DNA of 64,000 nucleotides from Lachnospiraceae bacterium (GCA_015057665.1 SVDY01000001.1:186001-250000), one strand, 5' to 3'. Positions 1-64,000 are shown, numbered from the stretch's first letter. Translations and numbers: made by a program. Notes: generated by a model from the sequence alone, not told the origin.

Positions 1-51
1 GATTATCATGATATTTTAATCGACCTAAATCCCACAAGTGAGGATAAAAAA

Positions 52-693
52 ATGATTCATAATGAAGAAAAAACTTTTATTATAAAAGTCTTCGGTGAGT
101 GTGTGTCAGTTCTATACAGAGTACAAGAAATCACCAATCAACCAAGACTCAATCGAGAAGAAAAAATCGAGCATGAAATAAAATGTTTGACTGACATCGA
201 CTCATTCATCCGAAACATCCACATGTCAGTGGATCAAAACAGTTTCTCTCTCCAAAAATATAACCGCTACAATCTTCATAGAATTCTGCTTGAATTAAAT
301 GAATTTATGTATGGAGTAATAAAATCAGAGCATTCTTGTATTCCCGAAAGATGGGCTGAGATCTGTGATATCTTGAGTGTTGATGAGGCAATTCATTATC
401 CTTCAACACACAATAGAGATTTGTATTTAGAAAGTAAAGAAACTGATGACTCTTACATATATTTGTTAAATGAAATTTCATTAGCTAACGAGATGGGACT
501 TACTTCTTGTCTTACTCCAACCACTGAAGAATGGGACAATTTTGACGAACTCGAAGATTACCATCACTTTGGTTATACCCCTTATACGGAAAGATACAGT
601 CTTACCCCAAGTATCATATGGCTTGACTTAATGATCAAAGAACTCACTGAAATTTTTGAAACTGATTTTCCAAATATATTTAAAAAAAGATAG
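52..693 (+). CDS. Hypothetical protein, possibly 5'-partial
   Basis: Unknown protein of about 213 residues, acidic at the C-terminal half, with no signal peptide or membrane segment and no motif I recognise. The ATG at 52 has a GAGG ribosome site about 8 bases upstream, which supports this start. However, the same reading frame stays open back to base 1, so the true start could lie outside the window. It is followed after about 100 bases by a second unknown gene on the same strand. Both are AT-rich, as expected of accessory genes. No function is assigned. Confidence 0.55.
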   Translation: MIHNEEKTFIIKVFGECVSVLYRVQEITNQPRLNREEKIEHEIKCLTDIDSFIRNIHMSVDQNSFSLQKYNRYNLHRILLELNEFMYGVIKSEHSCIPERWAEICDILSVDEAIHYPSTHNRDLYLESKETDDSYIYLLNEISLANEMGLTSCLTPTTEEWDNFDELEDYHHFGYTPYTERYSLTPSIIWLDLMIKELTEIFETDFPNIFKKR

Positions 694-798
694 AAATAAA
701 CCATGGATAACCATAGCAAATATTGTTTGATAAAATTTCATAAAAAACTGTAAAATTGTATGCTGGGTTTCCGGAATCTCAACGGACGGAGGATAACT

Positions 799-1206
799 AT
801 GGAAAATATATTACTCAACTCAACAGACTATGCTAATTTAGCCAAACGATATTCATTTGATAGATCTGAATGGAATCAAGAAAAAATACAGTGTTTAATA
901 ACATTAAAAAATGCAATAGAAACCTTTTCCAAAGAACACGGCTATTGTATTGAAATAAGTGAAGGAAAAGAACCATGTATTAATATCAATCCTGATTCAC
1001 AAAGAGGACGCATACGTGGACGAGCAGCAGGAGTATATGTAATTCCGACAAAAGGATTGACCAAATTAGTATTACACGAGAACACTTATGTTCGTCTTTC
1101 TAACAAATATGAACTTCCCGAATGTAAACTGAAAAACAACCAGTATCACTGCTCTCTTAATTTTTGCGACCTATGTTCCTTTATTAAAGCTATTATTACC
1201 CTATAA
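799..1206 (+). CDS. Hypothetical protein
   Basis: Unknown protein of 135 residues. I start it at the ATG at 799 because a GGAGG sits just upstream (about 787-791); an in-frame ATG at 760 lacks such a site. The product has a basic stretch near the middle (RGRIRGRAAG) and a Cys-rich end (CSLNFCDLCSF), with no signal peptide. The same-strand gene upstream is also unknown, so context gives no clue to function. A hairpin at 1301-1324 may end its transcript. Confidence 0.55.
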   Translation: MENILLNSTDYANLAKRYSFDRSEWNQEKIQCLITLKNAIETFSKEHGYCIEISEGKEPCININPDSQRGRIRGRAAGVYVIPTKGLTKLVLHENTYVRLSNKYELPECKLKNNQYHCSLNFCDLCSFIKAIITL

Positions 1207-1300
1207 GAAATAGAATGTTTCCATTTTTTCATATGTCATCTAGTTGTAATGATACATCGTTTACTGAAAACCACAATTGCGATTCTTGGGTAAATAGTTC

Positions 1301-1324
1301 AAGGACACGATTACTCGTGTCCTT
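1301..1324. terminator. Hairpin terminator between convergent genes
   Basis: A perfect 10-bp stem (AAGGACACGA / TCGTGTCCTT) with a 4-base loop lies between the convergent genes ending at 1206 and 1330. It is followed by TTGTTGTTTATTTTT on the plus strand, so it best ends plus-strand transcripts and may act in both directions. Confidence 0.6.
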
Positions 1325-1329
1325 GTTGT

Positions 1330-2226
1330 TTATTTTTCTATTTTCTTTTGTTCCCATTCCTGATGCAGTCGATTCCACTTCTCACTATGGGCACCCAATG
1401 CCCCAATCTGTCTTGGATGTGCAAGAGGAAGAATCTTTATGGTTTTACCATTGATTACGGCTTCCGTTGGATTTCCATAACCATATTGTTCTACATATTC
1501 ACCCAGCGTAGAATAAGACACATCTGCCACCTTATTAAGATATTGGCTAATTGGAATATCGCCTAAAAGTATCAATATTTCAGCTTCAGACTGCATCAAC
1601 TCTTTTGTAATCTCTTTACTTCGTTCTAAGTTACAAAATACAGATGGTCGTTTCGGAATCGTCACCGGATTCAATCCGTACCGCTCAATCAAAGGATTAT
1701 ATCTTTCGCGGATTACTTTTTCCTGACTTGGATTCAAACGGGTTTCCGGTAAGCAATCACACAGCCATGCATCTGCGCGGGTATACCCCAAAGGTGCAAG
1801 TATGTTATTATGCAGTACTTTTGCTGAAGGACCATTCAAATGTCTTCCTGCCGGCTCTAAATGTCCAAGCTCCGCAGGAATATGGATTTCGTCAATAATC
1901 TCTTTTGCTTCCTCAGGATTTCCATCCCAAAAGATTCGAGGTTCACTGGCTACCACAAGCGCCTGACATACAATCTGCCCGTTCTTTTTCCAACGGGCAT
2001 GAACTGCACTGGCATATACACCCAGAACAAATACTTTTTTAGGCGACATATCCTCCTGAATTAACGGGTTTAATTTTTGTCCAAAAGGAAACTGATATGG
2101 CATAATTTGATCCTTCTCTTTTTTTGCTACCTCTTCAGTACTTGCACCCATATTATAATTTTTTGCTAATAAATCCGCCTGCTCTTGTGTAAGCGGCTTC
2201 ACCTTTTTTATAATCCGTCCTTTCAT
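1330..2226 (-). CDS. Uracil-DNA-glycosylase-superfamily-like protein
   Basis: A 298-residue soluble protein. Two segments resemble the paired active-site motifs of the uracil-DNA glycosylase superfamily: VFVLGVYASAVHARW near residue 65 (motif 1 position) and LPLAHPRQ near residue 268 (the HP motif before the DNA-intercalating loop). LILLGDIP between them fits the Rossmann-like core. Members remove uracil or other damaged bases from DNA, but I cannot tell which substrate applies, and catalytic activity is an inference. The ATG directly abuts the stop codon of a small upstream reading frame at 2227-2490, suggesting one transcript. The family assignment is moderate to low. Confidence 0.5.
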   Translation of the reverse strand: MKGRIIKKVKPLTQEQADLLAKNYNMGASTEEVAKKEKDQIMPYQFPFGQKLNPLIQEDMSPKKVFVLGVYASAVHARWKKNGQIVCQALVVASEPRIFWDGNPEEAKEIIDEIHIPAELGHLEPAGRHLNGPSAKVLHNNILAPLGYTRADAWLCDCLPETRLNPSQEKVIRERYNPLIERYGLNPVTIPKRPSVFCNLERSKEITKELMQSEAEILILLGDIPISQYLNKVADVSYSTLGEYVEQYGYGNPTEAVINGKTIKILPLAHPRQIGALGAHSEKWNRLHQEWEQKKIEK

Positions 2227-2490
2227 TTACAAATCTCCTTTTTCTATCCTTTCTAAACGGAGCAACCACTTTTCTCTATCAATGTTCAAATTTAATCTAT
2301 TCCTATTTCTTATACATTTCACAGTTTGAAAACAACCTTTGATCGTTAATCCTGCCAGCACAAAAGCCAACGAACCGAATGTGAAAAAAGATTCTCCGCC
2401 TTCTTTTTGATCTATATTTGGCAGTTTATTCTTTACCAGAAAAATCCCAATACAAATATTTTTCTTTTTAGTTCCAGGCTCAAACTCACC
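2227..2490 (-). pseudogene. Small membrane-protein-like reading frame without a normal start
   Basis: Reading back from the stop at 2227-2229, an 88-codon frame stays open to about 2490 and has protein-like composition, including a hydrophobic stretch (FGSLAFVLAGLTI) and a basic C-terminal part. The frame is closed by TAA a few codons further upstream. No ATG, GTG or TTG with a ribosome site lies at its head, so it is probably the truncated end of an older gene or uses an unusual start. Its stop codon touches the ATG of the glycosylase-like gene. Confidence 0.4.
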
Positions 2491-2617
2491 CAGCCTTTAT
2501 ATGTATTATTACCATTTAAATTTATATACGGTATTTCATACTTTTTTTATTATAACTCAACTCATTTACTATGTATAGCCGAATAAGTACCAAGCTTTTA
2601 CTAAAAATCACGATTGC

Positions 2618-2746
2618 GATTCTTGCTTTTTGTTTCCTCACCTCTTTAAACTTGACTGGGTGCTTATGAGCATAATGCTTCTTTGTTTGATTGCCATGGG
2701 GCTTTATGGAGTGCTTGGGAAGCTGGAGAAACGGATTGTTGGTTAA
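2618..2746 (+). pseudogene. Remnant of an ABC-type permease C-terminus, copy 1
   Basis: A 42-codon frame plus stop encodes a hydrophobic tail (VLMSIMLLCLIAMGLYGV) ending LEKRIVG. This resembles the last membrane helix of NitT/TauT-type ABC permeases. There is no start codon or N-terminal part. A second copy at 4653-4781 is 36 of 42 residues identical, and all but one of the differences are conservative. The nucleotide similarity extends about 65 bases further upstream. This is a gene fragment, not an active gene. Confidence 0.5.
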
Positions 2747-2750
2747 ACAC

Positions 2751-2851
2751 AAGAGGCTGTCTCAAAATTATATTTTAAAACAAAAAAACGCAGCACCTTG
2801 TACAAAGTGCTGCGTTTTTTGATTCAATTTTCTCTTTTGAGACAGCCTCTT
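2751..2851. mobile_element. Small terminal-inverted-repeat element (MITE-like)
   Basis: Perfect 17-bp inverted repeats (AAGAGGCTGTCTCAAAA at 2751-2767 and its complement at 2835-2851) bound a 101-bp unit. Inside lies a second long hairpin at about 2783-2820 built on ACGCAGCAC / GTGCTGCGT with flanking A and T runs, which would work as a bidirectional terminator. It has no coding capacity. The GAGGCTGTCTCAAAA end resembles the ends of some full-length insertion sequences, so it may be a non-autonomous derivative. It could also be only a compound terminator. Confidence 0.5.
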
Positions 2852-2853
2852 TT

Positions 2854-3273
2854 CTATTTCATATAGATTTCTCTCAGTTTTTCTGTTCCTGCTTCAATAG
2901 ATGCTTCATGTAACGGATAATATTTATGATACAACTCTTTGGAAGTAATGAGCATTATCATATCTGCGGATTGATAACCGTATTTCCATTGCATATAAGT
3001 ATAAATATCCGCCATCCATTCCAAAATAAATTCATCATATTGTTCACTGATTTCATCCCAGTTATGAATCTCGATTCCCATAGCTCCAAGAATCTGCTTA
3101 GGAGTCTTATTAAGATAGAGTGGATTTCCAGCATCCATATATTTACGGTACTCGCTCTGCATATACTGATCAATCACCTCAAATGCATTATCCGAATTAC
3201 GCCCAATTAACTTAAATAAATATCTGCCTTTCTGGAACATACTGTTCAAATAACATTCATCATATGCTGGCAT
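2854..3273 (-). CDS. Probable antitoxin or partner of a DUF3990 protein
   Basis: A 139-residue soluble, acidic protein with many aromatic residues, and no signal peptide or known motif. Its first 14 bases overlap the end of the DUF3990 gene at 3260-3958, which points to translational coupling. I recall similar proteins next to DUF3990 genes in related bacteria, which fits a toxin-antitoxin or effector-partner pair. That pairing is inference from gene order; no antitoxin fold is visible in the sequence. Confidence 0.55.
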   Translation of the reverse strand: MPAYDECYLNSMFQKGRYLFKLIGRNSDNAFEVIDQYMQSEYRKYMDAGNPLYLNKTPKQILGAMGIEIHNWDEISEQYDEFILEWMADIYTYMQWKYGYQSADMIMLITSKELYHKYYPLHEASIEAGTEKLREIYMK

Positions 3274-3958
3274 TTTCGTACCCTCCGGATTCTTCGCTAT
3301 ATATCAGTTTATTCTGAATTGCATATCTGGCAGTGATACCAGGCACTTCAAAGCCTTCGACCAGAATAGCTTTCATTCTTTCGGATAAGAACTTATTGAC
3401 TTCTCGTCTTGCATAAGAATCCTCTTTTAGATGTTCTTCCTGCAGTTCTACTTCATAGGCTTTCAACCATTCAATATTTTGAAAAGCTTTTTCCGATTTT
3501 AGAAATACCTGATTGCCTAAAGAACCTTTATAGAACAATCTCTGTACTTCATAAATGTTAATCTGGTTCAGTAAAAATGCTTCTACGACCTGTGTATAAC
3601 TATCATCTGCACGATATCCTTTGATAATGTCATATTTATCGGCATCAATTCTGTACATTTCAACCAGCCTGTTGCCAATGATACTTGCTGCTTCTTGATT
3701 TGTTCCTCGATTAGCAACTACTTCTGCGATCCACGCAAGTACGCCATGCTCTGAAAGGTCAAGAACACGTAATTCATCTATCATAAGATTATATACATTT
3801 ACAATTGAATGTTCCGGACTCCCGTTTAATGTCGCCCAACTTCTTGCTCTATCCTCATATTCTGTTGTATAAAAGCCATTCCCATAATCGTTATCAGCCT
3901 TGCCGCCTAAATAGCACGGTTCTTTCACGATATGGTCAGAACCATGATATACGATCAT
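3260..3958 (-). CDS. DUF3990 (ADP-ribosyltransferase-like) protein, candidate toxin
   Basis: A 232-residue protein starting MIVYHGSDHIV. The start at 3958 is chosen because AGGAAGGAG lies about 9 bases upstream; an in-frame ATG at 4012 would put 18 unlikely residues before the conserved YHGS. The N-terminal pattern YHGS, then YGNGFYTTEYEDRARSWA, is the hallmark of DUF3990 and related ADP-ribosyltransferase folds, where these segments form the NAD pocket. The later Q and E region (QEAAS, VVEAFLL) may hold the catalytic Glu, but I cannot fix it. With its overlapping downstream partner it forms a candidate toxin-antitoxin pair. The target is unknown. Confidence 0.65.
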   Translation of the reverse strand: MIVYHGSDHIVKEPCYLGGKADNDYGNGFYTTEYEDRARSWATLNGSPEHSIVNVYNLMIDELRVLDLSEHGVLAWIAEVVANRGTNQEAASIIGNRLVEMYRIDADKYDIIKGYRADDSYTQVVEAFLLNQINIYEVQRLFYKGSLGNQVFLKSEKAFQNIEWLKAYEVELQEEHLKEDSYARREVNKFLSERMKAILVEGFEVPGITARYAIQNKLIYSEESGGYENASI

Positions 3959-4017
3959 ATAATCGCTCCTTCCTACGTGTTCAATATAATTATTTGTTTT
4001 ATTATAACACATTCACC

Positions 4018-4515
4018 TCACTTATAAACAATGAACTTTAATAATAAAACGTACCTCTCTTCAACAACAGTCACACATCCAATATTCCGCTCGTTTTCTG
4101 TAATACTATATTCATTTCCATTAAAGTTTACATTTACACTTCCCGCTTTCTTCGATTCTTGACATATCTTCAATATAATTTGAGATATCTGCTCTGAAGT
4201 ACTGTCTTTTTTTATCATGTATGCGACATCATAATCCTTGTTTTCTTTCAAATCAAGTACAAGAGCATATTCGATTTTACCCTTTTCAATCGCCTTTTCC
4301 GTGTCACTTGGCAAGTAATTATCTTTGAATTCCATCACACATACAATCACAACAAATGCAATGGTCGGCAAAACAAAAATACTGCAAAACCTTTGTAAGT
4401 AGGTCTCTTTTTCCCACTTTTTGTGACGATTCGGAGAAACAAAAACTGGCATTATCATAGACACTGAAGAAAGAATTGCTACACCAATCATGAAACCGAT
4501 AATTAATCTGATCAT
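4018..4515 (-). CDS. Hypothetical membrane protein with two N-terminal helices
   Basis: A 165-residue protein whose start at 4515 is set by an AGGAGGATGTT site just upstream. It has two membrane segments, IIGFMIGVAILSSVSMIMPVF near residues 5-24 and FVLPTIAFVVIVCVM near 48-62, followed by a soluble domain of about 100 residues. I do not recognise a family. It lies 59 bases upstream of the DUF3990 gene on the same strand and could belong to that cassette. Confidence 0.55.
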   Translation of the reverse strand: MIRLIIGFMIGVAILSSVSMIMPVFVSPNRHKKWEKETYLQRFCSIFVLPTIAFVVIVCVMEFKDNYLPSDTEKAIEKGKIEYALVLDLKENKDYDVAYMIKKDSTSEQISQIILKICQESKKAGSVNVNFNGNEYSITENERNIGCVTVVEERYVLLLKFIVYK

Positions 4516-4652
4516 AACATCCTCCTTATACAAACAATATAAACTCATACCTCCCAAAGACCTTATTTTATTATAGCTTAACTCATTTACTCTGTATAGA
4601 CTAATTCAAGTACGCCTCGGCGTACTTGCTGTTTATATAAAACCACAATTGT

Positions 4653-4781
4653 GATTCTTGCTTTTTGTTTCCCCAGCTCTTTAAACTGGATTGGGTGCTC
4701 ATGAGCATAGTGATTCTCTGTTTGATTGCCATGGGACTCTATGGAGTAATTGGAAGGCTGGAGAAAAGGATATTGGGATGA
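4653..4781 (+). pseudogene. Remnant of an ABC-type permease C-terminus, copy 2
   Basis: A 42-codon frame plus stop encoding a tail with VLMSIVILCLIAMGLYGV, ending LEKRILG, closely matching the remnant at 2618-2746. The two copies flank the 2751-4515 block, so they may be leftovers of a duplication or the recombination site by which that block arrived. There is no start codon or N-terminal domain. Confidence 0.5.
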
Positions 4782-4808
4782 AAAAAGACGTGCCGCATTA
4801 GATGAAAT

Positions 4809-4867
4809 AAAAAGAGGGCCCCGGCTATGACTGATTTGAAATCATAGTTTCGGGATCCTCCCTTTTA
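4809..4867 (-). terminator. Terminator of the reverse transcriptase operon
   Basis: A long imperfect hairpin (AAAAGAGG-GCCCCG-GCTATGA paired with TCATAG-TTTCGGGATCCTC-CCTTTT) lies 70 bases downstream of the gene ending at 4938. On the minus strand it is followed by CTCTTTTTATTT, as in a factor-independent terminator. Confidence 0.65.
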
Positions 4868-4937
4868 TTTTATATATTTTTTCTAATTCTGCACATCAAT
4901 AATTCTACATTCCAAGTAAGACTGCCATCCAAACTTT

Positions 4938-5570
4938 CTATAATCTCACAGAATAATTCCCCACAAGAGAAATACATCGTGCCATCTCTTCCAGCCCAAA
5001 AGCTCTCGGTTGAAGCGGATGCCCTGGTGCCACACGTTCCAAAAGCTCATTTCCTTTAAACCACATACGAAATTCACAACAAAAATTCACTTTAATTCCA
5101 GACTGGCCGCATAATATCTCAATATCTCTTAAGAATCTTCTGCCTAATGGGGTCATCTGCATAGAGTACGACTTGTTGAACAGTCCTCTTTCGAACTTTA
5201 TATTATATAGTTCTTTGAATATCAAAGAACTTTGTATGGTTCCTTGACCGGATTTATGATAATACTGTACCTCATCGATGCCTGACCATCTGTTAGAAGG
5301 GCCCACCGTATAATCAGAACTGTTTTTGTTATATTCTCCGTTAAATACCATAACTTTACGAATGCCTCGATCATTCAATCTGATTTCACCATTAATCGTC
5401 CGCAAAGACGGATGATGTCTTACAGTCGTTCTGGCCTGATGTTTAATTCCTTCTACTACATCGTTTACTGCCTCCTGATACATCTTTTTTGCAACTGCAT
5501 CAAAGTTAATAGAAGTATCATTTTTTAAATTTTTTTGAATTCCCCTTAATTCATTGATAAAATCAGACAT
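4938..5570 (-). CDS. Hypothetical protein downstream of the reverse transcriptase
   Basis: A 210-residue soluble protein without a recognised domain. The start ATG at 5570 has an AGGTG about 5 bases upstream; a GTG three codons earlier (5579) is also possible. It begins 16 bases after the reverse transcriptase stop codon, so the two are almost certainly co-transcribed and may act together. It has basic patches (HQARTTVRHHPSLR) and three cysteines near the end (ILCGQ, NFCCEF), which could suit nucleic-acid binding. That is speculation. Confidence 0.6.
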   Translation of the reverse strand: MSDFINELRGIQKNLKNDTSINFDAVAKKMYQEAVNDVVEGIKHQARTTVRHHPSLRTINGEIRLNDRGIRKVMVFNGEYNKNSSDYTVGPSNRWSGIDEVQYYHKSGQGTIQSSLIFKELYNIKFERGLFNKSYSMQMTPLGRRFLRDIEILCGQSGIKVNFCCEFRMWFKGNELLERVAPGHPLQPRAFGLEEMARCISLVGNYSVRL

Positions 5571-5586
5571 CTCTATCACCTGAATT

Positions 5587-6798
5587 TTAATCCTTTCCTT
5601 TCAAATGTTTATAATAGGCATTCACCAACGTCACGTATCCTAATTCCTTCATTTTATCATAAGTGAAGTTGTAGGCTGCCTTGGTATGTTTCCCTGTCGC
5701 CAGCACACGAATCTGGTACTGACTGTATTCATCGATTAATCTTAAAGATTCCGTCGTGTTAATCACCGGGAAATACCATCTGGTCCATGTCAATTCATGT
5801 TCTACCGGATTTTCAAACAATTTTTTGTTAAAAACTTTAATAAAGGCTCTTGCTGATTGGACTCTTTCGATTCCTTTTTTTGCTCTCCAACGATTCAGCG
5901 CCCTTGCCTTCCTGCGCATCTTCGCTTTCATCTTATCAAAAGAGATCGGAGAGATATCCACAGTTCCATTCTGATAACTGACACCAAGAAATGTCCACTT
6001 CTCTCCAGGTCCTGTGTACGCCTCCTTTTGCGGATTAATGGAAAGTCCGGCTTCCCTAAGAATCTGGTGAATCTTTCTGACGTGTTCATCCAGTTCCTCT
6101 CTTGTCCGGGCAAAAAGGATAATATCATCGGAATATCTGGCATAGAGTACTCCGGCTTTCTGAAAATAATGATCCATGCAGCTGAGGTATAAGTTCGCCA
6201 AAAAGGTGGATACGGGAGTTCCCGCCATAATGCCTTTTTCTTCTTTTATCTTTTCCCCTGCTTCCATGACCCATGGATTCATAAGAAGCGACTTTAAAAA
6301 CTCGCAGACAGGCTTGTCATCTGCTAATTCCAATCCTACTTTTTCAAGCAGAGCAGGAACCGGAATAGAATTAAAATAATTACTGATGTCTACTTTATAA
6401 GACCACATCTTTCCAATCCCCGGAACAGATGTCAATCTTTTGATAGCATCATGAACACTGATTCCCTGGCGGAAAGAATAAAGATTAGACGCAAATATTT
6501 TGTCGTATTTTTTTTGAAGAAGATAGGTCAAAAGTTTTAATACCCAGTTCTCCTCCTCTTTATAGACATACACAATCCGTTTTTTTTCGGAATGAAGTTT
6601 GCTGATTATTTTTTTATGCGGATGCGAAAATCCGGCTCCGGTGTTTATTTTTTGTACAACAGGAAGATAAGCGCGGTCCGAAATAAAAGCAGCAAGCTGC
6701 TTTTGTTTTGCTTCACTCATATGTCCTCCCGCCAATTTGTAATCCAAAAATTCCTGCCATGTCTCATGACAGGATAGTAATTCTATGATGTCAGTCAT
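5587..6798 (-). CDS. Reverse transcriptase (unclassified, defence- or group-II-like)
   Basis: A 403-residue RNA-directed DNA polymerase. The palm motifs are intact: KVDISNYF (catalytic Asp137), GIMAGTPVSTFLANLYL (residues 189-205, the template-grip motif) and ARYSDDIILFA (YSDD at 222-225), then WTFLGVSY (motif E region) near 268. NLYSFRQGISVHDAI near 105 is the fingers segment. There is no maturase X domain, HNH endonuclease or retron VTG motif, so it is neither a full group II intron protein nor a classical retron enzyme. The start has an AGGAG site about 8 bases upstream. A structured RNA element (6838-6990) lies just before it, and an unknown gene follows after 16 bases. Solitary enzymes with an upstream RNA are typical of the DRT defence group; that membership is inferred. 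Confidence 0.85.
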   Translation of the reverse strand: MTDIIELLSCHETWQEFLDYKLAGGHMSEAKQKQLAAFISDRAYLPVVQKINTGAGFSHPHKKIISKLHSEKKRIVYVYKEEENWVLKLLTYLLQKKYDKIFASNLYSFRQGISVHDAIKRLTSVPGIGKMWSYKVDISNYFNSIPVPALLEKVGLELADDKPVCEFLKSLLMNPWVMEAGEKIKEEKGIMAGTPVSTFLANLYLSCMDHYFQKAGVLYARYSDDIILFARTREELDEHVRKIHQILREAGLSINPQKEAYTGPGEKWTFLGVSYQNGTVDISPISFDKMKAKMRRKARALNRWRAKKGIERVQSARAFIKVFNKKLFENPVEHELTWTRWYFPVINTTESLRLIDEYSQYQIRVLATGKHTKAAYNFTYDKMKELGYVTLVNAYYKHLKGKD

Positions 6799-6837
6799 CT
6801 TCTTACTCCTGTTGTATTCTCTTTTTGGTTAAAACAA

Positions 6838-6990
6838 AAAACAGAGAGGAAACTCCTTAAAACACACGATGGTAATCATCGTGGGTCCACCAGACCGTAC
6901 ACAGACCGGCTGCCTGCAAAACCGTTCCCTCCACCTGAGGTTATGTCTGTGCTGGGCCCCTCACAGGCGCATTGCGTTCCTCTCTGTTTT
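6838..6990 (-). ncRNA. Structured RNA element upstream of the reverse transcriptase
   Basis: The gap between the gene ending at 6994 and the reverse transcriptase holds a compact fold. A perfect 14-bp closing stem (AAAACAGAGAGGAA at 6838-6851 against 6977-6990) encloses a 7-bp hairpin at 6865-6883 (CACGATG, loop GTAAT, CATCGTG) and a second 7-bp pairing of 6900-6906 with 6945-6951. The tract is GC-richer than its neighbours. On the minus strand the closing stem ends in TTTTTTGTTTT. The position and closed shape resemble template or guide RNAs of retrons and DRT systems. No homologous family is recognised, and expression is not shown. Confidence 0.6.
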
Positions 6991-6993
6991 ATA

Positions 6994-7875
6994 TTACCAA
7001 ACATACATGGCATCTGCAATTCTTTCTTTTACATAATCAAGGTCATTGCGATAATCAGAGAAGAAATGAACCCCGCCGATTCCTTCCTCTGCATAGGCCT
7101 TAATTGCTCGCTTGACAGCCCTTGTTCTACTATTATCATGGCTGTCAACCAGATAAACAGCCACTACCGGCTTGTTATTTCTAAAAAGCATATAATCTGC
7201 TTCTACTCTGCCATCTTCTTCCTGCACTTCTTTATACAGACTGTATTCCGGAAACTCCTTAAGCATTACAGCAGCAAAATATTCTTCCACCGTTCCTCGA
7301 TAGTTATAGGCATTGATTTTCGGATTTCGCTCGCCTGTAATCTTAAACGCCCTGAGTGCTTTGAATGAATCTGTGAAAACACTGTCGATTCTGCCATAAG
7401 CACCTGCTTTCACACAGTCTTCATAATCTGAAAAGAATCCGCCGCTATAAACTTCTTCCTCCCATTCCATGTCATTTACAAAGAATTTGTCACCATTTCC
7501 CAGTCCGCCCTGAATAACATTGCCAAAGAAATATTCCTGCGTGCGGAAAAGTTTTTTCTCTGTGCGCATTTCTACCTGCATGAGAAATTGAGGCGGATCG
7601 ACAAGTTTAGGAAGACCCACAGCGGTCACCGGTATACCGGAAACAGAAATCATATCATGTCTTTCCTGTCTGTCAAAAAAGTCTTTTCTGATTTCGTTAT
7701 GTTCTTTGATTTCTTTTTTATCGACTTTTTCGATTGAAATATCCCGTTCTCCTCGTTGTACCATCTCTTTTAAATAATCAAGAGAATAGTTAAGACCACA
7801 GATGGTACACTCAGCACCTCTTCCGCCGGATTTCATCTCTAAAGTTCCACCACAGATTTCACACGACAATTTCAT
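6994..7875 (-). CDS. Zinc-ribbon protein of unknown function
   Basis: A 293-residue protein. Residues 5-26 form a zinc ribbon (CEICG near 5-9, CTICG near 22-26). The middle (VIQGGLGNGDKFFV) is beta-rich. Residues around 225-275 (RVEADYMLFRNNKPVVAVYLVDS) look like a nuclease-fold core of the PD-(D/E)xK type, but the expected Lys is missing, so activity is doubtful. The start follows a GAGGAG site at slightly long spacing. It ends only 3 bases before the RNA element that precedes the reverse transcriptase, so it may share a transcript with it. The family is unknown. Confidence 0.6.
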   Translation of the reverse strand: MKLSCEICGGTLEMKSGGRGAECTICGLNYSLDYLKEMVQRGERDISIEKVDKKEIKEHNEIRKDFFDRQERHDMISVSGIPVTAVGLPKLVDPPQFLMQVEMRTEKKLFRTQEYFFGNVIQGGLGNGDKFFVNDMEWEEEVYSGGFFSDYEDCVKAGAYGRIDSVFTDSFKALRAFKITGERNPKINAYNYRGTVEEYFAAVMLKEFPEYSLYKEVQEEDGRVEADYMLFRNNKPVVAVYLVDSHDNSRTRAVKRAIKAYAEEGIGGVHFFSDYRNDLDYVKERIADAMYVW

Positions 7876-8096
7876 CTTATGTATATCTCCTCAACATAAT
7901 TTTCTATATAATTTATAAAAATGATAACAAAAATATTAGTTCCTGTCCATATTTTTTCCATTCTCCGCTCATCCCTTTTACTTCTGATATACAGTCAAAC
8001 GTATGGTAGTATAGCTGACCTGCCCGCCTATTGCATTGGATACCGGCTCACCCCAAAATTTTTCCATTCGTTATAAATTTTATAACTATGCCTTTT

Positions 8097-9089
8097 TTAG
8101 CAATACCAAAGACTGGAATAAGCAAAATAGCACTTATTCGGGTCATAATCAGAGCCGCTGCAGGCATAAAATTCCGTTCCCTCAAGTTTTTCGGCAATCC
8201 ACTTTTTGTTAAACTCTTTATGGTGAAAAACAATGATTGGTATGCCCATACCTGCAGCATCTTTCCAATTGTCCGCAAACTGTTCCAGACTTTCGTAACT
8301 GTGTGCAGTGAGGCCGATTTCTCCTGGCTCACAGCCGGCATCTTCCATTCTTTTGTCATAACCACAGCGATAGTTATAACATTCTTCAAAGCAGTACTTT
8401 GCGAACTGTTTTAAGATTTCATCTTCAAACATCTTTCCGGGAGCTGCATATTGAATCCACACAAGCCTTGTAGACGGACAGGATATATGGACTTTATTTT
8501 TGTAATATTTTTTCTTCCACAGTGCACTTAGACCGTCCCCCAGTTCTATCACATCTGTAATTTCCGAATGTTCATTGATAAATTCAATACCCTTTTTCTG
8601 ATCATAATCTCCTTCAAAAGATACCAGTTCTAACTCCGAAAATTCCTTTACGAAACGCTTTATCAGACGACCGGTTACCGGATTGCCCATATATAGTTCT
8701 TCTCCGTCCTGTCTGCTCAAAAAACATTCCAGCCATATTTTTTTATAAGGTGCCCACATAAGTGTTATAAGGGTTGCCAGCAAATAGGCCGGATGAAGTC
8801 CCGGTGTATCAGGAATATTTATATAATATTCCTTTTTGGGCATTGACTCATATCTGCTGTGCATTTCTTTCAAAGCCAAAAATTCATAATAGTAGCCATA
8901 TTCTGCATCATTCCAAAAATAATCAAGAATATGATGAACATGCTTGATAGATACAACCGGATGAAACAGCATCTTTTCCTCCGGCTGCTTCACTTCATAA
9001 GGCAGAAGCGGTGCTAATGCGATATCTACACATTTATGCATTCTTTTACGTATATCAGACAGTAGTTTAACATCGTTCATTTTATACAT
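8097..9089 (-). CDS. Hypothetical protein in the reverse transcriptase cluster
   Basis: A 330-residue, aromatic-rich soluble protein with no family I recognise. Possible structural hints are a central GDGLSALWKKKYY and a Cys-containing C-terminal part (CFEECYNYRCGYDKRM; last residue Cys). It lies 49 bases downstream of the winged-helix gene on the same strand, with an AGAGGA site somewhat far (about 14 bases) from the ATG. A 221-base gap to the next gene holds no further gene that I can see, but an AT-rich stretch at about 7895-7935 could be a promoter for the zinc-ribbon gene. Confidence 0.55.
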   Translation of the reverse strand: MYKMNDVKLLSDIRKRMHKCVDIALAPLLPYEVKQPEEKMLFHPVVSIKHVHHILDYFWNDAEYGYYYEFLALKEMHSRYESMPKKEYYINIPDTPGLHPAYLLATLITLMWAPYKKIWLECFLSRQDGEELYMGNPVTGRLIKRFVKEFSELELVSFEGDYDQKKGIEFINEHSEITDVIELGDGLSALWKKKYYKNKVHISCPSTRLVWIQYAAPGKMFEDEILKQFAKYCFEECYNYRCGYDKRMEDAGCEPGEIGLTAHSYESLEQFADNWKDAAGMGIPIIVFHHKEFNKKWIAEKLEGTEFYACSGSDYDPNKCYFAYSSLWYC

Positions 9090-9138
9090 TGTTCTTTATC
9101 TTTCCTCTCTTTCCTACTTATCTATTTCAAGATTAGGC

Positions 9139-10077
9139 TTATTTCTTTTGTGACATTTCAAAAACAGGCAGTTCGTACCAGATTTTTTCGTTATTGGCAT
9201 CAAGTTCATAGATGGATTTCACCACATGATTCATGACCAGATTATCTTCCGTAAAAAGAACAGTTACATCTTCAAGATTCCATACGCCCCTTTCCTGCAT
9301 GTATTTCTTTAACATCTTAGCATGCTCTTCATTTTCTACTACAAAGACAATCTGCGGAAATTCTTTATGATTATGATAATTTTTAATGAGATAATTCTTA
9401 TCTTTCAGAAGCTGATAATACCGTTCCATTTTCGAAACCGCTTCTAAATAGGAGGTAGAATATGTTCTCACTACATCAAAAGCCAAAATGGAAGTTTCAT
9501 CCACTTCCACGTTTACAGTAGAACGGACCAGTGCAGGCTTCTCCTGTTCTAAGGAACGAAACGTTTCCATCACTCCGTATCGATTCATTGGAACACCGGC
9601 TTTTTCCATCTCTAAAAGAATCTGATTGCCCATCAGAATTCGTTTTACATCAGAGGATAAGTCCTCTGGTATTTTATGTGATTTACGCTCATTTCTCGAA
9701 TACCACCGTATTCCTTTATGAAATTTTGTTCCAAAATGTTTTTTTGCCTTTTTTGCTCCCCAATAATTCAATCCATAAAAGATAAATTCCTCCGCTCTGG
9801 CCGGAATTATCATTTTATATCGAGTAAGCACTTTTCTCTTCTCCAGACCGAATAATATTCTATTTAATTCCGGCTCAGAGATTTCTCTTCCTTTCCTTCT
9901 TTCTGCCTCTTGAATCTGTTCCATGGTCAAATATTTTCTCGCCCCTACCAGTAGAACAATTTCTTCCTGTGTTTCATTCATGATCAAACACTCCTCATTA
10001 TTGATTGGACGTCCATAACGCTGATCGACTACATATCTATCATTTGGCGTATAAGTAAATAAAAAATGATTATGCAT
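9139..10077 (-). CDS. Replication-relaxation-like winged-helix protein
   Basis: A 312-residue protein. I start it at the ATG at 10077, which has AAAGGAGG 8 bases upstream; a start at 10104 would lack a site. After about 40 residues it shows a winged-helix pattern (EIVLLVGARKYLTMEQIQEA ... ELNRILFGLEKRKVLTRY, then YGLNYWGAKKAKKHFG) like that of replication-relaxation and MobC-type proteins, which bind DNA in plasmid or mobile-element replication and transfer. The C-terminal half is alpha/beta (FPQIVFVVENEEHAKMLKKY), similar to that family's nuclease-like second domain. It overlaps the small upstream gene by 8 bases. The assignment is by pattern only. Confidence 0.55.
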   Translation of the reverse strand: MHNHFLFTYTPNDRYVVDQRYGRPINNEECLIMNETQEEIVLLVGARKYLTMEQIQEAERRKGREISEPELNRILFGLEKRKVLTRYKMIIPARAEEFIFYGLNYWGAKKAKKHFGTKFHKGIRWYSRNERKSHKIPEDLSSDVKRILMGNQILLEMEKAGVPMNRYGVMETFRSLEQEKPALVRSTVNVEVDETSILAFDVVRTYSTSYLEAVSKMERYYQLLKDKNYLIKNYHNHKEFPQIVFVVENEEHAKMLKKYMQERGVWNLEDVTVLFTEDNLVMNHVVKSIYELDANNEKIWYELPVFEMSQKK

Positions 10078-10294
10078 ACTTTCTTCCTCCTTTGATTTTA
10101 CCAAGGAAAGTCTGCCAGAAACTCTTTTCTTCTTTCTTCACCTGGCTTTCCTTTACCTGTTCTACCGCTTCCCTTTCTTTTGTCACTTGTTCTGATGTCC
10201 CATTTTCCTTTGTTACATGTTGGGATATCAGTTCTTCTCCCGGCATCTGTTCCTGTGCTTCAATTACCTTTTTTAATGCTGTTGCTCTTATCAT
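10070..10294 (-). CDS. Small hydrophilic protein, first gene of the minus-strand operon
   Basis: A 74-residue, very charged protein rich in Glu, Gln and Lys with low complexity in the middle, ending in a basic tail (FLGKIKGGRKYA). It has a clear AAGGAGG site before its ATG, and its end overlaps the start of the winged-helix gene by 8 bases, indicating translational coupling. No domain is recognised. Confidence 0.5.
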   Translation of the reverse strand: MIRATALKKVIEAQEQMPGEELISQHVTKENGTSEQVTKEREAVEQVKESQVKKEEKSFWQTFLGKIKGGRKYA

Positions 10295-10373
10295 AACTAC
10301 CTCCTTAACTATTTCTTTGTTATTAATAATATGGAGCGCAATGATAAAAAAATTTTTTTAGGCAAAAATATGA

Positions 10374-10379
10374 TATAAT
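10374..10379 (+). promoter_or_regulatory. -10 element of the sigma-like/kinase/lysozyme operon
   Basis: TATAAT lies 35 bases upstream of the ATG at 10414 in the 119-bp divergent gap between the two operons. An obvious -35 is not seen. A GGAAAGGAG ribosome site follows. Confidence 0.5.
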
Positions 10380-10413
10380 ATAGAAAAGAGAATGGCGGAA
10401 AGGAGAAAATCTC

Positions 10414-12822
10414 ATGAAAAAAAATGAGTACTACTTGGCTGATATAGCAGAATATGAAAAATACATAAGTAGCATTGCCGATTATGATCCTTTAGATAAA
10501 GATACGTTACAACATTACGGAAAGATTATTTTAAACTCCAGGATAAAAAAAACAGAAAACAATAAAACGGTTACGAGAGTCAACCTTGACAATCCCCAGG
10601 CGAAACATGCGGTGGATATGCTCACAAAACACCATTTAAAGTATGTGGTTTCCCGTATACATGCACTGAAAAATTCCAACTATGAGAATATCTCCATGAT
10701 GGATTTCGTTCAAGAAGGAAATGACGGGCTTTTAGAAGCAATCCATAACTGGGATTACCGGAAAGGCGCTTTAACTACCTATTCAAAAGCCTATATAGAC
10801 GGCAGGATTTTAAAACTTTTTCCTGTCGCAGCTCCGCTTCCGGACTCTGCAGAAGAAAAACAGATATTAAACAGCCTTTCCGATGATGAGGCCCGCAAAA
10901 GAAAAAAACGTGTTTTTGAAAAAGAGCATTTCCGTCGGGCCACAGAGGAATACGCCCTCTCTCTGGATGCTCCTATTGATTCGGAAGATCAGGACAATGA
11001 AGACACCTATGAATCCATTATTCCTGATGAAACTCAGGTGACAGACGCTCTTGACTCCGATTCTGATTCCCATATCTATCAAAAACTGTGGTCAATCAAA
11101 CTTTCTGATCCGTTGCTTCAATCTGTGCTGAAAGAATATCTTCTCGATACAAAAGAAAGCATAATAGCGAAAAAATACCATCTTTCTTCCATGGAACTTT
11201 CAGCCTGCAAAGAAAGAATTCAAAAATGCTTATTCATAGAGCTTCCCAAAGTCAATCTAAGGGAATTAACAAAAGAAGAAATTCACAGCATTTATGCCAT
11301 CCTTCATCAGATTCCTTCCGGAGAGACTACTTATCTTGTTAATAAACAGAAAAATTACTCTCAGCTTTTTCAATTTTCGGAGGAGCCGCACATGACAAAG
11401 ACTCTTCCTATGTGGACATTTGACGAAGAAACATTTGCCGGATCACGACAGAAAGAAATCTTGTATGAAGAATTTCAACATATTCGAAGTGTTCCATGCT
11501 ACAAATATATGATCCGCTATCTTCTCAACGAATACTATCTTCATATCGGACCGGAAAATGAAAAAAAGCTATGGAACTATTTAGAATCAAATTGGAGGCT
11601 GAAAAAAAGGAATGCTTTCGACTTAAGTGGAACTCACGATTTCTCAAAGCTTGATTTCTCAGAGTCACATTGTGCTGCTCTTTTATCCCTTCTTTACAAG
11701 TATGTCAGTGAAGAGTATGCCGCTTATGATAAAACTCTTAGCACCACTGAATTTAAAAAACTAATTTATTTTGAGAGCTCCAATGCAGGCGAGATGTTAA
11801 ATGAATTTGCCCTTATTTTCCATCTGGACGAAGAAACTTATTCTATTTTCCGCGAAAAAGTTGCCAAAATGCGGAATAAAGATTTTCTGGACCGGGATTT
11901 TGTTTTTACTCTGCTGGTCATAAAATACGCCGACCAATGTAATATTTCTGACTGGATTTCCGCCTTTTACACACTGAAAAAGCTTTACCCGGTAAATGAT
12001 ACCATGACTTACGAAGAATATTCCTCTGACGTGACAAATACTATTGCTCTTGGAAATGAAATTGTTCTAAACCTGGAACAGGGCGGATTCTTAAAAGCCG
12101 AATACAAAGAATCCCTTTTCTTAAAACCCATAGACAAACTGGAAGATTTTTTCCGTCAGGAAATGGTTCTTAAGAGTGCAAACCCTCGCCGTACTTTCGA
12201 CGAGGAATTAAAAAGACAATGGAAAGAATTAGAGTTTCTGCTTCCCCAGGAAGAAAGCTTTGTCCTTTTCCTGGCTGAACAGGAATCCTGGAAAAAACAT
12301 AGAGACGCAAAGACAAGTGTCGATTTTCATACATTCCAAAGATTTCTCTATGGAAACGAGACTCTGGCCCGCAAATTAAACCCATCCAAACTCAAATCAA
12401 CCTATCGAACACATCCGGGATCTTTTTTAGATACGGAGGAGTTTGAAAATACGTTCATTGATGATAATATTCTGATGCAGTTTGGAAATGTTGGAAACAT
12501 AAGAAGACGAAATATTCTGATGACTATGCTCTTTTTGAATTTCTCTTATAATCTTAGTTCCACCAGATTACAGGCTCTGTCTTATCCACAAAGAGTTGCC
12601 TTCTTTCAAAATAAAATAGTAGAACCATTTACCCGGTGCGGTTTTCTTCCATTTCATCCGTCCGTAGGTTATGATGCATTCCTAAAGCTGCTTTTGACCT
12701 GTTCCAATCCTCTGGATCTCTTTCGTTTCATATGGAAGGACAAACTGGCAGGCGGAACTCCACACAGTCTTTTTCACTACCTTTTAGGGAAAAAATCAAA
12801 AGGAGAGGTTCATCATGAATAA
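10414..12822 (+). CDS. Sigma-70-like protein with a large unknown C-terminal domain
   Basis: An 802-residue protein. Residues about 75-135 match sigma-70 region 2: helices around HHLKYVVSRIHAL, then DFVQEGNDGLLEAIHNWDYRKG and TTYSKAYIDGRI, which are core-polymerase-binding and -10-recognition type segments. An acidic linker and a region around 220-270 (SIIAKKYHLSSMELSACKERIQ) resembling region 4 follow. The remaining 500 residues are alpha-helical with no recognised family and far exceed the roughly 200-400 residues usual for sigma factors. The last 8 bases overlap the kinase gene. It may direct transcription of its own module or be a sensor that uses a sigma fold. The division is visible; the role is inferred. 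Confidence 0.7.
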   Translation: MKKNEYYLADIAEYEKYISSIADYDPLDKDTLQHYGKIILNSRIKKTENNKTVTRVNLDNPQAKHAVDMLTKHHLKYVVSRIHALKNSNYENISMMDFVQEGNDGLLEAIHNWDYRKGALTTYSKAYIDGRILKLFPVAAPLPDSAEEKQILNSLSDDEARKRKKRVFEKEHFRRATEEYALSLDAPIDSEDQDNEDTYESIIPDETQVTDALDSDSDSHIYQKLWSIKLSDPLLQSVLKEYLLDTKESIIAKKYHLSSMELSACKERIQKCLFIELPKVNLRELTKEEIHSIYAILHQIPSGETTYLVNKQKNYSQLFQFSEEPHMTKTLPMWTFDEETFAGSRQKEILYEEFQHIRSVPCYKYMIRYLLNEYYLHIGPENEKKLWNYLESNWRLKKRNAFDLSGTHDFSKLDFSESHCAALLSLLYKYVSEEYAAYDKTLSTTEFKKLIYFESSNAGEMLNEFALIFHLDEETYSIFREKVAKMRNKDFLDRDFVFTLLVIKYADQCNISDWISAFYTLKKLYPVNDTMTYEEYSSDVTNTIALGNEIVLNLEQGGFLKAEYKESLFLKPIDKLEDFFRQEMVLKSANPRRTFDEELKRQWKELEFLLPQEESFVLFLAEQESWKKHRDAKTSVDFHTFQRFLYGNETLARKLNPSKLKSTYRTHPGSFLDTEEFENTFIDDNILMQFGNVGNIRRRNILMTMLFLNFSYNLSSTRLQALSYPQRVAFFQNKIVEPFTRCGFLPFHPSVGYDAFLKLLLTCSNPLDLFRFIWKDKLAGGTPHSLFHYLLGKKSKGEVHHE

Positions 12823-14014
12823 CTATCTGCATGGCCGCACGCCAATCCCCAAAGGGGGAACGATAAAACTTGACAACCATGAATATCTCTATGAAAATAT
12901 GGATTCTCCCGACATGGTTTCAGCCGGAAGCACCTGCCTTGTATACCATGTCCTTGCCAATACACCGGACGGAACACACTACTTCATGTTAAAAGAATTC
13001 TATCCCATTTTGGAAAAAGGCATGATTTCACGGCATCCTGTCACAAATAAACTAATTGTAGATGAGACAACAAAGCAATCAACGGAATATCAGACACGAT
13101 TAAAACAGTTTATGCAGAGTGTGAAACATTCCCGCACATTGTCTGATGTTGACCTTTCCATCGTCATCCCACATAACCGGGATGACTCTGCCGGGGATAG
13201 TTACTATATTATCACAGACTATACACGTGCCATGGATTTAAAGAAAAATGAGCATCTGTTTCGTACTTTTTTAGGGAAAACCATTTATATCGAGAGTATT
13301 TTTCGTCCTTTTTCCATACTCGAGCAGAATGGTCTGCTCCTTTTGGACATCAAACCGGAGAATCTTCTCTATAGTTCCTACAGTTACAACGAACATACGA
13401 TGATAATCGCTGACACAGACAGTTTATACACGAAAGGAGAACCGATGAATGATATCCTTCTTCTTTCCAATGTCAGATATGCAGCTCCGGAAGTGAAAAA
13501 CCTTCAACTTTTTTCTAGCGAAACTGCATACGAAATAGCCTCTGATATATTAACTCCATATGCAACCATGTATTCCATTGGCAAATATTTATTCGAGTAT
13601 TTTTGGGAAGAACCATTCATAAAGAAAAATCTTTATGATTACGACACGGATTATTTATTGGATAAATTCGTAGAACTCTATTATGATCCTTCTGTAACGG
13701 AACATGTTCAGGAGTATACGGAAGCCTTACGGGAAGCAGGACTGGAACTTATCGATACCTTAGATGCTGTTCTAATCGAAGATTTAACAGAGCGCATGAC
13801 CGTCGCTTATAAAGACATATTTGAATTTGATTTTCAGTTTAACGGACTTTTCTTCTATTATCTTCAACTAAAGTATAAAGCTTTGGGATATGATGCTAAA
13901 TTTTTGTCGGCAGAATCACCGGAAGAAAAAGAAATGGAACTTTATCATCATGGACCGCGCAACTGGCATTCTATCAAAGGACTATTCATAGATTATATGA
14001 ATGATTCCAAATAA
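12815..14014 (+). CDS. Serine/threonine protein-kinase-like protein
   Basis: A 399-residue protein with the main eukaryotic-type kinase landmarks: SAGSTCLVYHV as glycine-rich loop, YFMLKEFYP with the ATP-binding Lys near residue 68, LLLLDIKPENLL as catalytic loop (D, K and N kept, near 175-186), and IIADTDSLY in place of DFG. VRYAAPEV matches the APE motif. It could be active despite the altered DFG. There is no membrane segment. It overlaps the sigma-like gene before it and borders the lysozyme gene after it, so the three form one operon. Candidate substrates are those two proteins. Confidence 0.75.
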   Translation: MNNYLHGRTPIPKGGTIKLDNHEYLYENMDSPDMVSAGSTCLVYHVLANTPDGTHYFMLKEFYPILEKGMISRHPVTNKLIVDETTKQSTEYQTRLKQFMQSVKHSRTLSDVDLSIVIPHNRDDSAGDSYYIITDYTRAMDLKKNEHLFRTFLGKTIYIESIFRPFSILEQNGLLLLDIKPENLLYSSYSYNEHTMIIADTDSLYTKGEPMNDILLLSNVRYAAPEVKNLQLFSSETAYEIASDILTPYATMYSIGKYLFEYFWEEPFIKKNLYDYDTDYLLDKFVELYYDPSVTEHVQEYTEALREAGLELIDTLDAVLIEDLTERMTVAYKDIFEFDFQFNGLFFYYLQLKYKALGYDAKFLSAESPEEKEMELYHHGPRNWHSIKGLFIDYMNDSK

Positions 14015-14060
14015 ATCATCTTTCATTTATTTGATTCAACAAGATTGGAATAAGCAGTAT

Positions 14061-15116
14061 ATGAAGAAAAACAACTTTAAGATAAAGCCGAAAAGAAAGA
14101 AAAGAAAAAAGAACAATACAGGAAAAGGCCGGCAGAAAAGATGGAAAAACGAAAGAATGCTTCTTGTGCTCCTTTCTGTCCTTCTTTTCCTGATTCTTTT
14201 TGGTTACTTTTTAAGAAATGAATTTAAAACAGAGTCTGGCCTGTTCAAAAGCTCCACCAGGATTTCAGTCATTGACGTGTCCCAATGGGAAGGAACCATT
14301 GATTGGAAAAAAGTCAAAAACTCCGACATCCGCCACGCAATCTTAAAGATCGGATCCGGAGATTACGATGGGGAAGGCTTTCACGAGGATCCGCTTTTTC
14401 AATTAAATTATGAGAATGCTGTCCGGGAAAACATCTCCTGCGGCGTTTATTTTTTCAGTTATGCCGTTACAGCCGATGAAGCCAAAAGGGAAGCGCTTTA
14501 CTGTTTGGAACTGTTGGAAAAATATTATATTAAACCGTCTGACTTATTCTTCCCCGTGGCATTTGATCTGGAATATGACAAAGCCCTTCGGACAGGAAGA
14601 AGAAACTGTACAGATATGACCCTGGCTTTTTGTAAGACGATGGAAGCAGCCGGCTTCGAGCCCATGATCTACTCATCCGCTTCTTATCTGAAAGATTATC
14701 TGATTTACCGGGAAATTGAAGATTATAAACTATGGGTCGCAAACTACGAAGCCGCCGGTCCCGCTTTTGGGAAACCCTATGTTATGTGGCAGTACAGCGA
14801 AGACGGCCGGGTAGACGGCATAGAAGACCTTTGCGATATGAACTACTGGTACACCAATTACATCGAAGTGCAGGAACTAAAAGCCGGCACTGATTCCCTG
14901 ACTCTGAAAAAAGGGAAAAAGCAGACTTTAGACATCAAGATTCTCCCTGCCAATGCAACCAACCAAAGACTTGCTTTTGCCAGTTCCAATGAAAAAGTGG
15001 TAAAGATATTGGATACTCAAAAAGGAACCATCAAAGCAGCAGGCTCAGGAACTGCATGGATCACCATAGAGACTCCTTCCGGAATAAAGGAACGGATTCG
15101 GGTAAAAGTAGAATAA
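14061..15116 (+). CDS. Membrane-anchored GH25 lysozyme with Ig-like domain
   Basis: A protein of about 351 residues: a very basic cytosolic start (KPKRKKRKKN), one membrane helix (LLVLLSVLLFLILFGYFL), a GH25 muramidase domain (SVIDVSQWEGTIDW at its start, FDLEYDK with the acidic pair, VMWQYSEDGRVDG near its end), and a C-terminal Big2-like Ig domain. It should cut the glycan chains of peptidoglycan outside the membrane. I prefer the ATG at 14061; the ATG at 14001 would overlap the kinase gene and has no ribosome site. It is the third gene of the sigma-like/kinase operon and is followed by a strong terminator. Confidence 0.8.
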   Translation: MKKNNFKIKPKRKKRKKNNTGKGRQKRWKNERMLLVLLSVLLFLILFGYFLRNEFKTESGLFKSSTRISVIDVSQWEGTIDWKKVKNSDIRHAILKIGSGDYDGEGFHEDPLFQLNYENAVRENISCGVYFFSYAVTADEAKREALYCLELLEKYYIKPSDLFFPVAFDLEYDKALRTGRRNCTDMTLAFCKTMEAAGFEPMIYSSASYLKDYLIYREIEDYKLWVANYEAAGPAFGKPYVMWQYSEDGRVDGIEDLCDMNYWYTNYIEVQELKAGTDSLTLKKGKKQTLDIKILPANATNQRLAFASSNEKVVKILDTQKGTIKAAGSGTAWITIETPSGIKERIRVKVE

Positions 15117-15123
15117 AAGAAGG

Positions 15124-15157
15124 AAACGCAGCACTTTCCATTTATAGTGCTGCGTTT
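15124..15157. terminator. Bidirectional terminator
   Basis: A perfect 12-bp stem (AAACGCAGCACT / AGTGCTGCGTTT) with a 10-base loop lies between the convergent genes ending at 15116 and 15160. The core of the stem recurs inside the small element at 2783-2820. Confidence 0.8.
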
Positions 15158-15159
15158 TC

Positions 15160-15378
15160 TTATCCCCAATATACTTCCGGCAGTTCCGCCCATGCCACAA
15201 CCTTGTATATACCATCTCTGATACCCCAGTCTTCTGAACCGTAATAACGGGCTGTTGTCACGCATCGTTCTCCAGGTTCCGGCTTCATTCCTTCAATCAT
15301 GCCTTCTATGGTGACTAAATACCTGCCTGCTTCTTTTGGAAAACCTTCCTTTGTTATAACATGCCATCTTATTTCCAT
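15160..15378 (-). CDS. DUF551-like protein
   Basis: A 72-residue protein with the DUF551 layout: an N-terminal WHVITKEGFPKEAGRYLVT, a middle strand (VTTARYYGSEDWG) and the closing VVAWAELPEVYWG. DUF551 genes occur mostly in prophages and mobile elements of Firmicutes; the function is unknown. AAGGAG lies 6 bases before the ATG. It stands alone, with no minus-strand neighbour close by. Confidence 0.7.
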   Translation of the reverse strand: MEIRWHVITKEGFPKEAGRYLVTIEGMIEGMKPEPGERCVTTARYYGSEDWGIRDGIYKVVAWAELPEVYWG

Positions 15379-15530
15379 TTCTTACTCCTTATCATTGTTT
15401 TTTATCTTCTATACTATAGAACACTCTGCCAAACCATGTCCAATGCTAACATTTATATAGTTATGGATAATTATACTCTCACTATAAAAATAATACAATT
15501 ATAAATAATTTTAGTGAAAGGATGATATCC

Positions 15531-15851
15531 ATGGAAGAATTCAATTATGCTCAGATAGGTGACAATATCCGCAAAATGCGGAAGAAGAGAAAATACACAC
15601 AGGAATATCTTGCTGAGCAGGTCGGCGTGAATACCAGCCATATCAGCAACATTGAAAATCATCATACCAATGTTTCACTTCCTACCCTTGTCCGCATCTG
15701 CAATGTTTTAGATACAACGGTCGACTATATGCTCTGTCACGAATATTCCACCCCCGACTCTTCCATTGACCGCTTCATTCTTACCGAATTGCAGCATTGT
15801 CCAATAGACACAAAAGAACGCATCTTAAAAATCATTCAAATATTAAAATAG
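15531..15851 (+). CDS. XRE-family helix-turn-helix regulator
   Basis: A 106-residue DNA-binding protein. Residues 6-65 are an XRE/Cro-type helix-turn-helix (IGDNIRKMRKKRKYTQEYLAEQ ... VNTSHISNIENHHTNVSLPTLVRICNVL). The tail is short and helical, so this is likely a dimeric repressor without a ligand domain. The start at 15531 fits the AAAGG upstream better than an ATG at 15522. An AT-rich promoter region (15420-15510) precedes it and a terminator follows. Its target is not evident and could be itself or the accessory region. Confidence 0.85.
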   Translation: MEEFNYAQIGDNIRKMRKKRKYTQEYLAEQVGVNTSHISNIENHHTNVSLPTLVRICNVLDTTVDYMLCHEYSTPDSSIDRFILTELQHCPIDTKERILKIIQILK

Positions 15852-15877
15852 AAAGGCACGAAATCGTGCCTTTTTAT
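15852..15877. terminator. Terminator after the XRE gene
   Basis: A perfect 10-bp stem AAAGGCACGA / TCGTGCCTTT with a 2-base spacer, followed by TTTATTTT on the plus strand. It lies between convergent genes and probably serves the MATE gene as well. Confidence 0.85.
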
Positions 15878-15895
15878 TTTAAAACTTCCATCTCT

Positions 15896-17302
15896 TTAAC
15901 TACTTCCATCACTTTGACGCATATACTCCAGTTTTCGATAAATAGTAAGCCTCATAGTAATATAGCAGGCTAATCCTCCAAGCACATTGGATACCGGCTC
16001 TGCCATATATACTCCTGTTGCCCCTAATCCTACTCGCGGCAACAATAATGTAAGAGGGACAACAATAATTACTTTACGAAGCAGCGAAAAGAAAATGGCA
16101 TGCTTCGCATCTCCCAATGACTGGAACACCGACTGCCCGGAAAACTGGAAGGACATGAAGACAAATCCGAAAAAATAAATCTTTATCATCTCAATTCCTG
16201 CATTCATCATAGACACATCATCAGAAAAAATTCCAAACCAGAATTTTGGAAATATGATTACCAAAAGCCATGCAAACAATGTATACGCAGATCCTATCCA
16301 GGTATTAAACCGAATCCCTGATTTTACACGTTCATATTCTCCGGCACCGTAATTGAACCCAAGTACAGGCTGTGCTCCATTCATAAGACCGCTGACTGGG
16401 AGCATGAAAATCTCACGGATGGAATTGGCTACGGTCATAATCCCTACATACAAGTCACCGCCATAAGTCTGAAGTGTTGCATTGCATGCAACCTGAACAA
16501 TGCAGTTTGTACCATGCATAATAAAGTTCGCCATCCCGATTTTGAATATTGCCATCGTTGTCTCAAATGTAATTCTAATTTTCTGAACTTTTAACGGAAT
16601 GATTACTTTCTTTCCAAACAGGAAACTGAGTACCCATAGAGCAGAGAAACTCTGACCAATGATTGTAGCAAGAGCTGCCCCTCTTACTCCCATATCAAAT
16701 CCAAAAATGAGAATAGGATCCAATATAATATTGGTGACTGCACCAATGACCGTAGACAACATACCTATCTTAGGAAAGCCCTGTGCATTGATATATCCAT
16801 TCATTCCGGTCGTAATCATAGAAAAGACCGTTCCAATCAGATAAATACTCAGATACTGGCTTGCATATACATAAGAATCTTCACTTGCACCAAAGGCACA
16901 CAGAATCGGGCGGCAAAAAACATATCCTGAAACCGTAAGAACCAGTGCGCTGACCAGCAGCAGAGCAAAAGAATTACCCATAATCTTCCCGGCTTTTTCT
17001 TCATCACCGGCACCTCTTGCCATAGAAAACAATGGAACACCGCCCACTCCAAACAAAGCCGCAAAAGCCATAATCAGTGATACAATCGGGAAGGTAAGAC
17101 CCACACCGGTCAGTGCAAGGCCATGACCATCTCCCATATGGCCTAAGTAAATTCTATCTACTACATTGTAGAGAAGCTGGACTAACTGTGCAATTGTAAG
17201 GGGTACCGCCTGAGCTATAATGCACTTCCAGACGGGACCTTTGGAAAAATCATTTGTCTGCAAATAATCATCTTCTTTCTCTTCATCCGCAAATCGAAGC
17301 AC
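15896..17302 (-). CDS. MATE-family multidrug or metabolite exporter
   Basis: A 468-residue membrane protein with about 12 helices. The MATE layout is clear: PLTIAQLVQLLYNVVDRIYLGHMGD near residue 35, GVGLTFPIVSLIMAF near 70 and, after the central loop, the second half beginning around KIGMANFIMHG. Members use a Na+ or H+ gradient to export drugs or small molecules; the substrate is not predictable here. The start is a GTG with GGAG about 7 bases upstream. It is followed by a shared terminator and preceded after 29 bases by pepV on the same strand, so the two may be co-transcribed. Confidence 0.9.
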   Translation of the reverse strand: MLRFADEEKEDDYLQTNDFSKGPVWKCIIAQAVPLTIAQLVQLLYNVVDRIYLGHMGDGHGLALTGVGLTFPIVSLIMAFAALFGVGGVPLFSMARGAGDEEKAGKIMGNSFALLLVSALVLTVSGYVFCRPILCAFGASEDSYVYASQYLSIYLIGTVFSMITTGMNGYINAQGFPKIGMLSTVIGAVTNIILDPILIFGFDMGVRGAALATIIGQSFSALWVLSFLFGKKVIIPLKVQKIRITFETTMAIFKIGMANFIMHGTNCIVQVACNATLQTYGGDLYVGIMTVANSIREIFMLPVSGLMNGAQPVLGFNYGAGEYERVKSGIRFNTWIGSAYTLFAWLLVIIFPKFWFGIFSDDVSMMNAGIEMIKIYFFGFVFMSFQFSGQSVFQSLGDAKHAIFFSLLRKVIIVVPLTLLLPRVGLGATGVYMAEPVSNVLGGLACYITMRLTIYRKLEYMRQSDGSS

Positions 17303-17331
17303 TATTCACTCCAATTTATTTTATGATGGCT

Positions 17332-18696
17332 TTACTTTGTTGCTAAAGCTACCATGGCATTCGCAGTAAGTTCAATGGCCTTCATCAGATTCTCAATAGA
17401 GACACATTCATTGGGCTGATGGATATTGTCTTCCTGGCCTGGGAACGTTGGACCGAATGCCACCATGTTGGAAAACATCTTCGCATAGGTACCGCCTCCG
17501 ATTGCCAAAGGCTGATCCTCTCTTCCTGTATTGTCTTTATAGACTTTCATCAGTTTCTGGACAAGCTCGGAATCTTTCGGTACATATAATACCTTTTCAC
17601 TGCTGCATCTTAAGATATCCAAACCATATTTTTCTGCTGTCTCTGCAACATTTTTCTCTACTACTTCAATGATACCGTTCTTTGGATAACGGATATCGAG
17701 AGTCACGGACACCTCTTCTTCATCGTATCTCACAACACCTACATTGACTGTTGTTTCACCGGTTTCTTCATCAAAGAAACGGATTCCCAGCTTTTCACCG
17801 TTTGTTTCTGTTCCGATTTCTTCAAGAAGGAAGGACATCATATTCTGGAAATCACCGCCGAATTCATTGTCTTTTACTGCTTGAAGAAGTTTAATTGCTG
17901 CATTTTCCCCAAGATACGGCACGCTTCCGTGCGCACTCTTTCCTTCTGCATAAACAGAGACAGTCCCATCTTCCACGACTGATTTTACACCTGCTGCCTG
18001 AACAACGTTCACATCACCTTCCACTTTGAGGAGGCATTTCGGAGTTACTACATTAGATGCTGTACCGCCTTCGAATTTTAAAACCTTTTTCACGCCATTG
18101 ACCGGATTCTTCTTTCCGACCAGCACGCCAGTCATACCCTTCTCACAGAATATAAGAGGATAATCTGCATCCGGTGTAAATCCCATTACAGGAGTTTCTT
18201 CTCCCACTTCTTTATAGTGTTCGATACAGCTGCTACCGCATTCTTCATCTGTTCCAAAAATAACACGGATTCTTCTGTCTAATTGGATTCCGGAATCTTT
18301 AATTGCTTTTAACGCATATAAGGCTCCAATAGTCGGTCCTTTATCATCCAAAACGCCACGTCCATATATCTTGCCGTCTACAATCTCCGCACCAAATGCA
18401 GGGTAATCCCATCCTTCCCCGATTGGAACAACGTCGAGATGGCCAAGTACTGCAATCATCTCTTCCCCTTCACCGTATTCTGCCCATCCGGCATAGTTAT
18501 CTACATTCTTTGTCTTAAATCCCATAGCTTCCGCAAGGGCAAGAGCATGCTCTAATGCTTTCTTTGGTCCTTCCCCGAATGGTGCATCCGGTAAAGCTTC
18601 CCCTCTCACACTGTCTATATGAACACTCTCCTGAATTCCTTTGATTATCTCATCCTGTCTTTCTCTAATCAGGTTCTTAATTGCTGCTTTATCCAT
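17332..18696 (-). CDS. pepV: Dipeptidase PepV (M20 family)
   Basis: A 454-residue zinc dipeptidase of the M20A group that cleaves dipeptides with broad specificity in the cytosol. Metal and catalytic segments are present: VLGHLDVVP near residue 87 (His and Asp), GRGVLDDKGP near 116 (bridging Asp), FGTDEECGSS near 150 (catalytic Glu-Glu), DADYPLIFCEKG near 177 and the late His in DNIHQPNECV. The lid-domain insertion around 185-290 and the length match PepV. It lies 29 bases upstream of the MATE gene. Confidence 0.92.
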   Translation of the reverse strand: MDKAAIKNLIRERQDEIIKGIQESVHIDSVRGEALPDAPFGEGPKKALEHALALAEAMGFKTKNVDNYAGWAEYGEGEEMIAVLGHLDVVPIGEGWDYPAFGAEIVDGKIYGRGVLDDKGPTIGALYALKAIKDSGIQLDRRIRVIFGTDEECGSSCIEHYKEVGEETPVMGFTPDADYPLIFCEKGMTGVLVGKKNPVNGVKKVLKFEGGTASNVVTPKCLLKVEGDVNVVQAAGVKSVVEDGTVSVYAEGKSAHGSVPYLGENAAIKLLQAVKDNEFGGDFQNMMSFLLEEIGTETNGEKLGIRFFDEETGETTVNVGVVRYDEEEVSVTLDIRYPKNGIIEVVEKNVAETAEKYGLDILRCSSEKVLYVPKDSELVQKLMKVYKDNTGREDQPLAIGGGTYAKMFSNMVAFGPTFPGQEDNIHQPNECVSIENLMKAIELTANAMVALATK

Positions 18697-18830
18697 GCCT
18701 TCCCTTCCTTTCCTATCTATATAACATAAATGTTGAGCCTCCGGCAGATGACGAAGACCTTCTTAAATTCTAATTCATATTATACGTCCATTTTTTCTCC
18801 GGGGCAATTGAAAATAGCAATCGATAACAT

Positions 18831-20126
18831 TCAGTCTTTAAATCCATTCAGCCCGGCAAGGATCAGCAAAAATGCACCTAAAAAAGTAAGAACCAGGACC
18901 AGTCTCCATGACTGCCCGGTCTGAGGAAGTACTTTCTCTAAATCCAGATGTTCTTCCGTTGTTGTTTCTTCCGGTATCGTTTCATACTTTGGAGTTATTC
19001 TTATTTTACCTGTCCCCACTCCGTTCTCTACAGGAACGGAAATCTCTGCAACAACAGGCATGTATCTGCTTTCCTTTTCTCTATGCTCTTCTCCCCAGAC
19101 AACGTATCTGCCTTTTGGTAAGTCTTCAAATAGGATTTGTCCTTTCCAGTCCGTTTTCCCTGACTTCTCTGGCTTCAGATAATCCATATCATACTCTCCC
19201 TCAATTTTGCAGAGGCTAAATATTACCCCTGGAAATTTATACTGTATCTCTAAATCATAAGTCTTTTCATCTGCTGCCATTGACTCCTCTAAAAAATCCG
19301 TTTTCTCTTCTGCTCTCACCTCTCCTTTGGAAGAAAGAAAAAAGAACACAACTAACAGACACAAAACAAACCATTTTGCTGCATTCTTCCCTTTCCTCTC
19401 CATAGTTTCATTTCTATCTATCTGATGATCATTAAAGCGTTCTTCTATCTGTTCCATTTCCTCCCCCTTTTCTACCCGTATTCCGCACACCAAAAGCCGA
19501 TGACTGTTGATTCCGTAAGGTGTACAGGTCACTAAAGTACACAGATCTTTTCCTTTTTCTATCTGCAAAAGATTCGTTTCCTCTGGAAGAACCGTCCGGA
19601 TTTCATATATCCCATAATAATATTTCTCATTCAAAATACAGATTCGGAAAATATCTCCCTTCTTTAAATGATTCAGGTCCGTGAACAATTTTGCAGAAGG
19701 AAGTCCCCTATGTCCGGACAAAATACAATGTGAATTTACGCTGCCGACTGGAAAAGAGGTCCCTTCCATATGTCCGGCACCAATCTGCAATACAGATTCA
19801 TCTGTTCCATGATAAAATGGAAGTTTCACATCTATCGCCGGAATCTCAATATATCCTATCAATCCGTCTTCATAAATATCAAAAACAGACTCATATTCTG
19901 CTTTCTCCTTTTCTGACATCGCTCCCATAAATTTCTTTTCTATCTTTTTGTTATAAAGAACCGCTTCTTCCTTCCATTCCCCATAAGTGTCCTGGTCTAT
20001 CTGTCCTATTCTTTCCCCATACCGGCTAATCACCAATGACTGGTGGAATGAATTCCACCAGCCGCTGATTGAAGGATATAAAAATACAAATATACCGATT
20101 AGAAACAGAATCCTTTTACATCTCAT
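18831..20126 (-). CDS. Class C sortase in one frame with an LPQTG surface protein
   Basis: A 431-codon frame. Residues 1-220 are a complete class C (pilin-polymerising) sortase: N-terminal helix, HCILSGHRGLP (His139), and LVTCTPYGINSHRLLV (Cys201, Arg210). After residue 224 comes a basic stretch plus helix (KWFVLCLLVVFFFLSS) that reads as a signal peptide, then a pilin-like domain of about 130 residues and an LPQTG cell-wall anchor (399-403) with hydrophobic tail. In the two other operons here the sortase and LPQTG protein are separate genes. Met224 (19457) has a GGGGGAGG directly upstream and could start the second product separately. The gene overlaps the upstream pilin gene by 11 bases. 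Confidence 0.85.
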   Translation of the reverse strand: MRCKRILFLIGIFVFLYPSISGWWNSFHQSLVISRYGERIGQIDQDTYGEWKEEAVLYNKKIEKKFMGAMSEKEKAEYESVFDIYEDGLIGYIEIPAIDVKLPFYHGTDESVLQIGAGHMEGTSFPVGSVNSHCILSGHRGLPSAKLFTDLNHLKKGDIFRICILNEKYYYGIYEIRTVLPEETNLLQIEKGKDLCTLVTCTPYGINSHRLLVCGIRVEKGEEMEQIEERFNDHQIDRNETMERKGKNAAKWFVLCLLVVFFFLSSKGEVRAEEKTDFLEESMAADEKTYDLEIQYKFPGVIFSLCKIEGEYDMDYLKPEKSGKTDWKGQILFEDLPKGRYVVWGEEHREKESRYMPVVAEISVPVENGVGTGKIRITPKYETIPEETTTEEHLDLEKVLPQTGQSWRLVLVLTFLGAFLLILAGLNGFKD

Positions 20127-21813
20127 TCATTTTGTTTCTGCGGTTTTTGCGGCTATCTGTAACAATGGCCGCAATAGCAAGCAAGATACCAACTGCATAA
20201 AATCCATATACACCCATGCCGCCTGTAGATGGGAGAATGATACCTGCTTTGTTTATAACAGACAGCTGAATCAGTCCGGTTTGTGCTTCTGTTTCATCCT
20301 GCACCATAGCGCCGCTTACACTATATTTCCACTCAGCTTCTTCTTCTCCTGTTGTCACTGTATCCGGTACATCTAACTTAATTTCGATTACAATCGGTTC
20401 CTTTAATAAGTTATATCCGTTCGGTGCTGTAATTTCTTCAATCTCATAAGTTCCTGCAGCAAGTCCATAAAAATGAAGTTCTCCGTTTAAGCCAACCATC
20501 GCTGTTGTATCTACTTCTTCTGTAACCGTAATCCATTCCGTTACAGCTTCACAGACATACGTTACTTCCGTGTTCTCATAACGGTCCACGGTCTCCGTAA
20601 GAGGTGCTGTTTCTGTATATGTTCCATCTTTTAATTTAAAATAAGTACCCTGTTCAGATTCTGTAAAAACGCCTTTTACAACTTTTACCTGATTGAGTTT
20701 TTCCCCGCTGATTTTAAATTCTGCACCTTGTAAACGGATTGGAATATCACTGTCATCCACCTTGATAAGCTCAATTCCTGTCAGATAGGAAACAGTCACA
20801 TCATCGGGAGTAACTCCTGTCACATCACCAAATCCCGGTCTGTCCGGATTTTCCTCTGTTCCGTTCTGTTTTACATTTGGATTGTTGGAGTATTCAAGAT
20901 GTGCCTTGTTCACGTTACCTGCATTTCCAATAACCGCATTTGTATTCACTACAGCAGAATAGCGGATAGCAATCTTGGCATCTGTTCTGTCTTTATACTG
21001 AATAAAATTCTTTAACACGAGTTCAAATGTACATCCGTCTTCTGCCTGTTCTGTCTGAAGCTGATAGGAAGAAGTATCCAATCTCTGTCCGCCAAGCTCT
21101 ACTTCTAAAGAATCCGGCTGGAATGTCAGCCCTTCATCTAAGGTATCATGCACAACAAAGAAATATTTTTCATACCCATCCATATCCGGCACGTGAGATG
21201 TGATTTCGTATGTTACTGTATCACCAACAGACACACTGTTTGCTTCTACAGATTCACCGTCTTCTAAAATCTTCTTTTCTAAAACCGGCGCATCTGCCTT
21301 TGCTTCTACCTGTACATCTCTTACCACCTGCAATATAAATTTGGTATAAGCATCTCCGTTTCCAATCACGCCGCTGTCTTTTACCAGATAATAACCGTCT
21401 CCTGTAACCGGAATGGTGTATGGTGATTTTTCTTCCGTTGAACGTCCTGCTGCTGTTCCATTCAAATACAGTTCTGCTGTTTCCGCAAATGCATCCAGTT
21501 CACTGCTGTCGTTCTGAAATCCTGTGAGAACCTCCGCCACTTCTGCTGCATTGCTGCATTCTTTATACGCGTTCTTTTCCTGCAATGCTGCCAGAAAAGA
21601 AACGCCGTCAATTCCTGCACCCCATTCCACATTGGAAAGAATGGTTTTTGTTGTATCAAGATCTCCCTTGAAAATCTGATATGCCTCATATACGTGGCCT
21701 GCTTTTTCATTGGTGATTGTAATGACATGACGGGCAGCCTCGTCTGCAAATGCTGTCACCGTGCAGCCAAGTACCATCAATAATGCTAATACTATACTCC
21801 ATATTTTTTTCAT
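20116..21813 (-). CDS. Cell-wall-anchored pilin subunit (LPSTG)
   Basis: A 565-residue surface protein with a cleavable signal peptide (SIVLALLMVLGCTVTAFADE), a D2-type isopeptide domain (residues about 180-340), a SpaA/Cna-B domain with the isopeptide Glu motif YEIEEITAPNGYN near 460, and an LPSTGG anchor with hydrophobic helix and basic tail at the end. APVLEKKI near 173 is a candidate pilin Lys used by the sortase for cross-linking. It lies between the giant adhesin and the sortase fusion on one strand, with overlaps or 3-base gaps, so all three form one operon. It is probably the backbone of this pilus. Confidence 0.88.
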   Translation of the reverse strand: MKKIWSIVLALLMVLGCTVTAFADEAARHVITITNEKAGHVYEAYQIFKGDLDTTKTILSNVEWGAGIDGVSFLAALQEKNAYKECSNAAEVAEVLTGFQNDSSELDAFAETAELYLNGTAAGRSTEEKSPYTIPVTGDGYYLVKDSGVIGNGDAYTKFILQVVRDVQVEAKADAPVLEKKILEDGESVEANSVSVGDTVTYEITSHVPDMDGYEKYFFVVHDTLDEGLTFQPDSLEVELGGQRLDTSSYQLQTEQAEDGCTFELVLKNFIQYKDRTDAKIAIRYSAVVNTNAVIGNAGNVNKAHLEYSNNPNVKQNGTEENPDRPGFGDVTGVTPDDVTVSYLTGIELIKVDDSDIPIRLQGAEFKISGEKLNQVKVVKGVFTESEQGTYFKLKDGTYTETAPLTETVDRYENTEVTYVCEAVTEWITVTEEVDTTAMVGLNGELHFYGLAAGTYEIEEITAPNGYNLLKEPIVIEIKLDVPDTVTTGEEEAEWKYSVSGAMVQDETEAQTGLIQLSVINKAGIILPSTGGMGVYGFYAVGILLAIAAIVTDSRKNRRNKMNEM

Positions 21814-21816
21814 AAC

Positions 21817-24800
21817 TTATCTCCTTTTCTTTTCATTTCCATTTCTTTTGGTTCTATCTTTGTTTCCACACTTCATCACACAAGAAGAGCTGATAAGAAT
21901 TGTCCCCACTGCAACAAACACTCCTGATCCAATACTTCCTGTATGAGGGAATACTTTTCCCCTTTCATTTTTCACATGCAGAGAACACCTTCCATTCTCC
22001 AAACCGCTGTCATATATTGTAAATCCTTCTTCCTGTCTTTCATAACCATCCGGAGCCATCGTTTCCATGATGTAATATTTATTCTCCTTCAAATCATCCC
22101 AGACAATCTTCCCCTCCGAATCTGTGGTCTTCACACTCTTCAAATACCATGTCTGTCCATCTTCCCCTTCCAGACTCCGACTTACATCCATACAATCAGC
22201 CGCATTCGGACTATAGAAAGCAAATTCAGCACCTTCCAAGAGTTGTTCTTCATCCGCATCTGTTTTGAAAAGTTCCACTCTCCAGTCTCTTTGCATATTG
22301 GTATACCGAAGAATCATAACTTCATCCTTTTCATAAAGGAAAGTATATTGGTCCGTCATTATCCCATTCACATTTTTTAATTCATAGGAAGGATGATCTT
22401 TCATCTCTACAATGGTATACTTCTGACCCTGAATCCACTGTGCAGATTCCAAGAGCAGTTCTTCTGATTCGCTGCTTCCTTGTTCCACATAGACAGAATA
22501 GATCCAACACTGTCTTCCTTGTTCCTCTAACCATGCGACAAAGGATTCTTTGGAGTTTAGGTTTTCTTTCACGTCTTCTAAGCTGACTGCTTCTCCCTCA
22601 TAAAGAACGTAATGAAACACTTCTCTTTCGTCTGCCGGATAGGAAGTTCCTGATCTATCCTCCAGCTGTTTTTTCAGAACCGGAACATTCGGTATTTTCA
22701 CTCCTACAGACAACGGCATTGCCTCCAATTCCTGTCCAAGGTCAAGAAGTTTATAATGATAACCAAAGCTATTCCATGCAATCTCTCCGGCTTTCCCATC
22801 GTCATTTATGATACAGTCAAAGCTTACCGTCACTTCTGATTTGGCAGGAATCCGTCTTCCTTGTGCATCACGAATGAGAACTCTCATTGATCTGGCTCCC
22901 TCTTTCCTGCTGCTCCATGAATCAGTTCCGTTTCCGCCATTTTCTGAAGCGGACACATTCTCAACATTTCCTGAATCAGCCCCGTTCCAGTCTTCTTCCG
23001 TAAAAACAGTCTTTTTAGAATACTCGATAGAATAGTCTTCCTCTGTCAGTTCATACACTTCTCCTTCTTTTGTTTTTACCTTTACTGTCACATTGGGATT
23101 CTCGGCAAGACTTACAGAGAACTCGCTCAGTCTTTCTACCGTGCTGTCAAAGGGGCTGGTATCCCCTTCTTCCGGCAGCCGGTCAATAAGAATCAGCTTC
23201 TCCATCGCTTTGTCCGTGTCATTGGTCACGGTCAGCTCATAGGTGAAGACGCCGTCTTCTTTGGATAAAAGAATATAGTTATTGTCCGGATCAGTTGAAA
23301 CAGCCATATTTTCCGGATTGGATTTTTCACTGACCCCTTTCCTTGATCCTGTAGCATATCCAAATGTAATGGTGACCGGCGAACTGTTTTTCGCAGATTC
23401 CGGTGTTCCATCTTCTGCTCTTTCCATGCTACCCTGTCCCACTTTAGAGAAAGTCTGCCTATTCGGTGTCAGGAATGCCTGATTGGTATAGACTGTATTT
23501 TTATATTGATTGGTTGGATTATAAGATGATAGATATAGATCCACATATCCGCCTTCCGGTATGGAGACGTCATAGTCAGAAAAACGAATGGCGATACGTT
23601 CCTTCCCATTCTCTGTTTTAGATAAGGCAATCTTTCCATTTCGACTGCCTGATAGATTGATATATTCTTCTTTCCCATCCAGGGAAATCGTCTTTTTAGA
23701 ATTATTATTGATAATTGTAACTGTGTCTTCTGTCCGTCCGGTAACAGTCAGCACATCCTGTTTCTTCATAAGATTACCGAAACAATCATGAATTTCATAT
23801 CTGAGATCTCCGCATAAAACATAGGATTCGGGCAAAATATCCTCAAATGTATAATCCGTAATGGAAAGGGTTCCGCTGTTATGCAGCCTGACACGCCAGT
23901 TAATTACGTCATACGGACCTGCTGCAGTCTCATATTCTGTTACCAGCCCGCTGCCGGATGAGGTATAGGACTCTGTATACTTCGTCACCCCGGGTATGAT
24001 TTCTCCACGAGACACTACTACATCAGAATTAAGCCAGTAATCATGAAGATCACCATAGATAAAATCATACTGTCCTTTCATGTCTGCGCCAGTCAGAAGA
24101 CTGCTGTTCCCATCATTTTGATCATTGTGGACCTCATCTATCGAACCAGTGAATCGAATCTGATTCTCATCAGTCAGTTCCACACCCGTCTTCGGGTAGT
24201 CTGTATAATTCATCACCGCAGTGTTTCGTGCAATATCCTCCGTCTCTTCTGTCATCCCTGTCTCACACATATATCCAAATGTAATCGCTTCATTAAAATT
24301 CAAATAATACTGCTGCTTTTTCTCATCATAAGAGACAGCCTGCTCTCCTTCCCCCGCACCAATACGGAATCTGATATATCCGTTCTCCATCTGCCCCCAT
24401 TGAATATTCGCACTTCTATACTCAACCGGTTCCGGAGATATAAGGTTACGTTCCTCTTGCACAAGAGGATAATCGTTAAAATCTGTCTGGGTCATAATAC
24501 TGTTCCCGGCACCTGACCGGTTCAAATCCCCATCAGCCACAAGCTGCTGCATGGTAAATCCCTTTGGTAAAATATCATATACATCATTCAAATACCATCG
24601 TTTCGTTCCACCATTATAAAGAACCAGATAATAGGTAACCTGTCTTCTGCTGCTGTCCCGGTTATTGTAATAAATTCGGCTAGGCATCTGTTTATAACTG
24701 CCATCCGAACCGTACCCTGCTGCATAGACGCCTTTTTGCAGAAGAACCCGTCCTGTCTCTCTCAAATGATGGCTTACATTGACAGGAAACTGATAAACGA

Positions 24801-27800
24801 AGAAAGTATTCTCGATCATGGCTCCATCCACAGCTGCTCTGTATTCTGTCCAGACAGAATCTTGTTCTGTGTGTTCCGGATAAGTCAGTGTAATATAAAT
24901 ATATACTTTCGCATCATTCTCAGAGAAGCAGACAGACATGTCGTCTGGCCAAAGAATATACTGCTGTCCTTCTTTCGACCCACCATTCCAGGAATTCTCT
25001 ATGCTCCATTGTTCCATTCCTGATATCTGAGTGGAACTATGGGTCGATTCATAGGCAAGTGTCACATTCTCATTGGATATCCATGGGAACACACCGTGAT
25101 TATCCGGGAGCCGGTCTGCCATATCACTGCCGCTGATTCTATATTGTCCATCGCCCTTGCACCGCAAGGTAAGCCTGTATGTTACCTTCTCCCCAGCGCT
25201 TAATATACTATAGCCATCCTTGTCTATCACATCATCCTTCCATGTTATTCCTTTTGTCTCAAGGATATCCTTACGGAAATCTATAATAGAGCCGCCGCCC
25301 CAAATCGTACCATAGATTCTGCTGTTCTCTCTTCCGTTCATCCATACAACATTGCCAAGAGAATAGACATTCTTTCCGGATAACTTCTGATCAACAATTG
25401 ACTGATAGGAAAGATATAATCGATAGCTGCCTGCCGGAATTTCTGCGAAATTCCAAAAAACTGTAGTATGAAGTCCATTGTAAGAATGACTTATCTCTCC
25501 ATACTCCACAGTCTGTTCCTCTATTACTTTTTCAACTAGAATGTCAGCTGCGACGCAGGATTCTCCTTGGATGACTCCGCCAATTTTTACATTATGATAG
25601 ACACCTTCTGTCAGAACATAATAAACCGTATCTTCCTTCCTATAGATTCCCAGTCCTTGATCAGCCAAATGAGGATTCTCCTCGGCCGGAACAAGTAACG
25701 CCTGGGCTCCATACATCTCGTCCACAATAGGAAGATTCTCATAATTCCCCTTGCCGAAATGCCGCAATTCTAATGTATATGTGATACAGGAACCATCCTC
25801 CGCAGTGAACGAATCCTTAAGAATCTTGTCTTCCATCACTGCCTGTTTACGAACATAGGCTTCCCGAATCACCTGACTGCTGCCACTGGATCTTGCCAGA
25901 ACAGCATTCTTAGGATTCAACACCATGGCCTGACAGGTAAGAGTAAGAAAAGCATCTGTCGGATAAGCACCCGGCCAGTCTTCACTTAACATCTGGAAGG
26001 TATCTTTGGCTCTGCCATATACATGAAATCTTCTTGTCTCCCCTGCTTCCATAGAAAATACATCCTCAGACTCATTCAAAGTCCAAGAAAGAGTATATTC
26101 TGTCCACCGGCCTGGAACAAAACCTGCCGCCTGCAAAGATTCCTCCAAAGTCTCCTTCTCATATACATCGTCGCCGTGTATAACCTGAAGCCTGTCTTTG
26201 GAATCATTCCACTGAATCGTTAACTGCTCCTTTGCTGTATCGCTCAGATTCTGACCGCTGTTGCCGCCATGTTTCCAAAAGACAGTTCCCGCATAGACCC
26301 CTTGGCCTTCTTCCCATGGAACCAATTCCGTTCCGGATATGAATACAGATAAATACTTACCCTCTTCTTCCCGAAACATTCTCTCCATATCTTCCGGCTC
26401 CATATATACGTAAGGACTCAACACTTCCTGCAGTCTATATTCTCCGGAAGAACCCGGCATATAGGGCATTGCTCCCGGATTACACAGCATAATCTGATAG
26501 TCTGCTTCTTCTCCGAAATAATAAGGTTTTGTTACCACTGTCTGAGAAAGCTTCAATGTGCCCTGGGAAGGAGCAATTGTCTTCCCGGCTTCTGATGATA
26601 AAAGCACCTTGCCGGAATGCTGATAAAAGACTGCTGCTTCCGCCCGGTTCGTCACAGTCTGTGCTTCTGATACATGAAATTCAGACAGGTCTGCCATAAA
26701 TGCATCTGCAAAATATATCACCGTAACTGTGTTGGTATTCATCTGAGCCGTCCCGGCCATATTCCGGACTGTAAACTGAATCACTGCCTGCTCCTCTTGT
26801 TCATCCCAGGTAATCCGGACACCGGACAGATTCAACTGTCCGCCGCCTACAGTAACCCGGAATACCCTTCGGTCTCCTGCATAATAATCTGATCCACTTT
26901 TCCTAAGTGTTCCATCCTTTATCCCAGCCACTACATCTTCATGCCAGGATAGACCTTTCGGTAACGTCATCACATCCTTATACACAACAGACTGTACATA
27001 GTCATTCCCACAGGAAGCCGCCGTCTCCTCCAGACGTTCTAAGACAATCTTCCAGTTGAAATCCGATCCCGGAATAATGGTTCCATCTTCCAGTCCCTTC
27101 AGATAAAGTTCGGCCGAACCGGTACCGGATTTTGTCATAAGGAACTCATCTCTGACTGTAACCCATTCTGCCCTCAAGGCGCCAAATTCTGAAAGAACCA
27201 GCTTCCCCCTGGCCTGTTCTGCCTCTTCCTTCTCCATCATGACAGCCCATACAGTTACTCCTCCTCCGGCTGAACCGGGAGACGGATATACAACGGTAAC
27301 CGGAATACTCAGTGTCTTTCCTACAAGAGGGGCAAACTCTATATAAATGCATAAGGGATCTTCCGTCTCATGGCACTCCACGGTCTGGCTGTCAAAAACA
27401 TAGGTCTGTCCAGGTGAAATGCTTATATTCCCATCTTCCTCTGTTTTTTGAAAATAAATTCGATACCGGTAATTGTCCTCTGCTTCCTTATTCCCGGCTC
27501 CGGAGAGAATTGTCAGCGTATCACCTGTCAAAAGCTGATATTGACCGCTTCCATTCTCATCCTGCTTCCATTCCAAAGTTCCGCTCTCAGATTCCATAGA
27601 TAAAAGAAGATCGGAAGCTCCCTCTCTGCCTTCCAGCCTGATCTCTTTCTCAGACGTCATACTCTCTACCGTACCAGGTGTTCCTCCCTCTTCTTCTGCC
27701 GCCTCTTCCTTTAATCCAGTCTGGTAAAACGGGCGGTAACCGATCTCTGCATTGGAGAAAAGTTCCTTTACTGCCTTTATTTCATTCTGCCCATTGACCT

Positions 27801-29406
27801 CCTTTAATCCGGTACACTTGGCAAAACCATAGGCCTCTATTACGGTAACCTGCTCCGGTTTTTCAAAGGTAATTGCCTGAAGCTGATCTGCATTTTTAAA
27901 AGAATCCTTCCCTACTGCTGTGAGCTCATACTCTTCTCCTGCTTCCGGACTGATCACCGCCGGAATATACAGTTCTTCAAAATCCGTCTGACAATATACT
28001 ATGCTGGCTGTTCTTCCTTCTTCATCCAGCTGATAAAAAACACCCTGATGGTCTATATAGATATGACCTTCCAGCCTGTTCACAGGTGATTCCCTGCTCT
28101 CAAAAGCCCCTGCTTCTACGTGGAATAAATTCGGCTTCTGGAAAGTAATACTATCAGCCTGTCCTGTAATCCATCTGAACTCCTTCGGAAGAGAATCCAC
28201 AGATTCTCCAATCATAAGAGAATAACGGATCTCCCTGTCAAAGAGATAATTATCTTTCATCACCGCATTCCTGGCGTCATAAATAATCTGAGACAGGGAC
28301 TTCGTCGGACTGCCAAATGACTCAATCCTCTGCGTACCGCTTGGAATCTTTAATGATTCGATACAATTACAGCCCTGCTGGAACATGTTATATATCTTCT
28401 CAATTGGTATATTCTCCGGAAGCCGCACGCTTACCAGCTTGGTACATCCTGCAAAGGTAGTTTCCCCGCTTAGCGGCACGCCATCCTCTATGTAGATTTC
28501 TTCCATATCAGACCACTGAAACATATAACTTGCCGGTACAATCTGGACGGTAGAAGGGATATACATCCGCTTTACCTTCCTGATTCGGTGGACAGATCCT
28601 TTCTTAATCTCACAAACGGAATCAGGAACCCGGTATTCCACCATGTCTTTATACTTGGGATAATCAACAAGGGCTGTGAAATCTTTATTATAAAGAATCC
28701 CGTCTACAGCCATGAAATATGGATTCTCTTCTTCGACTGTATATTCTGTGGCCATCCATACAGCCAGGTCATCAAACCGCTTCAGGGAGGCCGGAATATG
28801 CAACACATCTCCCATCTTCGGCTCACAGCCAAGGGAAGAGTGCTCCAACACCTCTACTCCCTCTTCCAGGGTAACGGTACGCAGGTTGCGATGATACACA
28901 AAGGCATTGGCTTCCAGGACTTTCACATTCCCCGGAATACGGATAGACTCCAGATTAGTACCGTAAGCAAAAGCATGCTTACCAATGGTCTCCACTCCCT
29001 GTCCAATCTGTACCTCCTTAAATCCAAATCCATACATGGCATTATTCCCGATTCTGGTTACACCGTCTTCTATGATCAGGCGCTCCAGAGTCCCCTTCCA
29101 CTCCAACCAGGGCAGATCCGCCTGCTTCCCGTAATCAGACATGGGGCCTGTACCTCCAATGACTAATGTCCGGCTTCCTGCATCATCCTCTGTTATCTTC
29201 CAGGTTACAGTATCTGTAACGTTCCCACTGGCAATCACCGTCTCCGGCACCACAAATCCCGATGATTCCTTCTGTTCTTCTCCTGCAAGGGCGGGAATCA
29301 TAATAAGCATAGCCAGCAGTCCAATGAGGACTGCCGGTATTACATATTCTTTCTTCCCTATTACATTCTTACTTATTATTTTCTTTCTTATTCTCTTCTC
29401 ACACAT
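21817..29406 (-). CDS. Giant leucine-rich-repeat adhesin, FPHTG-anchored
   Basis: A 2529-residue secreted protein. A signal or anchor helix (YVIPAVLIGLLAMLIMIPALAG) is followed by BspA-type leucine-rich repeats to about residue 560 (pattern VTRIGNNAMYGFGFKEVQIG), then a very long beta-rich region with many Ig- and isopeptide-like domains. A SpaA-like domain near 2400 has YYIMETMAPDGYE, and the end carries a VFPHTG sorting signal, a variant with Phe for Leu. It is the probable tip or stalk adhesin of the first pilus locus. A GGAGG site precedes the ATG. BspA repeats often bind host matrix proteins; binding here is inferred. Confidence 0.88.
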   Translation of the reverse strand: MCEKRIRKKIISKNVIGKKEYVIPAVLIGLLAMLIMIPALAGEEQKESSGFVVPETVIASGNVTDTVTWKITEDDAGSRTLVIGGTGPMSDYGKQADLPWLEWKGTLERLIIEDGVTRIGNNAMYGFGFKEVQIGQGVETIGKHAFAYGTNLESIRIPGNVKVLEANAFVYHRNLRTVTLEEGVEVLEHSSLGCEPKMGDVLHIPASLKRFDDLAVWMATEYTVEEENPYFMAVDGILYNKDFTALVDYPKYKDMVEYRVPDSVCEIKKGSVHRIRKVKRMYIPSTVQIVPASYMFQWSDMEEIYIEDGVPLSGETTFAGCTKLVSVRLPENIPIEKIYNMFQQGCNCIESLKIPSGTQRIESFGSPTKSLSQIIYDARNAVMKDNYLFDREIRYSLMIGESVDSLPKEFRWITGQADSITFQKPNLFHVEAGAFESRESPVNRLEGHIYIDHQGVFYQLDEEGRTASIVYCQTDFEELYIPAVISPEAGEEYELTAVGKDSFKNADQLQAITFEKPEQVTVIEAYGFAKCTGLKEVNGQNEIKAVKELFSNAEIGYRPFYQTGLKEEAAEEEGGTPGTVESMTSEKEIRLEGREGASDLLLSMESESGTLEWKQDENGSGQYQLLTGDTLTILSGAGNKEAEDNYRYRIYFQKTEEDGNISISPGQTYVFDSQTVECHETEDPLCIYIEFAPLVGKTLSIPVTVVYPSPGSAGGGVTVWAVMMEKEEAEQARGKLVLSEFGALRAEWVTVRDEFLMTKSGTGSAELYLKGLEDGTIIPGSDFNWKIVLERLEETAASCGNDYVQSVVYKDVMTLPKGLSWHEDVVAGIKDGTLRKSGSDYYAGDRRVFRVTVGGGQLNLSGVRITWDEQEEQAVIQFTVRNMAGTAQMNTNTVTVIYFADAFMADLSEFHVSEAQTVTNRAEAAVFYQHSGKVLLSSEAGKTIAPSQGTLKLSQTVVTKPYYFGEEADYQIMLCNPGAMPYMPGSSGEYRLQEVLSPYVYMEPEDMERMFREEEGKYLSVFISGTELVPWEEGQGVYAGTVFWKHGGNSGQNLSDTAKEQLTIQWNDSKDRLQVIHGDDVYEKETLEESLQAAGFVPGRWTEYTLSWTLNESEDVFSMEAGETRRFHVYGRAKDTFQMLSEDWPGAYPTDAFLTLTCQAMVLNPKNAVLARSSGSSQVIREAYVRKQAVMEDKILKDSFTAEDGSCITYTLELRHFGKGNYENLPIVDEMYGAQALLVPAEENPHLADQGLGIYRKEDTVYYVLTEGVYHNVKIGGVIQGESCVAADILVEKVIEEQTVEYGEISHSYNGLHTTVFWNFAEIPAGSYRLYLSYQSIVDQKLSGKNVYSLGNVVWMNGRENSRIYGTIWGGGSIIDFRKDILETKGITWKDDVIDKDGYSILSAGEKVTYRLTLRCKGDGQYRISGSDMADRLPDNHGVFPWISNENVTLAYESTHSSTQISGMEQWSIENSWNGGSKEGQQYILWPDDMSVCFSENDAKVYIYITLTYPEHTEQDSVWTEYRAAVDGAMIENTFFVYQFPVNVSHHLRETGRVLLQKGVYAAGYGSDGSYKQMPSRIYYNNRDSSRRQVTYYLVLYNGGTKRWYLNDVYDILPKGFTMQQLVADGDLNRSGAGNSIMTQTDFNDYPLVQEERNLISPEPVEYRSANIQWGQMENGYIRFRIGAGEGEQAVSYDEKKQQYYLNFNEAITFGYMCETGMTEETEDIARNTAVMNYTDYPKTGVELTDENQIRFTGSIDEVHNDQNDGNSSLLTGADMKGQYDFIYGDLHDYWLNSDVVVSRGEIIPGVTKYTESYTSSGSGLVTEYETAAGPYDVINWRVRLHNSGTLSITDYTFEDILPESYVLCGDLRYEIHDCFGNLMKKQDVLTVTGRTEDTVTIINNNSKKTISLDGKEEYINLSGSRNGKIALSKTENGKERIAIRFSDYDVSIPEGGYVDLYLSSYNPTNQYKNTVYTNQAFLTPNRQTFSKVGQGSMERAEDGTPESAKNSSPVTITFGYATGSRKGVSEKSNPENMAVSTDPDNNYILLSKEDGVFTYELTVTNDTDKAMEKLILIDRLPEEGDTSPFDSTVERLSEFSVSLAENPNVTVKVKTKEGEVYELTEEDYSIEYSKKTVFTEEDWNGADSGNVENVSASENGGNGTDSWSSRKEGARSMRVLIRDAQGRRIPAKSEVTVSFDCIINDDGKAGEIAWNSFGYHYKLLDLGQELEAMPLSVGVKIPNVPVLKKQLEDRSGTSYPADEREVFHYVLYEGEAVSLEDVKENLNSKESFVAWLEEQGRQCWIYSVYVEQGSSESEELLLESAQWIQGQKYTIVEMKDHPSYELKNVNGIMTDQYTFLYEKDEVMILRYTNMQRDWRVELFKTDADEEQLLEGAEFAFYSPNAADCMDVSRSLEGEDGQTWYLKSVKTTDSEGKIVWDDLKENKYYIMETMAPDGYERQEEGFTIYDSGLENGRCSLHVKNERGKVFPHTGSIGSGVFVAVGTILISSSCVMKCGNKDRTKRNGNEKKRR

Positions 29407-29507
29407 GTTATTCCTCCTTTCTTTTCCCTATGCTACCATAATTGTCATTTATTTACAAGTTATTTTTAACTTATTTTACATTTTTTTCTATTTATCAGCA
29501 TAAAAAT

Positions 29508-29540
29508 AGCCGCTGCGATCCATATCGGTCTACAACGGCT
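29508..29540 (-). terminator. Terminator of the lone sortase gene
   Basis: On the minus strand, AGCCGTTGTAGACC pairs (with G-U pairs) to GGATCGCAGCGGCT and is followed by ATTTTTA. It separates the sortase at 29567 from the adhesin operon, which therefore needs its own promoter in 29410-29500. A plausible one is TTGTAA, 17 bases, then TAGCAT. Confidence 0.55.
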
Positions 29541-29566
29541 TAATATATTATCGGTTATCTTCTATT

Positions 29567-30205
29567 CTACTTTTTAAAACACCTTACTGCGTACCTGGCT
29601 TCTCCTCCATAAGTACAGGTAAATAAAGTCATATCCCAGTCCCCGGTTATCATCTCTTCGACCGCAGTTCCCTCGAGCACTTCTATCCAGCCAATCTCGT
29701 ATTCAAAAACACGATTTTCTCCATCCGTGAAAGTAATCTCTGTTCCCACAGGAAGATTCTTAATGGGACTGAAATGTTTGGCATAATTGTGACCGGCGAT
29801 GACCATGTTGTCTTTATAAACAGACCCTGTGTAAAGACATGGGGCAATTTTCAGACGGCTGTAATCCCATTCTTCCATAACCGGAAGTTCCAGATCTAAT
29901 GCCGGTACTTCCAAAATACCGATATAGCGGTATCCATTCACCTTAAATGCAGGCATCTCTCTGTCCGGATTGGTAAAAATCGGCTTATCGGATTCTTCCT
30001 TCTGCCCTTCCTGTTCCTTCCATGTGGTTGTCTCACCGCCGGCTTCTTCCATATAACTGCGCAGATCCGGCAATACTTCCTTTGCTGCCTCTTCCGCTCT
30101 CCGGCTGTCATAAATATTATAAATAGTCAGGAAAAGAGCGGCGGACAATAACAATAATCCTATGGCAATCATGAGGGTACCTTTTTTCCTGTTTTTTGGT
30201 TTCAT
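29567..30205 (-). CDS. Sortase of a non-class-C type
   Basis: A 212-residue transpeptidase with one N-terminal helix (LMIAIGLLLLSAALFLTIY), an acidic linker, and the sortase beta-barrel: VIAGHNYAKHF with catalytic His139, and LFTCTYGGEARYAVRC with Cys197 and a downstream Arg (204 or 208). It lacks the class C lid and C-terminal helix, so it should anchor proteins to the wall rather than polymerise pilins; class D or B is possible. Its position just upstream of the FPHTG adhesin suggests that protein as a dedicated substrate. It has its own terminator. Confidence 0.85.
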   Translation of the reverse strand: MKPKNRKKGTLMIAIGLLLLSAALFLTIYNIYDSRRAEEAAKEVLPDLRSYMEEAGGETTTWKEQEGQKEESDKPIFTNPDREMPAFKVNGYRYIGILEVPALDLELPVMEEWDYSRLKIAPCLYTGSVYKDNMVIAGHNYAKHFSPIKNLPVGTEITFTDGENRVFEYEIGWIEVLEGTAVEEMITGDWDMTLFTCTYGGEARYAVRCFKK

Positions 30206-30257
30206 GCGATTTTCTCCTTTTTATACGCTTCCTTCGAATTTTATATATACTATATCA

Positions 30258-30286
30258 CAAAAAAGACCCGGGAGACCATTCCCGAG
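30258..30286 (-). terminator. Terminator of the proximal pilus operon
   Basis: On the minus strand CTCGGGA pairs with TCCCGGG around a 6-base loop and is followed by TCTTTTTT. It lies about 75 bases past the stop codon at 30360, after two additional small hairpins. Confidence 0.75.
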
Positions 30287-30307
30287 CCAATTTTTCTGTC
30301 TAGATTC

Positions 30308-30327
30308 AAGTCCGTTCCGTCGGACTT
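30308..30327. repeat. 20-nt AAGT...ACTT hairpin, copy
   Basis: AAGTCCGT, loop TCCG, TCGGACTT, preceded by ATTC. It is one of four 20-nt hairpins in the window with the same outer AAGT/ACTT and different inner pairs. A second hairpin (GTCGTG CTTT CACGAC) follows next to the stop codon at 30360. Confidence 0.5.
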
Positions 30328-30359
30328 AGGCGAGGCGCGCGTCGTGCTTTCACGACAAA

Positions 30360-31274
30360 TTACCTCTCATTTCCCTTTCTTCCGGCAAAACCCAGTACTA
30401 AAAACAAAAGTCCCACAAACGCAAGCACCGGCACCGGCCACCAAAGCTGTCCGGTCTGTGGGAGTACTGTCGGCTTTTCCGGCTCTCCCTCTTTTGTATT
30501 AATAATCTGGAGTACATTGCCTTCTTTAATACTCTCAACCGTATAGCCCTCCGGAACCTCTTTTTCCACTGCCTGCCAGGTAAATTCTGAAGAAAGATCC
30601 TGCCAGATAAATCTCCAGTTGTTTTCCGGGTTCAAAGCAATCTCATCAACGATTTCTCCGTTTTTCAAAAGCTGAACGATTATCTGCTTTGGACGGGAAT
30701 CTTCCCTGCCTTCATCTTTCCATACCTTAATCGCGCTTAAATCAATCAATTCAATCGGATCTTCCGATGGTTTTGGAGAAAATTCCGGTTCATAGTTCCA
30801 TGTTCCGTCTTCCATTTCCAGCGGAACAAACGCCAAAAACGGTTTGCATCGATAGATATAATTATCGTCTTTTACCTGTTTTCCAACCACAAGATATACA
30901 CCAACAGAAATATTTTCAAAATTTACACACCCTTGTTCATCGGTCGTACCCATATCAATAGGTTCTAAAGCATCACGTTCCACATAACCAGCCAATGTCT
31001 CAGCCATGTTTTTCCACTGTTCTGAATTCAGTGCGTCAAAATCTATCTCATATGAGGCAAATTCCTCTGTCACAGGAAAACCATAGGTTTTCGTTACATC
31101 TGCAACTTTATAAAGATGAAATTCTGTATTTTCCACATGATACTGAACGGAAATCCTGCACTCTTTCTCAATGTCAACCAACGTCCTTGCATAAATTGGC
31201 AGGGAAAGACATAACAGACATACCACGGCAATCATAAATCCATATTTTCTTCGCTCTTTAAAAAAATGTTTCAT
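30360..31274 (-). CDS. LPQTG-anchored minor (base) pilin, proximal operon
   Basis: A 304-residue surface protein: a signal peptide (FMIAVVCLLCLSLPIYAR), an N-terminal SpaA-like domain (EFHLYKVADVTKTYGFP), a Cna-B domain (AIKVWKDEGREDSRP ... LLKNGEIVDEIAL) and an LPQTG anchor with two short hydrophobic stretches. The small size, last place in the operon and position right after the class C sortase suit a base pilin that links the pilus to the wall. It closely resembles the 45084-45989 product. Terminator hairpins follow. Confidence 0.85.
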   Translation of the reverse strand: MKHFFKERRKYGFMIAVVCLLCLSLPIYARTLVDIEKECRISVQYHVENTEFHLYKVADVTKTYGFPVTEEFASYEIDFDALNSEQWKNMAETLAGYVERDALEPIDMGTTDEQGCVNFENISVGVYLVVGKQVKDDNYIYRCKPFLAFVPLEMEDGTWNYEPEFSPKPSEDPIELIDLSAIKVWKDEGREDSRPKQIIVQLLKNGEIVDEIALNPENNWRFIWQDLSSEFTWQAVEKEVPEGYTVESIKEGNVLQIINTKEGEPEKPTVLPQTGQLWWPVPVLAFVGLLFLVLGFAGRKGNER

Positions 31275-31294
31275 CTATCTTTTCTCCTCCCTTC

Positions 31295-32116
31295 CTAACG
31301 TTTTCTTCCTTTTCTGTGAGATACCAACACCCATATCATCAAAATCAATAAAATTGGTACTGCAATCATCGGCGCAATTAAAATCGGTTCAATCTGAACT
31401 GCATCCGCCGTCACCGGAATCCTGTCCGGCAGATTCTCAATTCGATGTCCACGCACCAAAAGTCTGTGGGAATTCACTCCATACGGAGTGCAAGTGACCA
31501 ATGTACATAAATCCTGACCTGGTTCAACGCCTAAATCATCTAGTTCATCCGGCAATACGATTCGAATCTGATCCACTTCATAAGTCAGCACTTCATCCAG
31601 AATGCGGAACATGAAAATATCACCTTCCACAAGCTGATCCAAATCCGTAAACAATCTCGCACTCGGCAAACCTCGATGCCCGGAAACAATGCAATGGGTA
31701 TTGCTCCCTCCAACAGGAAGGCTGCTCCATTCCAAATGTCCTACAGCCACCTGCAGTACTGCCTCATCCGTTCCATGATAAACAGGAAGGGAGCAGTCAA
31801 TCACAGGAATATCTATATAACCCATAACTCCGTTATTTCCAACATTTAAAAGCTGTTCATATGCCATTTTACTTTCATCACTCATATAATAAAATGTATC
31901 CTTTTTTGCCAGCTTTTCATTGTAACCAATTGCTGCCTGCCAAATTTCATCGTATTGATCTTCATCCAGATTCTCAACTTCTTCAACATAGCTTGCGATG
32001 GCACGGCTCTGATGAAAAGAGTTCCAGTATTCACTGAGGGATGGGTACAGCAATAAGGACAGCCCTACAAGAAAGATCAGTATTAAAATAATGTTCGTTG
32101 TGTTTTTCTTTTTCAT
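31295..32116 (-). CDS. Class C (pilus) sortase, proximal operon
   Basis: A 273-residue pilin-polymerising sortase. It has an N-terminal helix (ILILIFLVGLSLLLYP), the lid region after residue 70, catalytic HCIVSGHRGLP (His147) and LVTCTPYGVNSHRLLV (Cys209, Arg218), and a C-terminal helix at about 247-266 typical of class C. It should join major pilin subunits (32246-33670) by isopeptide bonds. A stable hairpin (32136-32191) lies between the pilin gene and this one and may lower its expression. Confidence 0.92.
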   Translation of the reverse strand: MKKKNTTNIILILIFLVGLSLLLYPSLSEYWNSFHQSRAIASYVEEVENLDEDQYDEIWQAAIGYNEKLAKKDTFYYMSDESKMAYEQLLNVGNNGVMGYIDIPVIDCSLPVYHGTDEAVLQVAVGHLEWSSLPVGGSNTHCIVSGHRGLPSARLFTDLDQLVEGDIFMFRILDEVLTYEVDQIRIVLPDELDDLGVEPGQDLCTLVTCTPYGVNSHRLLVRGHRIENLPDRIPVTADAVQIEPILIAPMIAVPILLILMIWVLVSHRKGRKR

Positions 32117-32135
32117 TGTAAGGTTCTCCTTATTG

Positions 32136-32191
32136 CTGTGAGCCGGGAGTCACAGGGCTCATAAGAGCCCTGGTTCTTCCCGGAATCACAG
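32136..32191 (-). promoter_or_regulatory. Hairpin between major pilin and sortase genes
   Basis: A long stem-loop: CTGTGA, CCGGGA and CAGGGCTC pair with GAGCCCTG, TCCCGG and TCACAG around an ATAA loop. On the minus strand it has no T-run after it, and the sortase ribosome site follows directly. It may be a partial terminator, a processing site or a 3'-end protector of the pilin mRNA. Confidence 0.55.
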
Positions 32192-32245
32192 TAAGGTTTG
32201 TTCAAAAAGTTAATAAGATTTTTAAAGCCTAAATGTTATGATAGA

Positions 32246-33670
32246 TTAAGCGTCCATGCGTTTTCTTGTGATCATTACTACGGCTGCACCGATTACGAGG
32301 ATAGCGCCTGCTACGTAGAAGATTGTGGTACCGATACCACCGGTTTCTGGAAGTGTTGCACCAGACTGGTTGAGGATTGCAACTTCAGTAGTTGTATTTC
32401 CATTCTGCGTTAATGTCCCATTTTCTCCAATTACTACTGTCACAACATCGCAAGTATTATATCCAGCAGGTGTTGTTGTTTCTTTAAGGTAATATGTGCC
32501 TTTTTCTAAGCCTTCAATTTCAAACTTACCACTTTCTCCTGTAACAATTTCTGTCACATGAGTATGGTCTGTACAACCGCTTTGTGTACATACTTTATAA
32601 ATGTTTGAACCTTCTGTCGCTACTAAATTGACAGCTGTTGCACACTGTTTATCTTTATAAAGAGTAAATCCAGCACCAGCTAATGGAGTATTAGTACCTG
32701 TATATTTAAATACAGGAATTTCCCATGTATAAACTTTTACTTTTTCTTCCGGTGTCTTACCTGTTGGCTCATTGCCTTCGCCATCCCAATTCGGATTATT
32801 AGAATATTCTAAGTACACAGTGTTAGGGTTGCCCTCTATTCCAATAACAGCATCATCATCTACAATGGCATTATATGTTACAACAATTTTAGAACTAGCT
32901 GTTGCACCTAATGTTAAAACATCGGCACAAGAAATTGTTAATGTTCCATTTTCTTCTGATACTGTAAACTTATCCGTTTGATTATTTCCTGCTACTGTTA
33001 CTGCTACAGTACCTTCAACAAAATCAAGTCCTGCAGATAATGTATCATGGAATACAACTTTGTATGTTTCATATCCTTCAAAAGTGCTTGGCATTGTTGC
33101 TGTAAGAGTGAAAGTTACAGTGTCTCCAATATTGGCATCATTATCATTTACAGTTTTTTCAACCTTTGGCACATCATATTTTTTATTAATTGTTATGTTT
33201 CCATTATTGGTTACCTGTAATAATGCAGCATTTTTTGCATCATGTATTCCATCCACGTTAGATGTATCTACCAATAACCAATAACCTGCGTTTAAAGTTG
33301 CCTCTTCAGAAATAGCTGTTTTTTCATTTGTTAAATGCTCAACTGCAATTGCAGCTAATGCTTTTGCTTCAGGACAATCATTAGTTTTATCTGCTAATAC
33401 ACCTGCAACATCTGCAGCTGTTTCACAATTATCAAAATAATCATTTTTTTCTTTTAATGCAGCCAATAACGCACTGCTGTTAACACCAGTTCCCCAAGTA
33501 ATATCACCGAGTTCTACTTTTCCATTTGCCTGTGTACCACTAAGAATCTGATATGCATCGTAAGTATGTCCTGTATTATTCTCAATAGTTGCTGCAAAAG
33601 CACTTGCTGACATAGCAAATACCATAACCATTGCCAGCACTAAGCCAGCTAATCTTCTCATCTTTTTCAT
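32246..33670 (-). CDS. Major pilin subunit (LPETG), proximal operon
   Basis: A 474-residue secreted protein starting at the ATG at 33670, which has AGGAA about 10 bases upstream. It has a signal peptide (LAGLVLAMVMVFAMSASAFA), a first domain with DVPKVEKTV, whose Lys is a candidate pilin-motif Lys, a D2-type isopeptide domain (GDTVTFTLTATMP ... ITYNAIV-like strands), a SpaA domain with YYLKETTTPAGYN, and an LPETGG anchor. This is the architecture of backbone pilins polymerised by class C sortases. It lies between the giant tip protein and the sortase, like its paralogue at 46917-48509. Confidence 0.9.
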   Translation of the reverse strand: MKKMRRLAGLVLAMVMVFAMSASAFAATIENNTGHTYDAYQILSGTQANGKVELGDITWGTGVNSSALLAALKEKNDYFDNCETAADVAGVLADKTNDCPEAKALAAIAVEHLTNEKTAISEEATLNAGYWLLVDTSNVDGIHDAKNAALLQVTNNGNITINKKYDVPKVEKTVNDNDANIGDTVTFTLTATMPSTFEGYETYKVVFHDTLSAGLDFVEGTVAVTVAGNNQTDKFTVSEENGTLTISCADVLTLGATASSKIVVTYNAIVDDDAVIGIEGNPNTVYLEYSNNPNWDGEGNEPTGKTPEEKVKVYTWEIPVFKYTGTNTPLAGAGFTLYKDKQCATAVNLVATEGSNIYKVCTQSGCTDHTHVTEIVTGESGKFEIEGLEKGTYYLKETTTPAGYNTCDVVTVVIGENGTLTQNGNTTTEVAILNQSGATLPETGGIGTTIFYVAGAILVIGAAVVMITRKRMDA

Positions 33671-33740
33671 CGTCTTCGTTCCTTTCTTTATCATTATTTT
33701 GTAAGACTTTAAAGATCCCTATCATCACGCTTTAGGAAGC

Positions 33741-36700
33741 TTAATAATCCTCCTTTCCGCGTTTATTATTTTTATATAACAGGAAGAAACCGGATAGAAT
33801 CATCATCATGGTTCCTCCTATAATATATGGATTTATTCCGAATCCTCCGGTTTCCGGAAGTTCGTATGTTGCTGTATTTGTGAATGTGATAGTATTGCTG
33901 CCGTCTGCTACATCGCCGGAAGCAGAATTCTTTTCAACAGCGTCCGCTTCTCCAATCACAATACTGCTAATGTAACCATCTTGAACTGTTTCCGTGATGG
34001 TCCATTTGGCTCCATTTGGAAGCCCTTTGATTGTTATGCTTTCCTTATGTCCCAGGCTGACTATTGCTTTTCCCCCAGCATCTAACATAATTTCATACGT
34101 ACTATCATCTGATACAATCACTTTATATGATCCTGTCAGTGGATTTCCTTCGGAATCCGTTAAGATAATTTCGAACTGGAATTCATCCGCCGTTTCTATT
34201 CCTGAGACAATTTTCTCGAGAACCAGGTTCTTTAACAATACATTGGAAAATGCTATAGCATCTGTATCATTCAAAGATTGTTCTCCATTCTTCCATCGAT
34301 TTGTCACTGCTGCCTGAAGAGTACCGTCAACCTTATCCACCGTTACCTCTACGATGTAAAATGTTTTGTCCAATTGGAATTCTTCATTTTGGCTTTCACC
34401 ATCTGCCAAAGATGCTTCTATCATTTTGTAATAATAGACTACAGGCAGTTCTTCCAAATTCTTTTCGAGATAGGATAAGTTAAAGCTAAACTCTGCCGTC
34501 TCGGCAACATTGGTACTTGTTGTCATCTCCAGACCGTTTTCTACTTTAGTTGAACCTGTTTTATCTGTAACTTCTTCCAGTTTGAAAGTAACCGTTCGTT
34601 CTGTCGTATCCGGATTGATGACATTTTTGACCCCGGTAACAATTACGTTTGCTCCATTTTCGGTATTGGTAACATTGACCTGTACCGTAGAATCCGTGCT
34701 GATGATACCGCTTGCTCTTTCACCGTTTGTTACAACGCCTTCACTTCCGGAATACATAACTGTATATCCCTTCGCTGAAGCACTTGTCTCTGAAACTGTG
34801 AATTCAGAACCGGCTAGGATTTTTGGTATTACAGCTGTCTCATTCGCTGCAATACTTATGATTCCTTCTGCCTGAACAGTTTTTGTTTGTTCTCCGACTT
34901 GATATGTAGTTCCTATTGGAATTGGATTGCCATCAAATGTTACATAGAATTCAAATTGGTGATTCTGCTCCGGATCTATACTCGATACAAGACTCTTTGT
35001 AATCTGGAGGCTTCCTAATTTGTTTGTAGTAACATTATTATTAAAATTAAATAATGTTGTTCCATCGGAAATATCTTTTACATTGGATTCTGCACCGGTA
35101 AAAGAATCCCCGCCAACCTGAATAGTTTCGCTAAACGTAGCACTGCTTCCAGCCACGGTTATCTCTTCATACTGTTCTGCCATGGTTAAATCCAGCAATT
35201 CCCTTACATAGTACTTACCATCATCTTCATCAATTCCAGAGAACTCAGCTCTTTGTCCGGCTTTTAGAGTAAAGATTCCATTAGCATCTGTTTGATAAGT
35301 TCCTTCTATGACTTTATTGTTTTGATCATACAGAGTGTATGGTGTGTTTGGTGGAATAAATAACTCTTCCTTTTTATTTCCATCTTCATCCGCTTTCAAT
35401 ATCTGGAATTTAAAATTCGGATTACCTAACAATGGGAGTACCGTTTCATCATCTACGGTTAATTCTTTTGCAACGGAAACTGTATTTTTACGTATTAACG
35501 GGAAGTTAAAATTCATTCGACAAACACCGGATCCCGCTCCTCGTTCCATATAGTAGAAATTAAAACGATGCATGGAATAATCTGTGAAAGTTCCTTTTTC
35601 GTTCAATACGGATGTGTCTTTACCCGCTGCTGTCAGTATTTCCCTAAAAGTCTTTGTTTTATAAGGTTCCGTACTAACATCACCGGTTTCTTTACTCAGA
35701 TAATAATAATGTACTAATCCATTTACAAAATCAATTTCTCCGCCGACATGTCGATGAATACCTGATAAATCCAGAAAGAGGACATCATCCATATAAACCC
35801 AAACATCATCATCGCCAGTAAAATAAAACTCCATCGGATAATCTGGCTTACCATCTTGATTGGTATCATTCCCAGTCATTCCACCTTTTGGCTGCATAAA
35901 CTCCATCTTCATTTCCATACCGAAATAAAAGTCTGTAGCCTCGTCATAGTCAATAGAATATACTTTCTTTAAAATTTCATCATTTTGCGTGAATTTTGCA
36001 GGAATTCCGGAGACATCAAAATATTCATTCATTGCATCTGCTGATGTCCAAGTTGTTCCATACCTGGCATCCATTAATGAAATAAACTGATTCAGACGGG
36101 CAGCCAATGTATTATATTCTTCTCCCATCCCCGCATCATATTTATACTGTGCGCTCTGTGCCATTGCCTGCATATAAGTCCGGTCAATCTCACTTGTCTG
36201 TGCACACTGTGTTTCTATGTCATTGAACGGAAGGAAATTACCAAATGGATACATCATGTAATTCGAACTAATCAATTGTTCATATAACGTAAATGTATCA
36301 TTCGTCGAATTAAACTGCGCATGATTCTCTCTACTGTTAAAAGTATAAGCACCTGTTACATCATTATGCAGGAATAACCCATTGATACTCTCTGTATTCT
36401 TCTTTGCCGCATAAGTATTAGACTTGAACAAATAATCCAGACTTGTACCATCCGCTAAAGCAGGATAATCATTCTTGAGTGTCGGCAACATCATCCCGTC
36501 TATTGGCACATTAGCTGTCCCATAAGTGTCTTTTCCTGTCGTTGCATTAATGTTTGTGCCGCCAACGATTGTTACATTACTCTTTCCTGCATCTAAATCT
36601 TTCGTAATATTATTACCAAAATTAAAGGTAATACCACTGAAACTTGTTACACTACTTGTTGTTCCGTTATCCTGCTGGAATCCAGGATAATTCCTGTTGT

Positions 36701-38723
36701 TATTATAAAGGGTATTAATCAAACTATTGTAATCATATAGATTGACTTCTATTAATTCATCCGTGTCTGCCCCCTCTATAATTGTAAGTTTGGAACTATT
36801 GTCTTTGACGAATTTTATAGTCCCTATACTTGTTCCGGTATAAGCAGATGTTTGACTTTGATCAAAAGATATCACCGCATAATCCCCAACCTGAACATCC
36901 AGATTGGCTATGGAAATATCACCATGCCATACATACAAAACAAATCCATTTTCTGAAGAAGGTTCACAAGCACTTTTATCAACTTCCCCTGTCGTTATAA
37001 TCTCACTTACGATATAATCCCCTTTTTCGTTTTGATCTACAATAATAGCAGACCACCAGTAAAAAGCGAAATCGCAACCGTATTCGTCAGCGGATTTCCC
37101 ATGGAACAGAACCGATTTTTCATTACCTTTACCATCTTGATCAAAGGAATTTACCTGATAGATCGGAATATCTTCTCTTATGGTCATTAAACCAGCAGAC
37201 CACATCCATTGCCATTCCATAAGCTTTTCTGCATTTGTGACTTGTTCTTTTAATTCCGCTGTTAAATCTTCGTATTGAATATAAACAGTGAGAACTTGTT
37301 CATATACTTGTATATAATAATCTTCGTATCCGTCCAAATCTCCAAGCTCATCAAACTCTGTGAGTTTCGCATCTACTTCTTCATAGAGTGGAAGTGCTTC
37401 GATTAATGCTATAATCCTCTCAACCTTTGCAAGATTGATCTCTTCTTGTGAAATAGTTGTATCTACTGTCGGCAATTCCCCATACCCAAGAATCTGACCG
37501 TCATCCCCGTCATACTCCCTGTATCGAACCTTGTCTCCAGAATTTCCCTCAATCGTCTTAACCTTTGCCACCCTGCCGCTGGCATCTGCATCCACCTCAA
37601 CCACTATACCGATGTGGTCCGCATTCTTATCTCCATCTCCCCATTCGAAGAAGATAAGATCCCCTGCTTGAGGCACATAGCCGGAAGATGCTTCATGATA
37701 CAATTTATATTCATCTTTTTTCAGAGTGTTAATCCAATTCTGACAGTTTGCATCCTGTGGCATAGCTGCCTCGTATACACCAGCATATTCAAGGCAGAAA
37801 GAAACATACATTGCACACCAATCGCCATAGGTATCTCCGTACCAGTCACCATATCTGGTGTAGCCTTTTACCTCACCGCTTGATGTTACTTCATAGTTCT
37901 TTGTACTTTCTTCATAGCCGAGCTGGCTTTTCGCCACAATGAGGAGGTCTTTTCGCCAGTCTCCGGTCATCTCCCCTTCTTTTGGAAGGGTTGCTTCCCA
38001 GTCTGCTGCAGTCTCTACATCGGCCGTTTTATCGGAATAACACATTTTTACATGGGTATGTTCCTCTTTTCCACAGGAAAGGACTTTTTCGTAGCAGCTT
38101 TCTGTATGGGTATGCACTGCCTCTTCATAAGTCATTTCCTGTACTGCGGACTGTTCTCCAATCTGATTCTCTGTCTGTTCTTCGCAGATCAGAATATCTA
38201 TATTTTCATAACAGGAAGTGCCATGGATATGAGCCTCTTCTTCTGTCAGACCGCATATTATATTTTCTGTCTCTTTGTAACAGGAATCAGCATGAACATG
38301 AGTATCACTTTCTTCCAGACCACAGATACATTCTCTTGTTTTTGATTTGCAGCCGTCTGTGTGCGTATGTCCTTCTGTCTCCTGCTTTGTACATATCAGC
38401 TTAGATTCCTGTTTGTAACATGCATCCGTATGAACATGAACTGCTGAATCGGCATTTATATCACTGCTATTCTCTTCATCCGTATTCGAAATATCCGTAT
38501 CTGTCTGACAGATTAAATTCACTGTGTAGCAGCTGTCTTCATGCACATGCTCTTCTATTCCGCAAAATGACGGTTTCGTCATGGTAATAGCTGGCAGAAT
38601 CAATGCATATGTGGTGCAGAAGACTACAACACATGCTAATGCGCTTACGATTCTTTTCCAGATTGTCCGGCGTTTCCTTTTTTCCACAATTTCTTCTTTT
38701 GGAAGTCTTTTCTGCTCATTCAT
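33741..38723 (-). CDS. Giant CHAP-domain pilus tip protein (LPETG), fibro-slime type
   Basis: A 1660-residue protein from the ATG at 38723, preceded by AAAGGAGG. In order it has an N-terminal helix (ALACVVVFCTTYALILPA), about seven His/Cys repeats of the form HxHxxxCY ... C (to about residue 230), a CHAP amidase-like domain with GDWCAMYVSFC (catalytic Cys) and DHIGIVVEV (His), a fibro-slime/PA14-like domain with FTGDDDVWVYMDDVLF near 985, several Cna-B-like domains, and an LPETGG anchor. It could cut peptidoglycan during pilus emergence and bind ligands at the tip. It is encoded between the signal peptidase and the major pilin. Confidence 0.88.
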   Translation of the reverse strand: MNEQKRLPKEEIVEKRKRRTIWKRIVSALACVVVFCTTYALILPAITMTKPSFCGIEEHVHEDSCYTVNLICQTDTDISNTDEENSSDINADSAVHVHTDACYKQESKLICTKQETEGHTHTDGCKSKTRECICGLEESDTHVHADSCYKETENIICGLTEEEAHIHGTSCYENIDILICEEQTENQIGEQSAVQEMTYEEAVHTHTESCYEKVLSCGKEEHTHVKMCYSDKTADVETAADWEATLPKEGEMTGDWRKDLLIVAKSQLGYEESTKNYEVTSSGEVKGYTRYGDWYGDTYGDWCAMYVSFCLEYAGVYEAAMPQDANCQNWINTLKKDEYKLYHEASSGYVPQAGDLIFFEWGDGDKNADHIGIVVEVDADASGRVAKVKTIEGNSGDKVRYREYDGDDGQILGYGELPTVDTTISQEEINLAKVERIIALIEALPLYEEVDAKLTEFDELGDLDGYEDYYIQVYEQVLTVYIQYEDLTAELKEQVTNAEKLMEWQWMWSAGLMTIREDIPIYQVNSFDQDGKGNEKSVLFHGKSADEYGCDFAFYWWSAIIVDQNEKGDYIVSEIITTGEVDKSACEPSSENGFVLYVWHGDISIANLDVQVGDYAVISFDQSQTSAYTGTSIGTIKFVKDNSSKLTIIEGADTDELIEVNLYDYNSLINTLYNNNRNYPGFQQDNGTTSSVTSFSGITFNFGNNITKDLDAGKSNVTIVGGTNINATTGKDTYGTANVPIDGMMLPTLKNDYPALADGTSLDYLFKSNTYAAKKNTESINGLFLHNDVTGAYTFNSRENHAQFNSTNDTFTLYEQLISSNYMMYPFGNFLPFNDIETQCAQTSEIDRTYMQAMAQSAQYKYDAGMGEEYNTLAARLNQFISLMDARYGTTWTSADAMNEYFDVSGIPAKFTQNDEILKKVYSIDYDEATDFYFGMEMKMEFMQPKGGMTGNDTNQDGKPDYPMEFYFTGDDDVWVYMDDVLFLDLSGIHRHVGGEIDFVNGLVHYYYLSKETGDVSTEPYKTKTFREILTAAGKDTSVLNEKGTFTDYSMHRFNFYYMERGAGSGVCRMNFNFPLIRKNTVSVAKELTVDDETVLPLLGNPNFKFQILKADEDGNKKEELFIPPNTPYTLYDQNNKVIEGTYQTDANGIFTLKAGQRAEFSGIDEDDGKYYVRELLDLTMAEQYEEITVAGSSATFSETIQVGGDSFTGAESNVKDISDGTTLFNFNNNVTTNKLGSLQITKSLVSSIDPEQNHQFEFYVTFDGNPIPIGTTYQVGEQTKTVQAEGIISIAANETAVIPKILAGSEFTVSETSASAKGYTVMYSGSEGVVTNGERASGIISTDSTVQVNVTNTENGANVIVTGVKNVINPDTTERTVTFKLEEVTDKTGSTKVENGLEMTTSTNVAETAEFSFNLSYLEKNLEELPVVYYYKMIEASLADGESQNEEFQLDKTFYIVEVTVDKVDGTLQAAVTNRWKNGEQSLNDTDAIAFSNVLLKNLVLEKIVSGIETADEFQFEIILTDSEGNPLTGSYKVIVSDDSTYEIMLDAGGKAIVSLGHKESITIKGLPNGAKWTITETVQDGYISSIVIGEADAVEKNSASGDVADGSNTITFTNTATYELPETGGFGINPYIIGGTMMMILSGFFLLYKNNKRGKEDY

Positions 38724-38747
38724 CTGGCCACCTCCTTTCTTCATTTC

Positions 38748-39335
38748 TTATTTTAATGCACCTGCCTCTTTCAAAGGCCAGATGCGGAAAACTAACTTTC
38801 CTACGATTTGTTCTTCTGCAACACAACCTACTGCAGAACTTCGGCTGTCAATAGAAACGGAACGATGATCTCCCATCACAAAGACTCTTCCTTCCGGAAC
38901 CTGATATGGCAGTTCCAGATCGCATTCTCCCACATCTTTATCCCTTACATAAGGTTCATCTAACGGCTTTCCATCTACAGTAACGTTGCCTGCCTCATCT
39001 ATATCCACCCATTCTCCGGAACGGGCAATCACTCTTTTTACAAGAATCTTATTATTGTAATAAAACGCTACTATATCCTGTTTCTCCAGATTAGATGCCT
39101 TTACAGAGATTACAATATCACCGTCATCCATCGTCGGAGTCATGGAAGAACCATAGATTCGAAGTACAGGAAGAAGCAGCGTTGCTACCAAGACAGCGAC
39201 AGCCGCTACTGTAATCAGTGTATAGACAGTGCTTCGAAAAGTTCTGCCAAACCGTTCGTTATAACGGACACGCTTCAGTTCCCGTTCTATCTCTTCAGTT
39301 GTAAGTCGTCTCACTGGCTTTTCTGTTTTGCTCAT
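38748..39335 (-). CDS. Signal peptidase I, proximal pilus operon
   Basis: A 195-residue type I signal peptidase. It has a basic N-terminal cytosolic part, one helix (ITVAAVAVLVATLLLPVL), YGSSMTPT with catalytic Ser64, NNKILVKRVIA with Lys100, and the GDHRSVSIDSR motif. It cleaves signal peptides outside the membrane. Its place directly before the tip protein suggests it is dedicated to pilus precursors, like SipA in streptococcal pilus islands. The paralogue at 53402 shares the first 65 residues almost completely. Confidence 0.93.
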   Translation of the reverse strand: MSKTEKPVRRLTTEEIERELKRVRYNERFGRTFRSTVYTLITVAAVAVLVATLLLPVLRIYGSSMTPTMDDGDIVISVKASNLEKQDIVAFYYNNKILVKRVIARSGEWVDIDEAGNVTVDGKPLDEPYVRDKDVGECDLELPYQVPEGRVFVMGDHRSVSIDSRSSAVGCVAEEQIVGKLVFRIWPLKEAGALK

Positions 39336-39388
39336 TCTACCCCTGATTTCTATTCTCTGTTGTTAATTCCAAATCAACATTTTAGCAA

Positions 39389-40321
39389 TTAGATGATTTT
39401 AGAAGCTGACATGATGTCTTTCAGTCCTTCATGGGCATTGTAAAATGCTTCTAAACGTTTAGATAATTCTTCCCATCGTCTGTCTACATCTTCTTTTGCC
39501 TTTAAATCAAATGCTCTGCATCTATCCTCTGCTTCCTGCTCTCTGGCTCTGCAGTTTATATCCGCAGCCTGTTCTCTTTCCCTGCATTCTTTTTCAACCG
39601 TTTCGCGCATTCTTTCACAGTTGGTTTTCGCTTCTGTTTCTAATTGTGCACACTGTCTTTCTATATCTTCTTTCATGCAATCGCAGCGTTCCTTTGTTGC
39701 CTGTAACATTGCAGTACATTTTGTCTCGATTTCGGCTTCTCTTTTCAAAAAGCTTGAAGATTCCTGTTGATATAAATCCTGAAGATTGTCCAGATACTGC
39801 TGGGCAGCTGCCTGAGCAGCTTCAAATACTCCGTTTAATTTTAACGATGCATCTGCAATCGTACCGGCTTCTCTAATGGCTATTTTTCTGCTTGCCAGCT
39901 TACTATTCAAATCTTCGATCATACGAGATTTTTCTTCTAACTGCAGTTTTAAAGATTCGTTTTCCCGGCTTTGATCTAAAAGAATTTCCAGAAGTTCTCC
40001 TCTTTTTAATCTCTGCAATTCTTTATCTGACAAAGGCTGGGCCTTTGTCTCTTCCTTTAAAACCGCTTTTTCTTCTTTCACTTCCGTTAAAAGCTCATCC
40101 TCTGTTTTTCCAGAAACACTGCCGTTTCGATTATACGTTTCCATAAAATCAATTTTACGTTTTAATTCTTCATTTTCCTCGTAGGCTTCGGAAAGAATCT
40201 GATTGTACATAGAACTGATAGTACAAATCACCTCATATACTTCATCTGGTTTATACCCTTTACAAAATGATGCCTGTAATGGAAGATTATCAATATATTC
40301 TGATATTTCGTAAGACCTCAA
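39389..40321 (-). CDS. DivIVA-like coiled-coil protein with an 11-residue cysteine ladder (copy 1)
   Basis: A 310-residue cytosolic protein with a TTG start (GGAGG 7 bases upstream; the paralogue uses the same codon). Residues 1-55 look like a DivIVA-type membrane-targeting module (FCKGYKPDEVYEVICTISSMYNQIL). The rest is almost entirely coiled coil. Cysteines sit at 202, 213, 224, 235, 246, 257 and 268, exactly 11 apart, followed by a conserved end (RRWEELSKRLEAFYNAHEGLK). It is the first gene of the proximal pilus operon, so a role in positioning the secretion or assembly site is plausible. I know of no described family with this ladder. Confidence 0.85.
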   Translation of the reverse strand: MRSYEISEYIDNLPLQASFCKGYKPDEVYEVICTISSMYNQILSEAYEENEELKRKIDFMETYNRNGSVSGKTEDELLTEVKEEKAVLKEETKAQPLSDKELQRLKRGELLEILLDQSRENESLKLQLEEKSRMIEDLNSKLASRKIAIREAGTIADASLKLNGVFEAAQAAAQQYLDNLQDLYQQESSSFLKREAEIETKCTAMLQATKERCDCMKEDIERQCAQLETEAKTNCERMRETVEKECREREQAADINCRAREQEAEDRCRAFDLKAKEDVDRRWEELSKRLEAFYNAHEGLKDIMSASKII

Positions 40322-40361
40322 AGCAGGTTCCTCCTTTCCGATTTCCTATATGTTAATTTGG

Positions 40362-40395
40362 ATTCTACCCCCCCCCACCGTACCTAAACCGTACC
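40362..40395 (-). promoter_or_regulatory. Promoter and direct-repeat operator of the proximal pilus operon
   Basis: On the minus strand GGTACGG is repeated with an 11-base period (40389-40395 and 40378-40384), then T, a run of nine G (40368-40376) and TAGAAT (40362-40367) as -10. The start codon at 40321 follows after 40 bases. No -35 hexamer is seen, as is usual where a SARP-type activator binds direct repeats. Confidence 0.65.
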
Positions 40396-40500
40396 TTTTG
40401 TCCACATTTTCTGAGGTACGATTTATATTTTTCCACAAAAAATATCCGATAGTTCATTTTCTATCGGACATTTTTACCATATTTAATTAAAACAGCAAAA

Positions 40501-40516
40501 GGGAGCCGAAGCTCCC
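40501..40516 (-). terminator. Terminator hairpin, distal copy, flanking the IS
   Basis: GGGAGCCGAAGCTCCC, a 6-bp stem with a stable tetraloop, followed on the minus strand by TTTTGCTGTTTT. It is a direct repeat of 42451-42466 on the other side of the insertion sequence, and this copy keeps the T-run. Confidence 0.75.
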
Positions 40517-40659
40517 AATGGCATCAACCAGTTTTGGCATCTGATGATTTTAACATCAGATGCCTTTTCTAAAACCCTAAATGTAGTATAGATATAAATA
40601 TATTTTTCCTTTCATATATGCTATAATATAAGTGTGTTGTAGTCTAGAAAGGAGGCCGT

Positions 40660-40863
40660 ATGTTTATTAAAGTCATTCCTAATACTAAGGGTACTAAAGG
40701 TACTTATTTTTGTTATCTAGTTGAATCCTATAGAGAAAATGGGAAAATCAAACATCGAATCATTAGAAATTTCGGATTACTAGATGAAGAACAGGTTCCG
40801 TTCCTGAAAGCAATGTATGCAAAAAAGAAGCCTCGTCTCGTTTACGATGACGAAGGCATGTAG
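40660..40863 (+). CDS. IS-encoded short N-terminal frame
   Basis: A 67-residue frame with the strongest translation start in the element: TATAAT upstream and AAAGGAGG 5 bases before the ATG. MFIKVIPNT ... YFCYLVESYRENGKIKHRIIRNFG matches the N-terminal beta-rich segment found in IS1634-type transposases. It overlaps the main transposase frame by 47 bases, in a different frame, over an AAAAAAG run. A frameshifted fusion product or a decayed start are both possible. Confidence 0.55.
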   Translation: MFIKVIPNTKGTKGTYFCYLVESYRENGKIKHRIIRNFGLLDEEQVPFLKAMYAKKKPRLVYDDEGM

Positions 40864-42322
40864 TATAGAAGCAAAGAGAACAATTAAAAATGCACTGGAA
40901 AATCTTATGAGAACCATCAATTCTAAAGAAATCTCCAGTGCAGCCAAAACTTCTGTCAGAGGATTTACCCAACCACGAAAAATCACTCTGCAGGATGTAA
41001 TTCTATTTTATACCTTTCGGCATTGTGAAACAACTAATAAAGACATTACTTCTTATTTTTCTAAAACAGAAAAACCCAAAGTATCAAAACAAGCAATGTT
41101 CAAAGCACTTAATAAAACAAATCCAAATGTATTTCCGTTGCTTATCCACGAGTTTGCGGAAAACTTTTATGAAACACAGGAATATACAACATTAGATGGA
41201 TGGATTGTTCTGGCAAGCGATGGTACAAAGATGGATCTTCCTCCGAGTGAAGAGTTAAAGGAAAGTTTTGGTGGTCCCTTAAATCATAAAATCACTGAAA
41301 GAAGTAAGTTAAAAAAGGCTCAGGCGAATTGTTCAATTCTTGTGGACGTATTGAATCATGTTGTTCTGGACGCAGCAGTAAAACCTTATGATGTATCTGA
41401 ACTTCCGATGCTTTATGAACATCTGAATAATTGCAGGGAATTATTAAAAGATAAAAAGGTAATGTTGATCTGTGATCGCTATTATGCTTCTGCAGAACTA
41501 TTTCTTTATTGTAAAATACATGGCTATCGCTTATTAGTCCGTTCTAAAAGTTATGTATATAAACATCAAATATCAAAGATCGAAAGAGATGGAAAGATTC
41601 AACTTGTCATCGATCAAGCTTGGAGACGACGATTAAAAAGAGAGGAATGTCGCAATTATGCAGTCACTGATCCCTTATTGGATTTACGTGTTGTAAAAAA
41701 TCACTATGAATACACATTAACCGAAAGAGTAGAACACACGGAACCATTAAATGTAAAAGCTATTTATCTGACAACCCTAACTCCGGAAGAATTCAAAACA
41801 GATGAGATTATATCACTATACCATGTAAGAAGATGGGATGCTGAAACGGCTTACTTTGATTTAAAGAGTCATTTGGAAGCAGAGCGATTCAATTCTGGAA
41901 AATATAACATAGTTGTAAATGAACTATACGGAAAGATACTGTGTTATTCCATTTGTGGACTCATATATAACAAGGTAAATGAAATCGTGCTTGAGAAGAG
42001 AACGGAGTCGGTATCATCAGGAAATAAATATGATTATATTCCAAATATGAAATATCTTTGTGATACGGTAAGGTTGGAACATAAATTTTTATATTATCTC
42101 GCAGATATTCAAACGTGGAGTGAAGAAATGGAACAGTATTTGACCAGTATGATTAACATCTGCTCAAAAAACACAGTCCCCGTTCGACCAGGGCGACATT
42201 ATAAGCGATGGGAAAGGTGGATGAGTACAATTCCAAATGTGAAATTCAGAATAGACGGAAGAAGAAATCCTACAATCCAAAAATGCTTTAAAGGTGGTGG
42301 ATATATAACTGCTGATCATTAA
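40817..42322 (+). CDS. IS4-family-like DDE transposase
   Basis: A frame of up to 501 residues; the true start may be internal or reached by frameshift from the 67-codon frame. It shows a transposase core: ILVDVLNHVVLDAAV (first Asp region), KVMLICDRYYASAEL (second Asp) and VRRWDAETAYFDLKSHLEAERFNSG (catalytic Glu in a Y-(2)-R-(3)-E-(6)-K-like block) near residue 345. No stop codons interrupt it. It is likely the active enzyme for the surrounding inverted repeats. Confidence 0.8.
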   Translation: MQKRSLVSFTMTKACSIEAKRTIKNALENLMRTINSKEISSAAKTSVRGFTQPRKITLQDVILFYTFRHCETTNKDITSYFSKTEKPKVSKQAMFKALNKTNPNVFPLLIHEFAENFYETQEYTTLDGWIVLASDGTKMDLPPSEELKESFGGPLNHKITERSKLKKAQANCSILVDVLNHVVLDAAVKPYDVSELPMLYEHLNNCRELLKDKKVMLICDRYYASAELFLYCKIHGYRLLVRSKSYVYKHQISKIERDGKIQLVIDQAWRRRLKREECRNYAVTDPLLDLRVVKNHYEYTLTERVEHTEPLNVKAIYLTTLTPEEFKTDEIISLYHVRRWDAETAYFDLKSHLEAERFNSGKYNIVVNELYGKILCYSICGLIYNKVNEIVLEKRTESVSSGNKYDYIPNMKYLCDTVRLEHKFLYYLADIQTWSEEMEQYLTSMINICSKNTVPVRPGRHYKRWERWMSTIPNVKFRIDGRRNPTIQKCFKGGGYITADH

Positions 42323-42450
42323 ATGTAGTATAGAATATAAATTTCAAAAAAAGTACATTTGGACGTACATGGGGAGTTTTACGCTTTTTTATAGATATAT
42401 TTAGATATAAAGAAACCAGTTCGCATTCTTGCGAACTGGTTGATGCCATT

Positions 42451-42466
42451 GGGAGCCGAAGCTCCC
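42451..42466 (-). terminator. Terminator hairpin, proximal copy at the IS edge
   Basis: GGGAGCCGAAGCTCCC, 38 bases past the stop at 42505. The IS has separated it from its T-run, now found only with the copy at 40501, so termination of the distal operon may now depend on the hairpins in the IS end. Confidence 0.65.
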
Positions 42467-42504
42467 CTTTATATCTGTCTGTACTTTTATATAAATCTAA
42501 ACAA

Positions 42505-45066
42505 TTACATACTCATTCTTCTACGTGTCACTAAAAGTACACCTGCACCAAGAACAAGAATAAGACCAACCGTTGTGAAAAGAACAGTTCCCATGCCGCC
42601 TGTCTCAGGAAGCTGAGTTCCGCTATTATTAAGAATCTTCACAACATTATCTTCTAAATGGCTGTCTGCATCAATCGTAATTGCTGTTGGAGCAGAGAGC
42701 AGATTATATCCCACCGGCGCTTTTGTTTCCACCAGATAATAAGTTCCATAAGCAAGTCCGTGAATAACAATCTTGCCATCTTCTCCTGATGTTACTGATG
42801 TCACCTTTTCTTCTGTTCCGTTTACCGGAACCTGACCGAAGAATTCAACAGGCACTAACTGTGCATCCACGCCTTCAAGAGTGATTTTTGTTACATTTAC
42901 ATCATTTATTTCATTCTCTGTTGCCGGACGATATAATTCAAATACTGCACCGGATAAAACTACTGTCTCATCTTTTGCATCTACTTTTAAAAGGTTTGTG
43001 CCGCCTGTATAGACTTTAGGAATATCTGAATCTTTATCAAATTCAACACCAAGAGAATTCTTATAGTCTAAATGTGCCTTGTTAGGGATTTCAACGCCCA
43101 GCTGTGCATTTGCATTAATCTGTGCATCAAAATATACACGAATCATGTAGTTTTCATAATCGCTGCCAACGGCCGCTCCTACTTTTTTCATACCTGCTGC
43201 TGTCAATGCAACTGTAAAGGAATCAGATGGTTTTCCTTCTTTCAGAGAGTCATTGTTAACCACTGTAAGAATATAATCTTCCTTCTCTACTAAAACAACC
43301 GGTTCTGGAGTTTCCACTTCCGCATCGGAAACACCATCATACTCAACCTGTACTTTTACATTACCGATATAATCTAAACGGTTATCTAAAGTATCGGATA
43401 TAATGAATTCTTTACCATTTGCAATGTCAACAGGAATCGTTGTGCCAATAATCCATGTATGGTCTTTATATTGGTCTACAGTCGCTTCATCATTGTCAAG
43501 TTTGATGACATCCTTTTCGATTTGCACATCGTCTTTGACATCATTTTTAGGGTTTACATTAACAACATATTCCCAGCCGTTTCCTGCTGCGTTTGTGTAT
43601 GGTAAGAGGACGTAGAATGGAGCTACCGGTTCTTCGATTGCTGCGTGGTCACGTTCTACTACTAAATACACACCGTCCGACAAATTATTTTCTGTCAAAT
43701 TTACTGTCGCAGTGCCTGATGAATCTGTCGTAACAGTGAATTCTGGAAAACCATATTCATCATAAGTAATGCCATCTGCGACAACTTCTTCTCTTGATTT
43801 TAAAGTTATTTTTCCATTTACATAATCTTCCCAGGAAGCAACAAAATAAAGATCAAACATGATTCCTTCTAAAGGAATATCTTTATACTGTTCGTTTCCA
43901 ATTGCGATTCTGTCTACTTTATAAAAATTAATAACTCTTTCTGGCCCTACCTTTACTTCTGCATGGACCGGAAGAGTAAAATCACTATATCCTATTCTTT
44001 CCTGTCCGGCATCGCGTCCACCTTCTAATACATAGATAAATACATCTGCCGCACGTTGTTTTCCATCAATGGCCAAAATAGCTTCGCCGTGTGCAATATT
44101 AGCTGGAACATTCTCAATAGTTAAATCTACAGTTTGTTTCCCATTTTCCAGATTTATGGAGGTAAAATTATTTCCCATAACCGCACTTAGCGTTAATACA
44201 TCTCCGCTGTTTTTAGAAACATTGACTGTTGCACTCATAGTTACGTCATACGTGCCATCTTCATTTGAAGTTAAAACAGGTGATTTACTCCATTCAATAA
44301 AAGATGCTTCAGAAACAATCACTGCCTGAGGTGATGTTGGTTCTAAATTCATTAAATAATCATAAACTTTTTCAATACGTTCTGCCCTTACTTCAGTATC
44401 TTCATTTGTATCATATTCCGCATAGCAGTCATCATAATATTGCACATACTTTTTATATATATTCTTACTATACCACGCATAAATTTCATGTACAAAATTG
44501 TGGACAGCAAAATCATCCCCATAAGATGCATGCCAAATTGCAAGCTGAGTCGCACTGACTGCCTCGCTCAATTGAAGATTTTCAACACCCGTAATCGCAC
44601 TCAACTCTTCTAAAGCTACATGCGGAAAACCTTTCAAATAAATAGATCTTAATCTAGCTGCTTGCTCATCTGAAAAAAATGTCGAATCTTCCAGATTCAT
44701 ACGTTTATATAATACCGAACTTCCAGGCACTCCTGTATATTGATCAACGCAATATGTACTTACAATATCATTATCAGGATCTTCCACATTATACAATAAA
44801 CTGGTTCCAATCCAATCCAAATATGGTTCATCAGAAATCTGGCTATATGAGATTAATGGAACATAGTTACTTCCATATTCATAAATATAAGGTCCATAGT
44901 TCCCACGGTAATTCAATGCATATGCATTCGTCTTCTCATACACGCTTCCCGTCTCTGTCTCCGCCTCTGTTGTAACCTCACTGGCCGCCACATTCATTCC
45001 CAGCACAGAAAACATCATCACAAACACCATCATGAATGATATCATCCGTCTCATCTTTTTACTCAT
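42505..45066 (-). CDS. Thioester-domain surface adhesin (LPETG)
   Basis: An 853-residue protein from the ATG at 45066 (GGAGGG upstream). It has a signal peptide (MISFMMVFVMMFSVLGMNVAAS), then a thioester domain with TYCVD (Cys106) and SATQLAIWHA (Gln174), the pair that forms an internal thioester used to bind host molecules covalently. It then has Cna-B/SpaA-like domains with YYLVETKAPVGYN and an LPETGG anchor. In other Gram-positive pili such proteins sit at the tip. It is the last gene of the distal pilus operon and has no counterpart in the proximal one. Confidence 0.87.
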   Translation of the reverse strand: MSKKMRRMISFMMVFVMMFSVLGMNVAASEVTTEAETETGSVYEKTNAYALNYRGNYGPYIYEYGSNYVPLISYSQISDEPYLDWIGTSLLYNVEDPDNDIVSTYCVDQYTGVPGSSVLYKRMNLEDSTFFSDEQAARLRSIYLKGFPHVALEELSAITGVENLQLSEAVSATQLAIWHASYGDDFAVHNFVHEIYAWYSKNIYKKYVQYYDDCYAEYDTNEDTEVRAERIEKVYDYLMNLEPTSPQAVIVSEASFIEWSKSPVLTSNEDGTYDVTMSATVNVSKNSGDVLTLSAVMGNNFTSINLENGKQTVDLTIENVPANIAHGEAILAIDGKQRAADVFIYVLEGGRDAGQERIGYSDFTLPVHAEVKVGPERVINFYKVDRIAIGNEQYKDIPLEGIMFDLYFVASWEDYVNGKITLKSREEVVADGITYDEYGFPEFTVTTDSSGTATVNLTENNLSDGVYLVVERDHAAIEEPVAPFYVLLPYTNAAGNGWEYVVNVNPKNDVKDDVQIEKDVIKLDNDEATVDQYKDHTWIIGTTIPVDIANGKEFIISDTLDNRLDYIGNVKVQVEYDGVSDAEVETPEPVVLVEKEDYILTVVNNDSLKEGKPSDSFTVALTAAGMKKVGAAVGSDYENYMIRVYFDAQINANAQLGVEIPNKAHLDYKNSLGVEFDKDSDIPKVYTGGTNLLKVDAKDETVVLSGAVFELYRPATENEINDVNVTKITLEGVDAQLVPVEFFGQVPVNGTEEKVTSVTSGEDGKIVIHGLAYGTYYLVETKAPVGYNLLSAPTAITIDADSHLEDNVVKILNNSGTQLPETGGMGTVLFTTVGLILVLGAGVLLVTRRRMSM

Positions 45067-45083
45067 CTCTTTTCCCTCCTGTT

Positions 45084-45989
45084 TTATCGTACTATTCGTC
45101 GAACCAGACCAATTAATATACACATCAATCCGCCCACGATAAGAACCGGTACCGGCCACCATGTCTGTCCCGTCTGTGGCAGTTTTTCCGGTTTTTCCGG
45201 CGTTTTATCCGTGGTATTAATGACCTGGATTACGGATTCTTCCTGGATCACTTCTACTGTGTATCCATCCGGCACTTCTTTTTCTGCTGCCTGCCAGGTG
45301 AATTCCGAGGATAAATCTTCCCATGTAAATCTCCAGTTGTTCTCCGCATTTAAGTTTATTTCTTCAAAGACCTCTCCGTCTTTTAAAAGCTGTATCACAA
45401 TTTCTTCCGGCCGGGAATCTTCTGCCCCTTCGTCTTTCCAGATTTTTATGACTGAGATATCCAGAAGTTCTATCGGTTTATCTGCAAACTTTGGTCTGCA
45501 TTCCGGATGATAATTCCACTCCCCGTCTTCCGTTTCCTCCGGCAAAAATACCAAAAACGGTTTGCAACGGTATATGTAATTCTCATCCTGCATCTGACTG
45601 CCTATAATCAGGTACACCCCTACTGAAATGTCATCAAATACTATTTTCCCCTCTTGGTCTGTTACTGCCTCATCCAATGGTTCCATGTCATCTCTTACCA
45701 CATATCCGGCAAGTGTTTCGGCCATGTTTTTCCATTCATCCGAATTCAATGCATCAAAATCCACCGAATACCGCGCAAAATCTTCCGTCACAGGGAAACG
45801 GTAGTGCTCCGTCACATCTGCCACTTTATAGATAGAAAATTCTGCTCCCGGGACATCATACTGTATGGTAATTCCAGCTTCTGTATTCCTATTAACAATG
45901 GTTCTCGCATTTACCGGAAGCGTAAATGCTGTAAGATAGATTATCGAACACAAGAAAATCCACAATTTTATTTTCCTTTGAACTATCAT
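45084..45989 (-). CDS. LPQTG-anchored minor (base) pilin, distal operon
   Basis: A 301-residue surface protein; its ATG at 45989 overlaps the sortase stop codon (TGATG), showing translational coupling. It has a signal peptide (WIFLCSIIYLTAFTLPVNAR), a SpaA-like domain (EFSIYKVADVTEHYRFP), a Cna-B domain (VIKIWKDEGAEDSRPEEIV) and an LPQTG anchor. It is highly similar to the 30360-31274 product throughout. It probably forms the base of the distal pilus. Confidence 0.87.
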   Translation of the reverse strand: MIVQRKIKLWIFLCSIIYLTAFTLPVNARTIVNRNTEAGITIQYDVPGAEFSIYKVADVTEHYRFPVTEDFARYSVDFDALNSDEWKNMAETLAGYVVRDDMEPLDEAVTDQEGKIVFDDISVGVYLIIGSQMQDENYIYRCKPFLVFLPEETEDGEWNYHPECRPKFADKPIELLDISVIKIWKDEGAEDSRPEEIVIQLLKDGEVFEEINLNAENNWRFTWEDLSSEFTWQAAEKEVPDGYTVEVIQEESVIQVINTTDKTPEKPEKLPQTGQTWWPVPVLIVGGLMCILIGLVRRIVR

Positions 45990-46825
45990 CAACCCGCCCC
46001 CTTTCTGATGTCTTTCCCTTTTCGGGATGATGCAAATACCCATATAAGTAAAATGAGCAATATCGGTATTGCAAGAATCGGTGCTATAATTCTTGGTTCT
46101 ATCTGCACCGCATCTGCTGTAACCGGAATATATTCATCCGGTCTGTTATCTGTCCTGCTGCCACGAATCAATAACCTGTGGGAGTTGATTCCATACGGCG
46201 TACAGGTAATTAAAGTACATAAGTCTTTCTCTTTTTCTATTACCAGATCCGTTACATTATCCGGTTCCACAATGCGGATCTGATCCACTTCATAAGTAAG
46301 CTGCTCATTTAAGACCTGTATCACAAAATAGTCTCCTTCTTTTAGCTTATCCAAATCTGTAAACAATTTGGCCGATGGAAGTCCACGATGACCGGAGATC
46401 GCACAGTGGGTTCCAGGGCCTCCAACCGGAAGCGAGGATCCCTCGATATGTCCTGTTGCGATCTGCAGCACAGATTCATTCGTTCCATGATAAATGGGAA
46501 GAGAACAATGAATGCTTGGTATCTCTATGTATCCCATAATTCCGTTTCCCACTACATTTAATTGCTGTTCATAAACCTCTTTTTCTTCCTCTGTTAAAAA
46601 CCAGCTTGTCTTGTTTTCGGCCAGATACGCATTATATGCATATGCACTTTCCAGAACTTCTTCATACTGATTCTCATCCATCTTCGCAACTTTATCAGTG
46701 TATACTGCAATTGCCCTGGTCTGATGAAAAGAATTCCAGTATTCACTAAGGGAAGGATACAGCAACAGGGACAGTCCTATAAAAAAGACGATAACTAATA
46801 AAATTGTGGTTTTTTTATCTTTCAT
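45989..46825 (-). CDS. Class C (pilus) sortase, distal operon
   Basis: A 278-residue pilin-polymerising sortase with an N-terminal helix, HCAISGHRGLP (His146), LITCTPYGINSHRLLI (Cys208, Arg217) and a C-terminal helix (LAIPILLILLIWVFAS). It is a close paralogue of 31295-32116, with the same operon place between major pilin and base pilin. A GC-rich hairpin at 46843-46877 lies in the gap before it. Confidence 0.92.
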   Translation of the reverse strand: MKDKKTTILLVIVFFIGLSLLLYPSLSEYWNSFHQTRAIAVYTDKVAKMDENQYEEVLESAYAYNAYLAENKTSWFLTEEEKEVYEQQLNVVGNGIMGYIEIPSIHCSLPIYHGTNESVLQIATGHIEGSSLPVGGPGTHCAISGHRGLPSAKLFTDLDKLKEGDYFVIQVLNEQLTYEVDQIRIVEPDNVTDLVIEKEKDLCTLITCTPYGINSHRLLIRGSRTDNRPDEYIPVTADAVQIEPRIIAPILAIPILLILLIWVFASSRKGKDIRKGAG

Positions 46826-46842
46826 ATAGGATTCTCCTTACT

Positions 46843-46877
46843 GCTGTATCCGGGGGAGGAAAACCTCCCCCGCCAGC
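46843..46877 (-). promoter_or_regulatory. GC-rich hairpin between major pilin and sortase genes
   Basis: CGGGGGAGG, a 4-base loop, then CCTCCCCCG (46851-46872), with outer GCTG/CAGC. No T-run follows on the minus strand. It occupies the same gap as the hairpin at 32136-32191 in the paralogous operon but has a different sequence. Confidence 0.6.
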
Positions 46878-46916
46878 AAATTCATTGTTATTGTGTCATT
46901 TTATTATCCTTTCGGA

Positions 46917-48509
46917 TTATTTTGCATCCATACGTCTTCTTGTGATTAAGATAACAGCTGCGCCGATTACGAGGATTGCGCCAACGATGTAGAAGATTGT
47001 AGTACCGATACCACCTGTTTCTGGGAGAACGGTTCCGGCATTATTCTTCACTTTAGTTGCAACGATACCTGTATCTAATGCTCCATTTACTGCTTCTCCA
47101 TCATCTACTTTAATTGTTAATGCTGTAAGTGCATTTGCGGCAACACCATCCCAAGACTGGATATTCGTTGTTGTTGCGGAAATAGCTACTTTAATTGGAT
47201 CGGCTAGCAGGTTGTATCCTGTTGGAGCTTTTGTTTCTTTCAGATAATAGGTACCGTCATCAAGTCCGGCAATGATAAACTTTCCATCAGCACCAGATAC
47301 TAAAGTACTGCCTGCACCTTCTTTATACTCAACCCATTTAACAAGTTTTCCATTTTCTACTACTGCAACCTTATCCTGTTTCTCATTTAAAAGAATAAAT
47401 TCTGCTCCCTCTAATGGAACTTCGTTCTCTTCTTTTAACTCTGCGTCAATCTTTGTAACATCAAGTTCATATGTGAAAACAATTACTTTATCCTTTTCAG
47501 TATTTCCTGTACTGTCATTTGGGGTTCCGTCACCATTAAGATTTGGATTATTGGAAAATTCAAGGTATACTTCGTTTTCATTACCATCTAAACCGATTAC
47601 TGCTTTCTCTGTTAATAAAGCATCGTATGTAACAACGATTTTAGAAGTGGATACAATGGTAGAATTTTCAATAGCTTTAAGGTCATCACATGCAATTGTC
47701 AACTTACCATTTGTTTCATCAATAGTAAAAGAAGCTGTAATGTCTTTTAATTCGTCAATATCACTTTCTCCATTACTATTATCAACATATACCTTTACAC
47801 TACCTTCGATAAAATCTAATCCATCAGATAAAGTGTCATGGAAGATATACGTATAGGCTTTATAATCATCATATCTATCTGGTAATGTACCAATTAATTT
47901 GAAAGGAACAGACTCTCCAATGTCATAATCTGCCACGTCATTGTATCCGTCTCCAACATCGTATCCTGAAAGGTTAGGATCAGTATTTCCTCCAACATTC
48001 TTATCATCCTCTTTTACTTTCTTGATAACGATTGGAACAGCAGATTTTACCTTTATTGTTGTATCTCCTACCACCTGAAGAATATGTTTTGTGTAAGCAT
48101 CGTGACCCGTAATGCTCTCTGTTGACTCTTTCACTAAATAGTAACCAGCAGGAAGACCTTTAATCTCTGTATTACCATCTGCTGAAGGAACCGTTTTAAA
48201 TGCCTCACCTGTCACTACCACTGTCTGAGCGAAAGTATCAGCATCCTTGATAGCTTTCAATTCTTCTTCCGGAACAAGTTCTCCTTCTGTTCCATAGTTC
48301 TTACCATACTTCACATTAGCCAATACATAATGATCTTCTACACCGGAAATATCTCCTGTAAAGATCTGATATACTTCATAAGTATGTCCTGTCTTTGTGT
48401 TCTTAATTGTAAGCGTATAAGTCACCTCATCTGCTAAAGCAGTCACGCCCAGTCCCATCACCATCACAAATGTCAATAAGACTGCAAGTAATTTTCTCAT
48501 CTTTTTCAT
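46917..48509 (-). CDS. Major pilin subunit (LPETG), distal operon
   Basis: A 530-residue secreted protein with a signal peptide (LLAVLLTFVMVMGLGVTALA), a first domain with VPIVIKKVK as candidate cross-link Lys, a D2-type isopeptide domain, a SpaA/Cna-B domain with YYLKETKAPTGYN and an LPETGG anchor. It has AGGAA 8 bases upstream of the ATG. It matches the architecture of 32246-33670 but differs in the first domain. It is the probable backbone of the distal pilus. Confidence 0.9.
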   Translation of the reverse strand: MKKMRKLLAVLLTFVMVMGLGVTALADEVTYTLTIKNTKTGHTYEVYQIFTGDISGVEDHYVLANVKYGKNYGTEGELVPEEELKAIKDADTFAQTVVVTGEAFKTVPSADGNTEIKGLPAGYYLVKESTESITGHDAYTKHILQVVGDTTIKVKSAVPIVIKKVKEDDKNVGGNTDPNLSGYDVGDGYNDVADYDIGESVPFKLIGTLPDRYDDYKAYTYIFHDTLSDGLDFIEGSVKVYVDNSNGESDIDELKDITASFTIDETNGKLTIACDDLKAIENSTIVSTSKIVVTYDALLTEKAVIGLDGNENEVYLEFSNNPNLNGDGTPNDSTGNTEKDKVIVFTYELDVTKIDAELKEENEVPLEGAEFILLNEKQDKVAVVENGKLVKWVEYKEGAGSTLVSGADGKFIIAGLDDGTYYLKETKAPTGYNLLADPIKVAISATTTNIQSWDGVAANALTALTIKVDDGEAVNGALDTGIVATKVKNNAGTVLPETGGIGTTIFYIVGAILVIGAAVILITRRRMDAK

Positions 48510-48575
48510 GTTTGTTTTCCTTTCTTATGGTTTTATGATTGGATACTGATAGTCATCTTCTACGCCTTTCGAGGC

Positions 48576-51500
48576 TTATTTCATCCTCCTTTCACGTCTT
48601 CTGTCTGACATCAGCCATCCGCCAAACAGGCTCACCGCCATCAGTGCAATACCGCCTGCTATGAACATGTTATTTCCCGGTCCTCCGGTTTTTGGAAGAA
48701 TAAACTCTGCCTGTCTCGGATCTGCCACTTCCATAGTGAGAACAGTATTGTCCGGATCCTCTCCCAGTACAATTTCCATCGGCTCAATGATCTTATAATT
48801 GACCGGTGCCTTTGTTTCCTCCAGAATGTATTTTCCTGCCGGAAGTCTATCCATTACCAGTTTTCCTTTCGTTCCGGTCACCAGTTCTTTTGTTGTTCCG
48901 TCTACCGCTTCCTCACTAAAGGTATAGGAACCTGTCGTATTCGCGTTAAAGAAAAGCTCTTCTCCATCTGCATTTTTCAATACAAAATATGCTCCTTCCA
49001 GCTTAATTGCCGGATCAGAATAACTAACCTTCGTCATATCTATGCCGTAGGTGATCGCCTCTTCTTTTATATTGGTAATAACAAATACTACTTCTTTTCC
49101 TGTCACAGCTCCTGCGACTTTCGTATAAAGAGTAACGCCTCTTCCTGATGGATCTCCCTGAACCGCATTGAATTTTGTACCGTCATATATGATGGAGTAA
49201 AGATCGTTCTCTTCCAGATTCCATGCGTAATGTCCTGTCAGGCCATTTGCAAGTGACGGTTCAAACAAGGATATATAACTTGCTATACCGCTTCCGCCTT
49301 TTAGATAATCTTCTCCGCTTTTCTGTATCAACAGTCCTCTGGATGTGGCATAATTAATCAGTTTTAATCTTCCCTCCGGATCTGACACCTCGTTTGTTCT
49401 TTCCGATTTTGCGGTTAGAATACATTGTTTCAATGCCGGATCATCTGCAAAGTAATTATTCTGATAAGTCTTACCGGCAATCCTAATCTCGTCTGTTCCT
49501 TTTGAAATCACCATTTTATCATCGGTAGTGAGCATTTTATCGACACCATTTTCCGCAAAATATAACGCGATCGGATTCTGGTTTTCTTCCCCTGTTTCAT
49601 ATACAATCAGATATTGTTTTCCATTTACCAGTTCTGTGGCCGGAACCCAGTAGTAGGATGAGGCCACGTTATGATATGTTTCATATCTCGCCTGATATCC
49701 CGGAACCGGATCTTCCTGAACTGTGTAGGTATAGTTCACGATAGTACCGTCTACGAGTTCATTTACAGGAAGGTTTTTCCATACTTTGCTCCAGTTATTA
49801 TCTTCCGTCAAAGATACTGTGTCATATTTTTCTCCATTTCGATAAAGGTGAACCAGGACTTCGTCCTGCCCCGGAGTTCCGTCTTCCCATTCTTTGACGA
49901 CTTTTATATCCGTATCTTCAAATTTATAGTTTGTAAATGTGGCATCTGTGGTCAGATTCAACTTGATTGCAGAATCATCAGAATTATTTGGTGCAATATC
50001 AGATACTGTGATCCAATCAGAACCGTTTTTCTTCTCCACCAATATTCTTTCCACCAGTTCCTGCTTTTTCTTGATCACGGTCTGACTGTCTGCGTCTTCT
50101 TCCGTTCCCTCCACCAGTTCTTTGTACCAGTCGGTCACCACTTCTTTTACAAAAACCGTAATGCGGTATTGGGATGTATCTGCGATAATATCGCTATTCT
50201 TCGGATTTTCTTCTTTTAACAGATACACATATTTTCCCGGCGTTGTGAATGGAAGCCGGTTTTCAAAGACAATATTGCCATTCGCATCATTTGTGCCTTC
50301 TGTAATAAACGCCCCTGTCTTTTCTTCCGTTAAGCTAAAACGGAATTCTCCTTCTTCCATCGCTATCGGAGTACCATCCGCCGTATAATATGCCTTTGTT
50401 CCACTCAGCTCGATTCTTGCAGCAACTTCAACTTCGGTCACTTCTCCCACAATCAGATAACCATTGGCAAGAATACCGCCGCCATGTGTATTGGAACTGT
50501 TTCCGTTAACATACAGTGATGCCACGCCTTCCGCTTCTGCTGCATCTATACCTGCCTGATTTGGATTCGCTGTAAGTCCCATAACTGAAGAGGCAATCAA
50601 AGTGAGATTTTCTCCTGCAGACACCTTGTCTCCATCTTTACTTCCGGTCCAATAAGCCGGCTGGCCTCCCAGCATCTTTGGTTCTACTACACTATTAAGA
50701 GCACAGAAATAATCTTCATATCCACTTTCCATAAATGTAGAATCATTGAGAGCCAGATGATGATCCTCATTTTTCGTCGAAGCACTTCCGGACATATGGT
50801 CTTTATCGCCTTCTGCACTATTGTGGTAAATAGCTCCGCCTTCATTTACAGTGATATAGACCCTTCCTGTCGAACATCCGGCTACTCCGCCTCCAAATCC
50901 CATTGCACTATTTTGTGTGATCAAAACATTACGTACAAACAATTTACTTCCATTGGAGCAGAATAGTCCGCCGCCACCCCAATGTTCCGTCGTATCAGTT
51001 ATATTGTTGTTAATATAACCTGCCAGTATTGTTGCTGTAGCACCTGAATTTATACTGATTCCTCCACCTTCTGCGGAAACTGCATAATTGGCACAGATAA
51101 AACCGCCATTCATCTTAAATGTGGTTCCATTATTCCAGTCTGTGCGTACACCTCCGCCGCCGGCACCTTTATTTCCTGTAATAAATCCGTTTGTAATGGT
51201 TATTTTGGTATTACCGGATGCCAAAATACCTCCGCCGCCATCAAAATAACCTGTCGCATCGGTTACATTATTCGTTATATAACCGCCATCCATATTCAGG
51301 GTAGTATCCCAGCAAAAAATGCCTCCGCCGCCATAATGTGTGGCTGATTCTTCTGATTCACCGCTTTGTGTAGAATGATTTCCGCTAATCACTGCATCGT
51401 TTGAGATGTTTAATGTTCCTCGGTCTACTTTAATGCCGCCGCCTCGTTTCGCTGAACTATTTGCAGCAACAACTGTTCCTGATATCTGCAGGACACCTGC

Positions 51501-53381
51501 TGCATTATCACAATATATCGCACCACCGTCTTCCGTACTGGAGTTGCCGCATATATAACCGCCATTTAGATTTACGACACCATATTCGGAAAGGATAGCA
51601 CGATTTTTACTTTCCACAAGGGCGCCGCTGTTCAAAGTGAAAGTTCCATTGGCACTTACTTTTATAATTGGAGCAGTGCCGCCTTTTATTTTCCCCGTAA
51701 TCTCAACTTCATGTTTTTCCAGCTGTTCGGTGGTTGCCCCGGTTCTAATATTGTTTTCTTCGGAGGCGGTCACGTAATAAACAAGTTTGGCATTTGCATT
51801 ATTTGTTTCCGGTGCATAAACTCCCAGATTACCATATAATGACCGTTCATTTTCTTCCGTACTCTCAATGACCTGCAGTTCAGCTTCCTTCACTGCAGTG
51901 GAATCTTCAATGGCAAGGTTACCGCCATTTACATGAAATACAGAATTGTTTCCTGCAGAAGAAAGGTCTCGTCCGTTTAAGTCAATGACAACATGTTTTT
52001 CTGAACTAATCTGGATCGATGTATCCAGTATAATATCTTCACCCGATAATCTTAAGTAAACCGTATTTCCATTTGCCGCATTTGCAATTGCATTGTTGAG
52101 AGCTGCTGCATCTGCGATTTCCGTATATACTATCGATTCTTCCTGCGCTGCGGCTGAGAGTACATAAGCATTCGTATCAATTTCCACTTCTTCCTCAGAA
52201 GCCGCGATCATCTGGTTCTGCGCCTCCATTGACCTTGCGGTTAATACACCGTAACCGAGAATCTTTCCATCATCCCCATCATAGGTTCTGTATTTTACTT
52301 TATCACTGGCATTCCCTTCGATGGTCTTTATGGAACCATCTTCCATAACTTCTACCACCAGACCTACATGATTGGAAATGTTCTTTCTGGATACCTCAAA
52401 GAAGATTAAATCTCCTTTTTCCGGGATATAGTCTCCGGATTTTTGATACATATCAAGAGCTGTCAGTTTTTCCGTCCATTGTTGACAGTTAGCATGATAT
52501 GGTACCGCTTCTTTTGGAATATCTGCATAGTTCAGACAAAAAGAAACGAACATCGCACACCAGTCGCCATATTTGTTGCCATACCAGTCACCGTATCTGG
52601 AATAGCCTTTTTTATCGCCGTCCCCATCCACATCATAGTTAGCTGTGCTTTCTCTATAACCAAGCTGACTTTCGGCCACAGTGATGACATCATCTCTCCA
52701 GATACCGGTCAGTTTTTCCGGAAGTGTCTTTTCCCAGTCAGCCGCAGTCTCCACATCTGCTTTCGGATCAGAGTAACATTTCAAACCATGGGTGTGCACT
52801 GTCAGATTACAGATTTGTTGCTTTTTGTAGCAGCTTTCTGTATGATTATGGGATTCTGTTGATGATGTTCCTTCTTCCAGATTACAGATTAAAACATCTT
52901 TGAAGGTCCAACAGTTATCCCCATGACCATGCGGTTCCTGCTCCTGTTGACCGCAGATATATTCTTCCTTTTCCGTGTAGCAAGCTTCCGTATGTACATG
53001 TTCTTCCGATTCTTCCAGTGAACAGATTAGATTCTGTTTTCTTGATATACATGTTTCTGTATGGGTATGACCCTCTGTTTCCTGCTGGCTGCAGGAAAGT
53101 ATCTGTTCCGTTTGGTAACAATCATCCGAATGGGTATGTTCCTGCACAGCTTCTTCTGTGATCTGGCAGATAAACTCCGTTTTATAACAAGAGTCCGAAT
53201 GGGCATGTTCTTCTATTCCGCAATATGTCTTTCCTGTCAGTGTGATTGCCGGCAGAATTAACGCATAGGTTGTACAAAAAACAACTACACAGGCCAGCAC
53301 TGAGACAATCTTTTTCCATTTTCTCTTTCGAACATTTTCCCTCAGATATTCTTTCTTATATTCCAGCGGGTTTTTGTTCAT
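48576..53381 (-). CDS. Giant CHAP-domain pilus tip protein (LPKTG), beta-helix type
   Basis: A 1601-residue protein from the ATG at 53381 (GGAGGTGG upstream). It shares with 33741-38723 the N-terminal helix (VLACVVVFCTTYALILPA), seven or eight HxHxxxCY-type repeats, and the CHAP domain (GDWCAMFVSFC; NHVGLVVEV). The middle differs: about residues 420-900 form a right-handed beta-helix with repeated GGGI and GGAIY turns (GGYITNN, GGFICAN). Cna-B domains, YILEETKAPVNYK and an LPKTGG anchor follow. It is probably a tip protein with peptidoglycan-cutting and adhesive parts. Confidence 0.88.
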   Translation of the reverse strand: MNKNPLEYKKEYLRENVRKRKWKKIVSVLACVVVFCTTYALILPAITLTGKTYCGIEEHAHSDSCYKTEFICQITEEAVQEHTHSDDCYQTEQILSCSQQETEGHTHTETCISRKQNLICSLEESEEHVHTEACYTEKEEYICGQQEQEPHGHGDNCWTFKDVLICNLEEGTSSTESHNHTESCYKKQQICNLTVHTHGLKCYSDPKADVETAADWEKTLPEKLTGIWRDDVITVAESQLGYRESTANYDVDGDGDKKGYSRYGDWYGNKYGDWCAMFVSFCLNYADIPKEAVPYHANCQQWTEKLTALDMYQKSGDYIPEKGDLIFFEVSRKNISNHVGLVVEVMEDGSIKTIEGNASDKVKYRTYDGDDGKILGYGVLTARSMEAQNQMIAASEEEVEIDTNAYVLSAAAQEESIVYTEIADAAALNNAIANAANGNTVYLRLSGEDIILDTSIQISSEKHVVIDLNGRDLSSAGNNSVFHVNGGNLAIEDSTAVKEAELQVIESTEENERSLYGNLGVYAPETNNANAKLVYYVTASEENNIRTGATTEQLEKHEVEITGKIKGGTAPIIKVSANGTFTLNSGALVESKNRAILSEYGVVNLNGGYICGNSSTEDGGAIYCDNAAGVLQISGTVVAANSSAKRGGGIKVDRGTLNISNDAVISGNHSTQSGESEESATHYGGGGIFCWDTTLNMDGGYITNNVTDATGYFDGGGGILASGNTKITITNGFITGNKGAGGGGVRTDWNNGTTFKMNGGFICANYAVSAEGGGISINSGATATILAGYINNNITDTTEHWGGGGLFCSNGSKLFVRNVLITQNSAMGFGGGVAGCSTGRVYITVNEGGAIYHNSAEGDKDHMSGSASTKNEDHHLALNDSTFMESGYEDYFCALNSVVEPKMLGGQPAYWTGSKDGDKVSAGENLTLIASSVMGLTANPNQAGIDAAEAEGVASLYVNGNSSNTHGGGILANGYLIVGEVTEVEVAARIELSGTKAYYTADGTPIAMEEGEFRFSLTEEKTGAFITEGTNDANGNIVFENRLPFTTPGKYVYLLKEENPKNSDIIADTSQYRITVFVKEVVTDWYKELVEGTEEDADSQTVIKKKQELVERILVEKKNGSDWITVSDIAPNNSDDSAIKLNLTTDATFTNYKFEDTDIKVVKEWEDGTPGQDEVLVHLYRNGEKYDTVSLTEDNNWSKVWKNLPVNELVDGTIVNYTYTVQEDPVPGYQARYETYHNVASSYYWVPATELVNGKQYLIVYETGEENQNPIALYFAENGVDKMLTTDDKMVISKGTDEIRIAGKTYQNNYFADDPALKQCILTAKSERTNEVSDPEGRLKLINYATSRGLLIQKSGEDYLKGGSGIASYISLFEPSLANGLTGHYAWNLEENDLYSIIYDGTKFNAVQGDPSGRGVTLYTKVAGAVTGKEVVFVITNIKEEAITYGIDMTKVSYSDPAIKLEGAYFVLKNADGEELFFNANTTGSYTFSEEAVDGTTKELVTGTKGKLVMDRLPAGKYILEETKAPVNYKIIEPMEIVLGEDPDNTVLTMEVADPRQAEFILPKTGGPGNNMFIAGGIALMAVSLFGGWLMSDRRRERRMK

Positions 53382-53401
53382 CCTTCCACCTCCTCTCTTC
53401 T

Positions 53402-53989
53402 TTATTCCAGCATTCCAATGGCACTTAACGGCCATATTCTCATCACTAATCTCCCTACAATCTGTTCCTCTGCAACACAGCCGACAGAAGTATGTCTGGA
53501 GTCTACGGAGACACTTCTGTGGTCTCCCATTACGAATATTTTTCCTTCCGGTACCTGATATGGAAATTCAAGATTACATTCCCCTAATGATTTATCCTGA
53601 ATATAAGGTTCTTCAATCAAAATACCGTTTACCGCCACATCTCCGTCCGGATCTATATCTATCCATTCTCCCGGATTCGCTATCACTCGTTTTACCAGAA
53701 TCTTATTATTGTAATAAAATGCAATAATATCGCCCCGTTCAAATTTGGCCTCTTTTACTGATACGATCAGGTCACCGTCTACCAGTGTAGGCGTCATAGA
53801 GGATCCATAAATTCGCAACACCGGTAAAAGCAGAGTTGCCACCAGAACCGCTACGGCTGCAACTGTAATCAACGTATATACGGTACTTCTCAACGTTTTG
53901 CCATAACGTTCATTATAACGGACACGTTTCAATTCTCGTTCAATCTCTTCAGTTGTAAGTGTTTTTACTGTTTTTTCTTTTTTTTCCAT
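53402..53989 (-). CDS. Signal peptidase I, distal pilus operon
   Basis: A 195-residue type I signal peptidase, paralogous to 38748-39335. It has the same N-terminal motif (LTTEEIERELKRVRYNER), helix, YGSSMTPT (Ser64), NNKILVKRVIA (Lys100) and GDHRSVSVDSR. It lies 7 bases after the coiled-coil gene and 20 before the tip protein gene, so it is co-transcribed and probably dedicated to their precursors. Confidence 0.93.
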   Translation of the reverse strand: MEKKEKTVKTLTTEEIERELKRVRYNERYGKTLRSTVYTLITVAAVAVLVATLLLPVLRIYGSSMTPTLVDGDLIVSVKEAKFERGDIIAFYYNNKILVKRVIANPGEWIDIDPDGDVAVNGILIEEPYIQDKSLGECNLEFPYQVPEGKIFVMGDHRSVSVDSRHTSVGCVAEEQIVGRLVMRIWPLSAIGMLE

Positions 53990-53996
53990 CGTATCC

Positions 53997-54923
53997 TTAT
54001 ATCATCTTCGATGCAGCCATGATATCTTTCAGGCCTTCATGGGCATTGTAAAATGCTTCCAGGCGTTTGGACAATTCCTCCCACCTTTTATCTACATCCT
54101 CTTTTGCTTTCTGATCAAAACTACGGCATCTTTCTTCCGCTGCATGTTCTCGTTCCCGGCACTCTCTTTCCACTGTTTCACGAAGAGTGTGGCACTGTTT
54201 CTTTACCGTCTGCTCCAGTTCTTCACAACGGCTCTTTACAGAAGCTTCCAGTTCAGCACACTGTTTTTCCGTATCTTCTTTCATAAAATCACAGCGTTCT
54301 CTGGTCGCCTGCAGCAGGGCAGTACATCTTGTCTCCACCTCTGCTTCTTTCTTTGAAAATCCGGCTGCTTCTCTCTCATATAAATCCTGTAAGTTATCCA
54401 GATATTGCTGGGCAGCCTTTTCTGCTGCTGTAAACACTCCATTTAGTTTAAATGAAGCATCAGCAATGGTGCCTGCTTTCTGAATATCAATTTTTCGATC
54501 ATCCAACTGTTTTTTGAGTTGTTCTATTGTTCGAAAACTTTCTTCCAGTTTCAGTTTCAGGGTCTCATTTTCCCGGCTCTGTTCCAGCATGATTTCCAGC
54601 AATTCTCCTCTTTTTAATTTCTGTAATTCTTTATCTGTCATGGATGAATCCATCTTTTCTTCTGCCATTGGTTCTTTTTCTTCTTTTTTGAACACTTCTT
54701 CTCTCACCTCCGATAAAGGGCTTTCTATATGGCTTATTCCGCCACTTACGTCTGTTTTCTGTTTCAATTCTTCGATCTCATCATATGCCTCGGAAAGGAC
54801 AAGATTATACATGGAACTCAAATTGCATATGACTTCATACACTTCATCCGGACGATATCCTTTACAAAAAGAAGCCTTAAGAGGCAGATTCTCCACATAT
54901 TCCGATATTTCATGCATATTCAA
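53997..54923 (-). CDS. DivIVA-like coiled-coil protein with an 11-residue cysteine ladder (copy 2)
   Basis: A 308-residue cytosolic protein with a TTG start (GGAGG 8 bases upstream), although an ATG two codons later is possible. The N-terminal DivIVA-like module (FCKGYRPDEVYEVICNLSSMYN) and the GTIADASFKLNGVF segment match copy 1; the loop between them is variable. Cysteines fall at 200, 211, 222, 233, 244, 255 and 266, exactly 11 apart. It is the first gene of the distal pilus operon. The function is unknown; a scaffold role is inferred. Confidence 0.85.
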   Translation of the reverse strand: MNMHEISEYVENLPLKASFCKGYRPDEVYEVICNLSSMYNLVLSEAYDEIEELKQKTDVSGGISHIESPLSEVREEVFKKEEKEPMAEEKMDSSMTDKELQKLKRGELLEIMLEQSRENETLKLKLEESFRTIEQLKKQLDDRKIDIQKAGTIADASFKLNGVFTAAEKAAQQYLDNLQDLYEREAAGFSKKEAEVETRCTALLQATRERCDFMKEDTEKQCAELEASVKSRCEELEQTVKKQCHTLRETVERECREREHAAEERCRSFDQKAKEDVDKRWEELSKRLEAFYNAHEGLKDIMAASKMI

Positions 54924-54956
54924 TTTCCATTCCTCCTTTCCTCCTGATTTATAAGA

Positions 54957-54989
54957 ATATTACAACCTCCAATGTACCAAAAACGTACT
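54957..54989 (-). promoter_or_regulatory. Promoter and direct-repeat operator of the distal pilus operon
   Basis: On the minus strand AGTACGT (54983-54989) and GGTACAT (54972-54978) form a direct repeat with an 11-base period. TGTAAT (54959-54964) or TAATAT (54957-54962) follows 7-9 bases later as -10. This matches the layout at 40362-40395 but lacks the G run. Confidence 0.65.
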
Positions 54990-55020
54990 TTTTTCACACT
55001 TTTTATCTATAATATACAAA

Positions 55021-55056
55021 AAAATGCAGAAGAATTAACAAATTCTTCTGCATTTT
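55021..55056. terminator. Terminator after the two-component system
   Basis: AAATGCAGAAGAATT pairs perfectly with AATTCTTCTGCATTT around a 4-base loop, with A and T runs on both sides. It separates the response regulator gene from the distal pilus promoter. Confidence 0.85.
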
Positions 55057-55073
55057 GACTAATTTTAACTTAT

Positions 55074-55877
55074 TTAATTGTATCGATTCTCCTGCATCAG
55101 CATCTCCAGCCAGGCTGCCGTCTCCTCCGCCCATGAGTATTCATGCATGTATTCTCCAAAAAACTGAGGTTTCTCGCTGGAGTCTAAAAACTCATAATAA
55201 TCACAGGCAACTTTCTCCCTTTCAATATGACAATTGCCATATCCGCTCACAAAGATTCCGGGCATTCTATGTTCTACGAACAAAGCATTCAGATAGGCTA
55301 CGGCTTTCCGATAACGTGTCTTGACATTTTCACTCATGGGGCTTCCTTCCCACAACTTATCAATTGCCTCTTCCATCTGTACATTGCCGCCTTTATGATC
55401 CACGCACAGAGCCAGGAGTTCTTTCGCTTTTGCATTACGGAATTGTACCACCTGTTCATCAATAAAAATATCAAATCGGCCGAAGGTGCGGATCTGCACT
55501 CTTTTTCTCTGACGCTTTGATAACAGTCTTGCTCTTTCAAGAACATCCTGTACGTCCACACTACGATATGGTTTCAACATATAATAGTCTGCCCTTACGT
55601 TTCGATATGCTTCTGAAAAATATTCCGGGTAACTGCTCACGTATACAATGATAATGTCCGGATGCGCTTTCCGAAGGAGAACGCCAAGTTCTAGACCGTT
55701 CATTCCCGGCATACGCACATCCAAAAGGGCGAAATCCACTTTATGGGTTTGGGCGTAAGAAAGCGCCTCTTCTGTATCGTTAAAGCATCCGCAGATTTCT
55801 ATATCTTCCGCGTCTTTTATTTCACTTTGCAACTGATCAAGAGCCCACTGTTCATCATCGACTATGATCGTTTTCAT
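55074..55877 (-). CDS. Response regulator with SARP/BTAD-like DNA-binding domain
   Basis: A 267-residue regulator. Residues 1-120 are a receiver domain (IIVDDE; phosphorylation Asp53 in LLDVRMPGMNG; MLKPY with the conserved Lys). From about 130 there is a winged helix of the SARP/OmpR type (TFGRFDIFIDEQVVQFRNAKAKELLALCVDHKG), then a helical BTAD-like part. It overlaps the kinase gene by 23 bases. Proteins of this type bind direct repeats spaced 11 bp; the two pilus promoters here carry just such repeats, so it is probably their activator. Confidence 0.85.
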   Translation of the reverse strand: MKTIIVDDEQWALDQLQSEIKDAEDIEICGCFNDTEEALSYAQTHKVDFALLDVRMPGMNGLELGVLLRKAHPDIIIVYVSSYPEYFSEAYRNVRADYYMLKPYRSVDVQDVLERARLLSKRQRKRVQIRTFGRFDIFIDEQVVQFRNAKAKELLALCVDHKGGNVQMEEAIDKLWEGSPMSENVKTRYRKAVAYLNALFVEHRMPGIFVSGYGNCHIEREKVACDYYEFLDSSEKPQFFGEYMHEYSWAEETAAWLEMLMQENRYN

Positions 55878-57663
55878 TCTTTCCACCCCTCTTTATCGGA
55901 ATTTCTATACAAATCCTTGTACCGGAATTCCCCTGTTGTGTTGTACTGTTCACTTTACATTCGCCGCCCATTTTATATTGAATGCGGTACATGGCACTTT
56001 TCATACCGATAGAAGTCCTGTTTTCATCTTCCATCATCTTATGAACATCAAATCCAACGCCGTTATCTTTTATTTCTATAAAGACATGATCCTCTTTCAG
56101 CCAGGTTCGGATCCATACCGTCCCTCCTCTTTTGGCTTCCATCAATCCATGTTTGACTGCATTTTCCACAAAAGGCTGAACAGTCAGTGGCAACACCCGA
56201 AACTCTGTAATCTGAAAATCTTTTTCTACTTTGATTTTCTCACCGAATCTTAATTTTTCCAAAGTCAGATACGTATCAATATAATCCATTTCTTCCAGAA
56301 AAGGAATCTGTTTTGTATAATCTTTTTCTACCATGTTATTGCGAATATATTTTGAAAAATCATAGAGAAGATCATATGCCCTCTCTCCGTCTGTCCGAAT
56401 CATACTTCGGATTGCCCCAAGTGTATTCAGAATAAAATGAGGACTGATCTGATTGGTTGCAATCTGAAGTTTTAAATTCCGATTCTGTTCCTCCACCGCT
56501 TCCTGCATCCGTTCTTTCTGCCTAATCTGTTCAAAGAACATATACAATTCGAAGAATATGATAAGTGCAACCCCCAGCCTGATCAGTAAATCATTCGGAA
56601 GAAAAAGAAGCTGTCTGTTACTGTCTACAAGCAGAATCGCTGCCACAACAATAATATATAAAATTCCATTGATTACTGTTAATCCGGAAATCCGTTTTCG
56701 ATGTTCGACATAATAATATATCGCAGACATTACGGCCCAGGCTGCTGTAATGAAAAACAACAGATACCCCGCCATCTGCATCTCATAAATGTCTCTGATT
56801 TCCAGAGCCTGAAGTAAAAATACTCCGGGAAGGAGAACAACTCCTATAAATATAAAGACTTCACAAATCCTCCTGTATCTGTCAAACCGAAGGACACGCA
56901 TGCGTACATACATCATCAATGCAATCGGAATCATAAAAAGCGAAAGACAACACAGTAAGGCATCTCCATAGCCACCGACCCAGGAAAATGCGCTGTCTTT
57001 TGTTCCGCATTGAAACCAGATTCCAAACAGAATAGCCGCCACACCAAAGAAAAACTGACATATCTTATACCTTCTTTCCATCTTGCGGACTAAGGCAAAT
57101 ATCATAAAGAAAATACCTGCTGTAATCAAAACAACATCAAGCAGAAATTGAATTCCCAACTCTTGAATCATCCAGGAATCAATCTCCGTTCTTGTTCCGC
57201 ACAGCACTTCATTCAATGTATAAGACCAGTACTCATAAGGAGAGCCGAATGTAATTTCCAGCTGCTTCCCTGCCGCATCTTCAGGCAGATTGATATAATT
57301 CCACATACAAACCACGGCTTTCCCAAACCGTAGAGCCTCCTGTGTAGAATAAATCTGGTTATCTTCTATAGACACAGACACATCCTGATGCTTTGACCAG
57401 AATGCAAGGTAATCGTCCTGATTTAGATCAGCAGGCAATGTGGTTCTTATCTTAATTGTTTTCGTTTTTTTCGAATCCCACCGCATTGGCAGAGATACCG
57501 ATTCTGCTTCCTGCCCATCTGAAACATTTGACCAGCTTTCCAGAATCTGCACTTCATTTTTTAAAAAGTCTTTTTTCCAATCTGAAAAATATAAAGTCAA
57601 TATTATGACACCGGTAAGGGTCATAAGAAAGAATACGATTCCCCTTTTTATTCTTCCTTCCAT
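55855..57663 (-). CDS. Membrane histidine kinase (LytS-like), partner of the regulator
   Basis: A 602-residue sensor kinase: an N-terminal helix (11-26), an extracellular domain of about 140 residues, seven or so helices (about 168-378, 7TM-DISM style), a short coiled coil, a His-kinase domain with NQISPHFILNTLGAI (His409), and an ATPase part with ENAVKHGL and IKDNGVGFD. This is the class that uses PHF-type histidines, as in LytS. The external domain would sense an outside or envelope signal. Translational overlap with the regulator gene supports pairing. Confidence 0.9.
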   Translation of the reverse strand: MEGRIKRGIVFFLMTLTGVIILTLYFSDWKKDFLKNEVQILESWSNVSDGQEAESVSLPMRWDSKKTKTIKIRTTLPADLNQDDYLAFWSKHQDVSVSIEDNQIYSTQEALRFGKAVVCMWNYINLPEDAAGKQLEITFGSPYEYWSYTLNEVLCGTRTEIDSWMIQELGIQFLLDVVLITAGIFFMIFALVRKMERRYKICQFFFGVAAILFGIWFQCGTKDSAFSWVGGYGDALLCCLSLFMIPIALMMYVRMRVLRFDRYRRICEVFIFIGVVLLPGVFLLQALEIRDIYEMQMAGYLLFFITAAWAVMSAIYYYVEHRKRISGLTVINGILYIIVVAAILLVDSNRQLLFLPNDLLIRLGVALIIFFELYMFFEQIRQKERMQEAVEEQNRNLKLQIATNQISPHFILNTLGAIRSMIRTDGERAYDLLYDFSKYIRNNMVEKDYTKQIPFLEEMDYIDTYLTLEKLRFGEKIKVEKDFQITEFRVLPLTVQPFVENAVKHGLMEAKRGGTVWIRTWLKEDHVFIEIKDNGVGFDVHKMMEDENRTSIGMKSAMYRIQYKMGGECKVNSTTQQGNSGTRICIEIPIKRGGKNENDHSR

Positions 57664-57689
57664 CCGCTTTCACTCTCCATATTCACAAA

Positions 57690-57709
57690 AAGTGTGCCTT
57701 GGCACACTT
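57690..57709. repeat. 20-nt AAGT...ACTT hairpin, copy and likely terminator
   Basis: AAGTGTGC, loop CTTG, GCACACTT, followed on the minus strand by TTTTTGTG, so it probably ends transcription of the 57742-58341 gene. A second hairpin (CCGGTT/AACCGG) lies just before it on that strand. Confidence 0.6.
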
Positions 57710-57741
57710 TTATGTTCCGGTTTCAGGAACCGGCAAAGTCT

Positions 57742-58341
57742 TTAGTTTCTCTGGATTGCTGCATCTGCTGTCAATAAACTCTTCAAACCAATGTGGGCTC
57801 TATAGAACTCTTCCAAACGGTTGGATAAATCTTCCCATTTTTCTTCCACATCCTGCTCTGCTTTATTCGTAAGTGCAAGGCACTTTTCTTCGGTTTCTTT
57901 TTCTTTCGCTTCACAACTTTCCCTTGTTGTGCGTTCTAATTCTTCACACCGTTCCTTTGCAGCACGTTCCATCTCCGCACATGCTTTTTCTGCCTCTTCT
58001 TTCATGAAACTGCATCTTTCAAAAGTTGCCTGTTCCTGGGCAATGCATTTTGCAGCGGTAGCTTTTTCTTTTAACATGCAGTCCGCTTCCTGCCTTTCTG
58101 TGAGAGTCTTCACATTATCCAGATACTGCTGAGCCGCAGCCTGAGCTGCCTCTAGTACACCGTTCATCTCAAATGCCGCTTCGGCAATTGTGCCTGCATT
58201 ATTAATACAAATTTCTTTGTTCTCTAATCGTGCTTGCAAACTGTTAATCTCTTCATTCAGACGTTCAATCTCCTCTGTCTGGTTCAGAAGCATCTCAATC
58301 AATGCTTTTTTTCTTAATTTTCGAATTTCTTTGGATGTCAT
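57742..58341 (-). CDS. Coiled-coil protein with an 11-residue cysteine ladder (copy 3)
   Basis: A 199-residue cytosolic protein; the ATG at 58341 has GGGGAG 7 bases upstream and starts at the point where similarity to the other copies begins (LRKKALIEMLLNQ). It lacks the DivIVA-like N-terminal module. It keeps the GTIAEAAFEMNGVLEAAQ segment and seven cysteines at 88, 99, 110, 121, 132, 143 and 154, all 11 apart, then WEDLSNRLEEFYRAHIGLK. It stands alone upstream of the two-component genes and may form mixed coiled coils with the two longer copies. Confidence 0.82.
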   Translation of the reverse strand: MTSKEIRKLRKKALIEMLLNQTEEIERLNEEINSLQARLENKEICINNAGTIAEAAFEMNGVLEAAQAAAQQYLDNVKTLTERQEADCMLKEKATAAKCIAQEQATFERCSFMKEEAEKACAEMERAAKERCEELERTTRESCEAKEKETEEKCLALTNKAEQDVEEKWEDLSNRLEEFYRAHIGLKSLLTADAAIQRN

Positions 58342-58419
58342 ACGAAGCTCCCCCTTTATTCTTCTCCGTTCTTCCATGTTCCATCTGCCTGGTAATCTAC
58401 TAAATGATTCTAAAAATTC

Positions 58420-58439
58420 AAGTCTCGCTCGCGAGACTT
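58420..58439. repeat. 20-nt AAGT...ACTT hairpin, copy
   Basis: AAGTCTCG, loop CTCG, CGAGACTT, preceded by ATTC as in the copy at 30308. It lies in the leader region of the short coiled-coil gene, where it could affect its transcript. Another copy is at 4608-4627. Confidence 0.5.
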
Positions 58440-58506
58440 GGCGCATCTGATATAATTATGTATATTTTAGCACTTACATTACTTTTCTTCAATAACTTAT
58501 AAACAA

Positions 58507-58538
58507 AAAAGAAAACTGTCGCAAAACAGTTTTCTTTT
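58507..58538. terminator. Terminator after mscL
   Basis: AAAAGAAAACTGT pairs with ACAGTTTTCTTTT around a short loop, with A runs upstream for use on the minus strand. Confidence 0.8.
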
Positions 58539-58566
58539 ATCTCTCAATTTAATGAAGAATCCTTTT

Positions 58567-58983
58567 TTATTCTACATGAGATGTACAGTGCGGACATCTT
58601 GTTGCCTCAATCTTAATCTCACTTAAGCAGTATGGACAAGTCTTAGTAGTTGGAGCCTTTGGCGCTTCCTCTTCCTTCTTCTCAAACTTCTTTGAGATAC
58701 TGTTCATCATCTTCACCATCATGAAGATAACAAGTGCCATAATTAAGAAGTTGATCACAGTTGTAATGAAGGCACCGTATTTTAAAGTCGCATCTCCGAA
58801 GAGTACAAGCTCGTACTGGTCGAAGTTTCTTCCTCCGAAAATACCGATGACAGGGTTAATAATGTTCTCTACTAAAGAGTTTACAATGTCCTTGAAGGCA
58901 GCACCGATGATAACACCAATTGCCATATCAAGCACGTTGCCGCGGTTGATGAATTCTTTGAATTCTTTGATAAAGTTTTTCAT
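58567..58983 (-). CDS. mscL: Large-conductance mechanosensitive channel with zinc-ribbon tail
   Basis: A 138-residue inner-membrane channel that opens under osmotic downshock. The first helix and pore segment (NVLDMAIGVIIGAAFKDIVNSLVENIINP) and the second helix (FITTVINFLIMALVIFMMVKMM) are typical. The C-terminal end carries CPYCLSEI ... RCPHCTSH, a four-Cys zinc ribbon not found in the classical protein, where the cytosolic bundle would be. It is followed by a terminator. Confidence 0.93.
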   Translation of the reverse strand: MKNFIKEFKEFINRGNVLDMAIGVIIGAAFKDIVNSLVENIINPVIGIFGGRNFDQYELVLFGDATLKYGAFITTVINFLIMALVIFMMVKMMNSISKKFEKKEEEAPKAPTTKTCPYCLSEIKIEATRCPHCTSHVE

Positions 58984-59004
58984 GTTTTTCTCCTTTGTTG
59001 TTTT

Positions 59005-59427
59005 TTATCGCACAGAACGTACGTCGATTGTAATTTCACACTCGGATACATGAGTGTAGTTCATCTCTAAAGAATATCTCACTTTTGCCTGAATGTGATC
59101 TTCTTCTTCGATCATATCAACAGAAGAAGTATTCACTCCCATGAGCAGGCTTCCCATGGCGGAATCGTAATAAGTCATGTGGTTCTTGCCACGTTCAAAG
59201 ATGAGCTGGCCGTTGGTAGTTCCGCTCTTTACTACTTCAATCTTTCCGTTGTCGATCTTGATGCGGTTTTTAATATTTTCTCCTTCCTCTATGTCGATTT
59301 CGTCGTAGAGGATGTAATGTTTGCCGTTTTTATGATAATAGTCTCCAAAGGTAATCAGTTCTACGGCCTCATCCGGTTCGATGTCGTACTGAATGCCGGA
59401 GACAGATACTCTGACGTCTTTTGTCAA
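59005..59427 (-). CDS. DUF1934 family protein
   Basis: A protein of about 140 residues with the DUF1934 (YwiB-like, calycin-type beta-barrel) pattern: VRVSVSGIQ, YYHKNGKHYILYDE, HMTYYDSAMGSLLMGVNTSS. I prefer the TTG at 59427, which has GGAGG about 7 bases before it; an ATG at 59469 gives 14 extra unlike residues. Such genes often neighbour cell-wall and arginyl-tRNA genes. The function is unknown. Confidence 0.75.
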   Translation of the reverse strand: MTKDVRVSVSGIQYDIEPDEAVELITFGDYYHKNGKHYILYDEIDIEEGENIKNRIKIDNGKIEVVKSGTTNGQLIFERGKNHMTYYDSAMGSLLMGVNTSSVDMIEEEDHIQAKVRYSLEMNYTHVSECEITIDVRSVR

Positions 59428-59502
59428 ATTGGTTCCTCCTGTCATTTTATGGTTTGCCCTGGTACTCATTAGGGTACTTAGGCTGGATCTGGGATTTTTC
59501 CC

Positions 59503-60339
59503 CTATTCTATTGTGGTGGGATACTTCTCAATGTTCACAACACGGATCTGATCTACACGCACCGGAAGCACTCTGTCCGCAAATGTAACAAAATGATCCG
59601 TCATATCACTGGCGCAGTATTCATGATGTACCTCTTCGCCGGATGTATTAAGCAGATTTTTCTCTGCCAGAAGCTGTTTTAGAGATTTGGCTGTCTCATA
59701 GGCAGGATTTACTAAAGTCACATCTTCTCCCATGGTACGGCGGACCGTATTTCTAAGAAGAGGATAGTGAGTGCAGCCAAGAACAAGGGTATCGATATCA
59801 TAGTCTTTGAACTCTGTCAGATATCGTTTGGCAATGTCATCGGTCACACGGTCTTCTGTCAGTCCTTCTTCCACTAACGGCACAAATAAAGGACAGGCTT
59901 TGGATACAACGGTGAATTCCGAATCCAGCTGACGGAGGTACTTGTTATACACACGGCTCTTGACCGTTCCGGCGGTTCCGATAATGCCGATATGTTTGTT
60001 CTTTGTAGCTGCTGCCGCAGAGATTGCACCCGGCCAGATTACGCCGATAATGGGAATGTCAAGCTGCTGCTGCAGTTCTTCCAAGGCATAGGCACTGGCT
60101 GTATTACATGCAATCACGATTGCTTTTACATTCTTGGTACGGAGGAAATTCACGATCTGAGTAGAGTAGCGCAGAATAGTCTCCTTACTCTTGCTTCCGT
60201 AAGGCACTCTGGCTGTGTCACCAAAGTAGACCAGGTTCTCACTGGGAAGCTGGCGCATAATTTCCCTTGTTACCGTAAGACCGCCCACCCCGGAATCAAA
60301 GATTCCGATGGGTCCTTGATTATTATTATTTTGATTCAT
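59503..60339 (-). CDS. murI: Glutamate racemase
   Basis: A 278-residue cytosolic enzyme that converts L- to D-glutamate for peptidoglycan. Substrate and catalytic segments are present: GIFDSGVGGLTV near residue 11, FGDTARVPYGSK, VIACNTASA (first catalytic Cys) and LVLGCTHYPLL (second catalytic Cys). The ATG at 60339 has GGGAGA upstream, and the Asn-rich start (MNQNNNNQ) is a short unconserved leader. It lies next to ddl on the same strand, so two D-amino-acid steps of wall synthesis are adjacent. Confidence 0.93.
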   Translation of the reverse strand: MNQNNNNQGPIGIFDSGVGGLTVTREIMRQLPSENLVYFGDTARVPYGSKSKETILRYSTQIVNFLRTKNVKAIVIACNTASAYALEELQQQLDIPIIGVIWPGAISAAAATKNKHIGIIGTAGTVKSRVYNKYLRQLDSEFTVVSKACPLFVPLVEEGLTEDRVTDDIAKRYLTEFKDYDIDTLVLGCTHYPLLRNTVRRTMGEDVTLVNPAYETAKSLKQLLAEKNLLNTSGEEVHHEYCASDMTDHFVTFADRVLPVRVDQIRVVNIEKYPTTIE

Positions 60340-60410
60340 ATTTGTCTCCCTGTTTTCATAATGTCGAACCCTCAATCAAACAGCGAAGGGGCTCCGGATT
60401 AAAACAGTTC

Positions 60411-61475
60411 TTATTCGAAACGGTTCATGCAGTCAGCAATGAGTTTGTTTACTAATGTTTTCGTATCGATTCCTCTTGCCGCCCAGAGCATTGGATACAT
60501 ACTAATGGATGTAAATCCCGGAAGTGTATTGATTTCGTTAAATACAATATCGTTTGTTCCGTGTTCCACAAAGAAGTCTACACGGGAAAGTCCGCTTCCG
60601 CTTACTGCCTTGAAGATACGGAGTGCAGATGTGCGGATTTTCTCTGCCACGCCTTCCGGAAGTTCAGGGTCTGTAATTGTCTGGGATTCTGCGTTGTTGT
60701 ATTTGGAATCATATGTATAGAAGCCTTCTTCTCCTGCTGCGAGAACTTCACCGATGCCGGAAGCTTTCACTTCGTCAACACCGAGAACGGCACATTCTAC
60801 TTCACGGCCGCAGATAGTTTCTTCTACTAAGATCTTATCGTCATGTTCTGCCGCAAGAAGTAAAGCTTTAACAAGACCGTCTCTGTCTTTTGCCTTGGAT
60901 ACACCGTTGGAAGAACCGGCACAGGAAGGTTTTACGAATACCGGATACTCAAGTCTTCCTTCTACTTCTGCGATAACAGCATCCATGTCTTTTAAATCAT
61001 TTTTGTAAACACCGACAAATTCAGCCTGACGGATGCCGCCGATGTGATTTACGCAGATCTTAGTATAGAATTTATCCATGGAGACTGCAGATGCCAATAC
61101 ACCGCATCCAACATATGGAATACGGGCAAGATCAAAAAGCCCCTGGATTGTTCCGTCTTCTCCGTTCGGTCCGTGAAGAACAGGGAAGATTACATCAACT
61201 TTAATGGATTCCAGTCCTTCTTCCCCGAATACGAGAAGTTCTTTTGCAAGAGAGTCTGGGGAAATGAGCGCTTTCTTTCCGGTCTCTCTCCATGTATTAT
61301 TGGCAATCTCATCTAAGCTGTCTACAAAGAGCCACTGGCCTTCTTTTGTGATACCTACTAAAAGTACATTATAAAGGTCTGTATCGATGTTTTTAATAAT
61401 GGTCTGGCAGGAAATGCAGGACACTTCGTGTTCAGAGGAATTTCCGCCAAAAATAACTGCAAGATTTTTTTTCAT
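60411..61475 (-). CDS. ddl: D-alanine-D-alanine ligase family protein
   Basis: A 354-residue ATP-grasp enzyme that joins two D-alanines for the peptidoglycan stem. Family landmarks: FGGNSSEHEVSCISC at the start, FPVLHGPNGEDGTIQGLFDL near 100, YPVFVKPSCAGSSNGVSKA near 180, and VFNEINTLPGFTSISMYPML near the end. The form is close to both ordinary Ddl and VanG-type ligases that use D-Ser. Without other van genes nearby I favour Ddl. It is followed by murI after 71 bases. Confidence 0.88.
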   Translation of the reverse strand: MKKNLAVIFGGNSSEHEVSCISCQTIIKNIDTDLYNVLLVGITKEGQWLFVDSLDEIANNTWRETGKKALISPDSLAKELLVFGEEGLESIKVDVIFPVLHGPNGEDGTIQGLFDLARIPYVGCGVLASAVSMDKFYTKICVNHIGGIRQAEFVGVYKNDLKDMDAVIAEVEGRLEYPVFVKPSCAGSSNGVSKAKDRDGLVKALLLAAEHDDKILVEETICGREVECAVLGVDEVKASGIGEVLAAGEEGFYTYDSKYNNAESQTITDPELPEGVAEKIRTSALRIFKAVSGSGLSRVDFFVEHGTNDIVFNEINTLPGFTSISMYPMLWAARGIDTKTLVNKLIADCMNRFE

Positions 61476-61541
61476 ACTATATCATCCTTTCTGGAATTAT
61501 TTACATTCATGTGTCAATGTATCGGACTGCCATTACAGAAA

Positions 61542-61570
61542 GAATGGCATACTATCCACGTATACCATTC
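61542..61570 (-). terminator. Hairpin after the germinant receptor gene
   Basis: GAATGGTATAC pairs with GTATGCCATTC (10 of 11) around a 7-base loop, followed on the minus strand by TTTCTGT. It lies 6 bases past the stop codon at 61576 and is probably a weak terminator, though an operator role is possible. Confidence 0.5.
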
Positions 61571-61575
61571 TACCT

Positions 61576-63906
61576 TCATTGTACTATTTTTTCAAGAGAC
61601 GTTTTCAGGCTTTCGAGCCATTCTGCAATCTTCCAGCGGATTTGGTATGGATTTTTTCTTTTTACCAGCCAGATGCCATCCTTTTCTTCTGCCAGTCTGT
61701 CCGATTTCTCTTCTTTTCCGGATAAAGTCTCACTCCCAGATTCTTCTTCGCTCCTGAAGCTTTCCTCTTCGTCTTTTACCTCGCCCATCATATCTTCGTA
61801 ACATAGAGACGGATACATCATACACCACCAGTTGGCACCTTCTGCTTTCCCAAGGTCAATCCGAAGGGCATCGTAGGTGCCGCTTGGAAGAAGAATGTCC
61901 CCGTATATTTTTAAGGGAAAACTTTCCCGGCATAAGTAAGTCCGGGATTCGCAGACGTATTTTTCTTCTTCACAGGCAGTTTGAACCCAATCGTTAATCT
62001 GATCAAGAGATAACTTCAAAGTACTCATACACGCATCTTTGGAATCCACTCCATCCAGCAGTTCCTGCAGTTTGGGTAGAATCCGGTCTTTGATTCGTAT
62101 CTTTCTCTCCTGATCTTCGGGAAGGTCGCTGTCTGCACGGATATGAAAGCGGACAATATCCGGAACATTCTCTTTGACAGATCTCAGATCAGAACCACTT
62201 TCCTGGCTTTCCTCCTTTATCTCAATCTGTTCACCTTCTATCTTTAAAGACAGGCGCCTTCTATCCTTCCGGCCTTCTGCCTCATTTCTTAACAGTTTCG
62301 CCAGAGTATCCTCTGTTTCAGAAGAGAAATTCTGATTCGCTGCCATTTTATCCACATATTCTCCAAAGGAAGGACCTTTTTCTCCGCCAAGCTCTATTGT
62401 TTCTCCCACTTCTTCCTCTGTATAAAATACAAGGGTTGTTCCCGCAATGGAATCCCTCTGATTCAGTTCCTCAAGAAGGCGGCTTCGCACTTTCTCATCA
62501 TTCATCATGTCCACAGAGAAAAGGATTGCTTTCAGGTGTCCAAAATCCAGCTTTTTATCCTCCCGGACGTAATCCATCTCCTCCGCTTCCTGCAGAGAAT
62601 CTGCTTCGTAGGATAGTACTTTCCCTTTTCTTCCACCCTCCTTATCTCCGGAAGACAAATCTGCCGTTTCATAAAGAATTTTATAAGTACTGTTCTCCCC
62701 CTTTTCTACACCCATGGACATGACATAATTTTTATCCTCAATATCTGCCCAATCATGGCAGCCTGTCAGAGTCAGAAGACATATTGTGGTGACAAGTGCC
62801 GCCATAGTTCCTTTTTTCCTTGTCTTTTTTCCTTTTTTTCTATATAAATATGCAGGAAGAAGAAGGGAAAGTGGGAAATCGACCCACATTTTATACGGAA
62901 TGAAGAATTGAAAGATTGGCTCCGGCTCCTGGATCCACAGTATCATAATAAATATGCCGGCAATCCATCCTACGGTATACCATCTCCATTTCTCCTTTTG
63001 TACAAATCTGCTTCCATAATAAAGATAGGCTGTCACCAAGGCAAATGCACTGAAAATCCAGAATACCAGAAACAGGATATCAAGCCGTTCCACAAATCTG
63101 CCCGGCAGCCGGACACTCTGCATAATGTAAAGAGCAGACCAGAGTTTTTCCCCCGTGCGCACGGTTCCAAACATACCAATGGTCCCAATATACAGAATGA
63201 CATTCATAAGAATCGTAAAAATACAGGCAGCTCCTATAGTTCTGGCAGCCGCCACGGATTCCTTTCTTTCTGACTGCAGGGCCGGACACAGAAATAAGAT
63301 AAATTCTATAGGCTGATAAAACAGGAGAATACCATAGATTCCATAGGCCTTTTTCATCACAGCCTGATCTGCAAAGGTTCCCCACAGCTGCTCCGGGAGA
63401 GCCTCATAATCAATCTGAAAGAGAGCTAAAAACAGCACAATCAAAAGAGGTACAAAAATATAAGGAAATAATACTTCCAGAATTCTCCCTCTGATGCGGA
63501 ACTGTTTCCCCGCTGTCAGATAAACCAGTCCCAGAATGGGAATCATGATCCATACTAAAGTATCATCCGGCAATAAAACTTCACGAATCAAATTGACAAA
63601 GAGAATCATAAGGAACAAACCATGGATAAAAAAGCGGATCACATAGATTGTTCTGATTCCTCCTCTCAGGACCGGATTCCTTTCCTCTCTGGTCAGGTGA
63701 TCCGGACTTGATTTTCTTTTGCTGTAGCAATTCAAATACCAGACAGCCAAAAGAAATAAAAGACCGGATGATGCCAGCAGTACAGGAAGACCGCCTTTTC
63801 CCGCAAAACCCACTAAGACAGCCGGAAGAATCAAGCTGGTCATGGCAAAGAGTTCGATGGAGAGCATCATAAAAAGTTTCTTCTCCGAGATTTTGTTTTT
63901 ATTCAT
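61576..63906 (-). CDS. GerAB-GerAC fused spore germination protein
   Basis: A 776-codon frame. Residues 1-360 form a GerAB-type permease with about 10 helices (LFMMLSIELFAMTSLILPAVL; FWIFSAFALVTAYLYYGSRF). From Met368 a lipoprotein signal (LVTTICLLTLTGC, Cys383) starts a GerAC-type domain (DIEDKNYVMSMGVEKG). In most spore formers these are two genes. Met368 (62805) has AAAAGGAA directly upstream, so separate translation of the second part is possible. The two parts belong to the germinant receptor in the spore inner membrane. A probable gerAA end overlaps its start. Confidence 0.85.
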   Translation of the reverse strand: MNKNKISEKKLFMMLSIELFAMTSLILPAVLVGFAGKGGLPVLLASSGLLFLLAVWYLNCYSKRKSSPDHLTREERNPVLRGGIRTIYVIRFFIHGLFLMILFVNLIREVLLPDDTLVWIMIPILGLVYLTAGKQFRIRGRILEVLFPYIFVPLLIVLFLALFQIDYEALPEQLWGTFADQAVMKKAYGIYGILLFYQPIEFILFLCPALQSERKESVAAARTIGAACIFTILMNVILYIGTIGMFGTVRTGEKLWSALYIMQSVRLPGRFVERLDILFLVFWIFSAFALVTAYLYYGSRFVQKEKWRWYTVGWIAGIFIMILWIQEPEPIFQFFIPYKMWVDFPLSLLLPAYLYRKKGKKTRKKGTMAALVTTICLLTLTGCHDWADIEDKNYVMSMGVEKGENSTYKILYETADLSSGDKEGGRKGKVLSYEADSLQEAEEMDYVREDKKLDFGHLKAILFSVDMMNDEKVRSRLLEELNQRDSIAGTTLVFYTEEEVGETIELGGEKGPSFGEYVDKMAANQNFSSETEDTLAKLLRNEAEGRKDRRRLSLKIEGEQIEIKEESQESGSDLRSVKENVPDIVRFHIRADSDLPEDQERKIRIKDRILPKLQELLDGVDSKDACMSTLKLSLDQINDWVQTACEEEKYVCESRTYLCRESFPLKIYGDILLPSGTYDALRIDLGKAEGANWWCMMYPSLCYEDMMGEVKDEEESFRSEEESGSETLSGKEEKSDRLAEEKDGIWLVKRKNPYQIRWKIAEWLESLKTSLEKIVQ

Positions 63907-64000
63907 GAGACCCTTCCTCCTGTTTTTTCTGATTCCCTTCTTTGCCCAAGTTTCTCTTTTTCCGAGGAATACTCCGCCGGATTCTGGCGCCCTCTCTCGT
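63899..64000 (-). CDS. C-terminal end of probable gerAA (partial)
   Basis: An open frame entering from the window edge, 33 codons plus stop, very basic (RIRRSIPRKKRNLGKEG), as in the cytosolic tail of GerAA receptor subunits. Its stop codon overlaps the ATG of the GerAB-AC gene, the usual coupling in gerA operons. The call rests on gene order more than on sequence. Confidence 0.5.
   Translation of the reverse strand, partial: TREGARIRRSIPRKKRNLGKEGNQKKQEEGSHE

Follow-up and report, generated by a model that had tools for sequence, protein, structure and literature searches.

A UG26 reverse transcriptase, an RT-5 RNA and a restriction-endonuclease-like protein form a linked module, probably of the DRT type

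The window, a 64,000-nt stretch of a Lachnospiraceae bacterium genome (GCA_015057665.1, SVDY01000001.1:186001-250000), carries on its minus strand, in this order, a gene for a 293-aa protein, a 153-nt RNA, a gene for a 403-aa reverse transcriptase (RT) and a 213-aa open reading frame. Their positions, in window coordinates, are as follows.

6994-7875, minus strand: partner protein, 293 aa; matches PADLOC RTasCOG2852 (PDLC03793) at 1.4e-8 and a partner-domain HMM at 1.2e-26
6838-6990, minus strand: RT-5 RNA (RF03026) at its full extent with closing stem P1, 153 nt
5587-6798, minus strand: UG26-group reverse transcriptase, 403 aa; YSDD active site; C terminus ...LVNAYYKH
4938-5579, minus strand: downstream open reading frame, 213 aa; GTG start at 5579 possible

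The gene at 5587-6798 had been read from the sequence alone as a YSDD reverse transcriptase of the DRT/UG type, and both descriptions held. It matches Pfam RVT_1 (1.5e-24), and its best match among PADLOC models was RT_UG26 (PDLC03764), with 553 bits over 397 residues (6.4e-167). The alignment was nearly full length, placing RT residues 3-399 on positions 2-396 of the 398-position model. The next RT model scored 129 bits, a margin of 424 bits in favor of UG26, followed by UG4 (110 bits), UG27 (110), UG17 (106) and Drt9 (98.5). By these comparisons of sequence with models, the enzyme is a member of the UG26 group of UG/DRT reverse transcriptases. Its highest scores outside UG26, with UG4, UG27, UG17 and DRT9, are a ranking of models and not of a UG-wide tree; its predicted place among the class 2 DRTs likewise follows from model scores, fold and locus layout rather than from such a tree. 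Reference searches in the same phylum returned nothing for UG27 and UG4, and the UG17 matches resembled multi-copy group II introns. The NCBIfam Drt2 model gave 74 bits against a cutoff of 390. In an AlphaFold2 model of the enzyme (mean pLDDT, 93.9), the predicted fold was nearest to group II intron RTs, then to DRT9 (TM 0.64, 20% identity).

A group II intron was ruled out. The group II RT/maturase model TIGR04416 reached 123 bits on the window RT against a cutoff of 300, an Rfam scan found no intron RNA, and in a tree the UG26 enzymes formed a clade separate from group II introns with support of 100/100. Placement in an RT tree had been proposed as a check on the original reading; the tree covered UG26 and group II introns, and for that comparison the proposed separation stands.

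The RNA between the two genes is, by sequence, a member of the Rfam family RT-5. The Rfam model matched at 6849-6972 over its full length (positions 1-104) with 70.1 bits, above the gathering score of 45.7, and a covariance model (R1) that we built from 29 of 118 UG26 loci matched at 6823-6994 with 107 bits. The folding energy was -61.6 kcal/mol (z = -3.54), and none of 200 dinucleotide shuffles folded as well. From 5' to 3', the fold consists of the closing stem P1, a small 5' hairpin (P2), a long central stem (P3a/P3), the hairpin P3b and a 3' hairpin (P4). P3b sits within P3, and its loop pairs with a strand 5' of P3a to form an H-type pseudoknot. The parts of the RNA map to the window as follows.

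6977-6990, minus strand: 5' strand of P1, pairing over 14 bp with 6838-6851; beyond the Rfam model
6962-6968, minus strand: 5' strand of the pseudoknot, GCCUGUG; 7 bp, with covariation
6945-6960, minus strand: 5' strand of P3a and P3, pairing with 6891-6906; 93.1% paired, with changes on both sides at 12 of 14 pairs
6925-6944, minus strand: J, single-stranded, A/U-rich and variable, lying between P3 and the hairpin of the pseudoknot
6907-6924, minus strand: P3b hairpin (6924-6921 with 6910-6907); changes on both sides at 4 of 4 pairs
6912-6918, minus strand: 3' strand of the pseudoknot, UGCAGGC, in the P3b loop; with covariation
6891-6906, minus strand: 3' strand of P3a and P3, with covariation
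6865-6883, minus strand: P4 hairpin; changes on both sides at 7 of 7 pairs
6838-6851, minus strand: 3' strand of P1, leading into a U tract at 6841-6836

The sequence-only reading had described a 153-nt region closed by a perfect 14-bp stem with internal helices and had suggested covariance modeling as a test. The stem was found as described (6990-6977 with 6851-6838), and both it and the internal helices covary across homologous loci; the fold is thus conserved beside homologous enzymes. Among 90 distinct RNA sequences, 90.4% of the alignment cells pair and changes occur on both sides of 44 of the 47 pairs, values that shuffled alignments came nowhere near. Six helices covary, including P1 and the 7-bp pseudoknot. 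The pseudoknot was absent from the model that produced this alignment; it was nevertheless 99.2% paired, and each of its 7 pairs showed compensatory changes. On an alignment made from sequence only, it was 99.5% paired, and a slide of a single column lowered this to 25.6-31.5%. Register shifts made P1 ambiguous on that alignment, and the stem was therefore retested by comparing duplex energies at loci left out of model building. Strands from the same locus gave -21.7 kcal/mol as opposed to -14.2 kcal/mol for strands from different loci, and none of 2,000 shuffles did as well. Since the 104-nt Rfam model omits P1 and the Rfam alignment leaves the 5' strand of the pseudoknot unpaired, these two elements extend the description of RT-5, to 153 nt in the window.

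With its lone RT, its accessory gene and its structured RNA enclosed by a stem, the locus resembles a retron in layout; P1 would then be the a1/a2 repeat, the RNA the msr-msd template for branched msDNA and the partner the retron effector. A retron model did match the window RT, at 57.6 bits. This is far below the cutoff of 235 bits for the Retron St85 RT, and UG26 is ahead by more than 400 bits. The retron VTG motif was missing from its expected place in all 116 homologues, and NAxxH occurred in 2 of the 116. A long conserved msd-like hairpin is also lacking, and J measures only 5-10 nt at most loci. We regard a retron as very improbable. The enzyme thus lies outside the known group II intron and retron clades and lacks their hallmarks, as had been surmised from the sequence.

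We then examined how tightly the RNA is tied to the enzyme. UG26 homologues were gathered with the UG26 model or an alignment of UG26 members; a search of genome contigs found nothing with a single RT protein as the query and 412 relatives with an alignment. The sample of 118 loci consists of the window, 80 named genome contigs and 37 stretches taken from related genomes; ruminant-gut Clostridia predominate, and a few of the loci are near-copies of one another. Ruminococcus flavefaciens MA2007 (L134) is included in this sample. RT-5 RNA was found at 110 of the 118 loci, in every case on the RT strand and at a median of 25 nt before the RT. The conjecture that an RNA beside a lone RT reflects a DRT-type layout is thereby strengthened: a dedicated structured noncoding RNA (ncRNA) that co-occurs with the RT is a hallmark of class 2 DRTs. 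At L042 a contig end cuts the locus, and the 3' end of the RNA is still visible; L140 has little upstream sequence. No RT-5 RNA could be recognized beside three divergent UG26-like RTs (L067-L069), and L092, L110 and L132 gave no RT-5 match for no apparent reason. Within the family, 397 genomes were covered; UG26 was present in 36 and RT-5 in 31, and all 31 belonged to the 36, with the RNA adjoining the RT.

The same data bear on whether the RNA could be only a cis-acting leader, an attenuator or autoregulator of the RT transcript, with the enzyme using another template or none. Its position shortly before the RT start would suit a leader, as would a P1 stem leading into a U tract, and DNA synthesis without a template is known from class 1 UG/Abi RTs (PMC12483538, PMC13174585). 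Nevertheless, a gene lies between RNA and RT at L048, L088 and L095, and, unlike most leaders, the RNA never occurred without a UG26 RT in the 397 genomes. DRT template RNAs, moreover, have just this anatomy, a variable loop on a pseudoknotted scaffold, and Rfam classes RT-5 as an sRNA gene. We therefore consider a leader quite unlikely and favor an RNA that would serve the enzyme as scaffold and template.

The upstream zinc-ribbon gene and the downstream gene had both been put forward as new partners, and the two fared differently. The upstream gene ends 3 nt before the RNA and encodes an N-terminal Cys4 zinc ribbon, as first noted, and its product proved to be a recurring neighbor. Partners adjoin 90 of the 118 UG26 loci, in the order partner-RNA-RT at 89 and RNA-partner-RT at one (L048), which indicates that the parts stay together despite rearrangement. 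In 200 genomes, every partner-domain match with an E value below 1e-29 adjoined UG26/RT-5. The RTasCOG2852 model matched 14 of 23 aligned partners, with a best E value of 3.5e-63. About 20 loci have the RNA and the RT without a recognized partner, some of them perhaps owing to divergence or contig ends. An alternative partner at these loci was considered and rejected, the genes there being unrelated and mostly housekeeping in appearance.

The window partner is built of three regions.

Residues about 1-35: N-terminal Cys4 zinc ribbon
Residues about 75-156: middle region, of low confidence in the model
Residues about 190-291: restriction-endonuclease-like C-terminal domain

The C-terminal domain of about 100 residues has a predicted alpha-beta-beta-beta-alpha-beta-alpha core (pLDDT, 85-96), and by predicted topology it contains the alpha-beta-beta-beta-alpha-beta core of PD-(D/E)XK enzymes. 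Matches in the PDB were weak, and many were of the restriction-endonuclease-like fold (McrC, 3ijm, VRR_NUC and Hjc), the best of these with an E value of about 0.02. The catalytic D...ExK motif is not conserved: the glutamate is present in about 70% of partners, no lysine is conserved two residues on, and the aspartate is not conserved. An N-x-x-x-Y-V-x-x-R signature is, by comparison, nearly invariant, with its N, Y and R in the last helix. Thus, the partner carries a restriction-endonuclease-like domain with decayed catalytic residues. Seventy-nine of the 90 partners open with a short stretch of the pattern M[GS][FLI][FLI], which has a higher hydrophobic moment than shuffles (0.34 versus 0.22). 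Such an amphipathic N terminus suggests that most partners may associate with the membrane. In the window and at L071, L072, L074 and L103, the zinc ribbon and middle region stand in place of this N terminus; the window gene is a variant of the true partner. Most likely, the partner is a membrane-associated, noncatalytic sensor or effector.

The downstream gene, by contrast, was ruled out as a partner. That a gene follows the enzyme was correct; the gap, put at 16 bases, is 7 bases with the GTG start at 5579 and longer with a later start codon. No relative of 4938-5579 was found in 60 related genomes, and downstream genes vary from locus to locus with no recurring partner among them. Judged by its lack of relatives in those genomes, this gene is an orphan and a chance neighbor that lies outside the unit. 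A promoter scan gave no more sites than shuffled sequences did.

The wider surroundings allow for another view of the module. Neighbors sampled downstream are mostly housekeeping genes rather than defense islands; the neighbors at sampled loci include Spo IIIAA, a DEAD-box helicase, an S1 protein and transporters. In the window, two neighbors located 1.6-3.9 kb downstream match the candidate defense system PDC-M42. No UG26 relatives were found in viral contigs, and a tblastn search of phage and plasmid records returned distant RTs only, many annotated as group II intron RTs. The core genes nearby and the lack of relatives on viral contigs would be expected if the RT module had been domesticated for a housekeeping task, such as genome maintenance or stress response, instead of phage defense. 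Against this, the distribution is patchy (36 of 397 genomes in one family), flanks are unrelated between loci, and the source genome holds a second RT copy, 49% identical to the first, with its own RNA and partner. Together with the kinship to proven DRT families, the patchiness, the two diverged copies and the unrelated flanks point to a mobile, selected accessory trait, and a housekeeping role appears unlikely.

If the RNA is copied, the best candidate for the template is J. It sits 3' of the P3 stem and 5' of the pseudoknot hairpin P3b, and this agrees with the order stem-template-pseudoknot described for telomerase RNAs and that of DRT2 (PMC12039810). Like the template loop of DRT10 (PMC12632851), J varies in sequence, and it is 68% A/U compared with 52% for the whole RNA; in the window it is 20 nt long and includes a small inserted hairpin. 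A DRT10-type A-B-A' repeat was not found in J or in J with its flanks above the level of chance: 221, 104 and 45 of 500 shuffles scored as high. Telomerase-like repeat addition is therefore unsupported, and the assignment of J remains one of position and variability. By that analogy, we give J somewhat less than an even chance of being the template.

On balance, we favor, with moderate confidence, a UG26 DRT-type module in which the RT-5 RNA would be a template copied into DNA and the partner would act against phage. An anti-phage function is probable from family membership and by analogy. The RT would bind RT-5 RNA as a dedicated scaffold and template and copy a short single-stranded stretch of it into DNA, probably repeatedly, as class 2 DRT enzymes do. 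Priming would probably be by protein, with candidates in the C-terminal pair of positions that are tyrosine in 102 and 101 of 116 homologues and in the invariant Y380. Together with the partner, the resulting DNA or the complex of RT and RNA would then stop phage infection. We tentatively extend this proposal to a further functional type of DRT, somewhat less likely than not, in which the short, lineage-specific loop of the pseudoknotted RNA would yield short-repeat or low-complexity DNA and a membrane-associated, catalytically dead protein of the restriction-endonuclease fold would sense that DNA or the ribonucleoprotein and shut down the cell.

The initial claim of an undescribed system has to be given up, as PADLOC RT_UG26, Rfam RT-5 and PADLOC RTasCOG2852 were already catalogued separately. 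What is new here is their joining as one testable unit; in addition, the known RNA structure gains a closing stem as well as a pseudoknot with covariation, and a template candidate is named. The module is well supported, class 2-like among DRTs and functionally uncharacterized; we know of no functional characterization of UG26. To our knowledge, every DRT family that has been studied yields an unexpected DNA of its own, and the abundant UG26 group, with a defined RNA fold and a partner, is for this reason a direct target for study. In the open-licence literature, UG26 was mentioned solely among the RTs of cold-seep viruses (PMC10504277), and nothing was found on RT-5 or RF03026.

Compared with known systems, the window RT is a full-length member of UG26. 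The window partner shares its domain with RTasCOG2852 and differs in having a zinc ribbon and an extra middle region instead of the usual amphipathic N terminus. DRT2 (UG2) also pairs an RT with a neighboring pseudoknotted ncRNA (PMC12039810), but there a toxic repetitive gene is built from a template of about 120 nt, and no template of such length is conserved here. DRT10 (UG17) is similarly tripartite, with an ncRNA, an accessory protein and an RT; its ncRNA of 137 nt combines a central stem with a variable template loop (PMC12632851). The accessory protein of DRT10 is a SLATT protein, however, whereas the UG26 partner has a predicted restriction-endonuclease-like fold, and UG26 shows no enrichment of the A-B-A' template pattern. 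DRT9 (UG28) has two components and a universally conserved poly-U template, whereas UG26 usually has a partner and a variable A/U-rich loop. DRT9 is nonetheless the nearest DRT by fold and likewise combines an RT with a structured template ncRNA, encoded upstream; two C-terminal tyrosines of its RT probably prime DNA synthesis (PMC12483538), and a C-terminal tyrosine pair is conserved in UG26 too.

The genome from which the window derives carries, on contig C12, a second copy of the UG26 reverse transcriptase (RT), 49% identical (locus L034 / L002). This copy has its own RT-5 RNA, the structured RNA found upstream of these enzymes, and an ordinary partner of the MGF type, with the usual short amphipathic N-terminus where the window's partner has a zinc ribbon. 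It is followed by a gene for a sodium:neurotransmitter symporter, and a similar symporter is found downstream of the UG26 RT at locus L051.

The zinc-ribbon variant of the partner, a restriction-endonuclease-like protein, contains a middle segment of the form QGGxGxGDxxxxN in the window (6994-7875) and at loci L071, L072, L074, and L103. By eye, this segment is reminiscent of EF-Tu-like factors, specifically of their second beta-barrel domain. At L136, the partner gene encodes two restriction-endonuclease-like domains in tandem, separated by a proline-rich linker. The RNA of L063 (1853-2119, minus strand) holds a 119-nt stretch with a near-repeated hairpin sequence inside J, the single-stranded stretch between P3 and P3b that spans 5 to 10 nt at most loci.

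Elsewhere in the window, large repeated clusters encoding secreted proteins, present in several diverged copies, occupy positions 18831-57663; by eye, they look like gene sets of a pilin or adhesin with a signal peptidase.

Loci L088 and L095 each have a 199-aa gene separating the RNA from the RT; it shows no relationship to the usual partner and stands about 9 bp ahead of the enzyme. The gene following the RT at L053 (6202-7131) is DUF1848, listed in PADLOC as RTasDUF1848, a further RT-associated family. In the window itself, two genes lying side by side at 2854-4012 (minus strand) match PDC-M42B (9e-15) and PDC-M42A (4.6e-38), a candidate phage-defence pair, the PDC-M42A match being a DUF3990 gene with similarity to ADP-ribosyltransferases.
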